From: Octadecabacter algicola
GTDB lineage: Bacteria; Pseudomonadota; Alphaproteobacteria; Rhodobacterales; Rhodobacteraceae
Direction of reading: 5' to 3'
Assembly (NCBI RefSeq): GCF_021532625.1
Contig: NZ_JAKGAR010000004.1
Location: 248,001 to 312,000, forward strand
DNA: 64,000 nucleotides
In this document: piece by piece, positions 1 to 64,000 of the stretch
Layout: every line of letters begins with the position of its first letter
How positions within the stretch are numbered: position 1 is the first letter of the stretch
Program-made: the position numbers and the translations under genes
The notes under the pieces: generated by a model
Seen by the model: only the letters and a program-made list of their open reading frames with translations
What the model was told of the DNA's origin: nothing
The model's database searches: none

Positions 1-838
1 ATGCCAACTGATAGACATCGCGCCGCGCCATGCCAGTTGCCCCAGCGACAGCTGTGGCCGCATCTTTGATTCTCATCGTCTTCAGTGCTGTCTTTAGGGC
101 CTCTGCCACGTCATCTTCGCTCAGTTGCGTAGCACCACCGCGTTCAATCAAGACGACAACTTCACCCTTCAGATTGCGGCCTTCAAGTTCGCCGATCAGT
201 TCTTCCGCTGACCCGCGCAACACTTCCTCAAACTTTTTCGTCAACTCCCGACAGATCACCACCTGCCGATCGCCCCCTAGTGTTTGAACCAAATCACCTA
301 ATAAACCACTAACGCGGCGCGGTGATTCATAAAGCACTAGCGTTGCCTGCACATCGCGCAGGCCTTCCAATGCGGTGCAACGGGCTGTGGTCGTGCTTGG
401 TAAAAATCCTACAAAATAGAAGGCATCGCTTGGGAGGCCCGATACAGTAAGCGCCGTCAAAACAGCAGATGCACCTGGTGCAGCAGTCAGCGGTAGCTCG
501 GCTTCGCGGAATGCAGCCGTCAGTTTATAACCTGGATCGGCAACCAATGGCGTACCGGCCTCTGAAACATAAGCAACCGATTTACCGTCCTTCACGGCCC
601 CCATGATCCGGTCACGGACCTTTTGATCAGAGTGATCATGATAGGCCACCATTGGCCGATCACCGATGCTAATCCCGTGAATTTCCATCAACTTACGCGC
701 TGTCCGCGTGTCCTCTGCGGCGATAACGTCAGCGCTGGCGAGGATATCCAAAGTGCGCAAAGTGACGTCCCGCGCATTGCCGATCGGAACTGCACACAGG
801 TAAAGACCTGCCGACAGGGGAATAATGCGATGATTCAT
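1..838 (-). CDS. rsmI: 16S rRNA 2'-O-methyltransferase RsmI (C-terminus cut by window edge)
   Basis: Transfers a methyl group from S-adenosylmethionine to the 2'-OH of C1402 of 16S rRNA. The minus-strand reading frame is open from an ATG at 838 to the left edge (at least 279 codons, against about 285 usual), so only a few residues are missing. Visible tetrapyrrole-methylase-type motifs are PIGNARDVTLRTLDIL near the N-terminus, AAEDTRTARKL, and SEAGTPLVADPGYKL, where the usual SDAGTP has Glu for Asp. The C-terminal RRDVYQLA is also typical. A GGAGG lies about 10 nt before the ATG. The gene is divergent from the LppC-type lipoprotein gene, an arrangement common in alphaproteobacteria. Confidence 0.95.
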   Translation of the reverse strand, partial: MNHRIIPLSAGLYLCAVPIGNARDVTLRTLDILASADVIAAEDTRTARKLMEIHGISIGDRPMVAYHDHSDQKVRDRIMGAVKDGKSVAYVSEAGTPLVADPGYKLTAAFREAELPLTAAPGASAVLTALTVSGLPSDAFYFVGFLPSTTTARCTALEGLRDVQATLVLYESPRRVSGLLGDLVQTLGGDRQVVICRELTKKFEEVLRGSAEELIGELEGRNLKGEVVVLIERGGATQLSEDDVAEALKTALKTMRIKDAATAVAGATGMARRDVYQLA

Positions 839-923
839 ACCTAGACCCTCCGCGAGAGGGCTTTATGATGCGCCCCAAGATGTCGCAGGACACACCTGCA
901 ACCAGAAAGAAGTGAGATAATCC

Positions 924-2135
924 ATGTTTGCCCGTTTGCCCAGCCTACCCACACCTTTGCGCCTCATGGATCCCCGCAAAATTGCTGCTCGAATCTTTGC
1001 GCTGACCTCACTGGCGTTTTTGGCGGCGTGTGATCTGGCACTCCCGGGTGCTGGCGGCAACTCCGGTCAGCAAATCGATCCAAGCGCCCCTGTTCAGGTC
1101 GCACTTCTGGTGCCCGGAGGCACTGGCTCCGCTGAGGCCAGCGCAATTGCGGCCAGCCTCGAGAATGCAGCCCGCATGGCGATTGCTGACCTCAACGGTG
1201 TGGAGATTGACCTGCGCGTCTACAACACCGCACGCGACCCGGGCCAAGCCAGTCAAATGGCCGCTGCTGCTGTCGCGGATGGTGCGAAAATCATCCTCGG
1301 CCCGCTTGATGCAACCAGCGCCAACGCTGTTGGCGTCACCGTAAGCCCTGCCAACGTGAATGTTTTGGCATTTTCTAACAACCCGGCAATCGCGGGCGGC
1401 AACGTCTTTGTCTTGGGCAACACATTCGGCAACATCTCTGACCGTTTGGTCAGCTACGCCGGAAGCCAAGGCATGAACCGTTTCATGATCGTCCATCAGG
1501 ATGATCTGGCCGGTGCCGTTGGCCGCGACGCGATTGCCACTTCAATCAATAGCGCTGGGGCCAACTTGGTCGCTGTCGAATCCTACCCATTCAGCCAAGA
1601 AGGCATCTTTGCCCGTGCGCCATCCATTGCGGCTGCGGCCAACAGCAACGGCACACAAGCTATTTTCGTCACCGACAACGTTGCGGGTGGCTTGCCAATC
1701 CTTGCGACGTCACTTGACGATCAAGGTCTGACACCAACATCCACGCCGTTGGTCGGCATCACACGCTGGGACGCGGCACCACAGAGCGCAACGCTTCCGG
1801 GCTTGCAGGGTGGTCTTTTTGCAATGGCAGACGCGGGCCGCGAAGCTGCCTTCCGCAACCGCTATGAGAGCACATACGGCGCAGCCCCGCACCCACTGGC
1901 GAGCATCGCATATGATGGCATTGCAGCCATCGGTGCGCTGGCTGCGACTGGTGACCGCGATGCTTTGACTGTTGGCTCCCTCACACGTTCGTCCGGTTTT
2001 GCGGGTGCGACTGGCGCATTCCGCCTGCGTCCTGATGGCAGCAACCAGCGTGCGTTGGCTGTGGCGCGCATCCTGAACAATCAAGTGTCTATCGTTGATC
2101 CCGCCCCATTGGCATTCGGCCGTGGTGGATCTTGA
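924..2135 (+). CDS. Penicillin-binding protein activator (LppC/LpoA-like, Peripla_BP_6 lipoprotein)
   Basis: 403 residues. An N-terminal lipoprotein signal ends in the lipobox LAAC (Cys36 from this start). A periplasmic-binding-protein fold follows (VALLVPGGTGSAEASAIA, later ILGPLDATSANAV). LppC/LpoA proteins are outer-membrane lipoproteins that stimulate class A penicillin-binding proteins; here the role is inferred from family and from the conserved place beside rsmI. The start at 924 has a purine-rich GAAGTGAG upstream. An ATG at 966 would give a shorter, more standard lipoprotein signal (Cys22) but has no clear ribosome site, so the start is uncertain. The 3' end may overlap the start of glnD. 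Confidence 0.85.
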   Translation: MFARLPSLPTPLRLMDPRKIAARIFALTSLAFLAACDLALPGAGGNSGQQIDPSAPVQVALLVPGGTGSAEASAIAASLENAARMAIADLNGVEIDLRVYNTARDPGQASQMAAAAVADGAKIILGPLDATSANAVGVTVSPANVNVLAFSNNPAIAGGNVFVLGNTFGNISDRLVSYAGSQGMNRFMIVHQDDLAGAVGRDAIATSINSAGANLVAVESYPFSQEGIFARAPSIAAAANSNGTQAIFVTDNVAGGLPILATSLDDQGLTPTSTPLVGITRWDAAPQSATLPGLQGGLFAMADAGREAAFRNRYESTYGAAPHPLASIAYDGIAAIGALAATGDRDALTVGSLTRSSGFAGATGAFRLRPDGSNQRALAVARILNNQVSIVDPAPLAFGRGGS

Positions 2136-4932
2136 TTTAACAGTCGCCGTTGGACACGACACTGCGGCGCCTGACGACCTTATTTGCCCTGCTATCGAAA
2201 TTCTTGACCGTGCGACCCTGCATCGCGACCTTGTCGCTGCACTTGATGCGGCAGGTTCCGAAGGCGCGCAGAAACGGGCCGCCATTGTTCCGATCCTGAA
2301 AGACGCCCTCGCGACCGGCCAAAAAACCATCGCGGATGCGTTCGCTAAGTCACCCTTTGCCGCGGGCCCTACGACGCGGGCCTACGCGTGGTTGACAGAT
2401 TGCATCGTCATCGAAGTGTTCACCCTCGCCAAATCACACCTGCACCCCAACCCCATCCCAACCGACGGCGAACGCTTGGCGTTGATTGCAGTTGGTGGGT
2501 CCGGCCGTGGCGAAATGGCCCCGCATTCTGACGTCGACCTGCTGTTTCTTGCCCCCTACAAACTGACACCATGGGCCGAAAGCTTAATCGAAAGCATGCT
2601 CTACGTGCTTTGGGATTTGCGCCTGAAAGTTGGCCACGCAAGCCGCACAGTCAAGGACTGCCTCCGCCTCGCACGTGAGGATTACACCATCCGCACCAGC
2701 CTCGTCGAAGAACGGTATTTGACCGGCGATGAGGACTTGGCCCAAGAATTGACCGAGAGACTGCGCAACGAGCTGTTCTCTCAAACCATCCCTGATTTCA
2801 TCGAAGCAAAACTCGAAGAACGCGAAGAACGGCACCGCAAGCAAGGCGGCCAGCGTTACATGGTCGAACCCAATGTCAAAGAAGGCAAAGGCGGGTTGCG
2901 CGACCTGCAGTCGCTGTATTGGATCGGCAAATACATCTACGGCGTCAAGAACGCCTCCGAACTGGTTGAGCACAAGGTCTTTACTCAAGACGAGTATGAA
3001 GAATTTAAAGCCGCCCATGAATTTTTGTGGGCCGTTCGCTGCCATTTGCATTTGATCACGGGTCGCGCCGCCGACCAGCTGACGTTTGACATGCAAGTCG
3101 AGGTGGCCGAACGCATGGGATACACCGACAAAGGTGGACGCCGCGCGGTGGAACATTTCATGCAAGACTTCTTTCGACACGCGACCAACGTTGGCGATTT
3201 GACCCGCATCTTCCTAACCGCACAAGAAGCCGCCCACTTAAAGGCCGAGCCGATGCTGCAGCGCCTGTTTGGTCGCAGCAAAAAAGCCAAGGCGCCATAT
3301 GCGATCAAACAGAACCGTCTGACTGTCGAGAAACCCGACGTCTTTCTGGAAGATCCCCTCAACCTGTTGCGGATCTTTGAAGAAGCTTTGCGCACGGGGA
3401 CGTTGATTCATCCGGATGCCATGCGTCTGATCAAATCAAACCTGCATTTGATTGACGACACAATGCGCAACAACAAAGAAGCGCGGCGCATTTTTCTTGA
3501 TTTGATGTTGAAACACGGCAACCCCGAACGGGCGCTGCGTCGCATGAACGAACTTGGCGTACTCGGGGCGTTTATCCCAGAGTTCGAAGCCATCGTCGCG
3601 ATGATGCAGTTCAACATGTATCACCACTACACAGTGGACGAGCATACGATTCAGGTCATCAGCCATTTAGCGCAGATCGAACGCGCTGAGCTCGACGACG
3701 AACTGCCGGTATCGGCGTCCATCATCAAAGACGGCATCAACCGCAAAGTTCTTTATGTAGCGTTACTGCTGCATGACATCGGCAAAGGCCGTGATGAGGA
3801 TCACTCGATCCTTGGAGCAAAGATTGTCCGCAAGGTTGCCCCACGACTTGGGCTGTCCAAGAAGGAATGCGAAACCGTTGAATGGTTGGTGCGGTATCAC
3901 TTGCTGATGTCAGACATGGCACAGAAACGCGACATCGCTGATCCGCGCACAGTGCGTGATTTTGCTAAGGCGGTTAAGACTGTTGAGCGGCTTGATCTGC
4001 TATGCGTTCTGACGGTGTGTGACATTCGTGGCGTTGGCCCGAACACATGGAACAACTGGAAAGCCGTTCTGATACGGGCGCTTTATCGCCAGACCCGTTA
4101 TGCGTTGGAAAACGGCATGGAAGCGCTAAATCGCGAAGAGCGTGGCACCGAGGCCCGCAAAAACCTGCGCGCCGCCTTGCTTGAACAAGACGGATCCGAT
4201 TGGGATGACAAATCCATCCGCAAAGAGATTGCACGCCACTACCCGCCCTATTGGCAGGGTTTGCACGTAACAGCCCATATCGATTTCGCGGAACTGCTGC
4301 GCGGGATTGGCAACGACGAGGTTCGTATCGACCTCACGCCGGATGACGACCGAGATGCGACGCGTGTATGTTTCGCAATGGCCGATCACCCGGGTATCTT
4401 TAGCCGTATGTGTGGCGCGTTGTCTCTTGTTGGGGCGAACGTGGTGGATGCACGGACATTCACGTCCAAAGACGGCTTTGCGACCGCTGCGTTCTGGGTT
4501 CAGGACAGCGATGGCCACCCTTATGAGGAATCCCGTCTGCCGCGGCTGCGCACCATGATCGAAAAAACTCTGCACGGGGATGTCATCGCCGGCACGGCCT
4601 TGGCGGACAAAGACAAGTTCAAGAAGCGCGAGAAAGCGTTCCGCGTGCAAACCTCGATCACCTTCGACAACGACGGGTCCGAGATTTACACCATCATCGA
4701 AGTCGACACTCGTGATCGCCCCGGTCTGTTGTTTGATCTGACCCGCACGCTCGCATCGGCAAACATTTATATCGCAAGCGCGGTTATCGCGACCTATGGC
4801 GAACAGGTGGTGGATACCTTCTATGTTAAGGACATGTTCGGACTAAAATTCAACGCCGAGCACAAACAACAGGCCTTGGAGCGCCGCCTCCGTGAGGCCA
4901 TTGATCAGGGGACGAAACGGGCACGTGCCTAA
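2122..4932 (+). CDS. glnD: [Protein-PII] uridylyltransferase / uridylyl-removing enzyme GlnD
   Basis: Bifunctional nitrogen sensor that uridylylates PII (GlnB/GlnK) when glutamine is low and deuridylylates it when glutamine is high. About 936 residues. The nucleotidyltransferase motif GSGRGEMAPHSDVDLLF lies near residue 125, an HD phosphohydrolase motif HDIGKGRDEDHS near 551, and two ACT domains (glutamine sensing) fill the last 200 residues (DHPGIFSRMCGALSLVGA and DTRDRPGLLFDLTRTL). No ATG is available: possible starts are GTG at 2122 or 2125, or a TTG at 2095 inside the upstream gene. I chose 2122 because it gives an N-terminus of usual length, but no good ribosome site is visible, so the gene may be translationally coupled. 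Confidence 0.95.
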   Translation: MVDLDLTVAVGHDTAAPDDLICPAIEILDRATLHRDLVAALDAAGSEGAQKRAAIVPILKDALATGQKTIADAFAKSPFAAGPTTRAYAWLTDCIVIEVFTLAKSHLHPNPIPTDGERLALIAVGGSGRGEMAPHSDVDLLFLAPYKLTPWAESLIESMLYVLWDLRLKVGHASRTVKDCLRLAREDYTIRTSLVEERYLTGDEDLAQELTERLRNELFSQTIPDFIEAKLEEREERHRKQGGQRYMVEPNVKEGKGGLRDLQSLYWIGKYIYGVKNASELVEHKVFTQDEYEEFKAAHEFLWAVRCHLHLITGRAADQLTFDMQVEVAERMGYTDKGGRRAVEHFMQDFFRHATNVGDLTRIFLTAQEAAHLKAEPMLQRLFGRSKKAKAPYAIKQNRLTVEKPDVFLEDPLNLLRIFEEALRTGTLIHPDAMRLIKSNLHLIDDTMRNNKEARRIFLDLMLKHGNPERALRRMNELGVLGAFIPEFEAIVAMMQFNMYHHYTVDEHTIQVISHLAQIERAELDDELPVSASIIKDGINRKVLYVALLLHDIGKGRDEDHSILGAKIVRKVAPRLGLSKKECETVEWLVRYHLLMSDMAQKRDIADPRTVRDFAKAVKTVERLDLLCVLTVCDIRGVGPNTWNNWKAVLIRALYRQTRYALENGMEALNREERGTEARKNLRAALLEQDGSDWDDKSIRKEIARHYPPYWQGLHVTAHIDFAELLRGIGNDEVRIDLTPDDDRDATRVCFAMADHPGIFSRMCGALSLVGANVVDARTFTSKDGFATAAFWVQDSDGHPYEESRLPRLRTMIEKTLHGDVIAGTALADKDKFKKREKAFRVQTSITFDNDGSEIYTIIEVDTRDRPGLLFDLTRTLASANIYIASAVIATYGEQVVDTFYVKDMFGLKFNAEHKQQALERRLREAIDQGTKRARA

Positions 4933-4990
4933 CTGCACAAGTTCTCCATAGAGTTCAGGGGGCCTTTTCATTAGAAGGACGGCAACAAGA

Positions 4991-5014
4991 ATGAACCGAG
5001 CAGTGACCCCGTGA
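4991..5014 (+). other. Seven-codon mini-ORF overlapping the murJ start
   Basis: AGAAGGA at about 4974-4980 precedes an ATG at 4991 that opens a seven-codon frame (MNRAVTP). Its TGA overlaps the GTG start of murJ as GTGA. The GTG itself has little Shine-Dalgarno sequence, so ribosomes may load on the mini-ORF and restart on murJ. This is inference from layout only. Confidence 0.3.
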
Positions 5015-6576
5015 AACCTATTCGATTGATATCCGGCTTTTTGACTGTTGGCGTCTGGACGTTGCTTAGCCGTGTTTTAGGCTTTGTACGTGACATCCTG
5101 ATTGCGGGGTTCTTGGGCGCTGGTCCCGTCGCAGAAGCATTCCTGATCGCCTTTGCGCTGCCCAATATGTTCCGCCGTTTCTTTGCCGAAGGCGCGTTCA
5201 ACATGGCCTTTGTGCCTATGTTTTCAAAGAAGCTGGAAAAGGGTGAAGATGCTGCCAGTTTTGCACGAGACGCTTTTGCGGGACTTGCAACGATCCTGAT
5301 CGTATTGACGGTATTGGCCCATATTTTCATGCCTTATCTGGTTTTGATGATGGCCAGCGGGTTTGCGGCCGATGAACGTCTTGAAGTCGCTGTTTATCTG
5401 GGCCGGATTACTTTTGTTTACATCTTGTTCATCTCCCTTGCGGCTCTCACATCGGGTGTTCTGAACGCATCGGGTCGTTTTGCAGCGGCCGCAGCGGCCC
5501 CTGTTTTGCTGAACATTATCCTCATCATTGCGGTCTGGATCGGCAGTGCGGGCTGCAAATGCCTTCCCAACCAAGAACAATTCTGGATCGGGGTTCACCT
5601 TGCGTGGGGTGTCGCGATTGCTGGTGTCGCGCAATTGGCGCTGGTCTGGTGGTCAGCGCATCGCGCTGGGTTTACGCTAACACCGCGCTTGCCCCGCCTG
5701 ACACCCGAAATCAAACAGCTGGCGATCATCGCGGCCCCTGCGATGCTTGCGGGCGGCGTGGTGCAGATCAACTTGCTGGTCGGCCGCCAAGTGGCGAGTT
5801 TTTATGACGGCGCAATCGCGTGGCTGTCCTATGCGGACCGTCTGTATCAACTGCCTCTGGGCGTGGTGGCGATTGCGCTGGGCGTTGTGCTATTGCCGGA
5901 CCTCAGCCGTCGCCTTGCCGCTGGCGACGAGGCCGGAGGGCGCGATGCCTTTAACCGTGCATCAGAATTGGCGCTAGCCTTAACGATCCCTGCTGCCGTC
6001 GCATTGATCGCCATCCCGCTGCCGCTGGTAAGCGTGCTGTTTGAACGGGGCGCTTTTGACAGTGACGATGCGGCCGCCACTGCCCTTGCGGTTTCAGTCT
6101 ATGGCGTCGGTTTGCCTGCTTTTGTCCTTCAGAAATCTTTGCAGCCTTTGTTCTTCGCACGCGAAGACACCAAGCGCCCGTTCTATTTCGCTGCGGTTGC
6201 GATGGTTGTGAATGCAGTCGTAGCGATCGGGCTGTCGTTTTATATCGGGTTTATCGCGGCAGCGGTCGCCACCACTTTGGCCGGTTGGGTCATGGTGTGG
6301 CTGTTATGGCGTGGCAGCCGCAATATGGGTGACGCGGCGCGGTTTGATCGTCGTTTCAAGACTCGCATTTGGCGGATCGTCCTTGCGTCTGCTTTGATGG
6401 GCGGTGTGTTGCTCCTGGCCGTTCTCATTGTCGGACCCGCATTGGGTATGCCAGGTGTGCGCTATGCGGCTCTCGCGTTTGTGGTGGTGCTTGGCATCGT
6501 AAGCTATTTTGGGTTCGGCCAACTTCTAGGGGCGTTCCGCTTGGCAGAGTTCAAAGCCGCGATGCGGCGGGGCTAG
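5011..6576 (+). CDS. murJ: Lipid II flippase MurJ (MviN family)
   Basis: 521 residues. Inner-membrane MOP-superfamily flippase that moves lipid II across the cytoplasmic membrane for peptidoglycan synthesis. The N-terminus contains the family signature (VGVWTLLSRVLGFVRDILIA), and FRRFFAEGAFNMAFVPMFS follows near residue 50. The rest is a run of about 14 hydrophobic segments. The start is GTG at 5011, supported by the family N-terminus MKPIRLISGF. The order glnD-murJ-trpS is common in Rhodobacteraceae. The stop codon shares the palindrome CTAG with the stop of the convergent VOC gene. Confidence 0.95.
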   Translation: MKPIRLISGFLTVGVWTLLSRVLGFVRDILIAGFLGAGPVAEAFLIAFALPNMFRRFFAEGAFNMAFVPMFSKKLEKGEDAASFARDAFAGLATILIVLTVLAHIFMPYLVLMMASGFAADERLEVAVYLGRITFVYILFISLAALTSGVLNASGRFAAAAAAPVLLNIILIIAVWIGSAGCKCLPNQEQFWIGVHLAWGVAIAGVAQLALVWWSAHRAGFTLTPRLPRLTPEIKQLAIIAAPAMLAGGVVQINLLVGRQVASFYDGAIAWLSYADRLYQLPLGVVAIALGVVLLPDLSRRLAAGDEAGGRDAFNRASELALALTIPAAVALIAIPLPLVSVLFERGAFDSDDAAATALAVSVYGVGLPAFVLQKSLQPLFFAREDTKRPFYFAAVAMVVNAVVAIGLSFYIGFIAAAVATTLAGWVMVWLLWRGSRNMGDAARFDRRFKTRIWRIVLASALMGGVLLLAVLIVGPALGMPGVRYAALAFVVVLGIVSYFGFGQLLGAFRLAEFKAAMRRG

Positions 6577-6971
6577 ACGCCCGCCCACAGCAGTTCAATC
6601 CGCAATCCACCAGGTTCGGCGAACATCATATGTTTGCGCGGGCCTGCGCCCATGGGTTCAGGCATGAATTCCACAACGACATCAGGGTGGGCCGCCAAAG
6701 TCGCGGCAAGCGTCGTCAGCGTATTTTGGTCCGCCACTTCTAAGGCGAGGTGATGCAGCCCAAGTGCGGACTTTCGATCAAACGGAACCGGATCATCAAT
6801 TTGCACCTGCCAAAGGGTCAATCGTAAGTTGCCATCCGTCACGGTAGTGCGCGGATAGCTTTCATCGCGGGCGGTTACATCCCACCCTAGAACATCCGCA
6901 AAAAAGTCCGTGGTCGCGTTAAGGTCGCGCACGGTCAGGCCGAGGTGATTTAGTCCGGTCGTGAATGCCAT
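6573..6971 (-). CDS. VOC-family (glyoxalase/bleomycin-resistance fold) protein
   Basis: 132 residues forming one vicinal-oxygen-chelate domain: N-terminal LNHLGLTVRDLNATTDFF, a middle LGLHHLALEVADQNTL, and a C-terminal EPGGLRIELLW. Possible metal ligands are the early His, the His in LHHLAL and the Glu near the C-terminus. The family covers glyoxalases, extradiol dioxygenases and resistance proteins, so the substrate cannot be read from sequence. The gene lies 5 bp downstream of the rhomboid-like gene on the same strand, so the two are probably cotranscribed. Confidence 0.8.
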   Translation of the reverse strand: MAFTTGLNHLGLTVRDLNATTDFFADVLGWDVTARDESYPRTTVTDGNLRLTLWQVQIDDPVPFDRKSALGLHHLALEVADQNTLTTLAATLAAHPDVVVEFMPEPMGAGPRKHMMFAEPGGLRIELLWAGV

Positions 6972-6976
6972 CTCAG

Positions 6977-7684
6977 TTACCTTTTTCGCATACGATTAAC
7001 GAAGGCCCGCCAGCCACCCGGAGCAAGAACCGGGGCCACGAAAAGCCCCACGATAAAGCCTGCGACTTCAGCGATCCATGTTGGTGATGATCCGAAGATC
7101 ATGGAATAGACCAGCAAGAGTCCTAGAAGAACGGCGATCAGCTGGAAGGCCTTTAGTTGGTTTTCGCCCATCTGCCCAAGGGTCAGCCACATCAAGTAGG
7201 TATAGGCACCGATCAGGCCATAGGCGCCCGGATAGGCACCGATAAGTTGTGTGTTTTCCCAAGCCAAGACCCCGTAGGCCGCCGCGCCAAAGATGGTGCT
7301 GACAAAAAACAGGATCAGGAAAGCGATGGGGCGGAAAATTTCACCCACAAATTTGCCCAGCGCCAAAAGCAAAACGCAAGCCCACAGCGCGTGGGTAAAG
7401 CCGCCATGCACAAACGGGTAGGTCACGAACCGCTTGAAATAATCAAACGACCCGCGTCCACGTTCAAAGATTTGCGTCATCAAGTCCGGATAGAATTGCA
7501 ACTCACCAAAGACGGCAGCGCGCCAACCCACACCTTGGGCGCCGCCGACCAGACCGTTTGCAGCAGCGGTCAGTGTCAGTTCGACACCCGCGATTACCAA
7601 GACCAACAGCAATGGAACCCACGGCACCGAGTTGAACGGGTTTTCTTCGCGGTACCCGGTTTCTGAGTGGTCTGTGTCGTGCAT
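6977..7684 (-). CDS. Rhomboid-family membrane protein, catalytic residues lost
   Basis: 235 residues from an ATG at 7684 with GGAG upstream. The frame stays open further upstream, but that extension looks non-coding. Six or so membrane segments follow the rhomboid plan. TM2 has HGGFTHALWAC (usual HGxxxHxxxN), TM4 has GAYPGAYGLIGAY where active rhomboids have GASGxxxGLxGA, and TM6 has AEVAGF in place of AHxGGF. The nucleophile Ser therefore appears to be Tyr, the general-base His appears to be Glu, and the oxyanion Asn is Ala. It is probably a non-proteolytic pseudo-rhomboid, not an intramembrane protease. It is divergent from trpS. Confidence 0.75.
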   Translation of the reverse strand: MHDTDHSETGYREENPFNSVPWVPLLLVLVIAGVELTLTAAANGLVGGAQGVGWRAAVFGELQFYPDLMTQIFERGRGSFDYFKRFVTYPFVHGGFTHALWACVLLLALGKFVGEIFRPIAFLILFFVSTIFGAAAYGVLAWENTQLIGAYPGAYGLIGAYTYLMWLTLGQMGENQLKAFQLIAVLLGLLLVYSMIFGSSPTWIAEVAGFIVGLFVAPVLAPGGWRAFVNRMRKR

Positions 7685-7765
7685 CTGGTCGCTCACTCCG
7701 GTTGACGATGTTCTGGGGCATGGGTAAGCGAGGGGGACTGATAAATCTAGGCTTAGGATCGATCC

Positions 7766-8782
7766 ATGACCGATAGCACATTCACCCCGCGCGTCTTTTC
7801 CGGCATCAAACCGTCTGGCGGTTTGACGCTTGGCAACTATTTGGGCGCGATCAAACGTTGGGTCGATATGCAGGACGGCGAGACCGAGACGATTTATTGC
7901 GCCGTTGATCTGCATGCGATCACTGTTTGGCAGGACCCTACTGGCCTAAAGGCAGGCACGCGCGAAATCGCGGCCGGTATGTTGGCCAGTGGCATCGACC
8001 CTGAAAAGTCTATTCTGTTCAATCAATCCCAAGTGCCAGAACACACGCAGCTTGCGTGGATATTCAACTGCGTCGCCCGTCTGGGCTGGATGAACCGGAT
8101 GACCCAGTTCAAGGACAAGGCCGGTAAGAACGCTGAGAAAGCATCGCTTGGCTTGTATGCGTACCCATCACTCATGGCGGCCGACATTCTTTTGTATCAT
8201 GCGACCCATGTGCCTGTTGGTGAAGACCAAAAGCAGCATGTTGAGTTGACGCGCGACATCGCCAACAAGTTCAACAACGATTTCGGCGTTGATTTCTTTC
8301 CGGTCACTGAACCCGTGATTGAAGGTCCCGGAACACGCGTGATGAACCTGCGTGATGGTACCAAGAAGATGTCCAAGTCCGGCGAAAGCGATATGGAACG
8401 CATCAACATGCTGGACGATGCCGACACCATCGCCAAAAAGTTCAAAAAGGCAAAGACGGACCCTGACGGTATTCCTGAAACGCTGGACGGGTTGAACGGA
8501 CGCCCTGAGGCGAAGAACCTTGTCGATATCTATTCAGGTCTGGCGGACATGACAGCCGAGGCCGTTGTTGCCGAATACGCTGGCGCGGGTTGGGGTAAGT
8601 TCAAACCAGCATTGGCGGAGCTGGCTGTCGCAAAGCTGGCCCCGATTTCGGACGAAATGAAACGCCTGATGGATGATCCAGCCGAGATTGATCGCAAGCT
8701 AGCGCGCGGAGCAGAACGTGCGCGCGAGATCGCGACACCTATTCTAGAAAAGACCTATGATATTGTTGGCCTGCTCCGCTAA
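7766..8782 (+). CDS. trpS: Tryptophanyl-tRNA synthetase
   Basis: 338 residues. Class I aminoacyl-tRNA synthetase charging tRNA-Trp. The HIGH-type motif is [17 protein letters not shown] near residue 13, and the KMSKS loop is [10 protein letters not shown] near residue 200. HLTRD-type residues ([13 protein letters not shown]) and [16 protein letters not shown] are also typical. Length is normal for the bacterial enzyme. It is divergent from the rhomboid-like gene across an 81-bp gap that must hold both promoters. Confidence 0.97.
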
Positions 8783-8885
8783 AGGATTGATACGACTTAG
8801 CCCTGCTTCAAAGTAGCTGTGCATATCTGCAGAGTTTCTGCGCGGAAACGGGACTACTGTTAACCTGCACACGCAACTAGCTTGG

Positions 8886-8906
8886 ATGGTGAAAGGACTT
8901 CACCAT
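8886..8906 (+). promoter_or_regulatory. Hairpin enclosing the ribosome site and start codon of the VOC gene
   Basis: ATGGTGAA (8886-8893) and TTCACCAT (8899-8906) are perfect complements with a 5-nt loop AGGAC. The Shine-Dalgarno AGGA lies in the loop and the A and U of the start codon (8905) lie in the 3' arm. In RNA this could modulate initiation. There is no experimental support. Confidence 0.35.
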
Positions 8907-9411
8907 GACCATTCCTGTACCAGACCAAACCCCGCTTGTCGGACACATCCACTTGAAGGTTGCTGACCTTGAACGTTCGATCGCGTTCTATGCGGGGTTG
9001 TTGGGGTTTGAGGTTACGCAGCGCTATGGCGACGGGGCTGCGTTTCTTGGCGCGGGCGGCTATCACCACCATATCGGGCTGAACACATGGGAAAGTGCGG
9101 GGGCTATGCCTCCGCCCGCTGGGCATACCGGCCTGTACCACAGCGCATTTCTTTACCCGTCCCGCGCGCGCCTTGGCCAAGCCATTGCCCGCATCATGGA
9201 CGCCGGCGTTCCTTTAGAAGGTGCTGCTGACCACGGAGTAAGCGAAGCTGTCTATCTCCGTGATCCCGATGGAAATGGTGTTGAACTTTATGTAGATCGT
9301 GACGCCGCCGATTACCCCCGCGGTGAAGACGGCACACTCGCCATGAAAAACAGCCGTTTGGATGTGGCGGCGTTGATCGCCGAGGGAAAGACCGCAAGCG
9401 TGCTGTCATGA
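8905..9411 (+). CDS. VOC-family protein (CatE-like extradiol dioxygenase fold)
   Basis: 168 residues from ATG 8905 with GAAAGGA upstream. One glyoxalase/dioxygenase domain: VGHIHLKVADLERSIAFYAG at the N-terminus, HHHIGLNTW near residue 52, and YLRDPDGNGVELYVDRD near 115-131, whose Glu and the earlier His residues are the likely metal ligands. It resembles the N-terminal half of CatE/YwbC-type proteins, but the substrate is unknown. It stands alone and is followed by a strong terminator at 9538. Confidence 0.8.
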   Translation: MTIPVPDQTPLVGHIHLKVADLERSIAFYAGLLGFEVTQRYGDGAAFLGAGGYHHHIGLNTWESAGAMPPPAGHTGLYHSAFLYPSRARLGQAIARIMDAGVPLEGAADHGVSEAVYLRDPDGNGVELYVDRDAADYPRGEDGTLAMKNSRLDVAALIAEGKTASVLS

Positions 9412-9537
9412 AACTGTTTCAGAATCGCCCCAAAGATTGATCTGTGCGGTGCAGCTTGGTCCACCTGACCTAACTTCACTGCCGCCCTGCCCCTCAGGGT
9501 TCCCATGGCGGCACGTCCCTGCCGACATCTATGTCTT

Positions 9538-9570
9538 CGCCCGATCCGTCCCCAGCGGTTCGGGCGTTTT
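9538..9570 (+). terminator. Rho-independent terminator downstream of the VOC gene
   Basis: CGCCCGA (9538-9544) pairs with TCGGGCG (9560-9566), CCG pairs with CGG inside after one T-T mismatch, and TTTT follows at 9567-9570. The rest of 9412-9692 (281 bp) shows no convincing gene. Confidence 0.7.
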
Positions 9571-9692
9571 CGTTGAGAAGTGTTGGACCACGCTTGGCGC
9601 AGTGGTAGGTAATGCCATCAATGTGAGGGCAAAATGGCGACGATCATACATCTTGGATCAACGGTTCGTTTCGCAAAGACACGAGGTGATGT

Positions 9693-10775
9693 GTGATCCT
9701 CCGCGCGTTGGCCCTTTTACACCTTGGGCTACTTCTTTTGCCATTTGGTCTGACGCTGGCCTGTGTTGTTTGGCTGGTTAAGCAATCTCCTTTTGCCGCT
9801 CCGCTGATGGATCGCACTTCAGAACAGATTGAGGCCCGCCTGACCCGCGCGATGGCACGTGATGTGGACCTAGCGTGGCTTTTGCCTCGGGTGCAGGATG
9901 CAATAATCCAAAAAGATCTTATCCAAATGGATATGCTGGTCGGGTTGGCCAACGACCACGGCGTCGTTCTGCCGCGAACAATGGTCGAGGACATGATCGA
10001 GATTGACGCCGAAACTCACGGCCTATTCGCACGCAGTGTGCGTTGCGGGTCATGCGCGGTTAATGTGGCGAACTGTGATAGCTTGGCGCAAATCGGGGCC
10101 TGTGCCTTGCCGTTTGAACTGACCCCAGCAGGAGATGTGAATGCTTTGCGCCGCGCGGGACTGGACTACGTGGCCGGTGATGCCATTGATCGGCTCGATG
10201 TCGGGTTGGCAGTTGTGGGCCTTGGCGCGACAGGGGCGGTGATTGCTACTGGTGGTACCAGTTATACCGTTAAGGCTGGCACATCAGTTTTACGCATGGC
10301 GCGGCGGTTGGGCACATTGAGCCCCGAATTAACCACGCGGCTGACCGGATTAATCGGCGATGCAGTATATTGGGACCGGATGGGTGATTTGGCAGCGTTA
10401 CGCATGAGCCCTGCGGATATGGTGAATAACGTCAAACTAGGTGAGTTGACCGAAATCGGTGGATCACTGCGCCGTGTCGCCGATTATACGTCCGTCGCTG
10501 AGACCGTTTCACTGGTCCGGCACGTCGATAACGCACAAGAGGCGGCGCAGCTGGCACGCGTCACGGACGCATTAGGGCCCAAGACACGCGGCGCGTTCGA
10601 GGTTTTGGGCAAAACCCGCGTCCTACGGGCAACTGCCCGGCTTAGCGATCTGGCGATCGGCGCAGGAGTGGCAATCTATGCTTTGGTGATGCAGATCTTG
10701 GTATTTGGCGCGCAACAATGTGGCAATATTTGCCTGCGAGGTATCGGAAGGGCGGCTGGCGGACGGCGCGCCTAA
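9693..10775 (+). CDS. Unknown membrane-anchored protein
   Basis: 360 residues, GTG start with GAGG six bases upstream. I do not recognise the family. Visible features: an N-terminal membrane segment (LLLLPFGLTLACVVWLV), a soluble part with four Cys residues in the stretch SVRCGSCAVNVANCDSL..GAC (residues about 115-133), a hydrophobic glycine-rich segment near 170-190 (LAVVGLGATGAVIATGG), a helical region, and a C-terminal membrane segment (AIGAGVAIYALVMQILVF). The codon use resembles its neighbours. It is monocistronic between a terminator and the UspA gene. The Cys cluster could bind metal or form disulfides; that is a guess. Confidence 0.7.
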   Translation: MILRALALLHLGLLLLPFGLTLACVVWLVKQSPFAAPLMDRTSEQIEARLTRAMARDVDLAWLLPRVQDAIIQKDLIQMDMLVGLANDHGVVLPRTMVEDMIEIDAETHGLFARSVRCGSCAVNVANCDSLAQIGACALPFELTPAGDVNALRRAGLDYVAGDAIDRLDVGLAVVGLGATGAVIATGGTSYTVKAGTSVLRMARRLGTLSPELTTRLTGLIGDAVYWDRMGDLAALRMSPADMVNNVKLGELTEIGGSLRRVADYTSVAETVSLVRHVDNAQEAAQLARVTDALGPKTRGAFEVLGKTRVLRATARLSDLAIGAGVAIYALVMQILVFGAQQCGNICLRGIGRAAGGRRA

Positions 10776-10839
10776 GTCACATAGAGATTGCGCCAAGACC
10801 CATCGTCCTGCAAAGTTAGCTGACTTTAGGGAGACTCAC

Positions 10840-11295
10840 ATGCGCAAGTTCCTCGTGATCTTAGATGACAGCCGTGAATGTTTGAACGCGATGCGGTTTG
10901 CCGCGATGCGTGCAGCCAATACCGGCGGCGGTGTGGAAGTGTTGTCGATCATTCCACCAGATGAGTTCAACCACTGGATTGGCGTCGGCGAAGTAATGCG
11001 TGCAGAAACACGCGAACGCATTGAGGTTCATTTCGAAGTCTTCGCCAAATGGATGCGTGACAAACAAGGCGTCGACCCTGAATTGGTCATCCGCGAAGGC
11101 GTTCCCGTAAAAGAGATCATGGCGCAGATCGCCGAAGACCCCGATGTCGGCGTTTTGGTGCTTGGGGCTGCAACTGGCAAGAAAGGTCCTGGACCCTTGA
11201 TCTCTGCTTTGACGAAACAGGCGGGCGAATTACCGATCCCGATGACAATCGTCCCCGGCGAGATGTCAAAAGAGCGGCTTCAGGCGATCACCTAG
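10840..11295 (+). CDS. Universal stress protein, UspA family
   Basis: 151 residues from ATG 10840, preceded by AGGGAG; a longer upstream frame exists but lacks a good start. The single Usp domain begins KFLVILDDSRECLNAMRFAA. The nucleotide-binding-type C-terminus VLVLGAATGKKGPGPLISAL replaces the canonical GxxGxxxxxxGS pattern with lysine and proline, so ATP binding is uncertain. Likely a cytoplasmic stress protein of unknown partner. The upstream spacing suggests its own promoter. Confidence 0.85.
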   Translation: MRKFLVILDDSRECLNAMRFAAMRAANTGGGVEVLSIIPPDEFNHWIGVGEVMRAETRERIEVHFEVFAKWMRDKQGVDPELVIREGVPVKEIMAQIAEDPDVGVLVLGAATGKKGPGPLISALTKQAGELPIPMTIVPGEMSKERLQAIT

Positions 11296-11750
11296 TCCGC
11301 GACTCGGCCTTGTTTACAGATCAACCTAACATCTCGAAGCCGTTTTCGGCCCGTTTCTCGGGGCCTATTCACCTAAATTTCGGTTAGATTTCTCACCGCA
11401 GCGCGAGATGTGTGAAATATTTTCACCTCACGTTTTTGCGTTACCCCAGTCACCGTGAACGTTTGAAAGAAACAACTGTGCATTCCCGCACAGTCGCCTC
11501 AGGCGCTCTGTGCGCCTACGGCCTTTTGGCCCCTATTGCGGTCATTTTCGGGATTACAAGGGGTGTGACACCACACGAAATGCTCAGTTTTTCGTGAACG
11601 GCAGCGGGGTTTTCGAGCGCCGTTTTTGGCCCCAGTTTCATCTCATCGAAACGCAGAACAACACTGCAACGACAGAAATCAAACCGCCGAACGTACAACA
11701 TATACGAACGGCAAATCACTCAGCCCAAACGGGCACAGAAAGGAAACACC
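11296..11750. other. 455-bp gene-free stretch upstream of the duplicated secreted-protein genes
   Basis: No credible ORF. It contains a GC hairpin soon after the UspA gene (GGCCCG at 11348-11353 with CGGGGCC at 11359-11365, one bulge), which may terminate that transcript. A perfect six-base-pair hairpin follows (CTGTGC at 11476-11481 with GCACAG at 11488-11493). Several T-rich runs follow GC patches. The length and structure would fit a long leader or a small RNA, but nothing identifies one. Confidence 0.4.
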
Positions 11751-12084
11751 ATGTTCAAATCCGTACCCCTCGCTCTCGCAGCAATCGCAGCTTCCGCAAC
11801 TATCGCTTCCGCTGACGTCTCTTACCTGTCCAACTTTGCTGAAGAGCAGACAAACGACAAAATCGTTGAGCTCGGCACAGTGCGCTCTGCCGGTGACGGT
11901 GTTGTCGAAATCTACTCCTACAACGCTGGCCAAATCGGCGACCTGTTGGGTACACAAGCGGTACACGAAGGTGCAAACGCTAACGTTGACGTCAACATCA
12001 CAAGCACTCGCACCGACGCTATCGCCCTTCTGAAAGTGAACGGCCAAGTCGTCGACAGCCAAGAAATCGACTTCAACTAAGACG
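11738..12084 (+). repeat. 347-bp direct repeat, copy 1
   Basis: Runs from the ribosome-binding site (GAAAGGAAACACC) through the whole coding sequence to four bases past the stop codon. It is identical to 12187-12533, and the period is 449 bp. Bases on both sides differ, so the identity ends sharply at the gene borders. Confidence 0.95.
11751..12080 (+). CDS. Small secreted protein, copy 1 of an identical tandem pair
   Basis: 109 residues. A signal peptide (MFKSVPLALAAIAASATIASA, cleavage before DVSYL) is followed by an 88-residue acidic mature domain of beta-strand type (GDGVVEIYSYNAGQIGDLLG, then AIALLKVNGQVVDSQEIDF). It is faintly reminiscent of DUF7282-type extracellular domains, but I do not claim membership. 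A good ribosome site (AAAGGA) precedes the ATG. The coding sequence is identical, base for base, to the gene at 12200. A GC hairpin without a T run lies just downstream. Confidence 0.85.
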   Translation: MFKSVPLALAAIAASATIASADVSYLSNFAEEQTNDKIVELGTVRSAGDGVVEIYSYNAGQIGDLLGTQAVHEGANANVDVNITSTRTDAIALLKVNGQVVDSQEIDFN

Positions 12085-12090
12085 TCCCTC

Positions 12091-12129
12091 GGTCGGCCCT
12101 AGCTCTGCCCCCCTTGAACGGGGCCGACC
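12091..12129 (+). terminator. GC hairpin between the duplicated genes
   Basis: GGTCGGCCC (12091-12099) pairs perfectly with GGGCCGACC (12121-12129). No T run follows, so it may be a weak or processing hairpin that protects the 3' end of the first message. Confidence 0.5.
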
Positions 12130-12186
12130 ACCCTAACCTCATATCGACCAAACCCATAAACCCAAATCCGCCCTAACTGGGCACTC

Positions 12187-12533
12187 GAAAGGAAACACCA
12201 TGTTCAAATCCGTACCCCTCGCTCTCGCAGCAATCGCAGCTTCCGCAACTATCGCTTCCGCTGACGTCTCTTACCTGTCCAACTTTGCTGAAGAGCAGAC
12301 AAACGACAAAATCGTTGAGCTCGGCACAGTGCGCTCTGCCGGTGACGGTGTTGTCGAAATCTACTCCTACAACGCTGGCCAAATCGGCGACCTGTTGGGT
12401 ACACAAGCGGTACACGAAGGTGCAAACGCTAACGTTGACGTCAACATCACAAGCACTCGCACCGACGCTATCGCCCTTCTGAAAGTGAACGGCCAAGTCG
12501 TCGACAGCCAAGAAATCGACTTCAACTAAGACG
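12187..12533 (+). repeat. 347-bp direct repeat, copy 2
   Basis: Identical to 11738-12084 (ribosome site, coding sequence and the GACG after the stop). The two spacers and downstream hairpins are different sequences. Confidence 0.95.
12200..12529 (+). CDS. Small secreted protein, copy 2 of an identical tandem pair
   Basis: 109 residues, identical in DNA and protein to the gene at 11751: Sec signal peptide and an acidic mature domain of unknown function. The 119-bp spacer between the copies shows no obvious promoter. The second copy may therefore be read from the first promoter, increasing dosage. It is followed by a strong rho-independent terminator at 12560, so the pair forms one transcription unit. 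Identity at all synonymous positions means a very recent duplication or ongoing gene conversion. Confidence 0.85.
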   Translation: MFKSVPLALAAIAASATIASADVSYLSNFAEEQTNDKIVELGTVRSAGDGVVEIYSYNAGQIGDLLGTQAVHEGANANVDVNITSTRTDAIALLKVNGQVVDSQEIDFN

Positions 12534-12559
12534 ACCTTCCTCCCTGTCTCTCCCCGCTG

Positions 12560-12594
12560 CGGGCCGTCCACTAAGGGCGGCCCGTTCGCGTTTT
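12560..12594 (+). terminator. Rho-independent terminator after the duplicated pair
   Basis: CGGGCCGTCC (12560-12569) pairs with GGGCGGCCCG (12575-12584) through ten pairs with one G-U, loop ACTAA. TTCGCGTTTT follows. Confidence 0.8.
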
Positions 12595-12610
12595 AGAACC
12601 ATTCCAAACC

Positions 12611-12642
12611 TTGACACTATGTGGACACAGGCGCATATATAA
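12611..12642 (+). promoter_or_regulatory. Sigma70-type promoter for the NifU-like gene
   Basis: A perfect TTGACA at 12611-12616 is followed, 17-19 bp on, by the AT-rich CATATATAA (12634-12642), which supplies a -10 close to TATAAT. The start codon is 26 bp further on. Confidence 0.6.
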
Positions 12643-12667
12643 ATCCTGACAAAAAAGGTTTATTCCG

Positions 12668-13228
12668 ATGTTTATCCAGACAGAAACCACACCGAACCCA
12701 GCAACATTGAAATTCTTGCCCGGACAAACTGTGCTTGAAATGGGGACCGCTGATTTTCCAAGCGCCGACGCAGCAGGCAAGAGCCCGCTGGCCGCGCGTG
12801 TGTTTGCGGTTGAAGGCGTGACGGGCGTGTTCTTCGGCACGGATTTCGTGACCGTCACGAAAGCGGAAACTGTGGAATGGGATCACATCAAGCCTGCAAT
12901 TCTTGGCGCTATCATGGAGCACTATCAGTCCGGTGCCGCGGTGATTGAAGGCGAACAAGAGGCGTCCGGCCACGCAGAGCACACTGGTGAAGATGGTGAG
13001 ATCGTCAACCAGATTAAGGAATTGCTGGATACGCGCGTTCGCCCAGCAGTTGCACAAGATGGCGGTGACATCACGTTCCACGGCTTTGATCGCGGTGTAG
13101 TCTACCTGCATATGCAGGGCGCTTGTGCTGGCTGCCCGAGTTCTACATTGACGTTGAAAATGGGTATCGAAAACCTGCTGCGCCACTATATCCCAGAAGT
13201 GGTCGAAGTTCGGCCCGTCGCGGCGTAA
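12668..13228 (+). CDS. NifU-family Fe-S cluster scaffold/carrier (Nfu type)
   Basis: 186 residues. The N-terminal Nfu_N domain begins MFIQTETTPNPATLKFLPG, and the C-terminal NifU domain has the CxxC motif ACAGCPSS (near residue 156) that holds a 4Fe-4S cluster between two subunits. Length and layout match mitochondrial NFU1 and alphaproteobacterial Nfu, which deliver clusters to lipoate synthase, aconitase and similar enzymes. The GFA gene starts 4 bp after it. Confidence 0.93.
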   Translation: MFIQTETTPNPATLKFLPGQTVLEMGTADFPSADAAGKSPLAARVFAVEGVTGVFFGTDFVTVTKAETVEWDHIKPAILGAIMEHYQSGAAVIEGEQEASGHAEHTGEDGEIVNQIKELLDTRVRPAVAQDGGDITFHGFDRGVVYLHMQGACAGCPSSTLTLKMGIENLLRHYIPEVVEVRPVAA

Positions 13229-13232
13229 TCGC

Positions 13233-13661
13233 ATGACCGAACAACGGAATATCGGGCGCTGCTATTGCGGCGCCTGTTCCATTTCTACCTCGGCCGATCC
13301 CTCCACGGTCCTGTACTGCCATTGCTCAGACTGCAGGCGGTGGACTGGAGCAGCACTGCCAGCATTTGTAGCTTTCGCGACAGATGATGTAGCCGTAACC
13401 CCAAATGTAAACAGTGCACGTTATGAAAGCGGTGCCGTGCGCCAAAACTGTCCTGATTGTGGATCGCCTCTTACGGCAGCATTCCCTTATTTGCCGGATC
13501 AGATCTATGTGCCTGTGGGGGTGCTGAATAATCCAGATCACTATCCACCACAGTTACATTGTCATGTGGCATCCAAACCCAAATGGCTCCATATCGAGGA
13601 TGATTTGGCCCGAGTAACAGCATCGGGGCGCGATACCTTGAATGAGGCCTTTGATGACTGA
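13233..13661 (+). CDS. GFA-family protein (CENP-V/GFA, zinc-binding)
   Basis: 142 residues. Conserved cysteines appear as GRCYCGACS, YCHCSDCRRWTGA and QNCPDCGSPL, the zinc-binding pattern of the GFA (DUF636) family. The name comes from glutathione-dependent formaldehyde-activating enzyme, but for most members the reaction is unproven. The last eight bases overlap the start of tsaB, so the gene is likely cotranscribed with the upstream nfu and the downstream tsaB and rimI. Confidence 0.85.
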   Translation: MTEQRNIGRCYCGACSISTSADPSTVLYCHCSDCRRWTGAALPAFVAFATDDVAVTPNVNSARYESGAVRQNCPDCGSPLTAAFPYLPDQIYVPVGVLNNPDHYPPQLHCHVASKPKWLHIEDDLARVTASGRDTLNEAFDD

Positions 13662-14331
13662 TCCTGTAACGCTCGCGTTTGATACATCTGGTCCGTTTTG
13701 CGCCGCTGCCTTGCTTAAGGCGGATGGGCATCTTGTGACCCGCCAAGAAGATATGACACGCGGTCAAGGTGAACGCCTGATGGTGTTGTTGGAAGAATTG
13801 CTCGAGGAAGAAGGTACGGCATGGGTTGATCTGGATGCGATTGCCGTCGGTACAGGCCCGGGTAATTTTACGGGCATCCGTATCGCCGTCAGTGCAGCAC
13901 GCGGGCTGGCGTTGGGATTGGATGTCCCAGCCATTGGGGTCAGTGGATTTCAGTCAGCGGCTTACGGGATGGATAATGTAATCGCCTGTATCCCCGCCCC
14001 ACGCGACCAAGCTTACGTGCAAGCGTTGGTTTCGGGCGCCGACCCGTCGCCAGCCTTGGTTGACTTAAACGACCTAAAGGCATTCCCCGATGTACCTGCG
14101 CGGGCCGAAGCACGGTTTTGCGGTCCAGCAGCAAACGATGTTGCCAATGCCTATTTGGGCCCCATCGCTTCAGAACATGACATCGCGCCGCAGCCTGTAC
14201 CTTCCATCGAAGCGATCGTTCGGATCGGCGCGGCACAAGCCCACGCGCCGACCAATCGCCCTGCTCCTCTTTATGTGCGCCCAGCAGATGCGGCCCCGTC
14301 GCGCGAAGAACCGCCCGTGATCCTGCCGTGA
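13654..14331 (+). CDS. tsaB: tRNA threonylcarbamoyladenosine biosynthesis protein TsaB
   Basis: 225 residues. TsaB binds TsaD and TsaE to make the t6A37 modification of ANN-decoding tRNAs. The N-terminal actin-like ATPase fold begins VTLAFDTSGPFCAAAL, and GTGPGNFTGIRIAVSAARGL near residue 70 is the family signature. I chose the ATG at 13654, with GAGG six bases upstream, over the ATG at 13642 because it matches the family N-terminus. The gene overlaps GFA by 8 bp and rimI by 4 bp (GTGA). Confidence 0.93.
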   Translation: MTDPVTLAFDTSGPFCAAALLKADGHLVTRQEDMTRGQGERLMVLLEELLEEEGTAWVDLDAIAVGTGPGNFTGIRIAVSAARGLALGLDVPAIGVSGFQSAAYGMDNVIACIPAPRDQAYVQALVSGADPSPALVDLNDLKAFPDVPARAEARFCGPAANDVANAYLGPIASEHDIAPQPVPSIEAIVRIGAAQAHAPTNRPAPLYVRPADAAPSREEPPVILP

Positions 14332-14741
14332 CGCCCGAAGGACTAGCGCAAACCCATGATGCCGCTTTTTTTGGCAAAGGTTGGCCCGTCACGGACTTTG
14401 CCACTTATCTGAATGATCCTAAGATCTTGATCAGCGGCGATGACACCTGTTTCGCTGTTTTTAGGCTTGCCGGCCCCGAAGCCGAGGTGTTGACGCTCGC
14501 TACTCACCCAGACGAACAAGGTAAGGGGCGCGCGGATGATATGCTGCAAAAAGCCTTAGTAACGCTGGCGGATATGCAGATCGAAGATGTGTTTTTGGAC
14601 GTCGCAGAGGACAACCAAGCTGCCTGCGCATTGTACGACCACGCGGGCTTTTCGTCTTTTGCGCGACGGGATGCCTATTATGCGAGCGGAGCTGCCGCGA
14701 TCTGTATGAAAGTCGCACTTTACCCAACGTCTCGCGGGTAA
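14328..14741 (+). CDS. rimI: Ribosomal-protein-S18-alanine N-acetyltransferase RimI
   Basis: 137 residues, a single GNAT domain. The acetyl-CoA binding loop is QGKGRADDML near residue 64, and the C-terminal helix NQAACALYDHAGF carries the tyrosine usual in RimI. RimI acetylates the N-terminal Ala of ribosomal protein S18. The identification rests on the GNAT motifs plus the universal tsaB-rimI pairing. GTG start overlapping the tsaB stop. Confidence 0.88.
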   Translation: MTPEGLAQTHDAAFFGKGWPVTDFATYLNDPKILISGDDTCFAVFRLAGPEAEVLTLATHPDEQGKGRADDMLQKALVTLADMQIEDVFLDVAEDNQAACALYDHAGFSSFARRDAYYASGAAAICMKVALYPTSRG

Positions 14742-14914
14742 ATATCGGGTTCCGTTCACGTTTTTTCAAGAATCGGTTGAACTTTCTCCCGTGCCATTGC
14801 CTACTTTGCGCCATGCACGACAGCCCTGCCCGTTTCGGGGAGCCGTTGTTGGATGGTCGCAGACCTTTGTGGCCAGCAATAAGAATACGACAACAGAACA
14901 TGGGAGTTCTCATC

Positions 14915-15913
14915 ATGAGCCTTACAAAAACATTCCTGAGCGCCACTGCGGCCTTGGCGCTGACAGCTGGTTCAGCTTTGGCTGACGGCCCGGCAATCAT
15001 TTACGATCTGGGTGGTAAATTCGATAAATCCTTCAACGAATCCGCATTCGGAGGCGCGACTCGCTGGGCTGAAGAATCCGGCGAAGAGTTCGCTGAGTTC
15101 GAAATCACATCCGACGCCCAGCGCGAACAAGCGATCCGTCGTTTTGCCGAAGCGGGCAACAACCCGATCGTGATGGCTGGTTTTTCTTGGGCGACTCCAT
15201 TGTCCGAAGCAGCAGGCGACTACCCTGACACGAAATTCGTGATCATCGACATGGTCGTAGATGCGCCAAACGTGCGTTCTGTTGTCTTTAACGAGCACGA
15301 AGGCTCTTACCTTGTTGGTATGTTGGCAGCCGAAGCATCCGAGACAGACACAGTATCATTCGTCGGCGGCATGGACATCCCGCTGATCCGCAAGTTCGCT
15401 TGTGGCTACGCGCAAGGAGTTCTGGCTGTGAACCCTGACGCGACAGTTATTTCCAACATGACAGGCACAACGCCGGCCGCTTGGAATGACCCGGTAAAGG
15501 GCTCCGAGCTGACATTGAGCCAGATTGGCCAAGGATCTGACGTTGTATTTGCGGCTGCTGGCGGCACAGGTATCGGCGTTTTGGGCACAGCCGCTGACGA
15601 GGGCATCTTGTCCATCGGCGTTGATGCGAACCAGAACTATCTGTACCCGGGTCAGGTTCTGACATCGATGCTTAAGCGCGTTGATAACGCTGTTTACGAA
15701 GCATTCGCAGCTGGTGACGGAGTTGAAGTTGGTTTCAACGTCATGGGCGTTGCGAACGAAGGCGTAGGTTACGCCCTGGACGAATTCAACTCTGATCTGG
15801 TGACTGCTGAAATGCAGGCGATGGTTGATGAAGCAGCTGCTTCGATCACATCCGGCGAACTGATGGTCCACGATTATATGTCAGATGAAACTTGCCCAGT
15901 GCTTGAATTCTAA
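14915..15913 (+). CDS. BMP-family nucleoside-binding protein of an ABC importer
   Basis: 332 residues from ATG 14915 (GGGAG eight bases upstream). A Sec signal peptide (SLTKTFLSATAALALTAGSA, cleavage ALA-DGP) precedes a PnrA/Med-type binding domain: IYDLGGKFDKSFNESAFGG, VFNEHEGSYLVGMLAAEAS, and GVDANQNYLYPGQVLTSMLK. BMP proteins bind purine nucleosides in the periplasm. The following ATPase, permeases and purine nucleoside phosphorylase support nucleoside uptake and salvage. A terminator-like hairpin lies 24 bp after the stop, so this gene is probably expressed above the rest. Confidence 0.92.
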   Translation: MSLTKTFLSATAALALTAGSALADGPAIIYDLGGKFDKSFNESAFGGATRWAEESGEEFAEFEITSDAQREQAIRRFAEAGNNPIVMAGFSWATPLSEAAGDYPDTKFVIIDMVVDAPNVRSVVFNEHEGSYLVGMLAAEASETDTVSFVGGMDIPLIRKFACGYAQGVLAVNPDATVISNMTGTTPAAWNDPVKGSELTLSQIGQGSDVVFAAAGGTGIGVLGTAADEGILSIGVDANQNYLYPGQVLTSMLKRVDNAVYEAFAAGDGVEVGFNVMGVANEGVGYALDEFNSDLVTAEMQAMVDEAAASITSGELMVHDYMSDETCPVLEF

Positions 15914-15936
15914 GCTGGTCTGACAGACAGTTAAGG

Positions 15937-15969
15937 GGGCCGCGCTGATCAGATCGGTGCGGCCCTTTT
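15937..15969 (+). terminator. Intra-operon terminator or attenuator after the BMP gene
   Basis: GGGCCGC (15937-15943) pairs with GCGGCCC (15959-15965), followed at once by TTTTC. It lies between the binding-protein gene and the transporter genes. Partial read-through would give the usual excess of binding protein over membrane components. Confidence 0.75.
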
Positions 15970-15994
15970 CGATAATCCAAAGAGGGACGGTAAG

Positions 15995-16363
15995 ATGAGC
16001 GATGCACTGACCACATTCTTTGACGCTTGGGGAACGGCCGATGCGGATGCTCGGGTGGCGATGTTAAAAGACGCCTGTTCTTCAACGGTTACATATTCCG
16101 ACCCTCGAAGCGAGGAGCGCCTTTCGGGAATCCAAGCAGTTGCGGACTATGTCGGCATGTTCAGCGCCAACGCGCCGGGATGGACCGCGAAAGTGACCTC
16201 TTGTGACGAAGTGAACGGATACTCCCGCGCGATTGTAGCCTTTGGCGGCATGGGACCAGATGGATCAGAAATGGTACAACACGGCACCTATTTCTGCGAT
16301 TCCGACGCAGGTGGAAAACTGACAATGTTGGCGGGGTTTGTCGGCGTGGGAGCCGTCGAGTGA
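15995..16363 (+). CDS. NTF2-like / SnoaL-type small protein
   Basis: 122 residues, ATG 15995 after AGAGGGA. The cone-shaped NTF2/SnoaL fold is suggested by the N-terminal helix LTTFFDAWGTADADARVAML and by YSDPRSEERLSGIQAVADYV, which is the common start of this family. No catalytic assignment is possible. It sits between the binding protein and the ATPase of the nucleoside importer and overlaps the next small gene by 4 bp, so it belongs to the operon, although it is not a usual part of BMP systems. Confidence 0.75.
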   Translation: MSDALTTFFDAWGTADADARVAMLKDACSSTVTYSDPRSEERLSGIQAVADYVGMFSANAPGWTAKVTSCDEVNGYSRAIVAFGGMGPDGSEMVQHGTYFCDSDAGGKLTMLAGFVGVGAVE

Positions 16364-16668
16364 AGACTGGCTACCGAAGCATTTTCACGTTTCTGCTGGT
16401 GACCATTGGGACAACTGGCCCACTCGCTGCACACCCGATGCATTCCGGGATCGACCCTGACATCACCATTGACCGCATATACAGCCAAAACGACAGAGCT
16501 GTTGTTGAATTTAGCGGGCAACGTGGCACAATGTATCACTGCGTTATCCGGAACCAACTCAACACTGCGATTGCGACGGCCAACTCAATCGGCGATCGCG
16601 GGATAATCGTGGTTGATGGCATCACCGCCGCCGACATTGCCGCCGTATTCTGCCGAAAGATGTATTGA
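16360..16668 (+). CDS. Small secreted protein of unknown function in the nucleoside-importer operon
   Basis: 102 residues, GTG start overlapping the upstream stop (GTGA). A signal peptide (YRSIFTFLLVTIGTTGPLAA) is followed by a short mature part with two Cys residues (YHCVIRNQ and AVFCRKMY), probably a disulfide in the periplasm. I do not recognise a family. It ends one base before the ATPase start codon, so translation is probably coupled. Confidence 0.65.
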   Translation: MKTGYRSIFTFLLVTIGTTGPLAAHPMHSGIDPDITIDRIYSQNDRAVVEFSGQRGTMYHCVIRNQLNTAIATANSIGDRGIIVVDGITAADIAAVFCRKMY

Positions 16669-16669
16669 T

Positions 16670-18211
16670 ATGAATGACATAGCACCAGCCATCGAACTCA
16701 AAGGTATTTCCAAGGCCTTTGGCCCTGTGCAAGCCAATAAGGATATTTCGATCCGTGTAATGCCCGGCACGATCCACGGCATTATTGGTGAAAACGGCGC
16801 GGGTAAATCCACCCTGATGTCGATCCTGTATGGGTTTTATAAGGCCGACGCAGGTGAGGTTTTTATATCCGGTGTCAAAACCGAAATTCCAGACAGTCAG
16901 GCCGCGATTTCTGCTGGTATTGGCATGGTGTTCCAGCACTTCAAACTGGTGAAGAACTTCAGTGTTTTGGAGAACGTGGTGCTTGGGGCCGAAGACGGCG
17001 CACTCTTGAAACCGAGCCTGCGCAAGGCCCGCAAACAGCTGACAGCCTTGTCCGAAGAATATGAACTTAATGTCGACCCCGATGCGATCATTGAAGACAT
17101 CGGCGTCGGCATGCAGCAGCGCGTTGAAATCCTGAAGGCACTTTATCGCCAAGCCGATATTTTGATTTTGGACGAGCCAACTGGCGTGCTGACCCCCGCA
17201 GAGGCCGACCAGTTGTTCCGCATTTTGGGGCGCCTCAAAGAAGAAGGCAAAACCATCATCCTGATTACGCACAAGCTGCGTGAAATTATGGACATCACCG
17301 ACACGGTGAGCGTGATGCGCCGTGGTGAGATGACCTCAACCGTTAAAACGTCCGAAACAAATCCCGCCGACCTTGCGGAACGCATGGTGGGGCGCAAAGT
17401 CTTGTTGCGGGTAGACAAGGTGCCAGCACAGCCCAAAGACGTTGTGTTGGATGTTCGCAATCTAAACGTCACCGACGACAAGGGCGTACACCGCGTCAAA
17501 GACGTGTCATTCAACATTCGCGCCGGAGAGATTTTGGGCATCGCGGGCGTGTCCGGCAACGGACAATCAGAGCTATTAGAAGTGCTGGGCGGTTATGAGA
17601 AAGCAACTGGCGAGATCTATCTTAACGGCGATCAATTGGATCTGACGGGTGACAAATCCGACGGCCAAAGCCGACGGGCTCGTGGCATTGCCCATGTTCC
17701 GGAAGATCGTCAGCAAGAAGGGCTGATCATGGATTTTGCCGCATGGGAAAACACCGCGTTCGGCTATCATCATGACCCTCGCTATCAGCGCAACCGCCTC
17801 TTGATGGACAATGCTGCCATCTTGAAAGACACGCAGGAAAAGATGGATCGTTTCGATGTACGACCGCCAAATCCAATGCTTGCGGCTAAGAATTTTTCCG
17901 GCGGTAACCAACAGAAAATCGTCGTCGCTCGGGAAATTGAGCGCAATCCCGATGTGTTGCTTGTCGGGCAGCCGACGCGCGGCGTGGATATCGGTGCGAT
18001 TGAATTTATTCACCAACAGATTGTGGCCCTGCGGGATGCAGGCAAGGCGATTTTGTTGGTCTCTGTAGAACTGGAAGAGATCATGGGCCTAAGCGACCGG
18101 ATCGCCGTCATGTTTGACGGGCAGATCATGGGCGAGCGACTGCCCAATGAGACGGATGAAAAAGAACTAGGCCTGCTGATGGCAGGCATGACTGACGGGG
18201 AGGCAGCGTAA
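16670..18211 (+). CDS. Nucleoside ABC importer, two-domain ATPase (YufO/RbsA type)
   Basis: 513 residues from ATG 16670; the frame is open upstream but overlaps the preceding gene. NBD1: Walker A GENGAGKSTL near residue 42, the signature VGMQQRVEILKAL and Walker B ILILDEPTGVLTP. NBD2: the degenerate Walker A GVSGNGQSELL near 290, the signature NFSGGNQQKIVVAREI and GQPTRGVDIGAIEF. Such degeneracy in NBD2 is normal for this subfamily. It powers the two permeases that follow; the stop overlaps the first permease start (TAATG). Confidence 0.93.
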   Translation: MNDIAPAIELKGISKAFGPVQANKDISIRVMPGTIHGIIGENGAGKSTLMSILYGFYKADAGEVFISGVKTEIPDSQAAISAGIGMVFQHFKLVKNFSVLENVVLGAEDGALLKPSLRKARKQLTALSEEYELNVDPDAIIEDIGVGMQQRVEILKALYRQADILILDEPTGVLTPAEADQLFRILGRLKEEGKTIILITHKLREIMDITDTVSVMRRGEMTSTVKTSETNPADLAERMVGRKVLLRVDKVPAQPKDVVLDVRNLNVTDDKGVHRVKDVSFNIRAGEILGIAGVSGNGQSELLEVLGGYEKATGEIYLNGDQLDLTGDKSDGQSRRARGIAHVPEDRQQEGLIMDFAAWENTAFGYHHDPRYQRNRLLMDNAAILKDTQEKMDRFDVRPPNPMLAAKNFSGGNQQKIVVAREIERNPDVLLVGQPTRGVDIGAIEFIHQQIVALRDAGKAILLVSVELEEIMGLSDRIAVMFDGQIMGERLPNETDEKELGLLMAGMTDGEAA

Positions 18212-19317
18212 TGGATGGCATGCCAAAGTGGGCCGATGTGGTGCTCGTTCCGGTGATCTCGCTGATACTGGCGGCGATCATTTCGGTGATTGTATTTATG
18301 GCGATCGGCCAGAACCCGTGGGAGGCGATTAAACTGATGGCGTACGGCGCGGTCGGAACGTCCGATTTCCTTGGGTATACGCTATTTTATGCCACCAACT
18401 TTATCTTCACAGGCCTTTGCGTCGCGGTCGCGTTTCATGCGTCTTTGTTTAACATTGGTGGTGAAGGTCAGGTGTTATTGGGCGGCCTTGGTGCGGCGAT
18501 CGTCTGTATTTTCATTCCGTGGCCCCATTGGACATTGGCTTTGGTCGCAGGCTCGGCAGCGGCCGCGTTGTTCGGCGCACTATGGGTCGTGATCCCTGCA
18601 TATCTACAGGCGCGGCGCGGATCGCACATCGTAATCACGACGATCATGTTTAATTTCATGGCATCGGGTTTGTTGATTTTCATGCTCGCTGGGCCGCTAA
18701 AACCTGCGGGAACCATGCAGGTAGCTACGGGGATTTTCCCTGAAGCGACGCATTTGCCATCACTTCATGATCTGGCAGGTGTCTTCGGGCTTGATCTGTT
18801 CGGTCGCTCCCCTGTGAACATCTCAATCTTCCTTGCCTTAGCAGCCTGCGTCGGTGTTTGGGCGTTGATCTGGCACACGCGGTTGGGTTTTGAGATCCGC
18901 GCATTAGGTCGCTCAGAAAGTGCCGCAAAATATTCGGGAATTTCCGCTGTTAACATCACCATGATTGCGCTGCTCATTTCTGGCGGGCTCGCTGGGATGA
19001 TGGCCGTTAACAACACGATGGGTATCAATTCACCGCAATTGGTGGACAACGCCGCAGGCGGCGCTGGTTTCATCGGGATTGCCGTGGCGTTGATGGGGCG
19101 AAACCACCCTGTCGGCATTGTCATTGCAGCGCTGTTGTTTGGTGCGCTCTATCAAGGGGGTGCTGAACTGTCGGCGGCAACGTCGGTACAGGTGCAGATT
19201 GTTGTCGTCATTCAGGCCTTGGTGATCATGTTCACAGGCGCGTTGGATGAAATGGTGCGCAGCCCGATCCGTAAGATTTTCCTGCGCATGGATCGCAGTT
19301 CAGTGGCGGGGGAATAA
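18211..19317 (+). CDS. Nucleoside ABC importer permease 1 (BPD_transp_2)
   Basis: 368 residues with about ten hydrophobic segments. The family motif FNIGGEGQVLLGGLGA lies near residue 85, ALGRSESAAKYSGI near 232, and GGAGFIGIAVALMGRNHPVG near 283. This is the RbsC/YufP-like inner-membrane subunit. Its start overlaps the ATPase stop by one base, and 3 bp separate it from the second permease. Confidence 0.93.
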   Translation: MDGMPKWADVVLVPVISLILAAIISVIVFMAIGQNPWEAIKLMAYGAVGTSDFLGYTLFYATNFIFTGLCVAVAFHASLFNIGGEGQVLLGGLGAAIVCIFIPWPHWTLALVAGSAAAALFGALWVVIPAYLQARRGSHIVITTIMFNFMASGLLIFMLAGPLKPAGTMQVATGIFPEATHLPSLHDLAGVFGLDLFGRSPVNISIFLALAACVGVWALIWHTRLGFEIRALGRSESAAKYSGISAVNITMIALLISGGLAGMMAVNNTMGINSPQLVDNAAGGAGFIGIAVALMGRNHPVGIVIAALLFGALYQGGAELSAATSVQVQIVVVIQALVIMFTGALDEMVRSPIRKIFLRMDRSSVAGE

Positions 19318-19320
19318 GAC

Positions 19321-20481
19321 ATGGATTTCTTTACATTCGTTCAGCTTGGCGATGCATCCGTACGCATGGCGATCCCATTGTTGCTCGCCTGTTTGGCAGG
19401 TCTGTTTTCAGAACGCGCCGGTATTTTTGACATCGGCCTTGAGGGTAAGATGCTTGCGGCGGCGTTTCTGGCCGCGGCTGTGTCATTCACCACGGGGTCG
19501 GTTTGGGTTGGTCTATTGGCCGGCATCGCAATCTCTGTGACTTTGTCGTTAATCCACGGGATCGCATCGATCACGTTCCGCGGAAACCAATTGATTTCGG
19601 GCGTTGCGATCAACTTTTTCGCCGCCGGTTTGACGGTCGTCATCGCACAAGGCTGGTTCGCACAAGGCGGGCGCACACCGTCCTTGCCACGTGAAGCACG
19701 GTTTGGCAGCGTTGACTTCCCAGGTGCGTTGACACGGGTACGCGACAAGATGCAAGCCAGCCCCGGCATGCAGTTTTACTCCGAATTCATCTCTGGTCAC
19801 TCGATCCTTGTATATCTGGGCCTACTGACTGTGCCTTTGTCATGGTGGATTTTGTATCGGACACGGTTTGGCCTACGCCTGCGTGCCGTCGGCGAAGCAC
19901 CCGAAGCCGTGGATACGGCTGGTATTTCCGTGGTGCGATTGCGGTTTAGTGCCGTGATCATCGCCGGTATTCTGTGCGGCATTGCAGGGGCGTATCTGTC
20001 AACCGCAGTTCAGGCTGGTTTCACCAAAGACATGACGGCCAACCGAGGCTTTATCGCGCTTGCGGCGTTGATCTTTGCCAAATGGCGGCCGTGGTATGCG
20101 CTTGGCGCGTGTTTGTTGTTCGGCTTGTTCTTTGCAATCGATAACCGGTTCCAGAACATCCAATTGCAAGTAATCTGGATCATGGTGCTATTGATCGGCG
20201 TTTCGGTTCTTATGACGTCGTGGGCGGCCCGCAAGGAAAAGATCGACCTTTGGGTCTTGGGTGGTTTGTCGGCTGTGTTGACGCTCATTGCATTGTTGGC
20301 GTGGCGTGGCGCGGTTACCGATGAAATCGGTGCGATGGCAGCATTGTTCGAAACCGTTAAGGTCCCAAGCCAGTTGATCCAGTCCCTACCCTATCTCTTT
20401 GTGGTGATCGTGTTAGCAGGCTTTGTCGGCAAGGCCATTCCACCACGTGCTGGGGGGCAGCCTTATGTCAAGGAACGCTGA
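19321..20481 (+). CDS. Nucleoside ABC importer permease 2 (BPD_transp_2)
   Basis: 386 residues, the YufQ-like partner. The motif FDIGLEGKMLAAAFLAA lies near residue 37, FRGNQLISGVAINFFAAGL near 87, and GEAPEAVDTAGISVVRLRF near 197. The length exceeds the minimal family size because of a C-terminal hydrophobic extension (WVLGGLSAVLTLIALLAW and a final membrane segment). The 3' end overlaps the purine nucleoside phosphorylase start by 17 bp. Confidence 0.93.
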   Translation: MDFFTFVQLGDASVRMAIPLLLACLAGLFSERAGIFDIGLEGKMLAAAFLAAAVSFTTGSVWVGLLAGIAISVTLSLIHGIASITFRGNQLISGVAINFFAAGLTVVIAQGWFAQGGRTPSLPREARFGSVDFPGALTRVRDKMQASPGMQFYSEFISGHSILVYLGLLTVPLSWWILYRTRFGLRLRAVGEAPEAVDTAGISVVRLRFSAVIIAGILCGIAGAYLSTAVQAGFTKDMTANRGFIALAALIFAKWRPWYALGACLLFGLFFAIDNRFQNIQLQVIWIMVLLIGVSVLMTSWAARKEKIDLWVLGGLSAVLTLIALLAWRGAVTDEIGAMAALFETVKVPSQLIQSLPYLFVVIVLAGFVGKAIPPRAGGQPYVKER

Positions 20482-21268
20482 AGAGCTCGCGGACAAGATC
20501 CGCGAAATTGCAGGCGATGCACCGGTCAAGGTTGGCTTGATCCTCGGATCGGGGCTTGGCCATCTGGCAGGTGCTGTTGAAGGCGTCGCCATACCTTATG
20601 ACGAGCTTGAGGGCTTTCCTCATGCTGGTGTCAGCGGTCACAATCCAAACCTCGTGATTGGTCAACTTGAAGGGGTGCGGGTCGCCGTGTTTGGTGGCCG
20701 TGCGCATTATTACGAGAGCGGACGTGGCGACGCGATGCGTTTACCGCTTGAGGTACTAAAGGCGCTTGGCGGCGAAGTGATGATCGCAACCAATGCGGCA
20801 GGATCGATGGTGCCCGAAATGCCGACCGGTTCGATTATGAACCTAAGCGATCACATCAATTTCAGCGGATTGAACCCTTTGATTGGCGAACAATCCGATG
20901 CGCGTTTCGTTCCAATGAAAGATTGCTACGATCCAGAATTGCGCAACCTGTTGGACACCGCCGCCAACGGGGCAAAGGTCGATATGCACAGCGGTGTTTA
21001 CGCATGGTACTCGGGTCCTTCTTTTGAGACCGTTGCCGAGATCAAGGCGATCCGCACGCTGGGCGCCGATGCCGTCGGTATGTCCACGGTGCCTGAGGTG
21101 ATCCTTGGTCGGTTCCTTGGGCTGCGGTGCGCTGCGATTTCTACGATCACCAACATGGCGGCGGGTATGTCCAATGAATCCATCAGCCATGAACACACCA
21201 AAGCAATGGCGCCGTTAGGTGCTGCGAAACTTGAACTGGTCTTACGAGCCGCGTTACCCCATATTTAA
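20465..21268 (+). CDS. Purine nucleoside phosphorylase (PNP II / trimeric type)
   Basis: 267 residues from ATG 20465. It phosphorolyses inosine, guanosine or xanthosine to the base and ribose-1-phosphate. Motifs: phosphate loop LGSGLGHL near residue 26, FPHAGVSGHNP, FGGRAHYYESG, ATNAAGSM, and GPSFET near 187, all of the trimeric family that includes XapA and human PNP. As the last gene of the importer cluster it gives the imported nucleoside its first metabolic step. Confidence 0.93.
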   Translation: MSRNAEELADKIREIAGDAPVKVGLILGSGLGHLAGAVEGVAIPYDELEGFPHAGVSGHNPNLVIGQLEGVRVAVFGGRAHYYESGRGDAMRLPLEVLKALGGEVMIATNAAGSMVPEMPTGSIMNLSDHINFSGLNPLIGEQSDARFVPMKDCYDPELRNLLDTAANGAKVDMHSGVYAWYSGPSFETVAEIKAIRTLGADAVGMSTVPEVILGRFLGLRCAAISTITNMAAGMSNESISHEHTKAMAPLGAAKLELVLRAALPHI

Positions 21269-21342
21269 GTATAACATCTGGCCATAAGACTGGCTTGTAT
21301 TTGGCCGTAGCGCCACCCGCCAAGAGAGGCGTAAGAGACCGT

Positions 21343-22263
21343 ATGCAAATTTACCTGCCCATCGCGGAAGTGTCGGTGAATGCCTTTTTGTTGCTCGGAC
21401 TGGGCGGCATTGTTGGCATTTTATCAGGCATGTTCGGTGTGGGCGGCGGGTTCTTGATGACGCCGCTTTTGTTTTTCATCGGAATTCCACCAGCCGTCGC
21501 GGTTGCGACAGAGGCCAACCAGATTGTGGCGTCTTCTTTTTCGGGTGTTCTCGCACATCTCAAACGTAAGACCGTTGATCTTAAAATGGGCACGGTACTG
21601 CTTATTGGGGGGTTGATTGGGGCTGCCATTGGTGTGGTCTTGTTCAACTACCTCAAGGCACAGGGCCAAGTCGATTTGTTGGTCAAACTTTGCTACGTCG
21701 TATTTTTGGGCGTGGTCGGCGGGCTGATGTTTATTGAGAGCCTTCGCGCTATTCGCAGGTCGCGAAAGCCGGGTGGCGGCGTTCCCGTGCGGCGTAAACA
21801 CGGGCTGGTACATGCCCTGCCGTTCAAGATGAAGTTCCGTGTATCTGGACTTTATATCTCGGTTATTCCGCCGCTTTTGGTGGGGTTGTCCGTAGGCATT
21901 CTGGCGGCAATCATGGGTGTTGGTGGCGGATTCATCATGGTGCCCGCGATGATCTATCTTCTGGGCATGCCGACCAAAGTGGTGATCGGCACATCACTTT
22001 TTCAGATCATTTTCGTAACCGCGTTCACCACCCTGCTACACGCGACGACCAACTTCACTGTTGATATCGTCCTTGCCGTATTGTTGCTGGTTGGTGGTGT
22101 GATCGGGGCGCAGATTGGCACTCGGATCGGAGTGAAGATGAAAGCGGAATCGCTGCGCATTCTGTTGGCCATGATGGTTCTTGCGGTGTGCGGCAAGCTG
22201 GCGCTTGATCTGTTGCTCACTCCGAGCGAGCTTTATTCCCTTGGCGCAAGCGGGGGGCACTGA
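21343..22263 (+). CDS. TauE/SafE-family sulfite/organic anion exporter
   Basis: 306 residues from ATG 21343. Eight or so membrane segments in two repeats, each carrying the TSUP glycine motif: GGIVGILSGMFGVGGGFLMTP near residue 28 and GILAAIMGVGGGFIMVPAMI near 190. The substrate is unknown; TSUP members move sulfite, sulfoacetate or similar anions. The stop overlaps the next start (TGATG), and the TSUP-TIGR02186 pair is recurrent in alphaproteobacteria. Confidence 0.88.
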   Translation: MQIYLPIAEVSVNAFLLLGLGGIVGILSGMFGVGGGFLMTPLLFFIGIPPAVAVATEANQIVASSFSGVLAHLKRKTVDLKMGTVLLIGGLIGAAIGVVLFNYLKAQGQVDLLVKLCYVVFLGVVGGLMFIESLRAIRRSRKPGGGVPVRRKHGLVHALPFKMKFRVSGLYISVIPPLLVGLSVGILAAIMGVGGGFIMVPAMIYLLGMPTKVVIGTSLFQIIFVTAFTTLLHATTNFTVDIVLAVLLLVGGVIGAQIGTRIGVKMKAESLRILLAMMVLAVCGKLALDLLLTPSELYSLGASGGH

Positions 22264-23030
22264 TGATCCGTCTGTTTGCCATTCTTATTGCGTTCCTATT
22301 ACCGGCAATGGCCGCCGCTCAATCCGAAGAAATCGTGCTTGGGCTTAGCCGCGATGAAGTCGCGATTACCGCAACATTCAACGGTTCAGATGTCTTGATC
22401 TTTGGAGCAGTAAAGCGCGACGCGCCGTTGCCTGACGGCGGCCCTTTGGAAGTGATCATTACACTGGCGGGACCAAGCGAACCCGTAACGGTTCGGCGCA
22501 AGGAACGTGTCGTCGGCATCTGGGCCAACACGGATGCTGTCGAAGTGGACGAAGCACCCTCATTTTATGCGGTCGCGACCTCGGCGCCTATGCCAGCTGT
22601 GCTTCGTGACATCGAAGATTTACGCCATGCAATTAGCATTCCTCGTGTGATCCGATCCGTTGGCGCACCTGACACGGTCGCCAACGCCGAAACGTTTACA
22701 GAAGCCCTCATTCGTATTCGGGCTGGAGCCGGATTATATCAGGTCCTTGAAGGGGGCATTGATGTTGAAGAGGAAACTCTTTTTCGCGGCCAGATTTCTT
22801 TGCCCGCTGCGTTGACGGAAGGCGACTACGTTGCGCGGATCTTCATCACGCGAGATGGTTTGGTTGTCGACAGTTATGAAACCAAGATCGCCGTCTATAA
22901 AGCCGGTTTGGAACGTTGGTTATATGACACATCGCGAAATCAACCGCTGCTCTACGGATTGATGTCGTTGGCGATTGCGATTGCGGCGGGTTGGCTCGCA
23001 TCTGCTGCGTTCCGGGTTTTCCAGCGCTAA
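22263..23030 (+). CDS. TIGR02186-family membrane-anchored protein
   Basis: 255 residues. A signal peptide (AILIAFLLPAMAAAQS) leads into a periplasmic domain of beta type (EEIVLGLSRDEVAITATFNG, IFGAVKRDAPLPDGGPLEVI). One C-terminal membrane segment follows (LMSLAIAIAAGWLASAAFRVF). TIGR02186 (Alph_Pro_TM) proteins nearly always follow a TauE/SafE gene as here, suggesting a shared transport role, but the function is not known. It is convergent with the SDR gene with no space between stops. Confidence 0.85.
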   Translation: MIRLFAILIAFLLPAMAAAQSEEIVLGLSRDEVAITATFNGSDVLIFGAVKRDAPLPDGGPLEVIITLAGPSEPVTVRRKERVVGIWANTDAVEVDEAPSFYAVATSAPMPAVLRDIEDLRHAISIPRVIRSVGAPDTVANAETFTEALIRIRAGAGLYQVLEGGIDVEEETLFRGQISLPAALTEGDYVARIFITRDGLVVDSYETKIAVYKAGLERWLYDTSRNQPLLYGLMSLAIAIAAGWLASAAFRVFQR

Positions 23031-23759
23031 CTAGCCACGCCCGACAAAGGGCATTTGTGTCGCCATCAATGTCTGAAACAGCGTGTTGGCTGTCAGGGGC
23101 AAGTTCGCCATGGTCCAGATCGCATCCGCAACGAGGCTCGCTTCGATCATAGGAGGAGGAGGAAGCCCCGCATCTGCGTTTCTTTGGGCGATGGCATTGA
23201 TCATTGGGCTTTCCGCATTGCCGATATCGATCTGACCACATGCGATGCCAAAGGGGCGACCATCCAGCGCTAAGGTTTTGGTCAACCCGCTGACGCCATG
23301 TTTGGTGGTTGTATATGTCACCGATCCCTCACGGGGAGTATGGGCCGAAACAGACCCATTGTTGATGATCCGCCCGCCTTGCGAGGATTGGTGCCGCATC
23401 GCGCCAAAGGCGGCACGAGCGCACAAGAACATGCCGGTCAAATTCACATTTACCGCGTCCAACCAATCCTGAACCGGAATTTCATCAATCGGTGCAGGGT
23501 CGGTGAAAATGCCTGCATTGTTAAACAAAACGTCAAGTTGCGGGGAAACTCTAGCGAAACTGGCGAAAGCCTGTTCAACAGCATCAGCATTGGTAACGTC
23601 ACAAGGCAGCACATGGGCATTGGCATGATCGCCTGCCACATCGTGCAGGGCCTGTTCGCGTCGCGCGATAAGGCCAACAGTCCAACCTTCAGCCAGAAAC
23701 TTTTCAGCGACAGTTCGGCCAATGCCACTGCTGGCACCGGTGATGATGATGCTTTTCAT
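23031..23759 (-). CDS. Short-chain dehydrogenase/reductase
   Basis: 242 residues from ATG 23759, which overlaps the helicase stop (ATGA). Classical SDR: NAD(P)-binding GASSGIGR near residue 8, NNAG (VLFNNAGIFTDPAP), a Ser in NNGSVSAH and the catalytic YTTTKHG (Tyr, Lys). The C-terminal SPMINAIAQRN suggests a substrate loop. No specific substrate can be named. It is the last gene of a minus-strand run that begins with the quorum-sensing genes. Confidence 0.88.
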   Translation of the reverse strand: MKSIIITGASSGIGRTVAEKFLAEGWTVGLIARREQALHDVAGDHANAHVLPCDVTNADAVEQAFASFARVSPQLDVLFNNAGIFTDPAPIDEIPVQDWLDAVNVNLTGMFLCARAAFGAMRHQSSQGGRIINNGSVSAHTPREGSVTYTTTKHGVSGLTKTLALDGRPFGIACGQIDIGNAESPMINAIAQRNADAGLPPPPMIEASLVADAIWTMANLPLTANTLFQTLMATQMPFVGRG

Positions 23760-25300
23760 TGTATGTCTCCGTCGATCTGCGTTTGGAGTTCCAACGGGGC
23801 CGGTGCGACGACCAAATCGTCTGTTCGCAGGGTTCCAGAAGGCCGCGCGAGGCGGTTTCGAACCACCCAGCACAGGCGATTTTCAGCACGGGTGATGGCA
23901 ACATAGGCAAGACGTTTCCACAAAGGCTGTCCCGCCTCGACCCGCCCCATGCGAGAGGCCGCGTAGATGTCCGGTGCAAACACCTGCACCGTATCCCACT
24001 GGCTGCCTTGGGCTTTGTGGATCGTGACGGCGGCCCCATGAAGGAAAGTCGCCCCCATCCTTGCGGCAAAAGGAATGAAAGGTTCCTCGTCGCCTTCTAG
24101 TTCGATTTTCACGATGCTGGCGGCGCTCACTTGCGGGTCTTCTGCCCCCATCACATGAAGGCGCGAAAACCCCGGTTTGCGGCCTGGTCCGAGGTAGATC
24201 ACTTGCGCCCCTTTAATGAGGCCGCGGGCCTCAAGGTCTAGACGTTTTTTACGGTGCTTCACCGGCAGTTCGATGCCGTCACAGATCAGCGGTTCCCCTT
24301 CGAGGAGTTCATCCGGCGGGGCACCAAATGCATTGCGAAAGGCGTGGATCAGTTTGATGCGGGTCGCGTTGCGCCACACAAGGCAGGGGCTGCGCGCCAT
24401 AAGATCGCTTTCGACCCGTTGAGCCATAACGACGCGATCATCTTTTGCAGCAGCTTCGGCAACGAGTTGTTCGAAGGCGTAGAAGTCCACCTGCGGGTCA
24501 GCCAGCGCATGGGCCAAATCAAGGATCGGGTTGTCAGCTGTCTGGCGGTGAACGCGGGACAGCACAAGTTGGCGCGACTCTGGCAATTTGTGAAACACCA
24601 TTTGCCCGCCTTCGGCCTTTACGGGCGGTAGCTGGGCGGGGTCACCAAACAATACAAGCGTAGGAAAGATATCTTTTAGGTCTCCAAACTGCTTTGCATC
24701 AAGCATGGAAGACTCATCAACGAAACCGATGTCCAGAGGGTCTTCACGGCGCTTCCATCCGGTGATGAAATCGCTGCCGCGCAACCCTGCCGCCGCGAGC
24801 GCCGCAGGTACCGACGAGTTAATTTGATACGATGCAAAGGCGCGATCCAGCGCGACTTCGGTGAGGCCCTCGATCTCGGGCTTTTCGCCCTGACCGGCCA
24901 ACCATTCGGCGATCTTTTCGTACTCGGGATCATACATCGGCGTATAAAGAATACGGTGGATCGTCGTGGCGGGCACCCCACGGTTACGCAATACACTGGC
25001 CGCCTTGTTTGTCGGCGCGAGGATCGCGAGGGTCCGCCGATCACGGCGCTTTTTGCCCTCGTAATCGCCCGAGACAATATCAACGCCGGCCTCTTTCAAG
25101 GACTTGAAAAGTTCAGCCAAAAGCAGGGTCTTACCACTACCCGCTTTGCCCAAGACCGCGACGACAGAACTGTCGGAGGCTTCTGTGGGCGGGCGCGTTT
25201 CGCCGCTAAGGATGTCCACCCCAGCCGCGCCCAAAAGGTCGGACACGGCGTCCCATGCTTCGGCTTGGTCGTCAGAGAGGGTTAAGGCAATATCAGTCAT
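23756..25300 (-). CDS. RecD-like ATP-dependent DNA helicase (AAA_30 / UvrD_C_2)
   Basis: 514 residues, superfamily 1B. Walker A GKAGSGKTLLLAELF near residue 51, LAPTNKAASVLR, the DEAD-like box FVDESSMLDAKQF, VLFGDPAQLPPV, and near the C-terminus FLHGAAVTIHKAQGSQWDTV with VAITRAENRLCWVV. It resembles the Dda/RecD2 helicase core without an N-terminal extension. Role in replication or repair is inferred only. It starts 40 bp before the luxI stop on the same strand. Confidence 0.88.
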   Translation of the reverse strand: MTDIALTLSDDQAEAWDAVSDLLGAAGVDILSGETRPPTEASDSSVVAVLGKAGSGKTLLLAELFKSLKEAGVDIVSGDYEGKKRRDRRTLAILAPTNKAASVLRNRGVPATTIHRILYTPMYDPEYEKIAEWLAGQGEKPEIEGLTEVALDRAFASYQINSSVPAALAAAGLRGSDFITGWKRREDPLDIGFVDESSMLDAKQFGDLKDIFPTLVLFGDPAQLPPVKAEGGQMVFHKLPESRQLVLSRVHRQTADNPILDLAHALADPQVDFYAFEQLVAEAAAKDDRVVMAQRVESDLMARSPCLVWRNATRIKLIHAFRNAFGAPPDELLEGEPLICDGIELPVKHRKKRLDLEARGLIKGAQVIYLGPGRKPGFSRLHVMGAEDPQVSAASIVKIELEGDEEPFIPFAARMGATFLHGAAVTIHKAQGSQWDTVQVFAPDIYAASRMGRVEAGQPLWKRLAYVAITRAENRLCWVVRNRLARPSGTLRTDDLVVAPAPLELQTQIDGDIQ

Positions 25301-25339
25301 GGCGCGACCCTAACGGCGGGGCGCAGGCGGGGCCAGCGG

Positions 25340-25978
25340 TTAGGCTGCGACGGGGCGGGAATTTTCGGGCTTTTGCCCAAAGGCCCGCGCATACCAGTGT
25401 TCGGATACCGTTGATGAGAGCCCAGCGCGCGCCAAAACATTTAAGCGATCCGTCGGGTGGTAGTCCCAAAGACCAACGCTGATCTTATCGCGCCCTTGCC
25501 CGCTGCTGCCTAAGACAGTCGGGCTTGATCCGGTGCGGCGGTAAATGCGAACCATGCGCGCATCAAAAACGCCGACGAATTGGCGGACACCAAAGCCACG
25601 CATCAATTCCCCCCCGCCCAGCATTAGGGCGGCGGCCACTCGGGCATTGGCATCTGGCGCCAAACAAAATCGCGTAGATTCCCAGATATACTTACTACAG
25701 ATTTTGCCTCCACCCATTAGGTCGCTGAAGTGATCGTTCACCATCGTTGGCCCTGTGGTCGGCAAAAATCGCATGGACCCACCGTGACGCCCATTTGGGA
25801 TTTGCCAGATCACATACAGAGGGTCATGGTCATCATAACTGTCTCGTTCGTGCCCATTTCTATCAACGGTAACGTCCCATCCAAGGCGATCGTGAAACTG
25901 TGCGGCACGATGGCGAAACATCGAGTCCGCCAAGACTGGGTGTAGCTTAAGTTGCGATCCATAAAGATATCGTAGCAT
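25340..25978 (-). CDS. Acyl-homoserine-lactone synthase (LuxI family)
   Basis: 212 residues. Makes N-acyl-homoserine lactone from S-adenosylmethionine and an acyl carrier. The invariant LuxI residues are present: Arg and Trp in RAAQFHDRLGW, Glu and Asp in ERDSYDDHDPLY, Arg in GGSMRFLPTTGP and the ExxR of IWESTRF. ATG 25978 has GGAGG seven bases upstream, part of which is held in a hairpin (25988-26005). luxR lies 90 bp upstream on the same strand. Acyl-chain length cannot be told from sequence. Confidence 0.93.
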   Translation of the reverse strand: MLRYLYGSQLKLHPVLADSMFRHRAAQFHDRLGWDVTVDRNGHERDSYDDHDPLYVIWQIPNGRHGGSMRFLPTTGPTMVNDHFSDLMGGGKICSKYIWESTRFCLAPDANARVAAALMLGGGELMRGFGVRQFVGVFDARMVRIYRRTGSSPTVLGSSGQGRDKISVGLWDYHPTDRLNVLARAGLSSTVSEHWYARAFGQKPENSRPVAA

Positions 25979-25985
25979 TTTCGGG

Positions 25986-26005
25986 CCTCCATCCGTTGGG
26001 ATGGA
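25986..26005 (-). promoter_or_regulatory. Hairpin overlapping the luxI ribosome-binding site
   Basis: In the minus-strand RNA, TCCATCC (26005-25999) and GGATGGA (25994-25988) form a perfect seven-pair hairpin with loop CAAC. The last three bases of its 3' arm are the GGA of the Shine-Dalgarno GGAGG (25990-25986). Folding would partly hide the luxI ribosome site. An alternative is a DNA operator. Confidence 0.45.
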
Positions 26006-26068
26006 ACGCTAACTCACAGGAATTAATGCTAGGTTTGGATGGCGCGCGTTAGGTGTTGCACGCGTAGT

Positions 26069-26842
26069 TTATTCTGCAGCAGCACCCGTTCTTCCGGGCC
26101 AATCACCGCTGGCATTGCGGGCAGCACCGCCCATAACAATCAACCCTTCGGAAACCGCACGGGCGACTGCATGCATGGTGTTTGATGCACCGAGTTTGAA
26201 ACGTGCGCCTTCGACGTAAGCCCTCAAGGTATGTTCAGAAATTGACAGCGTTTGCGCCACCTGACCACGCGAATATCCCATTGCCAAAAGAGTCAGAACA
26301 TCGACTTCTCTCCCCGAAAGCGGTTTCACGGGATTGGGCAGGCGTCTTGTTTCCAGCTCCAACGCTTTTTGGTTGAAGGAATGTGCACAAAGCAGCCAAT
26401 CGCGACGGTGTTTTTCGATCAGGTTGGCCCAAGTGACATCGTCGGCATTTCCCGAAATCGAAAACATTGCGAACTGGCCTGAGGGGCCGCGTATCGGGAT
26501 CGAATAGCCCTGATTACCGACACCGGCGCTAAGCGCTTCTGATCGAAACGTGATGGCGGACTTGCTGGTCCAATCAAGGGCTTTCCAATCGACAGGGTGA
26601 AACCGTTGGAAACAGCCAATCACAACGGGATCAATACGCAGATACCCTTGGTCAAGATAATGCTGCACCCATGAGGCGGCATAGGTACCACAACCGTATT
26701 GTTCGCCGTCCGCAGAAACCCAGTGATAGACCAGATGCGCGATATCGAAATGATCGCGCAGCGCGGTAATGCAATCTTGGAGATCGTTAAGGCCTGTGGC
26801 CTGATCCAATTTCAGCAAGAACGGCTGCAGGTTGGCTTTCAT
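26069..26842 (-). CDS. LuxR-family autoinducer-binding transcriptional regulator
   Basis: 257 residues. The N-terminal autoinducer-binding domain has the conserved aromatic and Asp pattern (HLVYHWVSADGEQYGCG, WVQHYLDQGYLRIDPV). The C-terminal LuxR HTH is LSGREVDVLTLLAMGYSRGQ..LSISEHTLRAYVEG near residues 175-210. It is likely the receptor for the lactone made by the adjacent LuxI. The first 56 bp of the gene overlap the 3' end of the small upstream ORF, so translation is probably coupled. A later start is possible but would remove part of the ligand-domain first helix. Confidence 0.92.
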   Translation of the reverse strand: MKANLQPFLLKLDQATGLNDLQDCITALRDHFDIAHLVYHWVSADGEQYGCGTYAASWVQHYLDQGYLRIDPVVIGCFQRFHPVDWKALDWTSKSAITFRSEALSAGVGNQGYSIPIRGPSGQFAMFSISGNADDVTWANLIEKHRRDWLLCAHSFNQKALELETRRLPNPVKPLSGREVDVLTLLAMGYSRGQVAQTLSISEHTLRAYVEGARFKLGASNTMHAVARAVSEGLIVMGGAARNASGDWPGRTGAAAE

Positions 26843-27002
26843 TTACATTCGCCGCTTGGGGCGCCCCTTCTAGCATCGAGGTGATCTCAGACTCGGCAAT
26901 GCTAGACGTGACGTCCAGTTGGGCAGCCAAAAGAGGCAGCCCATTCTGATCGGCGAAGGCACGCAGGTCGGAAATTACGTCGATGATCCATTTCTGTCCC
27001 AT
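26787..27002 (-). CDS. Small protein encoded upstream of and overlapping luxR
   Basis: 71 residues, ATG 27002 with a strong ribosome site (AGAGGG, five bases before the ATG). It is a short helical, mostly cytoplasmic-looking protein (WIIDVISDLRAFADQNGL, LLAAQLDVTSSIAESEI) with no signal peptide. I recall similar small ORFs before luxR genes in roseobacters, but I cannot confirm it. The overlap with luxR (56 bp) and the good ribosome site argue that it is real and is the first gene of the quorum-sensing operon. Confidence 0.65.
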   Translation of the reverse strand: MGQKWIIDVISDLRAFADQNGLPLLAAQLDVTSSIAESEITSMLEGAPQAANVNESQPAAVLAEIGSGHRP

Positions 27003-27044
27003 TTTTACCCTCTGCGTGTTCCGTTAAAGAATGGTTAAGTCACG

Positions 27045-27074
27045 AGTATAGAATCGGAGTGATTAACAAATCAC
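27045..27074 (-). promoter_or_regulatory. Candidate promoter with operator-like palindrome before the luxR operon
   Basis: On the minus strand GTGATT-TGTT-AATCAC (27074-27059) is a perfect six-base inverted repeat inside a 20-bp imperfect dyad. A TATACT (-10 like, 27050-27045) lies nine bases downstream, so the palindrome covers the -35 region. It could be the site of LuxR or another regulator. Confidence 0.4.
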
Positions 27075-27138
27075 CCTACTGAAACGACCCCGCCGGAAAT
27101 GGGGAGGGATGATTTTCGCAAGCGATTGAAAACGAATT

Positions 27139-27167
27139 GGGGCCGCACAGCTCTTGCTGGCGGCCCC
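27139..27167 (-). terminator. Terminator of ccr
   Basis: GGGGCCGC (27139-27146) pairs with GCGGCCCC (27160-27167), with inner CAGC/GCTG. On the minus strand the hairpin is followed by AATTCGTTTTC. It separates ccr from the luxR operon. Confidence 0.65.
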
Positions 27168-27202
27168 ATCTTTTATTTGTCGCGTCGCGGTGCGGTTTAG
27201 CC

Positions 27203-28480
27203 CTAGGCGTCGAGAACCTCTTCGAGGGTACGCAGACCCGTTTTAGGGGCCTGAACCAGAACTGACATGTTGCCCGGCTTATGTTCGTTGCGCAGCATCT
27301 TGGTGTGCGCCGCTGGCAGCTCATCCCATGGGAAAACTTCGGACATGCACGGATCAAGGCGGCGCTCAACCATTAGGTTGTTAGCCGAGGACGCCTGTTT
27401 CAGGTGCGCAAAGTGGCTACCCTGAACGCGCTTTTGGTGCATCCAGAGGTAGCGCACGTCAAACGTACAGTTGAACCCCGTGGTGCCCGCACAAATCACG
27501 ACCATGCCGCCCTTTTTGCAAACAAGCGTGGAGACAGGGAATGTTGCTTCGCCAGGGTGTTCAAACACCATGTCGACGTTATTGCCTTTACCAGTAATGT
27601 CCCAAATTGCCTTGCCAAACTTACGTGCTTCTTTGAACCAAGCTGCATACTCTGGTGTGTTTACCGTCGGCAGCTGACCCCAGCAGTTAAAGTCCTTGCG
27701 GTTGATAACGCCTTTGGCACCAAGGCCCATCACGAAGTCACGTTTATCTTCGTCCGAGATCACGCCGATCGCGTTGGCTCCTGCCGTGTTAATCAGCTGG
27801 ATCGCGTAAGAGCCAAGACCACCAGATGCGCCCCAAACGAGAACGTTCTGACCTGGCTTGAGGTCATGTGGTTCGTGACCGAACAACATGCGGTAGGCCG
27901 TCGCGAGTGTCAGTGTATAGCAAGCCGCTTCTTCCCACGTCAGATGCTGCGGGCGCGGCATCAATTGCTGCGCTTGCACGTTGGTGAACTGCGCGAATGA
28001 ACCGTCTGGTGTTTCGTAACCCCAGATCCGCTGAGAGGTAGAGAACATCGGATCGCCGCCGTTGCATTCCTCGTCATCACCGTCGTCTTGGTTGCAGTGC
28101 ACTACAACTTCATCGCCGATCTTCCAGCGTTTCACTTTGTCGCCAACTGCCCAGACGATGCCAGACGCGTCAGAGCCTGCAATGTGGTAATCTGCGCCAT
28201 GCCCATCAAACGGGCTGATAGGTTGACCGAGACCAGCCCAAACACCGTTATAGTTAACGCCTGCAGCCATAACGAGCACGAGAACTTCGTGGCTGTCGAG
28301 CTTTGGTGTGTCCACGACTTCGAGTTCGAACGCCTTGTCAGGTTCGCCGTGGCGTTCGCGGCGGATCGTCCATGCATACATCTGTGCAGGAACGTGACCC
28401 ATCGGCGGGATTTCCCCCATCTCATAGAGGTCTTTTTTCTCTGCTTCGTAAGTGAAGGCTGCGTTGTCATCGAGGGCCAT
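27203..28480 (-). CDS. ccr: Crotonyl-CoA carboxylase/reductase
   Basis: 425 residues from ATG 28480 (GGAGA seven bases upstream); ATGs at 28501 and 28492 are in frame but have no ribosome site. It reductively carboxylates crotonyl-CoA with NADPH and CO2 to (2S)-ethylmalonyl-CoA, the defining step of the ethylmalonyl-CoA pathway. Medium-chain dehydrogenase fold with N-terminal EIPPMGHVPAQMYAWTIRRE and NADPH loop VWGASGGLGSYAIQL. A promoter with TTGCAA and TAATCC spaced 17 bp lies upstream, and a terminator lies 36 bp downstream. Confidence 0.95.
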   Translation of the reverse strand: MALDDNAAFTYEAEKKDLYEMGEIPPMGHVPAQMYAWTIRRERHGEPDKAFELEVVDTPKLDSHEVLVLVMAAGVNYNGVWAGLGQPISPFDGHGADYHIAGSDASGIVWAVGDKVKRWKIGDEVVVHCNQDDGDDEECNGGDPMFSTSQRIWGYETPDGSFAQFTNVQAQQLMPRPQHLTWEEAACYTLTLATAYRMLFGHEPHDLKPGQNVLVWGASGGLGSYAIQLINTAGANAIGVISDEDKRDFVMGLGAKGVINRKDFNCWGQLPTVNTPEYAAWFKEARKFGKAIWDITGKGNNVDMVFEHPGEATFPVSTLVCKKGGMVVICAGTTGFNCTFDVRYLWMHQKRVQGSHFAHLKQASSANNLMVERRLDPCMSEVFPWDELPAAHTKMLRNEHKPGNMSVLVQAPKTGLRTLEEVLDA

Positions 28481-28544
28481 GTGCGTCTCCATCGGGTCCA
28501 TAAACTTGATTGCTGCAGCGCGGAATCACTGCGGCTTTGAGCAA

Positions 28545-28573
28545 GGATTAGAACCGATGAAGAAAGATTGCAA
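28545..28573 (-). promoter_or_regulatory. Sigma70-type promoter of ccr
   Basis: On the minus strand TTGCAA (28573-28568) and TAATCC (28550-28545) are separated by 17 bp, placing the transcript start about 58 nt before the chosen start codon. Confidence 0.5.
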
Positions 28574-28620
28574 CTCTGTAGGGCGTTTTTTTGTAATTTT
28601 ATGTCCGCCGCAGCGCAGCG

Positions 28621-29979
28621 TTATGGGAAATGGTGGCCAATCGAGTTGGCGTAGTATTGCAGAACAGCCCCATCATCTTCTGTGTAGGTGAACGACTCGG
28701 TGCCTGTCAGGATGTCACGACGACGCAAATTGGCGATACCATCCTTGGCGATGTCGCTTGCGTTGCGGCGGGGTTTGGGAACGGAGACGGGGAGCGTTTC
28801 GAGGGCTTCAGTGATATAAGTGGTCACTTCGGCTGCTGATTTGGCACCAGCTAACACGGCATGCGCCACGAGCGGCACTGGCAGGAGCGGCACCGCGCCG
28901 GCAATCCGCGACATCAGTGCGCTGCCGACGGCCTCGGTCTTACCTGAATGGCTTTGGACAAATTCCTTAAGAGAGAGAGGTTGCCCGAAACTGACGTTTG
29001 CCGTGCCGAAGGTTGTCATTTTGCCCCGAAGTCGCGCCCAAAGATAACCAAAAACACCGCCCAAGACCGTAAACAATGGCGGGCGGAAGCGGCGCTTCCC
29101 AGAGATATGGGCCTGTATCAAGAACCGGTCTTCGAGGACGCGGTCATAGTTCAATGCCACAGGAACAAAGATCACATCGCGGCCATCTGCGTCATAGCCG
29201 TCTACGATGTAACTTAGGATTCCCAAACGCGGATCACTCAGCGCCCCAGTAATGGATAGGCCGCCTTCGGGAAAGACCGCTTGGGTAACACCACCCGTCG
29301 TCGCCATCTGGACGTAACGTGCTAGAACCTTACGATATAAGGCGCGTGCTCGGGGCGTACTGCGGGATTTACGACGGATAAAGTAACCGCCCATCATCTT
29401 GATAACGGCCGACAGCGGCCAAACCCGCGCCCATTCGCCTACCGCATACGACAGTGCGCCTGCGCGGCTGACCAAATGGGTTACCAGTACGTAATCCATG
29501 TTGGAGCGGTGGTTCATTACAAAGATCACGGTCGCGTCTTTGTCGATCGCTTCGTACTCGGCACGGTCAAATTGTCCGACGCGCAAACGGTACAAGAAAC
29601 GCGACATCCATTTCGCCAAACGCATCCCGAACGAAAAATAAGCCGTGGCTGAAAAGGATGGCACAATCTCACGAGCGTAGTGGCGAGCCTTCTCAAAGGC
29701 CACGTCTTCGCGGACGTCTTCAGCATTGGCGTATTCATTAACGGCTTTGATGACTTCGGGATCAAACACCAAACGTTCGATGGTATCGTAACGCCGCGCA
29801 AGCTTGAACGGCTCAATCGGTTTGGCCAGTCGCTTGTTTAATCGTGCGACGACCTTTTCGGCACGTCGGCGAAAGAACCAGCGCACGGACGGAAACAGAA
29901 AATGTGAAGCAAAGGTCACGGCGGCAAACAGCACCATCAAGACCAACAGCCAAAGGGGTATCGCGATTGGGGTTGTCAT
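28621..29979 (-). CDS. Glycerol-phosphate acyltransferase-like membrane protein (PlsC domain)
   Basis: 452 residues. An N-terminal membrane segment (IPLWLLVLMVLFAAVTFASHF) precedes the acyltransferase domain with the catalytic HxxxxD box VMNHRSNMDYVL near residue 155 and the glycerol-phosphate-binding FPEGGLSI near 235. It most resembles PlsB-like 1-acylglycerol-3-phosphate or glycerol-3-phosphate acyltransferases, larger than a minimal PlsC. It is placed between ccr and ecm, divergent from ecm; I know of no link to the ethylmalonyl-CoA pathway. Confidence 0.85.
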   Translation of the reverse strand: MTTPIAIPLWLLVLMVLFAAVTFASHFLFPSVRWFFRRRAEKVVARLNKRLAKPIEPFKLARRYDTIERLVFDPEVIKAVNEYANAEDVREDVAFEKARHYAREIVPSFSATAYFSFGMRLAKWMSRFLYRLRVGQFDRAEYEAIDKDATVIFVMNHRSNMDYVLVTHLVSRAGALSYAVGEWARVWPLSAVIKMMGGYFIRRKSRSTPRARALYRKVLARYVQMATTGGVTQAVFPEGGLSITGALSDPRLGILSYIVDGYDADGRDVIFVPVALNYDRVLEDRFLIQAHISGKRRFRPPLFTVLGGVFGYLWARLRGKMTTFGTANVSFGQPLSLKEFVQSHSGKTEAVGSALMSRIAGAVPLLPVPLVAHAVLAGAKSAAEVTTYITEALETLPVSVPKPRRNASDIAKDGIANLRRRDILTGTESFTYTEDDGAVLQYYANSIGHHFP

Positions 29980-30078
29980 GGGGGGAAACTGTCAGGCTTA
30001 GCCCCTAACGTAAATGGGGTCATGCCGCAGTGCAGCGCGTTGACAAAAGCATAATATGTCGGTTAGCAACGCATGAAA

Positions 30079-30091
30079 GCAATATAATTGC
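30079..30091 (+). promoter_or_regulatory. TATAAT inside a palindrome upstream of ecm
   Basis: GCAATATAATTGC is a 13-bp inverted repeat (GCAAT/ATTGC) that contains a perfect TATAAT (30083-30088), 28 bp before the ecm ATG. No good -35 stands 17 bp upstream; a TTGACA lies at 30040-30045. It could be a regulated -10 or an operator. Confidence 0.35.
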
Positions 30092-30116
30092 GCGAACTGA
30101 TTCACGAGGCCCCGCT

Positions 30117-32096
30117 ATGTCGCAGACGCAGAAAACACCGACAAAAGACCGCCCTTGGCTGTTTCGCACCTATGCCGGCCACTCAACGGCAAAAGCATCG
30201 AATGCGCTGTATCGGGGCAATCTGGCAAAGGGGCAGACGGGGCTTTCGGTTGCGTTCGATCTGCCAACGCAGACGGGTTATGACAGCGATCACGTGCTGG
30301 CACGGGGCGAAGTCGGCAAAGTTGGGGTTCCAGTCTGCCATTTGGGCGACATGCGTGCGCTGTTTAATGATATTCCTTTGGAAAAGATGAACACCTCGAT
30401 GACGATCAACGCAACGGCCCCTTGGTTGTTGGCGCTGTATATCGCTGTAGCCGAAGAGCAGGGTGCGGATGTGTCCGCCCTGCAGGGCACCGTGCAGAAC
30501 GACATCATCAAAGAATACCTAAGCCGCGGAACATATATCTGCCCCCCTGCCCCGTCCTTGCGGATGATTACAGATGTGGCCGCGTTTACCCGCGAGCACC
30601 TACCCAAATGGAACCCGATGAACGTCTGTTCCTACCACCTACAAGAGGCAGGTGCGACGCCGGAAGAAGAACTGGCCTTTGCTTTGGCGACTGCAATTGC
30701 AGTTCTGGACGATCTGAAAGGAAAAGTTCCTGCCGAGAATTTCCCAGCCATGGTGGGGCGCATTTCATTCTTTGTGAATGCGGGAATTCGGTTCGTAACC
30801 GAGATGTGCAAAATGCGCGCTTTTGTTGAACTTTGGGATGAGATTTGCGCTGAACGTTATGGTGTTGAAGATCCGAAATTCCGCCGTTTCCGCTATGGGG
30901 TTCAGGTCAATTCATTGGGCCTTACAGAGCAGCAGCCTGAGAATAACGTTTACCGCATTTTGATCGAAATGTTAGCAGTGACATTGTCCAAAGATGCCCG
31001 CGCCCGCGCAGTGCAATTACCGGCATGGAACGAAGCCTTGGGTTTGCCACGCCCTTGGGACCAGCAGTGGTCATTGCGAATGCAACAGATTCTGGCGTTT
31101 GAAACCGATCTGCTGGAATACGACGATCTGTTTGAAGGCAACCCCGCCGTGGAGCGCAAAGTGAATGCGTTGAAGGACGGAGCGCGTGCAGAATTAGCAC
31201 AAATCAACGCTATGGGCGATGCGCAAGAAAAGATCGAATATATGAAAGGGCGTTTGGTTGAATCAAATGCCGCACGCATTGCCGGAATTGAAACAGGCGA
31301 AACCACCGTTATTGGCGTGAACAAGTTCCAAAATGGTGAACCGTCCCCACTAACGTCTGGTGAAGACGCGATTATGGTGAGCGACCCGGAAGCCGAAGCA
31401 GATCAGCTTACGCGCCTTGATGCGTGGAAAACCGACAGAGACGGTGACGCGGTCGCCAAAGCACTTGCGGACCTGAAGGCCGCTGCGCTGGATGGCAGCA
31501 ACATCATGATCCCATCCATCGCGGCCGCAAAAGCAGGGGTTACAACGGGCGAATGGGCGGAAGTGATCCGTCAGGCGTTCGGTCAATACCGAGGTCCGAC
31601 CGGTGTGAGCCACAACCCATCCAACCGTACCGAAGGCCTAGACGATATTCGCGAGCGCGTTTCGGCGGTAAGCTCAAAGCTGGGGCGTAAGTTGAAGTTC
31701 CTGATGGGCAAACCTGGCCTTGATGGTCACTCAAACGGAGCCGAACAGATCGCTGCCCGTGCGCGTGATTGCGGCATGGACATCACCTACGAAGGCATCA
31801 GATTAACGCCCGATGAGATCCTCGAGGCCGCCGTTCGGGATGAAGCACATGTCATTGGCCTGTCAATTCTATCAGGGTCACATATTCCATTGATTACTGA
31901 GTTGATGGAAAAATTGCGCGCCCAAGGGCTTGATCATATTCCGGTCGTTGTCGGCGGAATTATCCCAGATGAAGACGCCGCGCATTTGGAAGCTATCGGT
32001 GTCGCGCGGGTCTATACACCCAAAGATTTCGAGTTGAATGTCATCATGAATGATATTGTGACCTTGGCTGATCCGGCAACAATTGCTGCGCAATAA
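30117..32096 (+). CDS. ecm: Ethylmalonyl-CoA mutase (coenzyme B12-dependent)
   Basis: 659 residues from ATG 30117 (GAGG upstream). It converts (2R)-ethylmalonyl-CoA to (2S)-methylsuccinyl-CoA. N-terminal substrate-binding barrel: RPWLFRTYAGHSTAKASN, LSVAFDLPTQTGYDSDH, and EKMNTSMTINATAPWLLALY. The C-terminal B12 domain has the DxHxxG motif LDGHSNGAEQI near residue 539. The single-chain length and the N-terminal sequence fit Ecm better than the two-subunit methylmalonyl-CoA mutases. Position near ccr supports this. Confidence 0.93.
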   Translation: MSQTQKTPTKDRPWLFRTYAGHSTAKASNALYRGNLAKGQTGLSVAFDLPTQTGYDSDHVLARGEVGKVGVPVCHLGDMRALFNDIPLEKMNTSMTINATAPWLLALYIAVAEEQGADVSALQGTVQNDIIKEYLSRGTYICPPAPSLRMITDVAAFTREHLPKWNPMNVCSYHLQEAGATPEEELAFALATAIAVLDDLKGKVPAENFPAMVGRISFFVNAGIRFVTEMCKMRAFVELWDEICAERYGVEDPKFRRFRYGVQVNSLGLTEQQPENNVYRILIEMLAVTLSKDARARAVQLPAWNEALGLPRPWDQQWSLRMQQILAFETDLLEYDDLFEGNPAVERKVNALKDGARAELAQINAMGDAQEKIEYMKGRLVESNAARIAGIETGETTVIGVNKFQNGEPSPLTSGEDAIMVSDPEAEADQLTRLDAWKTDRDGDAVAKALADLKAAALDGSNIMIPSIAAAKAGVTTGEWAEVIRQAFGQYRGPTGVSHNPSNRTEGLDDIRERVSAVSSKLGRKLKFLMGKPGLDGHSNGAEQIAARARDCGMDITYEGIRLTPDEILEAAVRDEAHVIGLSILSGSHIPLITELMEKLRAQGLDHIPVVVGGIIPDEDAAHLEAIGVARVYTPKDFELNVIMNDIVTLADPATIAAQ

Positions 32097-32193
32097 CGAC
32101 GGTTCTATTACCCAACCAGCGTAAACCAATTGGAACGCCAAATCGGCAAATTTCCGCAAATCGCGAGAAATTTCATATCTTTTTGTCTAATTT

Positions 32194-32213
32194 GGGCGCA
32201 TGCGTCCTTTTTT
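32194..32213 (+). terminator. Terminator of ecm
   Basis: GGGCG (32194-32198), loop CATG, CGTCC (32203-32207), then TTTTTT. It is a short stem with one G-U pair but a strong T run, 98 bp after the ecm stop. Confidence 0.5.
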
Positions 32214-32262
32214 AACGCCTGCGCGTTTCTTACTGCCGATGGCATAATAAGGGGACAAACAT

Positions 32263-32586
32263 ATGAAATTCGATCTTGAATCAATGACACGAAAAGATCT
32301 CGAAAATCTAGGCCGCGACGTGAACATCGCTCTTGAGAACCTGCATAAGCAGGATGTTAAAAAAGTTCGAGCAGAAATGGAAAAACTGGCTGCTGCCAAT
32401 AATCTTACCTTGGAAGAAGTGTTGGGCGGCAAAGCTGCACGTAAGTCCGGCCCGAAAACCAAATCGGCTCCTAAATACGCGAACCCTACTGATGCGTCCC
32501 AAACTTGGACTGGTAAAGGACGCCAGCCCGAATGGTTTAAGTCTGCTGTTGCCGGCGGCGCTGACCCAGCCAGCATGGCGATCTAA
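32263..32586 (+). CDS. H-NS-family DNA-binding protein (HvrA/Spb-like)
   Basis: 107 residues, ATG 32263 with AAGGGG upstream. An N-terminal coiled-coil oligomerisation part (MKFDLESMTRKDLENLGRDV, then an alternating Lys/Glu helix) is joined by a basic linker to the C-terminal H-NS DNA-binding core PKYANPTDASQTWTGKGRQP. Length and layout match HvrA of Rhodobacter, a nucleoid protein that tunes photosynthesis and nitrogen genes. Targets here are unknown. Likely monocistronic. Confidence 0.9.
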   Translation: MKFDLESMTRKDLENLGRDVNIALENLHKQDVKKVRAEMEKLAAANNLTLEEVLGGKAARKSGPKTKSAPKYANPTDASQTWTGKGRQPEWFKSAVAGGADPASMAI

Positions 32587-32669
32587 TTTGAACGAAATGA
32601 ACCGAGTTTCAGCTGCGACAAAATAGGGATCGGTTAGAATACATCCGATCCCACAGACTTGCCGCGTGA

Positions 32670-32980
32670 TCATGTCTCTGGAGTCAAAATACCAGTGGCG
32701 TCCATCCAACCATCGACAACGTCTTCCTCATCGCCAGTCCCGCTCGGGAGTTCACTCCTGTTGTCTGACGCTTGCCACCATGGGAGTGCTAGGACGCGAG
32801 AACGAGTTCCAACTCGACTGGATCATCCAAAAGACTGCTACTTTAATCATCCCGTGCGGGTGCGGTGATCGCCAATTCACCACCTGCTATCGCGCGAAGG
32901 AAACCGCCGAATTCGGCGCTCTGGGCATTGGCTTACATTGGCAACACGGCAGCGGCGATCAGAGAAAGTCGAGGCATCAT
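32670..32980 (-). pseudogene. Decayed gene for a small secreted protein
   Basis: On the minus strand an ATG ATG pair at 32980 follows an AAAGGA ribosome site. The frame reads a signal-peptide start (MMPRLSLIAAAVLPM), then TAA at codon 16, then ANAQSAEFGGFLRAIAGG, a signal-peptidase site and mature start. A second TAA lies after APARDD, and the frame resumes with SSSLLDDPVELELVLA. A one-base shift then carries it on as LPWWQASDNRSELPSG and VVDGWMDATGILTPET before a stop at 32670. Joined, this gives about 100 residues. Two stops and one frameshift mean it is inactive unless bases in the sequence are wrong. The family is not recognised. The rest of 32587-33053 holds nothing else I can support. 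Confidence 0.5.
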
Positions 32981-33053
32981 GGATCCTTTCGAGGCCCTCA
33001 ACTTCCATGGCTGACATCTCCGATGTTCCAGACATATCGCCGCCGCCAAGTTC

Positions 33054-33410
33054 TTAGATATTTAATGCGCTGCGCCCGAAGATGAACTGCCAGCGCGTGC
33101 CGTCTTGCATCACAATTTCACCGCCACCTTGGACGGCTGTGTGATACGTTGCTGTACCGATACCGGTTAGCCCATTGGTGCAGGAAACTGGGAAGGTCAC
33201 CGTCGAATTGGACGTGCCCGGCAGGTACTGGCCGCGACATGTGTTGCCACCATTGGTGACTTGAAACCAGCCGCCTTCAAATAATGTGGCTGTGGCAGTG
33301 CCACGATAAACGGTGTTGCTGGGGCCGACGACGGCAACTGGGTGGGTCACGACATCGCAGGCCGCCAATCCACCGACGAGGGCAAAAATACCGAGAGTTT
33401 TGTAAAACAT
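33054..33410 (-). CDS. Small lipoprotein of unknown function
   Basis: 118 residues from ATG 33410 with AAAGGA upstream. The longer frame to 33515 has no ribosome site. A lipoprotein signal with lipobox GLAAC (Cys18) is followed by a beta-rich mature domain (VVGPSNTVYRGTATATLFEG, WFQVTNGGNTCRGQYLPG) with a Cys pair (NTCRGQ, PVSCTNG) probably disulfide-bonded. The anchor is expected in the outer membrane. It is divergent from deoD. No family recognised. Confidence 0.75.
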   Translation of the reverse strand: MFYKTLGIFALVGGLAACDVVTHPVAVVGPSNTVYRGTATATLFEGGWFQVTNGGNTCRGQYLPGTSNSTVTFPVSCTNGLTGIGTATYHTAVQGGGEIVMQDGTRWQFIFGRSALNI

Positions 33411-33554
33411 GTTAGGTCCTTTCTTGGTTCCTCCGTCAAATATTGAACATCGTTCACGACTGTGCGAGTCTGGAATCCCTGACCTGTGGTTCCGGCTTGA
33501 ACCCCTTCGCGACACGGCCTAGCATCTACCGATCACAACAAAAGGACCGACGTT

Positions 33555-34268
33555 ATGACCATCCATATCGGAGCTGAAAAAGACGATATCGCTGACGTCG
33601 TGCTGATGCCCGGCGATCCATATCGCGCAAAATGGGCGGCCGAAACGTTCCTGACGGGGGCCAAACTGGTGCATGAAGTGCGCGGTATGTTCGGTTTCAC
33701 GGGCGAGTGGAACGGCAATCGAGTGACGATCCAAGGGTCCGGGATGGGAATGCCATCCATGTCGATCTATGCAAACGAACTTATTCGAGATTTTGACGTT
33801 TCGACGCTTATTCGCATTGGCTCATGTGGGGGTATGCAAGAGCACGTGAAAGTCCGCGATGTGATCCTTGCACAAACGGCAACGACTGTATCTACACCAT
33901 CCAGCACGATTTTTCGCGAGCTGAATTTTGCACCGAGCGCTGATTTCGGCCTGCTGCACAAAGCCTATCACGCGGCTGAAAAGATCGATGTCGACGTGCA
34001 CGTTGGTGGAATCTATTCTAGCGACACATTCTACGACGAGCGCCCTGACCTGAACAAAGAAATGCAGCGTCATGGTATTCTCGGTGTCGAGATGGAGGCT
34101 GCAGAACTTTACACCCTTGCTGCGCGCTATGGGCGTCGAGCGCTTGGTGTCATGACCGTATCGGACCATCTACTAACCGGAGAGGCGCTGCCATCCGACC
34201 AACGTGAAAGCAGTTTCGCAGACATGGTCGAGATCGCCTTGGGCGCTGCGTTCGCAGACAACACCTGA
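33555..34268 (+). CDS. deoD: Purine nucleoside phosphorylase DeoD (hexameric type)
   Basis: 237 residues. It phosphorolyses purine ribo- and deoxyribonucleosides. Motifs: N-terminal [20 protein letters not shown], phosphate/ribose site [28 protein letters not shown] near residue 180 and the catalytic Asp in VSDHLLTGE near 203. This is the bacterial hexameric NP-I class, distinct from the trimeric PNP at 20465, so the genome has both. Monocistronic. Confidence 0.95.
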
Positions 34269-34352
34269 AGCCCAAAAATGAATTGGCGCTTAGGTCACGT
34301 TTGTTAAGGGTGCTCCGACTAGGTGCGAACATTCCTCAAACCAGAAGCTAAA

Positions 34353-34378
34353 GGGGCCGCACATTTCTGTGCAGCCCC
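34353..34378. terminator. Bidirectional terminator between deoD and the VPLPA-CTERM gene
   Basis: GGGGCCGCAC (34353-34362) pairs with GTGCAGCCCC (34369-34378) with one mismatch, loop ATTTCT. On the minus strand it is followed by TTTAG. It lies between two convergent genes. Confidence 0.6.
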
Positions 34379-34402
34379 CAATATCAAATCTAAGTGTGTG
34401 CC

Positions 34403-35017
34403 TTAGCTTTTACGACGACGACGCAATGCAGCCATTCCAGCCAACCCACTCAGCAGAAGAACACCACCGGCCGGAAGCGGTACAACGCCAGGGTTCGGAT
34501 TACCTGGCCCAGCGCCGTCTGTTGAAATCACAGACTTGCCAAGGCTAACCAGCCAACCAGCGTTCAAGGCGTCGATATCCATGCTCAACTGAAGACCGGC
34601 TTCGATGTCATCAATCAATACACCGCCGCTGAAGTTATAGATGTCAAACTCAGTGAATGAGAACGCGTTATTATCACCTGTCAGTGAGCCAAGCAGCATC
34701 CAGGTATTCGAATCGGCATCATAAGCGCTGATGTTGTCGACCTCACAGGTCGTCAATCCGCACGGTGTTTCGTCAACATCATAGGCGCTGATGTTCAAAA
34801 CAGCCGACGTAAAACCGGAAGCGATCGCGTTGTGGGACCAACCCCAGTCTTGAGAAGCGCTCCGATAGTATGGGCCAGTAGTCTCCTGCCCCAAGGTTGG
34901 AACGAAGTATGTACCCGCACCGCCATTAGAAGCATCAATTGTGTCAATTGTAGCAGCTGAACCGACCGTAGCGGACATGGCAACTAGCGCAGCAGCAAGC
35001 ACCGTATATTTAGTCAT
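34403..35017 (-). CDS. VPLPA-CTERM sorting-domain secreted protein
   Basis: 204 residues from ATG 35017 (GGAG six bases upstream; a TTG at 35029 is in frame). Signal peptide (KYTVLAAALVAMSATVGSAA), a mature domain of about 155 residues with one close Cys pair (PCGLTTCEVD), and the C-terminal tripartite signal VPLPAGGVLLLSGLAGMAAL followed by RRRRKS. VPLPA-CTERM proteins are processed by an exosortase (XrtD type) and usually end up in surface or matrix material; no exosortase is in this window. A pair of 33-bp hairpin repeats lies upstream. Confidence 0.9.
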   Translation of the reverse strand: MTKYTVLAAALVAMSATVGSAATIDTIDASNGGAGTYFVPTLGQETTGPYYRSASQDWGWSHNAIASGFTSAVLNISAYDVDETPCGLTTCEVDNISAYDADSNTWMLLGSLTGDNNAFSFTEFDIYNFSGGVLIDDIEAGLQLSMDIDALNAGWLVSLGKSVISTDGAGPGNPNPGVVPLPAGGVLLLSGLAGMAALRRRRKS

Positions 35018-35044
35018 TTTACTCTCCAATACATTTAGAAAAAC

Positions 35045-35110
35045 TGAGACAAAAAGCGTCTCATCAGGTGGAAAAATTGAGACAAAAAAACGTCTCGTCG
35101 GTAGAAAAAG
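35045..35110 (-). repeat. Two tandem 33-bp repeats, each holding a GAGAC/GTCTC palindrome
   Basis: Repeat 1 (35045-35077) and repeat 2 (35078-35110) share TGAGAC, an A run, CGTCTC, TC and GGAAAAA/GTAGAAAAA with a few changes. On the minus strand (sense for the VPLPA-CTERM gene) each is a five-pair hairpin followed by a T run. They sit 28-93 bp before its start codon. The rest of 35018-35319 has an AT-rich part with further single GAGAC words and the sdh terminator, but no gene. Confidence 0.7.
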
Positions 35111-35245
35111 TATTAATAATAGGTAAAAAATATCATATTAGTAGGGCTCAGTCAAATCTGACCCCAGACAACCATCTTCGACAGTATTTAGAGACTGAGC
35201 TAGCTCCCTCCATTGTCGGCATCCTCATAGCTCAAGAGACCAAAG

Positions 35246-35275
35246 AAAAACGGCGCTCTCTTACGAGAGCACCGT
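35246..35275 (-). terminator. Rho-independent terminator of the sdh operon
   Basis: On the minus strand ACGGTGCTCTC (35275-35265), loop GTAA, GAGAGCGCCGT (35260-35250) make eleven pairs with one G-U, followed by TTTTT. It lies 45 bp after the sdhB stop. An A/T run on the other side could make it work in both directions. Confidence 0.88.
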
Positions 35276-35319
35276 AAATTTTTCATATAGTTAATAAGAC
35301 TGTAACAGCCTCTCGGAAA

Positions 35320-36099
35320 CTAGACCGTACGTTCGACCATCATTTTCTTGATGTGCGCAATTGCAGCCGCTGGGTTTAGCCCCTTTGGACACGTCTTTGC
35401 GCAGTTCATGATCGTGTGGCAGCGGTAGAGTTTGAACGGGTCTTCAAGGTCGTCCAAACGCTCGCCCGTCGCCTCATCACGGCTGTCGATGATCCAACGG
35501 TAGGCATGCAGCAGCGCTGCAGGCCCGAGGTAGCGATCGCCGTTCCACCAATAGGATGGGCAGGATGTAGAACAGGACGCACACATCACGCATTCATAAA
35601 GGCCATCGAGTTTCTTACGATCTTCAATGGACTGCTTCCATTCCTTGGCGGGACGGTTCGTCTTGGTTTCCAGCCACGGCATGACAGACGCATGTTGCGC
35701 GTAGAAGTGTGTCAGATCAGGGATCAAATCTTTGACGACTGGCATGTGCGGCAGAGGATAGATTTTGATATCGCCCGCAATTTCATCCATGCCGTAGATA
35801 CAAGCCAACGTGTTGATCCCATCGATGTTCATCGCGCAGGAGCCGCAGATACCCTCGCGGCAGGACCGGCGGAAGGTAAGAGTTGGATCAATCTCGTTCT
35901 TAATCTTGATCAGGACATCCAGAACCATTGGCCCGCAGGTATCCATGTCCACGAAATAAGTGTCCAGGCTCGGATTCTTACCGTCGTCAGGATTCCAGCG
36001 GTAAATCTGCACCTTGCGCAGGTTGCTGGCGCCTTCAGGCTTGGGCCATGTTTTGCCCGTCGTCATGCGGGAATTCTTGGGCAGGGTCAGTTGAACCAT
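35320..36099 (-). CDS. sdhB: Succinate dehydrogenase iron-sulfur subunit SdhB
   Basis: 259 residues. It carries electrons from SdhA to quinone in complex II. The 2Fe-2S ligands are in [15 protein letters not shown] near residue 75, the 4Fe-4S ligands in [18 protein letters not shown] near 170, and the last cluster in [17 protein letters not shown] near 230. Unusually, three small lipoprotein-like genes separate it from sdhA, all on the same strand with tiny gaps or overlaps, so it is still in the operon. Strong terminator downstream. Confidence 0.97.
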
Positions 36100-36132
36100 T
36101 TTGGAAGGCTCCTATCAGGTATGGGCCAGAAA

Positions 36133-36429
36133 TTAAGTGAGTGCAGAAGTCGCGCAGGCCACTGTTTCAGTGCGAGCAAGAATTTCACCGACCAGCGCAA
36201 CGTTTTCGGCGGATGTCCCGCCCGCAGCCAGCGTAAGCAGTTCTTGCCCGGATGCGTTATCGATGATGCAATCTGTGATCGCTACACCAGCCGGGCCCGG
36301 AACAGTATCCGCGACAATCGGTGTGACTGCAGCCTTAGCAGCAGCGCGGCCCGTATCAACGGCGGCGGTTTCAACCACAGCACAGGCAGTTAGAGATGCG
36401 GCGGCAACAAGAGCAATAATCGGTTTCAT
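36133..36429 (-). CDS. Small lipoprotein-like protein between sdhA and sdhB (third)
   Basis: 98 residues from ATG 36429, GGAGAG upstream. A lipoprotein-type signal with lipobox LTAC (MKPIIALVAAASLTAC), then an Ala-rich stretch and a C-terminal part with DCIIDNASGQELLTLAAGG and a last Cys (ETVACATSA). The spacing DCI-x-D to the final Cys matches the product of 36736-37017, so the two look like paralogues. Function unknown; periplasmic location expected. Confidence 0.75.
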   Translation of the reverse strand: MKPIIALVAAASLTACAVVETAAVDTGRAAAKAAVTPIVADTVPGPAGVAITDCIIDNASGQELLTLAAGGTSAENVALVGEILARTETVACATSALT

Positions 36430-36448
36430 AAGTCTCTCCTTACTTAAG

Positions 36449-36739
36449 TTAACGCAATACGAGGGGTCGGATCGGGGCAGCGCCCGTTCGATCATAGATG
36501 CATTCGGCGTAGACGTCGTTGGGATCGCGCCCCGCCAAGAAATCTGACGACAAGCTAATTTCCAAACCGCTATAGGCCCCTGTTTCGCTATTAGCACCAA
36601 CGCTAGCAGATCCCGTCGGCCCTTGCGCGGCTCTTGCTTTCTCTTCGCAAATTTCCGCCGCCCGTTCAGGCGTTATTGGAACTGCCGCACAGGCGGTCAA
36701 CGGGATCAGCATAGACACGAGTGAAACAATGCGGATCAC
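36449..36739 (-). CDS. Small lipoprotein-like protein between sdhA and sdhB (second)
   Basis: 96 residues, GTG start overlapping the upstream stop (GTGA). A lipoprotein signal with IPLTAC lipobox is followed by ERAAEICEEKARAAQGPTGS and a C-terminal YAECIYDRTGAAPIRPL. Two Cys residues remain in the mature part. The ECIYD word is loosely like the DCIxD of its neighbours, so it may be a diverged relative. Function unknown. Confidence 0.72.
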   Translation of the reverse strand: MIRIVSLVSMLIPLTACAAVPITPERAAEICEEKARAAQGPTGSASVGANSETGAYSGLEISLSSDFLAGRDPNDVYAECIYDRTGAAPIRPLVLR

Positions 36740-37017
36740 AATGAAGCCTCCTGCATGCAGGTTGCCATCCCGTTCAGGTCTTGGATGCCGCCCAAAATAT
36801 CAGACTGCTCGGCCCCGGTTTGCGCGGCGAGAAAGGCCTGAACCTGATCATCCGCCATGCGATCCAGAATGCAATCTACGGCGGACGGATCGGTCCGCTC
36901 GGAGGTCGACACGCCCAAATAGACGGCCAGTTTCCCACGCGCAGCGCTGCGGTCGGCGGCACTTGCCGTGCCGCACCCCATTACAGTCAAGATTGCGAGG
37001 AAACCAGCCAAGCGCAT
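36736..37017 (-). CDS. Small lipoprotein-like protein between sdhA and sdhB (first)
   Basis: 93 residues. The ATG overlaps the sdhA stop by one base (TAATG), so translation is coupled. The signal region ([20 protein letters not shown]) could be cut either as a lipoprotein after VMG or by signal peptidase I after ASA. The mature part has AVDCILDRMADDQVQAFLAA and GMATCMQEA, matching the product at 36133-36429 around the two Cys residues. Function unknown. Its tight coupling to sdhA suggests a link to complex II assembly or stability, which is inference. Confidence 0.75.
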   Translation of the reverse strand: MRLAGFLAILTVMGCGTASAADRSAARGKLAVYLGVSTSERTDPSAVDCILDRMADDQVQAFLAAQTGAEQSDILGGIQDLNGMATCMQEASL

Positions 37018-38822
37018 TAGAACGTCCGTTCCTTCGGCGCGATCTTCTTGAGGCTGATGCCGCCCTCTTTTTCCGTGCTCAGCGGTTCTGTGATGACAGG
37101 ACGGTGAGACAGTTCGACCTTTGCACCCTCAATCCGGCTGATGGTGTGAACGCGCCAGTTCTCGTCGTCCCGAGTGGCGTAATCTTCGTGTGCGTGGGCA
37201 CCACGGGATTCTTTACGCGCTTCGGCACCGACGATTGTGGCCAGTGCGTTTGGCATCAAGTTGTCGAGTTCCAGCGTTTCCATCAGGTCCGAGTTCCAAA
37301 CGAGCGAACGGTCGGTAACTTTGAGGTCGCCCATTTTGCCCGCGATTGCTGTCATTTTCTCGACGCCCTCTTTCAGGGTTTTGTCCGTGCGGAACACAGC
37401 TGCGTCTTCTTGCATCGCCTTTTGCATTTCAAGGCGAAGATCCGCGGTTGTTGTACCACCGTCCGCGTTGCGCAGACCATCAAAGCGATCAAACGCTTTG
37501 TCGACTGATGCAGTGTTCGTGGATGGGATCGCAGAAGAACGGTCCACAACTTCGCCAGCGCGGATCGCAGCAGCACGACCAAAGACCACAAGGTCGATGA
37601 GGCTGTTAGACCCAAGTCGGTTCGCACCGTGAACGGACGCGCAGCCAGCTTCGCCAACGGCCATCAGGCCCGGCACAACGGCGTTGGGGTCTTTTGCGGT
37701 CGGGTTCAGCACTTCCCCGAAGTAGTTCGTTGGAATACCGCCCATGTTGTAGTGCACAGTTGGCAATACTGGGATCGGTTCTTTGTTCACGTCCACACCT
37801 GCAAAGATTTTCGCAGATTCAGAAATACCTGGCAGACGTTCGGCCAAAGCTTCTTTCGGGAGGTGGTTGAGGTTCAGGTGGATGTGGTCGCCGTTGGAGC
37901 CAACACCGCGACCTTCGCGGATCTCCATCGTCATACAACGAGACACGTAGTCACGCGGCGCGAGGTCTTTGTAGTTTGGCGCATAGCGTTCCATGAAACG
38001 TTCGCCTTCGGAGTTGGTCAGGTAACCGCCCTCACCCCGTGCACCCTCGGTGATCAGACAGCCGGAGCCGTAGATACCTGTTGGGTGGAACTGAACGAAT
38101 TCCATATCCTGCAACGGCAGCCCCGCACGGGCCACCATGCCACCACCATCACCTGTGCAGGTGTGCGCGGATGTGGCAGAGAAGTATGCACGGCCATAGC
38201 CACCAGTCGCCAAAACAACCATCTTGGCATTAAAGACATGCATCGTGCCATCGTCGAGCTTCCAGCAGACAACGCCCGTGCAAACGCCATCGTCGGACAT
38301 GATCAGATCGATCGCAAAGTATTCAATGTAGAACTCAGCCTGCTGTTTCAGAGACTGACCATAAAGCGTGTGAAGGATTGCGTGACCTGTCCGGTCAGCC
38401 GCGGCGCAAGTCCGCTGAACCGCAGGGCCCTCGCCGAATTCTGTAGTGTGACCACCGAACGGACGCTGGTAGATCTTACCTTCTTCCGTACGGGAGAACG
38501 GCACGCCATAGTGTTCAAGTTCGTAGACCGCTTTGGGAGCTTCACGAGCGAGGTATTCCATCGCATCCGTATCGCCCAACCAGTCAGACCCTTTAACGGT
38601 GTCATACATGTGCCACTGCCAGTGGTCCGGCCCCATATTGGACAGGGATGCCGCGATACCGCCTTGTGCCGCCACAGTGTGCGAGCGTGTCGGGAAAACT
38701 TTGGAAATACAAGCTGTGCGCAGGCCCTGTTCGGCCATGCCGAGCGTGGCGCGTAAACCAGCGCCGCCAGCCCCAACCACAACAACATCATATTCGTGGG
38801 TTTCGTATTCGTATTCAGCCAT
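37017..38822 (-). CDS. sdhA: Succinate dehydrogenase flavoprotein subunit SdhA
   Basis: 601 residues. It oxidises succinate to fumarate with covalently bound FAD. FAD-binding [20 protein letters not shown] at the N-terminus, the flavin-linking His in [16 protein letters not shown] near residue 47, [20 protein letters not shown] near 240, and catalytic-region residues in [10 protein letters not shown] and [18 protein letters not shown]. Normal length. 29 bp downstream of sdhD in the operon. Confidence 0.98.
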
Positions 38823-38851
38823 GGGAAATGTCCAGTCTTATAGGGCCCGAT

Positions 38852-39223
38852 TTACAGGGCAACTCGCACGATAGCGAAAACGCCAGCAGCAGCGGCGGCG
38901 TAGCTCAGGCAGATAGAGCCGATGATCAGTGCTTTGCGTGCAAAGCCGTGCACGTAATCTTCGATCAATGTCTGCACGCCACCTTTGAAATGGTAGAAAC
39001 CAACCAGCAAGGTCAGGATGCCAACAATCGCCGGGAATGGGCGGGCGTAGTATGCGGCGGCGTCCTCATAGGACATGCCCAGCGCATAGCCAAAAGTGAA
39101 GACAAACAGCGGCACGAGAACACAAAGCCCAACGGCGGATACCATCATCTGCCAATGGTGCTGAGTTCCGGATTTGGCGGAGCCCATGCCCACCGCGCGT
39201 TTACGATCAGTTAAAAAAGCCAT
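38852..39223 (-). CDS. sdhD: Succinate dehydrogenase membrane anchor subunit SdhD
   Basis: 123 residues with three membrane segments (HHWQMMVSAVGLCVLVPLFV, AIVGILTLLVGFYHFKGGVQ, AAGVFAIVRVAL region). The stretch TLIEDYVHGFARKALIIG is typical of alphaproteobacterial SdhD. With SdhC it binds heme b and ubiquinone. 12 bp after sdhC. Confidence 0.93.
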   Translation of the reverse strand: MAFLTDRKRAVGMGSAKSGTQHHWQMMVSAVGLCVLVPLFVFTFGYALGMSYEDAAAYYARPFPAIVGILTLLVGFYHFKGGVQTLIEDYVHGFARKALIIGSICLSYAAAAAGVFAIVRVAL

Positions 39224-39235
39224 GTTTCAGCCCCC

Positions 39236-39619
39236 TTACAATACGATGACGGTGAAGATGGTCAGCAAGACCGACACAATAATGATCGCCATACCCGCAA
39301 GCTCTGAGCGTTCAACGTCAAGCATATGACCGCTGTCCCACACGAGGTGACGGATGCCGGCAAGCATGTGATACCAGATACAGGCAACAGACCCGAACAT
39401 GATCAAGTCGCCAAACCAGCTGGTGATGAACCCGTTTGCGCGGGCGTAGGCATCAGGCCCAGCTGCGAGTGCAACGAACCACCAAACCGCCAACAACGCA
39501 CCCACAATCAGGGCGTTCCCTGTCAGACGTGTAAAGATCGACGTCATTGAGGTGAGTTGTGGTCGATAGATCGACAAATGCGGAGACAGCGGGCGATTGC
39601 CCCTATTCACGTCGGCCAT
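39236..39619 (-). CDS. sdhC: Succinate dehydrogenase cytochrome b556 subunit SdhC
   Basis: 127 residues. The family start RPLSPHLSIYRPQLTSMTSI is followed by three membrane segments. HMLAGIRHLVWDSGHML near residue 85 carries the heme-ligand His. First gene of the operon, ATG 39619 after AAGGG. Its upstream region holds two TGTGATCACA-type palindromes 21 bp apart (39762-39798), probably a binding site for the GntR regulator at 56711. Confidence 0.96.
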   Translation of the reverse strand: MADVNRGNRPLSPHLSIYRPQLTSMTSIFTRLTGNALIVGALLAVWWFVALAAGPDAYARANGFITSWFGDLIMFGSVACIWYHMLAGIRHLVWDSGHMLDVERSELAGMAIIIVSVLLTIFTVIVL

Positions 39620-39761
39620 GTATTCAATCCCTTACGCTGGCTATTTGCCGCAGCTATGCCACGGCATATCTTGCCACCTTCTTAAAGGATATTCAGCGAG
39701 TGTCACGGATGATGGGCGCTAACATTCGGTAAAACTGGCGTGCGGAGTACATTATTTTCAA

Positions 39762-39798
39762 TTTGTGATCACAGCTTTGCGGCCAGTGATCACAAATT
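39762..39798 (-). promoter_or_regulatory. Paired palindromic operator upstream of sdhC
   Basis: TGTGATCACA (39764-39773) and AGTGATCACA (39785-39794), flanked outward by TT and AATT, form a large inverted repeat. Centres are 21 bp apart, two helical turns. The same pair with the same spacing stands upstream of sucC, and a single copy precedes the GntR gene. They lie about 145-180 bp before the sdhC ATG. Confidence 0.7.
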
Positions 39799-39863
39799 AA
39801 TCAAAGATTGCGAAAATGAGATTTCCTACTGAAATAGTCGGAATATACATCAACACCGGCTAT

Positions 39864-40895
39864 TTAGATGGGAATCAACGCCCAGTAATCCAGATCAAGC
39901 AACACATGCGGCAGGTATTTTCCATCCTCGGCCTTTAGGGTGCCGACCTCTCCGCCTTTGGTCGCAACGAGCCGCAAACGGATCGCACCGACGCCGGGCG
40001 CAGAAGTTGGCGCGGTATCGAGAACTTCGGACCATGCGCGCACGGTATCACCCGAGAAGCACGGGTTCGCATGTGCGCCGCCATTGATGGCCACCATCAT
40101 TTGCGCATTGGCGAGGCCGTTGAACGTCAATGCCCGCGCCATCGAGATCACGTGACCGCCATAGATCAAGCGATTGCCGTCAGGCCGGGATGTTACATCA
40201 AAGTGAACCTTAGCGGTGTTCTGCCAAAGCCGCGTCGCCATCATGTGTTCGGCTTCCTCAATCGTCACACCATCAACGTGGTCGATAATTTCACCGACCT
40301 TGTAATCGCCATAGCGGTGCAGCTCTCCGGCGAGTGTGAAATCGTAGTTCTCAAAGCTCAGGCCATCGGGAATCGCGAGATCAGCGACCTCAACGACCTT
40401 GGCGAGGTCGGGGATGACGGTTTCTGGTGCAGGGGCGTCCAGATTTCCTTTGCGCACCATGACCCAGCGCACAAACTGCATAACAGTTTCGCCGTTTTGG
40501 TTCGTGCCCGTCGTGCGCACATAAACAACGCCGGATTTGCCGTTTGAGTTTTGCTTGAGGCCGATGACTTCGGATGTCGAACGGATCGTGTCCCCCGGCC
40601 AAACAGGCAAAAGCCAACGGCATTCCGCATAGCCAAGATTTGCCACGGCGTTCAGTGAAATATCAGGGACGGATTTCCCGAAGACGATGTGAAACGCGAT
40701 CAGATCGTCCATCGGGCTGTTTGGCAATCCGCAATCTTGAGCGAAGGCATCGGACGAATGCAGCGCGTGACGTGCCGGATAAAGCATGTGATACAGTGCC
40801 CGCTCGCCGCCTGAAACAGTCCGTGGCACGGCGTGGTCGATCACTTCGCCCAAGCGGTAGTCTTCAAAGAAGCGGCCGGAATTCGTTTTGGTCAT
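39864..40895 (-). CDS. mch: Mesaconyl-CoA hydratase (ethylmalonyl-CoA pathway, MaoC-like double hotdog)
   Basis: 343 residues from ATG 40895, which overlaps the DUF1737 stop (ATGA). It hydrates mesaconyl-C1-CoA to beta-methylmalyl-CoA. Two hotdog halves: an N-terminal GRFFEDYRLGEVIDHAVPRT and a second copy HRYGDYKVGEIIDHVDGVT near residue 195, each followed by hydratase-like stretches (LGYAECRWLLPVWPGDTIRS, YGGHVISMARALTFNGLANA). Position with mcl2, as I remember it from Rhodobacter sphaeroides, supports the assignment. Confidence 0.92.
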   Translation of the reverse strand: MTKTNSGRFFEDYRLGEVIDHAVPRTVSGGERALYHMLYPARHALHSSDAFAQDCGLPNSPMDDLIAFHIVFGKSVPDISLNAVANLGYAECRWLLPVWPGDTIRSTSEVIGLKQNSNGKSGVVYVRTTGTNQNGETVMQFVRWVMVRKGNLDAPAPETVIPDLAKVVEVADLAIPDGLSFENYDFTLAGELHRYGDYKVGEIIDHVDGVTIEEAEHMMATRLWQNTAKVHFDVTSRPDGNRLIYGGHVISMARALTFNGLANAQMMVAINGGAHANPCFSGDTVRAWSEVLDTAPTSAPGVGAIRLRLVATKGGEVGTLKAEDGKYLPHVLLDLDYWALIPI

Positions 40896-41098
40896 TGTTG
40901 GCCCAACTTCATGTTTGGAGTATAATCTGCATCGACTTCTTTGGTTACGGCCTGCCCGCAACGTAAAACACCATTGGCCTGATCGAAGGTATATTGCGGA
41001 TCGCCATGAAGCGCCCAGCCTTTGGACAGAGCCTCACTGACTTTGTGACAAAATGCGGACGTGTCGTCCTCAGTGAGAAAACGGTAAATAGTGGTCAT
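40892..41098 (-). CDS. DUF1737-domain small protein
   Basis: 68 residues. The whole protein is one DUF1737-like domain (YRFLTEDDTSAFCHKVSEAL, GWALHGDPQYTFD), a short cytoplasmic domain of unknown function. It ends in an ATGA overlap with mch and starts 3 bp after nnrU, so it is part of the mcl2-mch operon. Confidence 0.8.
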   Translation of the reverse strand: MTTIYRFLTEDDTSAFCHKVSEALSKGWALHGDPQYTFDQANGVLRCGQAVTKEVDADYTPNMKLGQQ

Positions 41099-41101
41099 AT
41101 G

Positions 41102-41647
41102 TTATCCAAACGGGTTGTAGCCGAGCCAAATATGAATCGCCGCGACGATGCTGAACACCACAAGGGTTGCAACGGCGGCGATGACTTCGGATTTGATAGG
41201 TGGGGCGTGGTAGGCGCCGCGCGGACCTTGGGCGCGATTGATCACAACCATTTCTGCGAGAGCCCAGAGACCAAGGCCACCAAACAGAACGAAAGACGGT
41301 GTATCCCCGTTCACCAAGAGGTGCGCGATGGACCAAACAACCGTCGCCGTCAGTTGGGGGTGGCGGATGGCGCGGGTGATACGGGTCCCCTTACCGGACG
41401 CGGCAAACAGGTAGAATGCAAACAACATCAACAGGTTGTTGATGCCAGTCATCGCCGAAGTGCGGCCCCAAAAGACTGCCCCTTCAGCCATGCGATAACC
41501 GATCACCATAAGAACAATGGCGATAACACTACCGATGGCAACGATGCCTTTGCCCTTTTCGCCAAACGTGGCGCGGTGGTCAGGTGCGACCCGTTTCCAA
41601 AAGTGAACACCTGCCCAAAGGACAAGGCCGAGGATGATAAGTGTCAT
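41102..41647 (-). CDS. NnrU-family membrane protein
   Basis: 181 residues with five or six membrane segments. The family signature region is ITRAIRHPQLTATVVWSIAH with HLLVNGDTPSFVLFGGLGLW. NnrU was named from nitric-oxide reductase clusters, but members are also found, as here, with no denitrification gene nearby, and the role is unknown. It overlaps mcl2 (ATGA) upstream and leads into the DUF1737 gene. Confidence 0.88.
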   Translation of the reverse strand: MTLIILGLVLWAGVHFWKRVAPDHRATFGEKGKGIVAIGSVIAIVLMVIGYRMAEGAVFWGRTSAMTGINNLLMLFAFYLFAASGKGTRITRAIRHPQLTATVVWSIAHLLVNGDTPSFVLFGGLGLWALAEMVVINRAQGPRGAYHAPPIKSEVIAAVATLVVFSIVAAIHIWLGYNPFG

Positions 41648-42489
41648 TGGCTTTCAAGCTCCGCGATGGCTGCTGCTTTGGCCAAGGTCGCGCGGGCGGT
41701 TTCAATATGCAAGTTTTCAACAATCTTGCCGTCAACAACGGCGACCCCCTGTCCCGCAGCCTCTGCCTCCGCGAAAGCGGCGATCTGGCGTTTTGCAAGA
41801 TCAATTTCACCCGCTGTTGGGGCAAAGGCAGCATTCGCGGCATCGACCTGTGCAGGGTGGATCAGCGTTTTGCCATCAAACCCCATGTCACGGCCTTGTT
41901 CGCATTCAACTTTGAAACCTTCTTCATCTTTGAACGCGTTATAGACGCCGTCCACAGCAACAACGCCATGCGCGCGGGCCGCCAAGAGGCACAATTGCAA
42001 AGATGTCAGCAGCGGTTCACGGCCCGCACGGCTGCGCGTGTTTAAATCTTTGGCGAGGTCGTTTGTCCCCAGCACGAAGCCTTTGATCTTCGGGTGCGCC
42101 GCGATCTCCAATGCGTTCAGGATGCCCAATGGCGTTTCCATCATCGCCCAGATCGGTTTGTTCGTCAGAGCCGCCAAAGCGTCAACATCCGCGGCGCTGT
42201 TAACCTTGGGCAAAAGCACTGCATCACAATCCATATTATCGGCGGCGGCGGCATCTTCTTTGCCCCACTTTGTGTCCAATCCGTTAATCCGAACAACGCG
42301 CAGACGCGCGCCGTAGCCCCCCTTGCCAAGCTCTTCGGCCAGGGTTGTACGGGCGACAACCTTTTCCCCAGGCGTGACCGCATCTTCGAGGTCAAACAGG
42401 ATCACATCCACGGGCAAGCCACGCGCTTTGTCCAGCGCACGCGGTTTAGAGCCAGGAATATAAAGGGCAGAACGGTGTGGTCGTGACAT
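41644..42489 (-). CDS. mcl2: (3S)-malyl-CoA thioesterase (CitE/Mcl2-like)
   Basis: 281 residues, CitE-like TIM barrel: SALYIPGSKPRALDKARGLP, VILFDLEDAVTPGEKV (Mg-binding Glu/Asp), RVVRINGLDTKWGKEDA, MMETPLGILNALEIA, and GFDGKTLIHPAQVDAA. It is shorter than the malyl-CoA lyase Mcl1 (about 318) and more like the thioesterase paralogue, which hydrolyses malyl-CoA to malate. The neighbouring mch, sdh and mdh genes fit the Rhodobacter layout. I cannot exclude another CitE-like lyase. First gene of its operon. Confidence 0.82.
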   Translation of the reverse strand: MSRPHRSALYIPGSKPRALDKARGLPVDVILFDLEDAVTPGEKVVARTTLAEELGKGGYGARLRVVRINGLDTKWGKEDAAAADNMDCDAVLLPKVNSAADVDALAALTNKPIWAMMETPLGILNALEIAAHPKIKGFVLGTNDLAKDLNTRSRAGREPLLTSLQLCLLAARAHGVVAVDGVYNAFKDEEGFKVECEQGRDMGFDGKTLIHPAQVDAANAAFAPTAGEIDLAKRQIAAFAEAEAAGQGVAVVDGKIVENLHIETARATLAKAAAIAELESQ

Positions 42490-42612
42490 GGCGAACTCTC
42501 GAATTTGGGGGCGCTCAGGGCCTTGAAATTATGTTGCGCCAAAAGGGCCAGATTTTTTGTGATGTTGCAAGGGCGAAAATGCCGCATCGCAGCGCAACGG
42601 CACCGTTCCAGT

Positions 42613-42640
42613 CTGTTAACCAATTATCAAAGGTTAACAG
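42613..42640. promoter_or_regulatory. Nine-base inverted repeat between mcl2 and a divergent gene
   Basis: CTGTTAACC (42613-42621) and GGTTAACAG (42632-42640) are perfect complements, with a ten-base spacer. GTCTG and CAGAC words further extend the symmetry. It lies 123-151 bp before mcl2 and 82 bp before the plus-strand gene, so it could regulate either or both. Confidence 0.45.
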
Positions 42641-42721
42641 CGCAGACTAATTGCAGATTTAAAGTTGAAATTAACCACGTCCAACGGCCCGTTTTACCGC
42701 CGCTGTAAGGAGACGAATGCA

Positions 42722-43024
42722 ATGTCCAAGATCCTGAACCTCGCCTGTGCTGCTACTTTTTTGGCCACAGCCGCCACAGCGCAATCCAGCAACTGTGCCC
42801 AGCACGCGCTTGTCGTTGAACGGTTGGCCTCCGGCTATGGTGAGTCCCGCCAGTCGATCGGAGTTGGATCTGACAATACCGTGGTTGAGGTGTTTGCTTC
42901 GCTCGAAACCGGAACTTGGACGATCACTGTTACAATGCCGGGCGGTCCGACGTGCCTTGTTGCGAGTGGCGAAGCCTTTCAGGTTTTGGCTGAAGGACTG
43001 CCAAACATGGATAGTGGCGCTTAA
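42722..43024 (+). CDS. Small secreted protein of unknown function
   Basis: 100 residues from ATG 42722 (AAGGAG ten bases upstream). A Sec signal peptide (KILNLACAATFLATAATAQS) is followed by a mature domain with SNCAQHALVVERLASGYGES, an ETGTWTITVTMPGG strand pair and a second Cys (PTCLVA), likely a disulfide. I do not recognise a named family. Its stop overlaps the stop of the convergent TauE/SafE gene on the palindrome TTAA. Confidence 0.78.
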   Translation: MSKILNLACAATFLATAATAQSSNCAQHALVVERLASGYGESRQSIGVGSDNTVVEVFASLETGTWTITVTMPGGPTCLVASGEAFQVLAEGLPNMDSGA

Positions 43025-43764
43025 CCTGTCAGTCCGTCCCAGATCAACTTGACCGATACAGCCAACAGCATCCAAGTCACGATCGCATAGAATACCCGCA
43101 CGGAAATAACGCGGACCAGCTGGTACGCCGCCATCACGCCAATAAATGCGGGTACGAACAACACTAAAGTCACTTTAAGACTTTCGAACTGAAGCTGCCC
43201 CAACATGTAGTAAGGTATGACCTTCAGCATGTTCATAATCGCAAATGCAACCGCCGTCGTGCCAGCGAAAACCATTTTTGGCAAGCCTAGTGGTAGAACC
43301 CAAACCTGCCAAGGAGGCGCTCCGGCGTGGCTTACAAAACTGGTGAAACCTGCGATCGACGTCCAGAACCATCCAGCCTTTTTGTTAATCGTCTTTGGGT
43401 CAACTTCGCCATTGCGACTGGTCAATAAATAGAGCGCAAACACAAACCCGATGAGCCCGATTAGAACCCGGACAAGTCGTTCGGGGACAACATGCGCCGT
43501 TGCCCAACCCACGGCCGTCCCGACAAGCAGTCCAACGACCGCAATCCTTACGACGCCCCAGTGGATGTGATTTCGATAAGCCCAGACCCCGAAAATATCC
43601 GAGAATAAGAATACCGGGAGCAAAAGCCCTGCAGCCGCTACAGGCGAGATCGATAAGGCCATAATTGGTACGGCCAAAGTCCCGAATGCGGGAGCCCCGC
43701 CTTTCGACAAGCCAATGCAAAACGCCGCCAGAACCGCCAGCGCCCAGAATGTCGTGCCTTCCAT
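43021..43764 (-). CDS. TauE/SafE-family anion transporter
   Basis: 247 residues with about eight membrane segments. The TSUP pattern is seen at LAAFCIGLSKGGAPAFGTLA near residue 15 and SFVSHAGAPPWQVWVLPLGL near 145. It is a shorter relative of the gene at 21343. Substrate unknown. It is divergent from mdh across a 235-bp gap. Confidence 0.87.
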   Translation of the reverse strand: MEGTTFWALAVLAAFCIGLSKGGAPAFGTLAVPIMALSISPVAAAGLLLPVFLFSDIFGVWAYRNHIHWGVVRIAVVGLLVGTAVGWATAHVVPERLVRVLIGLIGFVFALYLLTSRNGEVDPKTINKKAGWFWTSIAGFTSFVSHAGAPPWQVWVLPLGLPKMVFAGTTAVAFAIMNMLKVIPYYMLGQLQFESLKVTLVLFVPAFIGVMAAYQLVRVISVRVFYAIVTWMLLAVSVKLIWDGLTG

Positions 43765-43886
43765 GTCTTGGCCTTTCGAGGATGGGAATCACTTCGTTGA
43801 CTCGGCATGCAATTGTATACCAGAGACCGGTTCGTGTTTACGCTAACGCATTGGTTGGGCCAGAAACAATGGCCAATAAATAAGGG

Positions 43887-43932
43887 TTTGCGTGGTGCTG
43901 CGCCGCAGCAGGCTTGCACCACGGGGCGCAAA
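43887..43932 (+). promoter_or_regulatory. Interrupted inverted repeat upstream of mdh
   Basis: TTTGCG-TGGTGC (43887-43898) faces GCACCA (43916-43921) and, after a five-base bulge, CGCAAA (43927-43932). A GC-rich hairpin (TGCGCCGCAGCA) lies in the middle. It ends 67 bp before the mdh ATG, so it could be a leader structure or an operator. Confidence 0.4.
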
Positions 43933-43975
43933 GGACTAGGCAATCCTCGGAAATACACCAATACGATCAACCTGA

Positions 43976-44962
<987 letters not shown>

Positions 44963-44984
44963 GCCAAGCCACCCAGACGATTTG

Positions 44985-45019
44985 AAACGGGCGCCCACTA
45001 GGGCGCCCGTTTTCTTTTG
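44985..45019 (+). terminator. Rho-independent terminator of mdh
   Basis: AAACGGGCGCCC (44985-44996), loop ACTA, GGGCGCCCGTTT (45001-45012) is a perfect twelve-pair stem followed by TCTTTT. Confidence 0.9.
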
Positions 45020-45100
45020 AGCCTCGGCCCAGCGAGGTTTTAGCTTATGTGATTCCCAATTATGCTGGAATAATTCCTGTTTGCGCTCACACATTAGAGA

Positions 45101-45136
45101 TTTGTGATCACACCAGAAAACAGTGTGATCACAAAT
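45101..45136 (+). promoter_or_regulatory. Paired palindromic operator upstream of sucC
   Basis: TGTGATCACA (45103-45112) and TGTGATCACA (45124-45133), flanked outward by TT and AAAT, form a perfect large inverted repeat (ATTTGTGATCACA with TGTGATCACAAAT). Centres are 21 bp apart, as at sdhC. A plausible -10 (TATAGC, 45193-45198) would place the sites near -98 and -77, an activator-like position, though no good -35 is visible. Confidence 0.75.
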
Positions 45137-45235
45137 GTCGCTTTTTCGGTCAATGTTGAATAATTCCGTTCTGAACCTGCGATTAACCTGTCTATAGCTA
45201 TGACAACGCTAATTCATAGACGAAGGACGGCTTCC

Positions 45236-46429
45236 ATGAACATTCACGAATATCAGGCCAAGGCGCTTTTGGCATCATACGGTGCACCAGTCAGCGACGG
45301 CCGTGCCGTCCTGAAGGCCGAAGATGCCAAAACCGCCGCAGGCGAAATGGACGGCCCATTGTGGGTTGTTAAGGCGCAGATCCACGCAGGTGGCCGCGGC
45401 AAAGGTAAATTCAAAGAAGCCGACGCAGGCGATGCGGGCGGTGTACGTCTGACAAAATCTGTCGAAGAAGCTGCGGAAGAAGCCAAGAAAATGCTCGGCC
45501 GCACATTGGTTACGCACCAGACTGGCCCAGTCGGCAAGCAAGTAAACCGCGTCTACATCGAAGACGGTTCCGGCATTGAAACAGAAATGTACCTCGCCCT
45601 GCTGGTTGATCGTCAGACATCCCGCATCGGTTTCGTTGTTTCCACCGAAGGCGGCATGGACATCGAAGAAGTGGCTGAGAATACACCTGAGAAAATCCTA
45701 AACTTCACAGTTGATCCTGCGACTGGCTACCAAGCCTACCATGGTCGCCGCGTTGCATTCGCTTTGGGCCTGAAGGGCGCACAGGTTAAGCAGTGCGTTC
45801 AACTGATGGGTCAGCTTTACAAAGCATTCACCGAAAAAGACATGGAAATGCTCGAGATCAACCCGCTGATCGTCACAGACGAAGGCAATCTTAAGGTTCT
45901 CGACGCTAAGGTCGCATTCGACGGAAACGCGGTTTACCGCCACGCTGACGTTGCCGCCTTGCGCGACGAAACTGAAGAAGATCCCAAAGAGTTGGCAGCC
46001 TCCAAGTTCGACCTGAACTACATCGCGCTTGACGGTGAAATCGGCTGCATGGTGAACGGTGCGGGTCTGGCGATGGCCACAATGGACATCATCAAACTCT
46101 ACGGTGCTGAGCCTGCAAACTTCCTCGACGTTGGTGGTGGCGCCACCAAAGAAAAAGTAACCGAAGCGTTCAAAATCATCACATCTGATCCAAACGTCAA
46201 AGGTATCCTCGTGAACATCTTCGGCGGCATCATGCGCTGTGATGTCATCGCCGAGGGTGTCGTTTCTGCGGTGAAAGAAGTTGGTCTTCAGGTTCCGCTG
46301 GTTGTTCGCCTTGAAGGCACGAACGTCGAAGAAGGTAAGGCTATCATCAACAACTCCGACGTTGATGTGATCGCAGCCGACGACCTCAGCGACGGTGCTG
46401 AAAAGATCGTGAAAGCCGTCAAAGGTTAA
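45236..46429 (+). CDS. sucC: Succinyl-CoA synthetase beta subunit (ADP/GDP-forming)
   Basis: 397 residues from ATG 45236 (AAGGA upstream; the earlier in-frame ATG at 45200 lacks a ribosome site). ATP-grasp fold: N-terminal [20 protein letters not shown], nucleotide-binding [19 protein letters not shown] near residue 43, and C-terminal [17 protein letters not shown] with [12 protein letters not shown]. It makes ATP or GTP from succinyl-CoA with SucD. First gene of the suc operon. Confidence 0.98.
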
Positions 46430-46478
46430 CCCATTTCGGCGGCTGAGGCCGCCCCCGAACTCTCAAGGAGCCAATACT

Positions 46479-47360
46479 ATGGCAATTCTCATCGACGAAA
46501 ACACCAAAGTCATCTGTCAGGGTCTCACCGGCTCACAGGGGACATTCCACTCGGAACAAGCAATCGCGTACGGCACCAAAATGGTTGGCGGCGTCACACC
46601 AGGTAAGGGCGGTCAGACGCACCTAGATCTGCCGATCTTTAACTCTGTGCACGAAGCAAAGCACGTGACCGAAGCGAACGCCTCCGTGATCTACGTGCCT
46701 CCGCCCTTCGCAGCGGACTCCATTCTTGAGGCGATCGACGCCGAGATGGAACTGATCATCTGTATCACCGAGGGCATTCCTGTTCTGGACATGATGAAAG
46801 TGAAGCGCGCCCTTGAAGGGTCTGCATCCCGTCTTGTCGGGCCAAACTGCCCTGGCGTTATCACACCAGACGCTTGCAAAATCGGCATCATGCCGGGCCA
46901 CATCCACAAACGTGGGTCCGTTGGTGTTGTGTCCCGTTCTGGCACACTAACATACGAAGCCGTAAAGCAGACATCAGACGCGGGCCTTGGCCAGTCTACT
47001 GCTGTAGGCATCGGTGGTGACCCAATCAAAGGCACTGAGCACATCGATGTTTTGGACATGTTCCTTGATGACGACGAAACACAGTCCATGATCATGATCG
47101 GTGAGATCGGTGGTTCCGCAGAAGAAGAAGCTGCTGAATTCCTTGCCGAGCAGAAGAAGAAAGGCCGCTGGAAGCCAGTCGCTGGTTTCATCGCTGGCCG
47201 CACAGCCCCTCCAGGACGCCGCATGGGCCACGCTGGCGCGATTGTTGCTGGTGGTAAAGGCGACGCCGAAAGCAAGATCGAAGCGATGAAATCCGCTGGG
47301 ATCGTTGTGGCGGATAGCCCTGCGACATTGGGCGAAGCTGTGCTCAAGGCGATTGGGTAA
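46479..47360 (+). CDS. sucD: Succinyl-CoA synthetase alpha subunit
   Basis: 293 residues. CoA-binding Rossmann domain ([36 protein letters not shown]), the phosphorylated His in [16 protein letters not shown] near residue 250, and [20 protein letters not shown]. 49 bp after sucC. Confidence 0.98.
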
Positions 47361-47363
47361 GCA

Positions 47364-47930
47364 ATGAAAACACCACTGCGCGCCATTTTGAGCGAAACGT
47401 TGAGGTTTCATGACCTCAATGGTCGGTCGGCGCGTGGTGCTTATCTTTGGTTTTTCCTATTTTGGAATGCGGTGATGGCACTGGGTTTGATTGCTATTGC
47501 TAAAATCGCACCAGAAGGAAGCGGGCTCTGGCTCAGCATCGCTCTATTACTCGGTTTATCCGCTTTTGTTGCGCCAGCGGGAATTCGCAGATTGCATGAC
47601 ACAGGCCAAAGCGGTGGATCCTTGTTCAATATGTTCGTACCCAGCATGACCTTCACCGTCGTCGTGTGGCTCGTGCTTACGCTGTTTGAAAAGTCGGTCC
47701 TCTTCGGTGTGCCTGCCGCCAGTGTAACTTTGGGCGAAACCGGTTTTTTGTTGTCGATCCTTTTCGTTTTGATCGGCTATTTTGTCATCCCGATCGGATT
47801 AGCCATCGGTGCAGGTATTACCCTTTTCCTAACGTTCGCCCATATATCCCACACTCTGGGCCAGCTCATTCTTCCGTCCCAGCCAGATACAAATCAATAC
47901 GGCCCCAACCCCAACGAGGTCCCGTCATGA
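47364..47930 (+). CDS. DUF805-family membrane protein inside the suc operon
   Basis: 188 residues. DUF805 pattern: RFHDLNGRSARGAYLWFFLF at the N-terminus and RRLHDTGQSGGSLFN near residue 73, with four membrane segments. Function unknown. It starts 3 bp after sucD and its stop overlaps the sucA start (ATGA), so it is cotranscribed with 2-oxoglutarate dehydrogenase. Confidence 0.82.
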   Translation: MKTPLRAILSETLRFHDLNGRSARGAYLWFFLFWNAVMALGLIAIAKIAPEGSGLWLSIALLLGLSAFVAPAGIRRLHDTGQSGGSLFNMFVPSMTFTVVVWLVLTLFEKSVLFGVPAASVTLGETGFLLSILFVLIGYFVIPIGLAIGAGITLFLTFAHISHTLGQLILPSQPDTNQYGPNPNEVPS

Positions 47931-50884
47931 CTGACCAATCTTCTAACGACCAATTCCACGCATCTTCTTTCATGCAAGGGCACAACGCGGAATATATCGA
48001 GCAACTTTATGCGCGCTATGCGGACAATCCGAATGCAGTTGACGAAAGCTGGCAAGAGTTCTTCAAGTCTTTGGGTGATGCCCCAGCGGATGCGAAAGCC
48101 GAGGCCGCTGGCCCGTCTTGGGGTCGTGGAGATTGGCCTCCGATCCCGAATGATGATCTGACAGCGGCTTTGGATGGTCAGTGGGCTGCAGAACCAGAAG
48201 CAGCTGGCAAGAAGATCAAAGACAAGGCCGCGGCCAAGGGCGTGAACATCAGCGAAGAGCAAGTGCGCCACGCTGTTCTGGACTCGGTTCGCGCGTTGAT
48301 GATCATCCGCGCTTATCGTATTCGCGGCCACTTGGTTGCGGACCTCGACCCGCTGGGTATGCGCGATCAGACACCGCATCCTGAACTGGACCCAGCGTCC
48401 TACGGGTTCACCGCCGCCGACATGGATCGCCCGATCTTTATCGACAATGTGCTCGGCCTCGAAGTTGCAACAATGAACGAGATTATCGCCATCGTGAAAC
48501 GCACCTACTGCGGTACGTTTGCGTTGCAATACATGCACATCTCCAACCCCGAAGAAGCGGGCTGGCTGAAAGAACGCATCGAAGGCTACGGCAAAGAAAT
48601 CGCGTTTACCCAGAACGGCCGTAAGGCCATCCTGAACAGCCTTGTTCAGGCCGAAGGGTTCGAGAAATACCTGCACGTCAAATACATGGGCACCAAGCGT
48701 TTCGGTCTTGATGGTGGCGAAAGCCTGATCCCTGCAATGGAGCAGATCATCAAACGTGGCGGCCAGTTGGGCCTGAAAGACATCGTCGTTGGCATGCCGC
48801 ACCGTGGTCGTTTGAGCGTTCTTGCGAACGTGATGAAGAAACCCTACCGCGCGATCTTTAACGAATTCCAAGGTGGGTCCTTCAAACCGGAAGATGTGGA
48901 TGGGTCTGGCGATGTGAAATATCACCTCGGCGCATCCAGCGACCGTGAATTTGACGGCAATTCCGTTCACTTGTCCCTAACGGCGAACCCGTCCCACCTT
49001 GAGGCTGTGAACCCCGTTGTCTTGGGTAAGGTCCGTGCCAAGCAAGACCAAACAAACGATGTCGATCGCACACAGTCCATGGCAGTTCTGCTGCACGGCG
49101 ATGCGGCCTTTGCCGGCCAAGGTGTTGTCGCTGAGGGCTTCGGCCTGTCGGGTCTGCGTGGCCACCGCACGGGCGGTACCATGCATATCGTTGTGAACAA
49201 CCAGATCGGGTTTACAACAGCGCCGCACTTCTCGCGCAGTTCTCCTTACCCCACCGACATTGCGTTGATGGTTGAAGCGCCGATTTTCCACGTAAACGGC
49301 GATGATCCAGAGGCCGTGGTACACGCAGCCCGTGTCGCCACTGAATTCCGCCAGAAGTTCCATAAAGACGTGGTTCTGGATATCATCTGTTACCGCCGCT
49401 TTGGTCACAACGAAGGCGACGAGCCGATGTTCACCAACCCGGTCATGTATAAGAAGATCAAACAGCAGAAAACGACGCTGACTCTTTATACTGAACGTCT
49501 CGTCAAAGATGGCCTCATGCCAGAAGGCGAAATTGAGGATATGAAGGAAAACTTCCAGAAACATCTGGGCGCCGAATTTGAGGCTGGCATCGACTACAAA
49601 CCCAACAAAGCTGATTGGCTGGACGGGAAGTGGTCGCATCTGGACAGCCAGAAAGACAATTACCAGCGCGGCAAAACCGGCATCAAGAAAGAAACCTTCG
49701 ACGAGATTGGCCGTGCATTGTCCACAGCCCCCGATGGGTTCCCGATCCACAAGACTGTGGGTCGTATTCTTGGCGCCAAAGCCAAGATGTTTGAAACCGG
49801 AGAAGGGTTTGACTGGGCAACGGGTGAGGCTTTGGCCTTTGGTTCGTTGCAAACAGAAGGCTATCCTGTTCGCCTGTCCGGTCAGGATTGTACACGCGGG
49901 ACATTCTCCCAGCGTCATTCAGGCTTGATCAATCAGGATACCGAAGAGCGTTACTACCCGCTGAACAACATTCGTAAGGGTCAGGCAGAATACGAAGTCA
50001 TCGACTCGATGTTGTCGGAATACGCGGTGCTTGGGTTTGAATACGGTTACTCGCTGGCTGAACCCAATGCGCTGACATTGTGGGAAGCCCAGTTCGGCGA
50101 TTTCGCCAACGGCGCGCAGATCATGTTCGACCAGTTCATCAGCTCTGGTGAATCAAAATGGCTGCGCATGTCCGGCCTCGTTTGCCTGCTGCCACACGGC
50201 TATGAAGGCCAAGGCCCTGAGCACTCCTCCGCACGTCTAGAACGTTTCCTGACAATGTGTGGCGGGGACAACTGGATCGTGGCGAACTGTACGACGCCTG
50301 CGAACTACTTCCACATTCTGCGCCGTCAGCTGCACCGCAGCTACCGTAAGCCACTTATCTTGATGACACCGAAATCGCTTCTGCGTCACAAACTGGCTGT
50401 GTCCAAAGCGGAAGAGTTCCAAGAAGGTTCCAGCTTCCACCGCGTATTGTGGGATGACGCTCAGCAAGGCAATTCCGACACCAAGCTTAAGGCGGATGAC
50501 AAGATCAAACGCGTCGTGATGTGTTCCGGTAAGGTCTACTATGATCTTCTTGAAGAACGCGACGAACGTGGATTGGACGATGTCTACATCATGCGTTTCG
50601 AACAGTTCTATCCGTTCCCGGCCCAGTCCGCGGTTCAAGAACTTGAACGGTTCAAAAACGCCGAGATGGTCTGGTGTCAGGAAGAACCAAAGAACCAAGG
50701 TGCTTGGTCATTCATGGAACCAAACATCGAATGGGTTCTGACCCGCATCAAAGCCAAAAACACCCGCCCTGTTTATGCAGGTCGCGCCGCATCAGCATCG
50801 CCCGCGACGGGCCTTGCCAGCCAGCACAAATCACAACAAGCCGCACTCGTTGATGATGCGCTCACTGTTAAAGGATCGAAATAA
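47927..50884 (+). CDS. sucA: 2-oxoglutarate dehydrogenase E1 component
   Basis: 985 residues. Thiamine-diphosphate-dependent decarboxylase of the OGDH complex. N-terminal E2-binding segment ([20 protein letters not shown]), [20 protein letters not shown] near residue 288, the TDP region [20 protein letters not shown] and [18 protein letters not shown] near 492, and C-terminal [20 protein letters not shown]. Normal length. Overlaps sucB (TAATG). Confidence 0.98.
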
Positions 50885-52356
50885 TGACCGAAGTCCGCGT
50901 CCCCACCCTTGGCGAAAGCGTCACAGAAGCAACTGTTGCCACATGGTTCAAGAAACCTGGCGATGCCGTCGCACAGGATGAAATGCTGTGTGAATTGGAA
51001 ACCGATAAAGTGACTGTTGAGGTGCCTGCACCTGCGGCTGGCACATTGTCAGAGATCGTTGCCAACGAAGGCGATACAGTTGGCGTTGACGCCCTGCTCG
51101 CGCAGATCAGCGCTGGCGGCGAAGCTGCGGCACCTGCCCCAGCGGCAAAAGCGGCTCCTGCGGCGGCGCCGGCATCTGGCGGTGCTTCCATGGATATCAT
51201 GGTGCCAACACTTGGCGAGTCCGTGACAGAAGCAACCGTTTCCACATGGTTCAAAAAAGTCGGCGAAGCCTTTGCCGCTGACGAAATGCTGTGTGAACTT
51301 GAAACAGACAAAGTCTCCGTCGAAGTGCCTGCACCAGCGGCTGGCGTAATGACTGAACTGTTGGCGCAAGAAGGCGACACCGTTGAGGCCGGCGGCAAGC
51401 TGGCAATCATGTCCACGGACGCATCTGCGGCACCATCCGCTGCGCCTGCGGCGGCTGCGGCCCCTGCTGCTGCGTCCGCTGGCAAAGACGTCGAAGACGC
51501 GCCAAGCGCCAAAAAGCTGATGGCTGAAAACAACCTGTCCGGCGTTGCGGGCACAGGCAAAGATGGCCGTGTCATGAAAGAAGACGTGCTGAAGGCAATG
51601 GCGGCACCTGCCCCTGCTGCTGCAACACCGCGCGCGCCTGTTGCTGCCGATCAAGCGGCCCGCGAAGAACGTGTGAAAATGACACGCCTGCGCCAGACCA
51701 TCGCGCGCCGTCTGAAAGACAGCCAAAACACAGCCGCCATGCTGACCACCTACAACGAGGTCGACATGACCGAGGTCATGGCCCTGCGCAACGAATACAA
51801 AGACCTGTTCCTGAAGAAGCACGGCGTAAAACTTGGCTTTATGTCCTTTTTCACCAAGGCCTGCGTGCACGCACTGAAAGAAGTGCCCGAAGTAAACGCT
51901 GAGATCGACGGCACAGACGTTGTTTACAAAAACTACGTCAACATGGGCATTGCAGCGGGTACGCCAACAGGTCTGGTTGTTCCGGTTCTCAATGACACCG
52001 ACCAGATGTCTTTCGCTGAAATCGAAAAGGCGATCGCTGAAAAAGGCGCGAAAGCCCGTGACGGCAAACTGTCCATGGCAGAAATGCAGGGCGGCACGTT
52101 CACCATCTCCAACGGTGGTGTCTACGGCTCCTTGATGTCCTCACCGATCCTGAACCCGCCACAGTCAGGCATCCTCGGCATGCACAAAATCCAAGACCGC
52201 CCGATGGCGATCAACGGTGAAGTCGTGATCCGCCCGATGATGTACCTCGCCCTGTCCTACGATCACCGCATCGTAGACGGCAAAGGCGCTGTGACGTTCT
52301 TGGTGCGCGTGAAGGAAGCACTGGAAGACCCACGTCGCCTGTTGATGGATCTGTAA
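50884..52356 (+). CDS. sucB: 2-oxoglutarate dehydrogenase E2 (dihydrolipoyl succinyltransferase), two lipoyl domains
   Basis: 490 residues. Two lipoyl domains in tandem, with lipoylated lysines in [12 protein letters not shown] (near residue 43) and [12 protein letters not shown] (near 143), joined by Ala/Pro linkers. A subunit-binding domain follows ([20 protein letters not shown], near 200), then the catalytic domain with [12 protein letters not shown] near 460. Many bacterial SucB have one lipoyl domain; two seems common in this family of bacteria. Confidence 0.97.
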
Positions 52357-52385
52357 ACTCTGGCTCTGAGCATAGGAAAACAGCA

Positions 52386-52895
52386 ATGATCGCGACTGGG
52401 GCAAAACGACCTATCGCTATGCGGGCCGCGATCTTGCTTGTTTGCGTGGTCGCGATCTGTGTTTGCGCGATCAGTGTGCTTGGCATTGTTCAAGCAATGA
52501 TGCGGGCCTATCAGTTTGACACAGACTTTCTTGTTGGGCTTCTTTTGCCCGCGCTCATCGCTTTTGTTGCTTTGGCTTTGTTTTCCGGGGCGCGAAAATG
52601 GCGCAATTGGGCGTTGTGGCCAGCTGTTGTTCTATTTCTCATAATCGTCCCGATTAACGCGGTTAAGCTTGTTGATCAGGTTCGAAACCCGGTGTTGCCC
52701 GCGGGCGGTTTCGCAACCGATGCCGACCTCGAAGAGCGCGACCAAAATTTTCTGTCCGCAATTTTGCGCCCTACTGAGGAAGAGTATTGGGCCAATCGGC
52801 GGATGGCCCTGTCGGCGACTTTTTTGGTGTTGGTTATTGTGACCTTGCCTAGTGGTGTATTGCTTTATTTGCGCCGCCGAGGAGAACTTGAATGA
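52386..52895 (+). CDS. Unknown membrane protein between sucB and lpd
   Basis: 169 residues with four membrane segments (AAILLVCVVAICVCAISVLG, VGLLLPALIAFVALALF, WALWPAVVLFLIIVPINAV, ALSATFLVLVIVTLPSGVLL). No family recognised. Its start is 29 bp after sucB on the same strand, so it is probably in the operon. Nothing links it to OGDH except position. Confidence 0.7.
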   Translation: MIATGAKRPIAMRAAILLVCVVAICVCAISVLGIVQAMMRAYQFDTDFLVGLLLPALIAFVALALFSGARKWRNWALWPAVVLFLIIVPINAVKLVDQVRNPVLPAGGFATDADLEERDQNFLSAILRPTEEEYWANRRMALSATFLVLVIVTLPSGVLLYLRRRGELE

Positions 52896-52940
52896 CAATA
52901 GCATTCATCTTGTTTGATCCCTTTAGGTGGGTCCTCAGCC

Positions 52941-53768
52941 ATGCCCACTAAGCAGCGCATCGACGCGATCTACAAACGCAAGATTGCCGAACGGCTCGCC
53001 AATGAAAAGCCGAGTGAGGTTCTTCTAAGCGACCAGCATAGGTTGCGATTGGAGATTCAGGTTGCGTTGATTGCGCAGGTCGGTCCTGTGTTGGACGTGG
53101 CCGATAGCAATGCGCAATATGCGCCGTGCGAGGCCAGCATTCGCGACGATGCCCAGGGCACCGTGTTTGCCTTTGGCGGCATGGCCGAGGGCTTTGCCAT
53201 GCCCGTCAAAGAATTCTTTGGCCAAATCCAGAGCCAGCCGTTCAACGTCATCTATTTCAAGGACTTCTTGCAGGCGTGGTATCAAGGCGGGTTGCTGGGC
53301 GCGACGACTGATCGGGCCAGCACGGTTGCGTTTATCGCTGAGAATTTTTCTCACCTGCCGCGCCCTTGGATATTCACGGGCAACTCGGCGGGTGGGCATG
53401 CCGCGCTCTATTTTGGCAACCAGTTGGGCGCCGATAAGATATGCGCCTTTGGCCCGCAGACCTACGTGGATCGCCCTGTGTTTGACTACTACCGCAGCGC
53501 GGCCAACGCCAAGTTCGACTACAGCTTTGATCCGTCCGACAATGATCTGGTCGACCTGCTCGACGATCAAGACAACCCAAGCGCTGCGCACGTCTACTAC
53601 GGTGGCAAAAACAAGCTGGATACCTATCACGCCGAACGCATCGCAGATGTCACAGGTGTCACCCTGTTTTGCGAAGACGGCGCCAGTCATGCCGTGGCGC
53701 GTCGGCTTAAGAAAGAAGACCGGCTCATCAGTGCAATTCTTGGTCCGGTCGGAGAGGCACCATTATGA
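52941..53768 (+). CDS. Alpha/beta-hydrolase-like protein
   Basis: 275 residues from ATG 52941. A nucleophile elbow GNSAGGHAA near residue 153 and a C-terminal DGASHAVARRL with a His suggest an alpha/beta-hydrolase fold. An upstream TVFAFGGMAEGFAMPVKEFF resembles the oxyanion region. The N-terminal 40 residues are charged and helical. Substrate unknown. It overlaps the MAPEG gene (ATGA) and lies in the passenger block between sucB and lpd. Confidence 0.7.
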   Translation: MPTKQRIDAIYKRKIAERLANEKPSEVLLSDQHRLRLEIQVALIAQVGPVLDVADSNAQYAPCEASIRDDAQGTVFAFGGMAEGFAMPVKEFFGQIQSQPFNVIYFKDFLQAWYQGGLLGATTDRASTVAFIAENFSHLPRPWIFTGNSAGGHAALYFGNQLGADKICAFGPQTYVDRPVFDYYRSAANAKFDYSFDPSDNDLVDLLDDQDNPSAAHVYYGGKNKLDTYHAERIADVTGVTLFCEDGASHAVARRLKKEDRLISAILGPVGEAPL

Positions 53769-54160
53769 CCCCCGAACTCACTGCCCTCGCGCTTGCTGGC
53801 CTGCTTCAAGCAGTGCAGTTCGTTCTTTATGCTTGGCGTGCCAACATGGACGTAGGTTCCGGCTATGCAATGTCCGCGCGCGACCGTGCACCGTCGCGCC
53901 CGCTGTCTGATCTTGGCGGGCGGCTGCAACGCGCCATGTCCAACCACTTCGAAGGGCTGATCCTCTTCACCCTCGCCGTGGTTGTCGTCACCCTTTCGGA
54001 CCAATCAACCAAGTTTACCGCCACCTGCGCCTACATCTACCTGATCGCACGTGTGGCTTATGTTCCGGCCTATGCCTTTGACCTTCGGCCATGGCGGTCG
54101 CTCGTGTGGTTCATTGGCTTTGCCGCAACTTTTGCTATGATACTATCGGCCTTGATATGA
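53765..54160 (+). CDS. MAPEG-family membrane protein
   Basis: 131 residues, four membrane segments. The MAPEG motif appears as RLQRAMSNHFEGLILFTLAV near residue 53 and ARVAYVPAYAFDLRPWRSLV near 95. Eukaryotic members are membrane glutathione transferases or leukotriene synthases; bacterial roles are unknown. Overlaps both neighbours (ATGA on each side). Confidence 0.85.
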   Translation: MTPELTALALAGLLQAVQFVLYAWRANMDVGSGYAMSARDRAPSRPLSDLGGRLQRAMSNHFEGLILFTLAVVVVTLSDQSTKFTATCAYIYLIARVAYVPAYAFDLRPWRSLVWFIGFAATFAMILSALI

Positions 54161-54537
54161 AATACCTCTTGCCCCTTCTTGTCCTTGCGTCCCCTGCCGC
54201 TGCTGAATTTTCGATGACCGAAGGCAGTTTCTTCAAAGTGCGCGGGGCATATGACCATACGAACGACAGCTTCAGCACGTCCCCGCCAGAGGGCGAAGAA
54301 AATGCCTGTTTTCAGATCACTGCTGTTGATCCCAACGGCGCACGCTTTGATATCACGCTGGTCAGCGGTGATTTTGCGCCTTGGTGGGCTGACGAGGTGT
54401 TGAAACCCGGTTTCACAGACAGCTTTGTTGACTTTCATGACAGCGGTTGGCGCACTAACCACCCCGACGGCGATTGGGCGGCTTTTATGTCCCAATTGCT
54501 CGAAACCGTGCCCAATTGCCCCGCTCCAGCGTCCTAA
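54157..54537 (+). CDS. Small secreted protein of unknown function
   Basis: 126 residues from ATG 54157 overlapping the MAPEG stop. Signal peptide (KYLLPLLVLASPAAA, cut before EFSM), then a mature domain with two Cys residues (NACFQITAVDPNG, TVPNCPAPAS), probably a disulfide. No family recognised. Last passenger before lpd, 72 bp upstream of it. Confidence 0.72.
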   Translation: MKYLLPLLVLASPAAAEFSMTEGSFFKVRGAYDHTNDSFSTSPPEGEENACFQITAVDPNGARFDITLVSGDFAPWWADEVLKPGFTDSFVDFHDSGWRTNHPDGDWAAFMSQLLETVPNCPAPAS

Positions 54538-54609
54538 CCGGACAGACAGAAACCAAATTCATCCAGCCCCACATCGGGGCATTCCGACAAAATTGAAGGA
54601 AAGAAATCC

Positions 54610-55998
54610 ATGTCAGCTTACGACGTCATCATCATCGGCTCCGGCCCCGGCGGCTATGTCTGCGCAATCCGCTGCGCGCAATTGGGCCTAAAAACGGCCA
54701 TCGTGGAAGGGCGCGAGACGCTGGGCGGAACCTGCCTTAACGTTGGTTGCATTCCATCCAAAGCGTTGCTGCATGCCACCCATATGTTGCACGAAGCCGA
54801 ACATAATTTCGCGACAATGGGCCTCAAGGGCAAAACCCAATCTGTCGATTGGAAGCAAATGCAGGCCTATAAAGACGACGTTATCGGCCAAAACACCAAG
54901 GGCGTTGAGTTCTTGATGAAAAAGAACAAAGTCGATTGGTTGAAAGGCTGGGGGTCCATCCCTGAAGCTGGCAAAGTAAAGGTCGGCGACGACGTGCACG
55001 AAGCCAAGAAAATCATCATCGCATCTGGTTCTGAGGCATCATCGCTTCCGGGTGTGGAGATTGATGAGAAGACTGTTGTGTCTTCAACAGGTGCGCTTGA
55101 GCTTGGCAAGATCCCGAAGAAGCTTGTGGTCATCGGCGCGGGCGTGATCGGACTTGAGCTCGGCTCAGTCTACAGCCGCCTTGGTGCAGACGTGACCGTA
55201 ATCGAGTTTCTCGACTCGGTCACACCTGGCATGGACGGCGAAATCCAACGTCAGTTCCAGAAGATGCTAGGCAAACAGGGAATGACATTTGTCATGGGGG
55301 CCGCTGTTCAAGGTGTTGAAACCAAGAACAACAAGGCCACCGTTAGCTACAAACTGCGCAAGGACGACAGCGAGGCGACAATCGATGCTGATACGGTTCT
55401 GGTTGCAACTGGCCGCCGTCCTTATGTGGACGGTTTGGGTTTGGATGCCTTGGGTATTGAGATGTCCGAGCGTGGTCAGATCAAGACGGATGGAAACTAC
55501 AAGACCAACGTAGACGGCATCTACGCGATTGGTGACTGCATCGCGGGACCAATGCTCGCCCATAAGGCCGAAGACGAAGGCATGGCCTGTGCCGAAGGTC
55601 TTGCTGGCCAGCAACCACATGTAAACTACGATGTGATCCCTGGAGTGATCTATACACACCCTGAGGTCGCCAATGTTGGTGCCACCGAAGAGGCCCTGAA
55701 AGAAGCTGGGCGAGACTATAAGGTCGGCAAATTCAGCTTTATGGGCAATGGCCGCGCCAAGGCCAACTTTGCAGGCGACGGGTTCGTTAAGATCCTTGCC
55801 GACAAAGCGACTGATCGCATTCTGGGTGCGCATATCATTGGTCCGATGGCCGGTGATCTGATCCATGAAATCTGTGTCGCGATGGAATTCGGCGCGGCGG
55901 CAGAAGATCTGGCGCGCACTTGCCACGCCCACCCAACTTATTCTGAGGCCGTGCGCGAAGCAGCTCTTGCCTGTGGCGACGGCGCGATTCACTCCTAA
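54610..55998 (+). CDS. lpd: Dihydrolipoyl dehydrogenase (E3)
   Basis: 462 residues. It re-oxidises dihydrolipoyl groups of E2 with FAD and NAD. FAD loop [20 protein letters not shown], redox disulfide [17 protein letters not shown] near residue 45, NAD loop [19 protein letters not shown] near 178, and the catalytic His-Glu [13 protein letters not shown] near 441. Placed with sucAB it serves OGDH, perhaps PDH too. Confidence 0.97.
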
Positions 55999-56025
55999 AA
56001 ACTTGATCTTTGGTTAACCAAAACG

Positions 56026-56054
56026 ACGGGCGGCGCCAGAAATGGCCCGCCCGT
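56026..56054 (+). terminator. Hairpin terminator of the suc-lpd operon
   Basis: ACGGGCGG (56026-56033) pairs with CCGCCCGT (56047-56054) with an inner GCC/GGC, one bulged C and loop AGAAAT. Only a weak T content follows. A 14-bp palindrome TTTGGTTAACCAAA (56010-56023) lies just before it. Confidence 0.55.
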
Positions 56055-56128
56055 TGCCAATTCTATGCCTTATACTTGCCTAAACTAGCTGACAACTTAG
56101 TATCCTAGTCACGTAAAAGGTGTTTCAA

Positions 56129-56704
56129 ATGCTAAAGACAATTTCAACGATTGCCCTGACGGTTAGTCTTTGCTGTGTTGCTGCACCAAGTTGGGCTGCA
56201 GACGGTTTTGTTGCCGCCATCCAGAACAACATCTGGTTGGTAGCAGGTGCTTTGGGTCTTTTGATCTGCGTGATTGTACTTAAGAATCTGATAGGCCGTC
56301 GCACTGAAAAAGCACCCGATGCCTTAGCTATCCATTCGCTTGTGGCGATGTCTCAGGTTGCAATTGCCGACGGCCGCATCGACGACGCCGAAGTACGTCA
56401 AATCGCCCAAATCCTGACTCGCTTGACCGGAACGTCATATGGTCCCGACCAAGTCATGGAGATGTTGCAGCGCCTAAATCCATCAGCAGCTGACCTAGAG
56501 CAAGTCGGCCAGGACCTGTCGCTAAAGGATCGTGAAATTGTCCTGGAAGCCGCTTTGAATATTGCTGTAGCAGATGGTGAAATCCATGCGAATGAGTATG
56601 CTGTTGTGTCTGAATTGGCTCAACGGATGCGCATCGGAGCCGACCAGTTCCGCAGCGCAATGGCCCGTATTTCAGCACACCTCCAGACCGTTCAGCCGAT
56701 CTAA
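56129..56704 (+). CDS. TerB-domain membrane protein
   Basis: 191 residues from ATG 56129 (AAAGG eight bases upstream; a GTG at 56120 is in frame). A signal-like segment (ISTIALTVSLCCVAAPSWAA), then a membrane segment (IWLVAGALGLLICVIVL), and a cytoplasmic TerB-like all-helical domain with the acidic metal-binding words QVAIADGRIDDAEVRQIAQI and NIAVADGEIHANEYAVVSEL. Function unknown; TerB is linked to metal or stress responses. Convergent with gntR. Confidence 0.78.
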   Translation: MLKTISTIALTVSLCCVAAPSWAADGFVAAIQNNIWLVAGALGLLICVIVLKNLIGRRTEKAPDALAIHSLVAMSQVAIADGRIDDAEVRQIAQILTRLTGTSYGPDQVMEMLQRLNPSAADLEQVGQDLSLKDREIVLEAALNIAVADGEIHANEYAVVSELAQRMRIGADQFRSAMARISAHLQTVQPI

Positions 56705-56710
56705 ACAGCC

Positions 56711-57361
56711 CTAAACTTTTAGCATCCGCAATCCTTGGGTGGCATCCGAGCGAACGGCGAGTTTAAGGCTCGCCTCATCGCCCGCTTTGAGTGCCGCCAA
56801 AATCAATTTATGGTTCCGCGGTGTTTCTGTGCGTTTCAGTCGACCGTAGAGCTTTGACATCGTTGGGCCAAGTTGCAGCCAAACTGTCTCGGCCAGTGCC
56901 AACATCGCAGGTGCTTGGGCCCGTAGATAAAGCGTGCGGTGAAATTCTAGATTGCGACGGATATATGCAGGGGCGTCTTGTCGCGCGATGACAGGGGCAA
57001 TCCGATCGTTGATTTCTTCTAGACGTTCTATCAGCGCCATATGTGCACGCGGCAGAGCCCGCGCTGCCAATTCCGGCTCGAGCAAAGCACGCAATGCAGC
57101 AAGCTCTTCGATTCTTTCATTTGATAGTTCTGGTGTCGCCACGCGCCCCGATGAGGACAATGACAACGCGCCCTCGGCGACCAATCGGCGGACGGCCTCG
57201 CGAGCGGGCGTCATGGAGACGCCGAACTCCTTCCCGATTCCACGCAGGGTCAACGCGTGACCTGGATGGATTTCCCCATGCAAAATACGCCCGCGAAGCG
57301 TTCGGTATACATGGTCATGAGCCGCGCCTGTAGGACCAGATGATTTGGATTGGATCAACAT
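56711..57361 (-). CDS. GntR/FCD-family transcriptional regulator, candidate TCA-cycle regulator
   Basis: 216 residues. An N-terminal winged HTH (RTLRGRILHGEIHPGHALTL, GIGKEFGVSMTPAREAVRRL) and an all-helical FCD effector domain (ALRALLEPELAARALPRAH, RRNLEFHRTLYLRA) with His residues placed as metal or carboxylate ligands. A perfect 16-bp palindrome lies 6-21 bases before the start codon, matching paired sites before sdhC and sucC. So it likely represses itself and acts on these operons. From memory, Rhodobacter sphaeroides AkgR is a GntR regulator of TCA genes and may be the orthologue; unverified. Confidence 0.88.
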   Translation of the reverse strand: MLIQSKSSGPTGAAHDHVYRTLRGRILHGEIHPGHALTLRGIGKEFGVSMTPAREAVRRLVAEGALSLSSSGRVATPELSNERIEELAALRALLEPELAARALPRAHMALIERLEEINDRIAPVIARQDAPAYIRRNLEFHRTLYLRAQAPAMLALAETVWLQLGPTMSKLYGRLKRTETPRNHKLILAALKAGDEASLKLAVRSDATQGLRMLKV

Positions 57362-57366
57362 GAGCC

Positions 57367-57382
57367 TTTTGTGATCACAAAA
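57367..57382 (-). promoter_or_regulatory. Operator palindrome at the gntR start
   Basis: TTTTGTGATCACAAAA is a perfect 16-bp palindrome. Its edge overlaps the AAAAGG ribosome site, so it lies just inside the transcript or over the start point. It shares TGTGATCACA with the sdhC and sucC sites. No second copy is found 21 bp away. Confidence 0.7.
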
Positions 57383-57392
57383 TCACCCCACG

Positions 57393-58082
57393 TCAATCGA
57401 AACGGACGCGATGAAGTGCGCCACCGTGGCGACGCAACCAAGCGCGGCAGGCTTTGTGATCGGGAAAGAGGCGGTCAACGACCCCCCAGAACCGATCCGA
57501 GTGGTCCATGTGCTGCAAATGCGCAACCTCATGGGCAGCCACGTAATTCAACACTTGCGGGGGGGCCATAATAAGACGCCAAGAATACATTAGATCACCA
57601 GCCGAAGAACATGATCCCCATCGCGACCGCGTATCCCGCAAGGAAATCCGCCCATAGGGCCTGCCCAAAGCGTCGGCGTATCGATCCGACGCTTCGGCCA
57701 AAGCATCACGCGCGCGTAACTTTAAAAATGCAGCCACTCGCTTGCCCGCCATTTCCGGCGAATCTGGGAGCACCAATGTGCCATCTGACAATTTGGCGCG
57801 TTTCACATCCCCAGCGATCAATGGCAGCTCTTGCCCAAGATATGGGACCGTCCCGCCAATCTGGATAAGCTGTTCCGGTTCAATTGCATCCAAATGTTTA
57901 CGCAGCCAATCTTCGCGTTCGCGTAGAAATGCCATGCCTTCGCGTTCAGGTACTCGATTGGGCAAAGTTAGCGTCGCTCGGCCGTCCAACCGCGAAATAC
58001 GCAACGATAACCGGCGTGCCCGCGCAGAACGGCGCAAAACCACTTCAACTGGGGGGTTGCCATCAAGGATTAGAACACTCAT
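57393..58082 (-). CDS. YgjP-like M48-family metallopeptidase (DUF45)
   Basis: 229 residues from ATG 58082. The zinc motif HExxH is in AAHEVAHLQHMDHSDRFW near residue 185, with a third His downstream, and PYGRISLRDTRSRWGSCSS precedes it, the usual YgjP/WLM signature. The N-terminal part (VEVVLRRSARARRLSLRISR) is typical too. Cytoplasmic; target unknown. 31 bp upstream of gntR on the same strand, so it might be read together with it. Confidence 0.88.
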   Translation of the reverse strand: MSVLILDGNPPVEVVLRRSARARRLSLRISRLDGRATLTLPNRVPEREGMAFLREREDWLRKHLDAIEPEQLIQIGGTVPYLGQELPLIAGDVKRAKLSDGTLVLPDSPEMAGKRVAAFLKLRARDALAEASDRYADALGRPYGRISLRDTRSRWGSCSSAGDLMYSWRLIMAPPQVLNYVAAHEVAHLQHMDHSDRFWGVVDRLFPDHKACRAWLRRHGGALHRVRFD

Positions 58083-58197
58083 GTGTGCCTTTCGCGCAAT
58101 GCTACACCAATTGTCTTTGACACGCCTTAGGGGGTATGGCAATTGACCCCGATCCAGCAAGTGAGACTCACTGCTGCTAGTTTAGAAGGATGAATAG

Positions 58198-58521
58198 ATG
58201 CCAAAGGAAGAGTGGGGCACAAAGCGCCTCTGCCCAACCACCGGAAAGCGGTTCTATGACTTGAACGCCTCCCCAATCATCAGCCCGTACACGGGCGAAG
58301 AAGTTGTGGTTGAGACCGGCAAGACCCGCACCATGCAAGCGGATGCTGCTGATGCACAGAACAAAGCCAAAGCTGATGAGGCTGAGGATGACGATCTCGT
58401 GCTTGACGATGATGATGCGGATGCGGATCTCGGCGACGACGTTCTGGATGACGACGATGACGACGCAGATGTGTCGCTCGACGAAATCGCTGACGTTGCA
58501 GCACCCGACGACGATTCCTAA
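58198..58521 (+). CDS. TIGR02300-family acidic protein (FYDLN motif)
   Basis: 107 residues. The N-terminal domain KEEWGTKRLCPTTGKRFYDL (FYDLN) is followed by an extremely acidic C-terminal half with long Asp runs. TIGR02300 proteins occur in nearly all alphaproteobacteria and have no known function. A hairpin (GGGCGAGA at 58537-58544 with TCTCGCCC at 58556-58563) lies 16 bp after the stop, and tRNA-Ala follows. Confidence 0.9.
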   Translation: MPKEEWGTKRLCPTTGKRFYDLNASPIISPYTGEEVVVETGKTRTMQADAADAQNKAKADEAEDDDLVLDDDDADADLGDDVLDDDDDDADVSLDEIADVAAPDDDS

Positions 58522-58536
58522 GATTTCGGGTTTTCA

Positions 58537-58563
58537 GGGCGAGAATCCCTCTTGATCTCGCCC
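58537..58563 (+). terminator. Hairpin after the TIGR02300 gene
   Basis: GGGCGAGA and TCTCGCCC form a perfect eight-pair stem with an eleven-base loop. No T run follows, so termination here is uncertain. Confidence 0.45.
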
Positions 58564-58666
58564 GCCCTGCTGCGTAAGCAGCAAAAACGAAAGATGCGGC
58601 GTTAGCTGTATCCGTTACGACCGCTGCCGCCAACAGCCTTTGACCCGTCGTAACACCCTTTGGTAA

Positions 58667-58742
58667 GGGGCATTAGCTCAGCTGGGAGAGCGCCTGCATG
58701 GCATGCAGGAGGTCAGCGGTTCGATCCCGCTATGCTCCACCA
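58667..58742 (+). tRNA. tRNA-Ala(GGC), reads GCC codons
   Basis: 76 bases with an encoded CCA. The acceptor stem GGGGCAT/ATGCTCC pairs fully with the G3-U70 wobble that identifies alanine tRNA. D arm AGCTCAGCTGGGAGAGC, anticodon arm CCTGC-ATGGCAT-GCAGG with anticodon GGC, and T arm GCGGTTCGATCCCGC. No intron. No anticodon-stem mismatches. Confidence 0.97.
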
Positions 58743-58809
58743 ATCAACCTTTGACACCAAAGAAGCGCCGCGCGGACGTCAAAAGAAGTTGCACCCCAAA
58801 TTTTATTTT

Positions 58810-59427
58810 TTAATAGAACGAGCTTGGATTAAGAAAAGCGCGGGCCTTTGATGTCGCCGGTCTGTTCCTGACCCGCTGGAGCCAGCCGGAAAGGTTCTCA
58901 GCGCCTTCAAGTGATAGTCCAAGGTGGTCGTGTATATTCAGCCATGGGAAAAGCGCGATATCAGCAATGGTGTAGGTTTCACCGCAAAAATACTGCTTAT
59001 CGGTCAATTGATTGTTGAGATAAGCAATCGAGCGATTAGCGATCTCCCGATGCCGAGCCAAAGCAGCTGGATTTGGTTTTTCTGCAAATCCAGACCAATG
59101 CTCGATCTGCCCGAAATGCGGCCCTTGGGTGGACGCTTGATAAAAGAGCCAAGCGAGCAACTCATCATACCTATTCGGATCGTCCACTAGGCCCCAACTG
59201 GTTTTCTTGGCCAAGCTAAAAAGAATAGAATTGGATTCGCTTTGGTGGAGTGTTCCGTCACTTAGTACAGGGACCTGTCCAGCAGGATTCACGGCGCGGA
59301 AGTCTGGATGATGTTGTTCACCTGTTCGAATGTTCACTGGTATGAATTCGAACTCCTCGTTCGTTTCCTGAAGCAACATTACAACCTTCAAGGTATTGAT
59401 GGTGTTGAAACCGTACAGCTTCATCAT
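58810..59427 (-). CDS. Glutathione S-transferase family protein (YghU/Ure2p-like N-domain)
   Basis: 205 residues, ATG 59427 (or the next ATG) after GGAGAG. The thioredoxin-like N-domain is LYGFNTINTLKVVMLLQETN with the GSH-binding cis-Pro and Ser-type motif in NPAGQVPVLSDGTLHQSES, and the helical C-domain has YFCGETYTIADIALFPWL. Length is normal for GSTs. Substrate unknown. It is the last gene of the peptide-transporter run, 4 bp after the ATPase. Confidence 0.88.
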   Translation of the reverse strand: MMKLYGFNTINTLKVVMLLQETNEEFEFIPVNIRTGEQHHPDFRAVNPAGQVPVLSDGTLHQSESNSILFSLAKKTSWGLVDDPNRYDELLAWLFYQASTQGPHFGQIEHWSGFAEKPNPAALARHREIANRSIAYLNNQLTDKQYFCGETYTIADIALFPWLNIHDHLGLSLEGAENLSGWLQRVRNRPATSKARAFLNPSSFY

Positions 59428-59431
59428 GGGC

Positions 59432-61114
59432 TTAACTCTCCCAAGATGACGGCATCACGGGCGTAAGCTCCAGCAGCGTTTTCGTATACTCAGCCTTTGG
59501 CGCGGTATAAACCGTGTGTGTCTCACCCACCTCTTCGATCTTGCCATTACGCAGGACAGCGGTTTCATCCGCCATTTGGCGCACGACGGCGAGGTTATGG
59601 CTGATGAAGAGGATCGTTAGGCCAAACTTACTTTGCAGGTCCTTTAGAAGGTTCAGGATTTCCGCCTGAATGGAGACGTCCAACGCTGATGTCGGTTCAT
59701 CGCAAATCAGAAACCGCGGACGAGCTAGTAAGGCGCGCGCAACGGCAATCCGTTGGCGTTGGCCACCCGAAAACTGGTGCGGAAATTTCGTTATTGCGTC
59801 CGGCTGCATCCCGACAAGCGACAGCATGGACGCCGCCAGTTTTTCACGTTCCTTGGCGTCTTTCACAAAGCCATAGAACCACAAGGGTTCCGCAAGAATA
59901 TCCCCAATGCGATGACGGGAATTCAGGCTGGAGTATGGATCTTGGAAGACCATTTGAACCAACTGGCGCGATGGGTGGTGCCGGTTGCGCGACTTTCCGA
60001 AAGGCAGCTCGGTGTCGCCTAACATCATTGTGCCGCTGTTGGGTGACACCAATCCGGTAATCGCCTTGGCCAGCGTTGATTTTCCCGACCCGCTTTCGCC
60101 GACCAGCCCCATGATTGATCCGGGTTTGATCTTTAGCGTGACGTTATCAAGCGCAACATGGGGCGGCGGTTTGTGGAAAAACGATGTGCGCGGTCCTAAA
60201 AACTGCACTGTTAGGTTCTCCAACGACAACCCCGTGCGCTCGTGTTGGTCACCCTCTAGGAGCCAGTTTTCGGCGACGTCCCCTTGGGTCGGTAGCGCCC
60301 CATCGGTATCAGGCACGCGAAAGCGGTCTAGCTTGCGATCTAGCGGCGGGACAGCATCCATAAGGGCCTTGGTGTAGGGATGTTCGGGCGCGCCCAGAAC
60401 CTGCGCGGTATCGCCGGATTCCATCACGCGTCCCTTACGCATTACCGTCACACGGTCGGCCACTTGTGCAATCACGCCTATATCGTGGGTGATCAGCATG
60501 AATGCGATCTGGCGTTCTTTTGCCAGCCGTTGGATCAGGTCAAGAACCTGCGATTGAACTGCCACGTCCAGTGCCGTTGTGGGTTCATCCGCGATGATCA
60601 ATTCTGGATCGGTGCTGATGGCCAGTGCGATGACCACCCGCTGACGCATTCCGCCAGAAAACTGATGCGGATAGGCTTTTATCCGTTGGGCCGCATTCTT
60701 GATCCCGATCTCTTCCAGTAGATCAACAGCCCGTTTGCGTGCCGCACTTTCGCTGACATCCGAATGGGCCTGAATGGTTTCAATCAACTGATCCTCGATG
60801 GTCATCAAAGGATTTAGGCTGGTTTGTGGATCTTGAAAGATCATCGAAATCCGGTCGCCGCGCACCTTATGGGCTTGCACGGGCGTGAGACTGCGCAGGT
60901 CCGTATCACCCAGTGTCAGGGTGCCGTGCGCTACATAGCCTGGTGCCTGCAACAACCCGATGACAGCCGCACCAACTGTGGATTTTCCCGCACCACTTTC
61001 CCCGACCAGCCCGTGAATTTCACCCGGCTTTATGCTCATGTCCACGTCTTCGATGGCGGTAAAATCGCCAAAGCGGGATGGAAACTTTACGGACAGGTCC
61101 TTGATCGTCAGCAT
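59432..61114 (-). CDS. Dipeptide/oligopeptide ABC transporter, fused DppD-DppF ATPase
   Basis: 560 residues with two complete ATPase domains. NBD1: Walker A GESGAGKSTVG near residue 38, signature QFSGGMRQRVVIAL, Walker B LIIADEPTTALD. NBD2: Walker A GESGSGKSTLAKA near 340, signature QFSGGQRQRIAVARAL, Walker B FLICDEPTSALD. NBD1 carries Walker and signature motifs in full, so both halves should hydrolyse ATP. The gene follows the DppC-like permease with no gap. Confidence 0.95.
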   Translation of the reverse strand: MLTIKDLSVKFPSRFGDFTAIEDVDMSIKPGEIHGLVGESGAGKSTVGAAVIGLLQAPGYVAHGTLTLGDTDLRSLTPVQAHKVRGDRISMIFQDPQTSLNPLMTIEDQLIETIQAHSDVSESAARKRAVDLLEEIGIKNAAQRIKAYPHQFSGGMRQRVVIALAISTDPELIIADEPTTALDVAVQSQVLDLIQRLAKERQIAFMLITHDIGVIAQVADRVTVMRKGRVMESGDTAQVLGAPEHPYTKALMDAVPPLDRKLDRFRVPDTDGALPTQGDVAENWLLEGDQHERTGLSLENLTVQFLGPRTSFFHKPPPHVALDNVTLKIKPGSIMGLVGESGSGKSTLAKAITGLVSPNSGTMMLGDTELPFGKSRNRHHPSRQLVQMVFQDPYSSLNSRHRIGDILAEPLWFYGFVKDAKEREKLAASMLSLVGMQPDAITKFPHQFSGGQRQRIAVARALLARPRFLICDEPTSALDVSIQAEILNLLKDLQSKFGLTILFISHNLAVVRQMADETAVLRNGKIEEVGETHTVYTAPKAEYTKTLLELTPVMPSSWES

Positions 61115-62020
61115 CTAGCGCAACCTCGGATTAAAGATATCGCGCAGGAAATCGCCAAGGACGTTAATCGACACCACTAATGCCACAAGGAACAGCGTGG
61201 GAATCCACAAAATCCACCATTCGCCGGACAGCAGGAATTGCATGCCGATACGGATAAGCGTGCCAAGGCTGGGGCTGTCGGCGGGTAAGCCGATGCCGAG
61301 GAAAGACAGCGTTGCTTCAAGCAGAATGGCCGAAGCAAGATCAACCGTAAGGATCACGAGTAGCGGACCAAGGATATTGGGCAAGATATGCACAAACATC
61401 ACCCGCATTGGGCGCTGCCCCATCATAATCGCGGCCTGCACATATTCTTTGTTCATCTGCACAAAAGTGGAGGCGCGGGCTGTTCGGGCAAAATTCACCC
61501 ATAGCGACAATGCGATGGCCAAGGTTAGCACGGCGACCCGTAAATCTTGTTGAATGGCGGCGGGCAAAATGCCTCGTGCGATACCATCAATCAGCAAGGC
61601 GGTCAGGATAGCGGGCAAGGCCAACTGCACATCGGCAATGCGCATAACGATCGCATCAAAGCGGCCGCCATAGTATCCTGCGGCAAGGCCAAGACCCACA
61701 CCAATGACGGCTGCAATGGTCAGGGCCGAAATGCCAATGACCAACGACAATCGCGCGCCATACAATATGGACGAAATCATATCGCGGCCCTGATCGTCCG
61801 TTCCCAAAAGAAATTTGGGGTTCGCTCCATCTTCCCACGCAGGCGGAAGAAGCCCATCAAATAGGCTGAACGATGCAAGATCATAAGGGTTCACCAGCGC
61901 AATCCACGGCGCAAACAAAGCGCCCAAAAAGATCAGCGCAGCCACAAAGGTCGCGATGATTGCTGCAGGGGAATGCACAAACAGCCAAAGCCCTTCGTAT
62001 TTTTTAAGAAAGGCTATCAT
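61115..62020 (-). CDS. Peptide ABC transporter permease, DppC type
   Basis: 301 residues with six membrane segments. The N-terminal KYEGLWLFVHSPAAIIATFV and the family GTDDQGRDMISSILYGARLS near residue 73 mark the DppC/OppC class. The coupling EAA loop is YVQAAIMMGQRPMRVMFVHI near 195. Its start overlaps the DppB stop (ATGA). Confidence 0.94.
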   Translation of the reverse strand: MIAFLKKYEGLWLFVHSPAAIIATFVAALIFLGALFAPWIALVNPYDLASFSLFDGLLPPAWEDGANPKFLLGTDDQGRDMISSILYGARLSLVIGISALTIAAVIGVGLGLAAGYYGGRFDAIVMRIADVQLALPAILTALLIDGIARGILPAAIQQDLRVAVLTLAIALSLWVNFARTARASTFVQMNKEYVQAAIMMGQRPMRVMFVHILPNILGPLLVILTVDLASAILLEATLSFLGIGLPADSPSLGTLIRIGMQFLLSGEWWILWIPTLFLVALVVSINVLGDFLRDIFNPRLR

Positions 62021-62991
62021 GACACGTCACTTATTCGTAGGCGCGGATCGATGGCGACGTAAAGCAGGTCAACAACAAGGTTCACCAATACAAAGAAGAA
62101 TGCGATCACCACGAGGTAAACGCCCATCACAGGGATATCCACAAAGCGGATCGACTCTAGGAACAACAGCCCCATACCAGGCCATTGGAACACGCTTTCT
62201 GTCACGATCGAAAAGGCAATGACCCCACCAAATTGAAGGCCGATAATCGTGATGACGGGCACCATGGTATTGGCCAGCGCATGTCTATAATGGAGCCGCC
62301 GCATAGGCACGCCGCGTGCCATGGCAAAGCGGATGTAGTCAGATCGCATGACCTCCATCATTTCGGCGCGTACAAGACGCATCGTCAGGGTCAATTGGTA
62401 AACGCCAAGGGTGATCGCAGGCAGCAACAGTGCGCGCCACCCGTCGATGGTGAAGAGCGAGCTTTCCCAGCTGCCGATTTGAACCGTGCCGCCTCGTCCA
62501 AAGGTCGGAAGCCAGCCCAGTTGCACACCGAAGATAAATATCAACATGATCCCAATCACAAAGGTCGGGATCGATACGCCCACTAGGGTCGTCATTAATA
62601 TGGCCTGTGTCAGCGCCCCACGAGGTCTTAGCGCCGTATAAACCCCTGCTGGCACCCCGACGAGCAACGAGATGATCAACGCCACCACACCGAGCTCTAA
62701 GGTCGCAGGAATACGGCTGGCAATCATATCAGCGACGGGTTGGCGCGTACGATAAGAGTACCCGAAGTCGCCTTTAAACATATCGCCCGTAAAGCGCACG
62801 AATTGATAAACGAAAGGATCGTTCAATCCCAAGTCTTCGCGTAGACGTTCCTGATCTGCGACCGAAGTTTCCACCCCCGTCATCTGGCTGACCGGATCGC
62901 CGACGAACCGGAACAACGAAAACGCCAAAAAGGCGACGGCCAGCATCACAAATACGGATTGGATCATCCGTTTGAGGATAAAATAAACCAT
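62017..62991 (-). CDS. Peptide ABC transporter permease, DppB type
   Basis: 324 residues. The N-terminal segment LKRMIQSVFVMLAVAFLAFS and GDPVSQMTGVETSVADQERL are typical of DppB/OppB, followed by RTRQPVADMIASRIPATLEL near residue 80. The EAA loop is YIRFAMARGVPMRRLHYRHA near 220. 24 bp after the binding-protein gene. Confidence 0.94.
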   Translation of the reverse strand: MVYFILKRMIQSVFVMLAVAFLAFSLFRFVGDPVSQMTGVETSVADQERLREDLGLNDPFVYQFVRFTGDMFKGDFGYSYRTRQPVADMIASRIPATLELGVVALIISLLVGVPAGVYTALRPRGALTQAILMTTLVGVSIPTFVIGIMLIFIFGVQLGWLPTFGRGGTVQIGSWESSLFTIDGWRALLLPAITLGVYQLTLTMRLVRAEMMEVMRSDYIRFAMARGVPMRRLHYRHALANTMVPVITIIGLQFGGVIAFSIVTESVFQWPGMGLLFLESIRFVDIPVMGVYLVVIAFFFVLVNLVVDLLYVAIDPRLRISDVS

Positions 62992-63015
62992 CGCCTTCTC
63001 TGTTCTATGCTTCGA

Positions 63016-64000
63016 TCAGTTCACAGTGACCCAGCGCAACATGAAGAAGTTATCGGCACGTTGTGTCAGCTCGACGTTGTCTTTCGCGGCCCAGATCAAT
63101 GGCTGAGTATAGAGTGGGATATAGGCAACCTCGTCTTGAGTGATTGCAACGACCTCATCGATCATGGCCTGACGTGCAGCAGGATCAATTTCTTGCTGAA
63201 TGAGCGGCAGCAATTCATCCACACGTGCGTTGGAATAGTTGCCGAAATTCCAAGATCCAAGCTTGGCTTCGTCGTCTTGGCTGTGCAGCAAGAAACGGAT
63301 CGGATGTTCCATATCAAACGTGCCTGGTGACCAGCCCAACAGGTACATATCGAAATCATCTTCGCGCAGTTGCGGCCAGTAATCGCGCACCGGACCTGTG
63401 GTCAGTTCTGCATTCAGACCAACGGCAGCAAACATAGACGCCGCTGCACGGCACAAAGCTTCATCGTTGATGTAGCGGTCGTTGGTGCATTTCAGGCCAA
63501 ACGAAAACCCATCAGGGTACCCTGCTTCGGCCAACAACTCTTTGGCTCGTTCTGGATCGAATGCGGGGCGGTCTTGGTTCTCCTCAGAGAACCCAGAAAT
63601 ACCCGCGGGCACAAGCTGGCTGGCTGGTTCAATCTTGTTTCGAAACAACACACGGTCTATCGACGCAATGTCCAAAGCATGAGCCGCCGCCAATCGCACC
63701 CGTGGGTCTGTGAACGGGTTGGCGTCTGTGACGTCCGACGAATACAGCAATGTGTCGTGTTCATGCCCAAAACCAAACATGATCACACGGGTTTCTTCGC
63801 CCTCAAGAACTTTAAACCCGTCGCGTCCTTCAACTTGGGCAACATCTTGCAACGGGATCGGCTGGATGAAATCAATCTCGCCCGACAGAAGCGCGGCAAG
63901 GCCCGTTGCTGAATTGCCAATGGGCGTGAATATGGCTTCGGTGACGTTGTGATCCACGTCGTCCCACCATGTTTCATTTGGCGCCAGTGTTGTTCGTACG
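63016..64000 (-). CDS. Peptide-binding protein of the ABC transporter (SBP_bac_5), N-terminus outside window
   Basis: The frame is open across the right edge, so the signal peptide and first lobe are missing; about 328 C-terminal residues are present. Family features: ETWWDDVDHNVTEAIFTPIG, FTDPRVRLAAAHALDIASID, AKELLAEAGYPDGFSFGLKC, and LLGWSPGTFDMEHPIRFLLH. The last residues (AKDNVELTQRADNFFMLRWV) are the normal C-terminus. It delivers peptides or related ligands to the permeases downstream. The true start lies beyond base 64000. Confidence 0.93.
   Translation of the reverse strand, partial: VRTTLAPNETWWDDVDHNVTEAIFTPIGNSATGLAALLSGEIDFIQPIPLQDVAQVEGRDGFKVLEGEETRVIMFGFGHEHDTLLYSSDVTDANPFTDPRVRLAAAHALDIASIDRVLFRNKIEPASQLVPAGISGFSEENQDRPAFDPERAKELLAEAGYPDGFSFGLKCTNDRYINDEALCRAAASMFAAVGLNAELTTGPVRDYWPQLREDDFDMYLLGWSPGTFDMEHPIRFLLHSQDDEAKLGSWNFGNYSNARVDELLPLIQQEIDPAARQAMIDEVVAITQDEVAYIPLYTQPLIWAAKDNVELTQRADNFFMLRWVTVN

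Follow-up and report, generated by a model that had tools for sequence, protein, structure and literature searches.

Two adjacent genes that are identical at every base, and whose identity ends at the gene edges, raise the question of how such a pair arose and what keeps it uniform. We addressed this in Octadecabacter algicola (G000 among the 19 Octadecabacter genomes that we compared), where the locus lies in a window of 64,000 bp, i.e., the whole stretch of DNA that was analysed, taken from contig C10 in a 3.4-Mb genome of 14 contigs. A segment at 11738-12084 is repeated exactly at 12187-12533 (347/347 bases, + strand, spacing 449), and each 347-bp unit holds 13 bases 5' of the ATG (the ribosome-site region), a 330-bp reading frame including its stop codon, and four further bases. 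The two coding sequences (11751-12080 and 12200-12529, both on the + strand) encode the same protein of 109 amino acids. Beyond the repeat edges the ungapped identity is 29/100 bases upstream and 31/100 downstream, against ~25% for random sequence, and a search of the + strand across all 64 kb found no further repeated 25-mer. The first-pass annotation of this DNA had described base-identical twin genes with identity ending at the gene edges, which these counts confirm; its description of the flanks as unrelated holds for 100 bases on each side, while the spacer between the copies may hold a degenerate copy of the leader of copy 1 (see below). The pair is enclosed by two conserved genes: on the left a universal stress protein (USP) gene (10840-11295, +; Pfam Usp E 5.3e-11), which is also the left neighbour in relatives, and on the right a NifU-like iron-sulphur scaffold gene (12668-13228, +; Pfam Nfu_N E 6.8e-33, NifU E 4.8e-29). 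Beside the USP gene lies a 360-aa frame (9693-10775) without a Pfam match, which is present in some relatives and was undetected between TrpS and USP in others (e.g., G003).

Judged by eye, the protein starts with a signal peptide of ~21 residues (cleavage between ..ATIASA and DVS), and its mature part carries a net charge of -10 and no cysteine, in agreement with the earlier reading of a signal peptide plus an acidic mature domain; we infer that it acts on the cell surface or within the periplasm. An AlphaFold model (pLDDT 82.4) has six strands from residue 38 onward, and the mature domain is predicted to be a beta-sandwich. A Foldseek comparison against solved structures returned no match at E up to 0.001, and the best VIA-align result reached Z 8.2 with an rmsd of 2.3 over 79 residues, a level that can mean a common arrangement only. 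The weak beta-sandwich fold matches included carbohydrate-binding modules, SoxY, immunoglobulin and fibronectin-III domains and GH2 side domains, and a function based on such PDB fold matches was rejected, the matches being too weak. Searches by sequence at E up to 1 found nothing in the PDB, nor in Pfam for the window protein, DUF7282 (PF23951) included. Across the family, weak profile similarity to DUF7282 over residues ~30-99 was seen in 7/12 members at E up to 1, and in 5/20 family members at E up to 0.01. DUF7282 is therewith the nearest named family, but the secreted protein stays under its cut-off; membership was rejected because the best member reached 26.3 bits, short of the gathering score of 27. 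Four weak NCBIfam matches, each in one or two of 12 members, were judged to be chance. Phage records held no match to the family, and plasmid records held one, in O. antarcticus 307. In addition, family matches were seen within open reading frames that span 349 to 538 codons, at L003 (G000:C10:135737-135922) and in G149 (C12), G199, G301 (C3) and G320; these are mostly weak (4.6e-19 in G149, 2.5e-4 to 0.015 in the others) and perhaps represent the same domain in larger proteins.

Copy 1 is preceded by a conserved leader that ends in the ribosome site (11625-11750, +; delimited from leader alignments, fold z -3.2). These ~125 bases 5' of copy 1 are conserved across the genus and contain small hairpins (GCAG..CTGC, CCGCC..GGC and GCCC-AAAC-GGGC), and the same leader also precedes dispersed family copies elsewhere in O. 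antarcticus, O. dasysiphoniae (G016) and an Octadecabacter metagenome assembly (G017). A covariance model built from 10 leaders gave 19 matches at E up to 0.01 in 11/19 genus genomes, 9/19 of them from outside those 10, and each of the 19 terminates at the start codon of a secreted-protein family member, under a model that includes the ribosome site and ATG, which favours finding starts. As far as tested, with 150 first-look candidates scored per genome out of 1126-2758, the leader appears to be private to this family in Octadecabacter. The core motif of the leader (TCATCGA or CATCGAA) lies at most 300 bases upstream in 13/40 listed family members, a raw count in which some genes are listed twice. 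RNAalifold predicted one 4-bp hairpin only, in which both bases of one pair are changed in 3/16 sequences; the leader thus appears as a conserved sequence, with weak covariation support for its predicted structure. No Rfam match was obtained at E up to 1 over 10700-13300, and a sigma-70 promoter scan found none.

The two copies are separated by a unique spacer of 102 bp (12085-12186, +), in which the leader model finds a possible degenerate leader ending at the second ATG (12092-12202; 34.7 bits, E 0.0017), a score that owes part of its value to 16 common bases (ribosome site plus ATG). Compared with its own upstream sequence without the ribosome site, the spacer scored only 30, a value that 29/500 shuffles also attained. 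The full leader is missing before second copies, copy 2 of the window giving this weak match and copy 2 of G003 and G005 none with the leader model. A small hairpin (12170-12182) precedes the second ribosome site. A second, strong and G+C-rich hairpin in the spacer (12091-12129) is not a typical intrinsic terminator because it has no T-run; perhaps it serves to stabilise a joint transcript or to process it. Downstream of copy 2 lies a terminator-like hairpin (12555-12594, +; fold z -4.2) with an 11-bp stem at 12559-12585 and TTTT at 12591-12594, so that the terminator which had been assigned to the second unit at first sight is real. It is alignable in relatives, and the 3' flank similarity to each of G005, G003, G001 and G008 exceeds 200/200 shuffles; a simple terminator scan, which requires five T, listed neither hairpin. 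With a single conserved leader in front of copy 1 and a hairpin terminator behind copy 2, both copies would probably be carried on one transcript.

Codon usage in the gene is extreme, with 30/31 informative pyrimidine-ending codons ending in C, a test of 31 codons only, as compared to a mean of 0.57 (sd 0.12, maximum 0.84) in 47 mechanically chosen ORFs from the window, each 150 codons or longer. Bias in this comparison set is strongest in five ORFs for TCA-cycle enzymes, namely malate dehydrogenase, SucB, SdhA and both succinyl-CoA ligase subunits. The other full-length copies at the site between the USP and NifU genes have a C-ending fraction of 0.71 to 0.96. The bias suggests very high expression of the secreted-protein gene, and it lends indirect support to the earlier proposal that high dosage may be selected. 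On balance, we lean towards the view that dosage of a single product is selected, with one transcript as its probable source.

The USP-NifU site was then compared across the genus, including O. ascidiaceicola (G001), Octadecabacter sp. B2R22 (G005) and O. antarcticus 307 (G006, whose small contig is the plasmid pOA307_63). Two copies occupy the site in 3/19 genomes (G000, G003, G005) and one copy in 5/19 (G001, G008, G014, G016, G017), while 2/19 have a contig broken within the secreted-protein gene (G004, G011), one has a remnant of 66 codons (G006), one has a leader-like sequence without a gene (G002; judged by eye and absent from the leader-model matches) and four have no gene and a gap of 99-273 bases (G007, G012, G013, G015); the state was not scored in 3/19 (G009, G010, G018). 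In the genus, 30 places were found and 26 read as coding sequences (leaving out G017:C160, G004:C86, G017:C99 and, below the cut, G004:C17), and 21/26 of these entered the gene tree, which left out G003b and G015 as distant members, as well as three fragments at contig edges. In G003 and G005, the coding identity between the copies is 312/330 (94.5%) and 321/339 (94.7%), so that all three two-copy site arrays are 94.5-100% identical at the nucleotide level within the genome and at most 77% identical in protein to any other species' full-length copy. The flanks of the copies in these three pairs have 53-63% gapped global identity, about background. For the window copies, protein identity is 64-66% to G003 and 62-64% to G005, as against 89-90% (G003) and 99% (G005) for the products of the adjacent NifU and USP genes. 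G003, G005, G016 and the window each have their copies in a group of their own in the gene tree. The six type-A copies of G006 also group together, with the G007 copy included, and the two G017 copies do not group; the G016 and G017 pairs, whose copies lie at different sites, are 83.8% and 66.7% identical, respectively. Read from sequence comparison, this has the pattern of concerted evolution, i.e., copies within a genome are closer than copies between species while their flanks have diverged.

O. antarcticus carries copies of both allele types of the mature domain, A and B, that are described below. Its remnant at the canonical site (L133, G006:C2:4026500-4033500, 3848-4048) has a type-B end; a further six copies, of type A, are found elsewhere in the chromosome and one of type B on the plasmid. 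Two copy clusters (L034 and L035, G006:C2) stand beside what seems to be a duplication that comprises LytTR, MipA-like and FAA-hydrolase-like genes, one of them near an integrase-core transposase, and the copy at L036 has an IS91-type transposase and an integrase nearby (Pfam was run on L034 and L036 only). On pOA307_63 (L145, 4001-4339 and 5137-5451), the family copy is ~0.8 kb from a recombinase-family gene.

A second pattern concerns sister species, in which the leader, signal peptide and neighbouring genes match and the mature domain is, by its sequence divergence, a different and older allele (A vs B). A tree of four flanking genes unites G000 with G005 (100/100) and G014 with G017 (100/99). 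Between G000 and G005, the 11 flanking genes with an estimate have dN 0.002-0.075 and dS 0.18-0.78 and the signal peptide is identical at 65/66 bases, as compared to dN 0.42-0.44 and dS 1.16-1.19 in the mature domain; because this dS exceeds that of all 11 flanking genes, the allele looks older and not merely subject to faster protein change. For G014 and G017, the corresponding values are dN 0.001-0.083 and dS 0.05-0.39 in eight flanking genes with an estimate, dN 0.46 and dS 2.9 in the mature domain, and 84-90% identity in the leader. In 50-base windows, identity between G000 and G005 is 94-100% where the start lies at -146 to +4 relative to the ATG, 50-72% across the mature domain, and 82-100% once more from +343 into NifU, and in both sister pairs identity drops at the end of the signal peptide and returns just past the stop codon. 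The mature domain is not the sole variable stretch between G000 and G005, since the intergenic part nearest USP is also divergent (52-76% at about -460 to -400). In the gene tree, type B forms a clade (100/99) of G005, G014, G001 and the O. antarcticus plasmid copy, and the AU test rejects the groupings G000+G005 (p 0.0015) and G014+G017a (p 0.0008). Sister species do not always differ: a fragment in G004 (45 residues) is of type A like its sister G003, which it matches at 41/45 by eye. Overall, these comparisons point very strongly to a cassette-like exchange of mature domains between lineages as an evolutionary event.

The spacers bear on the extent of that exchange. No alignment was obtained between those of G000 and G005 (score 18; shuffle mean 19.9) or between those of G003 and G005 (17 vs shuffle 16.3), and those of G000 and G003 align weakly (31 vs a maximum of 30 in 500 shuffles). 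As the G000 and G005 spacers do not align, replacement of the whole block, with mature domains 1 and 2 at its ends, is the simplest reading for this pair; the replaced block between the window species and its sister would probably comprise mature domain 1, the spacer and mature domain 2, with the divergent allele entering via homologous recombination in the leader/signal-peptide region and the 3' flank. The incoming allele may have come from another species or from within the cell, out of a paralogue or a plasmid copy; the latter is conceivable because O. antarcticus carries both A and B types. It could further be imagined that the site is a fixed docking site with a private leader, a near-constant signal peptide and a fixed terminator, at which two ancient and divergent alleles for the mature domain of a highly abundant exported protein pass between Octadecabacter species, the incoming one then being spread to the adjacent copy by gene conversion, in a trans-species balanced dimorphism of a product at the surface or in the periplasm, as for a phage receptor or recognition protein; we hold this to be rather unlikely as it stands. 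That the protein is a recognised surface protein is speculative, and we give it an equally modest chance.

With regard to the identity of the two window copies, we consider that the pair was probably homogenised by gene conversion, which is seen in its pattern only. Conversion is favoured over recent duplication because a head-to-tail duplication should leave a second version of the spacer or of a flank, and neither is present: a search for the spacer in a flank, the mark of simple tandem duplication, found none. The G003 and G005 arrays, in which the two copies resemble each other far more than they do the window copies and the borders lie near the gene edges, likewise support the preference for conversion that had been expressed from the window alone. 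Clustering of differences, the mark of conversion tracts, is significant in 2/7 pairs, namely in G003 (18 differences, a 119-base identical run, P 0.004) and in 1/5 tested pairs of O. antarcticus (P 0.002), and is not significant in G005 (P 0.20); the window pair has zero differences. An old duplication in which the leader decayed and the coding part was homogenised would fit the second copies without a full leader. A very recent one-time copying of the 347-bp piece (ribosome site plus gene) in the window's lineage would also leave zero differences in 347 bp, would agree with the single-copy state being common at the site (5/19 genus genomes) and, given that the G000 and G005 spacers are unrelated, the arrays need not share one duplication. 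However, an ordinary tandem duplication repeats the spacer in a flank, the possible degenerate leader before copy 2 is what an old duplication would leave, and G003 and G005 hold two-copy arrays at the same site, so that we regard recent copying as distinctly unlikely. Conceivable, though less likely, is that each species duplicated the gene separately and that the spacers decayed afterwards; this is in line with spacers that do not align (or, for G000 and G003, align weakly).

Another way to obtain an identical pair would be to acquire it, a two-gene block already homogenised having recently entered from another Octadecabacter by recombination in the conserved flanks, so that the identity is the donor's state. 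This is what one would expect where the spacer and both mature domains differ between G000 and G005 and the leader, signal peptide and 3' flank match, but it names no candidate donor, as none of the full-length copies in the 18 other genus genomes exceeds 66% protein identity to the window copies, and it moves homogenisation into the donor, where conversion is still required; we consider it unlikely. An assembly artefact, with one gene written twice, comes to mind since exact repeats of such size can confuse short-read assembly and since the G004 and G011 contigs break within the secreted-protein gene. It is highly improbable nevertheless, because the copies have different left and right neighbours with a unique 102-bp spacer between them, and the two-copy array recurs in two other genomes with distinct spacers. 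Conversion thus remains our preferred account of the identity, and as a whole the combination of a two-gene unit, conversion, dosage selection and allele replacement seems likely to us as the best explanation. The two-gene locus would make the same abundant exported beta-sandwich protein twice, and a non-reciprocal recombination of the RecA type would write one coding sequence over the other, both RecA and the direction being presumed. The copies would stay identical while the spacer drifts, the last conversion in the window having been recent enough for zero differences in 347 bp, and selection for high output of one uniform product, to which the codon bias points, would probably maintain the pair.

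A profile search extended the family beyond the genus, with relatives in 28/295 genomes sampled from the taxonomic family (27/294 genera), and at least two matches within 1.5 kb of each other in 10/28 of those genomes. Diverged arrays with 63-81% identity between copies occur in G084, G122, G149, G200 and G271, and close-copy arrays in G131 (94-98%, partly across contigs) and G074 (100%); in G290, two of four copies are 94.5% identical and the remaining pairs 69-87%. The G074 pair, unlike the window pair, is part of a 673-bp exact repeat that extends past the gene. Between Yoonia ponticola and a near relative, copy 1 is 97.9% identical to copy 1 and copy 2 is 96.4% identical to copy 2, as against 86-88% between copy 1 and copy 2, values by which each copy follows its own line in these two genomes. 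Relatives with independently diverged copies, which the first-pass annotation had held against conversion, are thus absent among the Octadecabacter site arrays and present in the Yoonia ponticola pair. Because the Yoonia copies diverged separately and several other arrays have diverged, homogenisation is not a family-wide rule. In Yoonia, 19/19 orthologous differences are shared with the paralogue, which we considered as a sign of conversion and rejected, since a single mutation explains each equally.

The class of phenomenon is known. In meningococcal TpsA the 5' part is said to stay constant and the downstream domain to be exchanged, and the window gene family is alike in this; a 3' end exchange in this exported protein is reported in PMC3848433. 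In contrast to TpsA, the neighbours of the window gene are stress-protein and NifU genes, its protein has ~88 residues once processed, and the family shows two whole-domain allele types. Concerted evolution in prokaryotes, as presented by Wang and Chen 2018 (PMC6053082) for 26 genes, means that within-genome paralogues are more alike than between-species orthologues and is attributed to recurrent gene conversion. The window paralogues resemble those genes in being closer than between-species orthologues, and differ in that the unit encodes a tiny exported protein, the homogenised segment stops at the gene edges and the family's mature domain also turns over between species. Among the best matches listed from the open-licence literature, we found no description of the gene family, its private leader or its allele exchange, and that literature yielded no mention of DUF7282; judged by it, these three features appear to be undescribed. 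The locus offers a natural case in which, at one 1-kb site, within-genome homogenisation is separable from between-lineage exchange of an exported domain, and the conserved genes on both sides serve as a clock. If it is as abundant as the codon usage suggests, this small protein without a name may rank among the main exported products of these bacteria, and its two allele types hint at a selective agent to look for.
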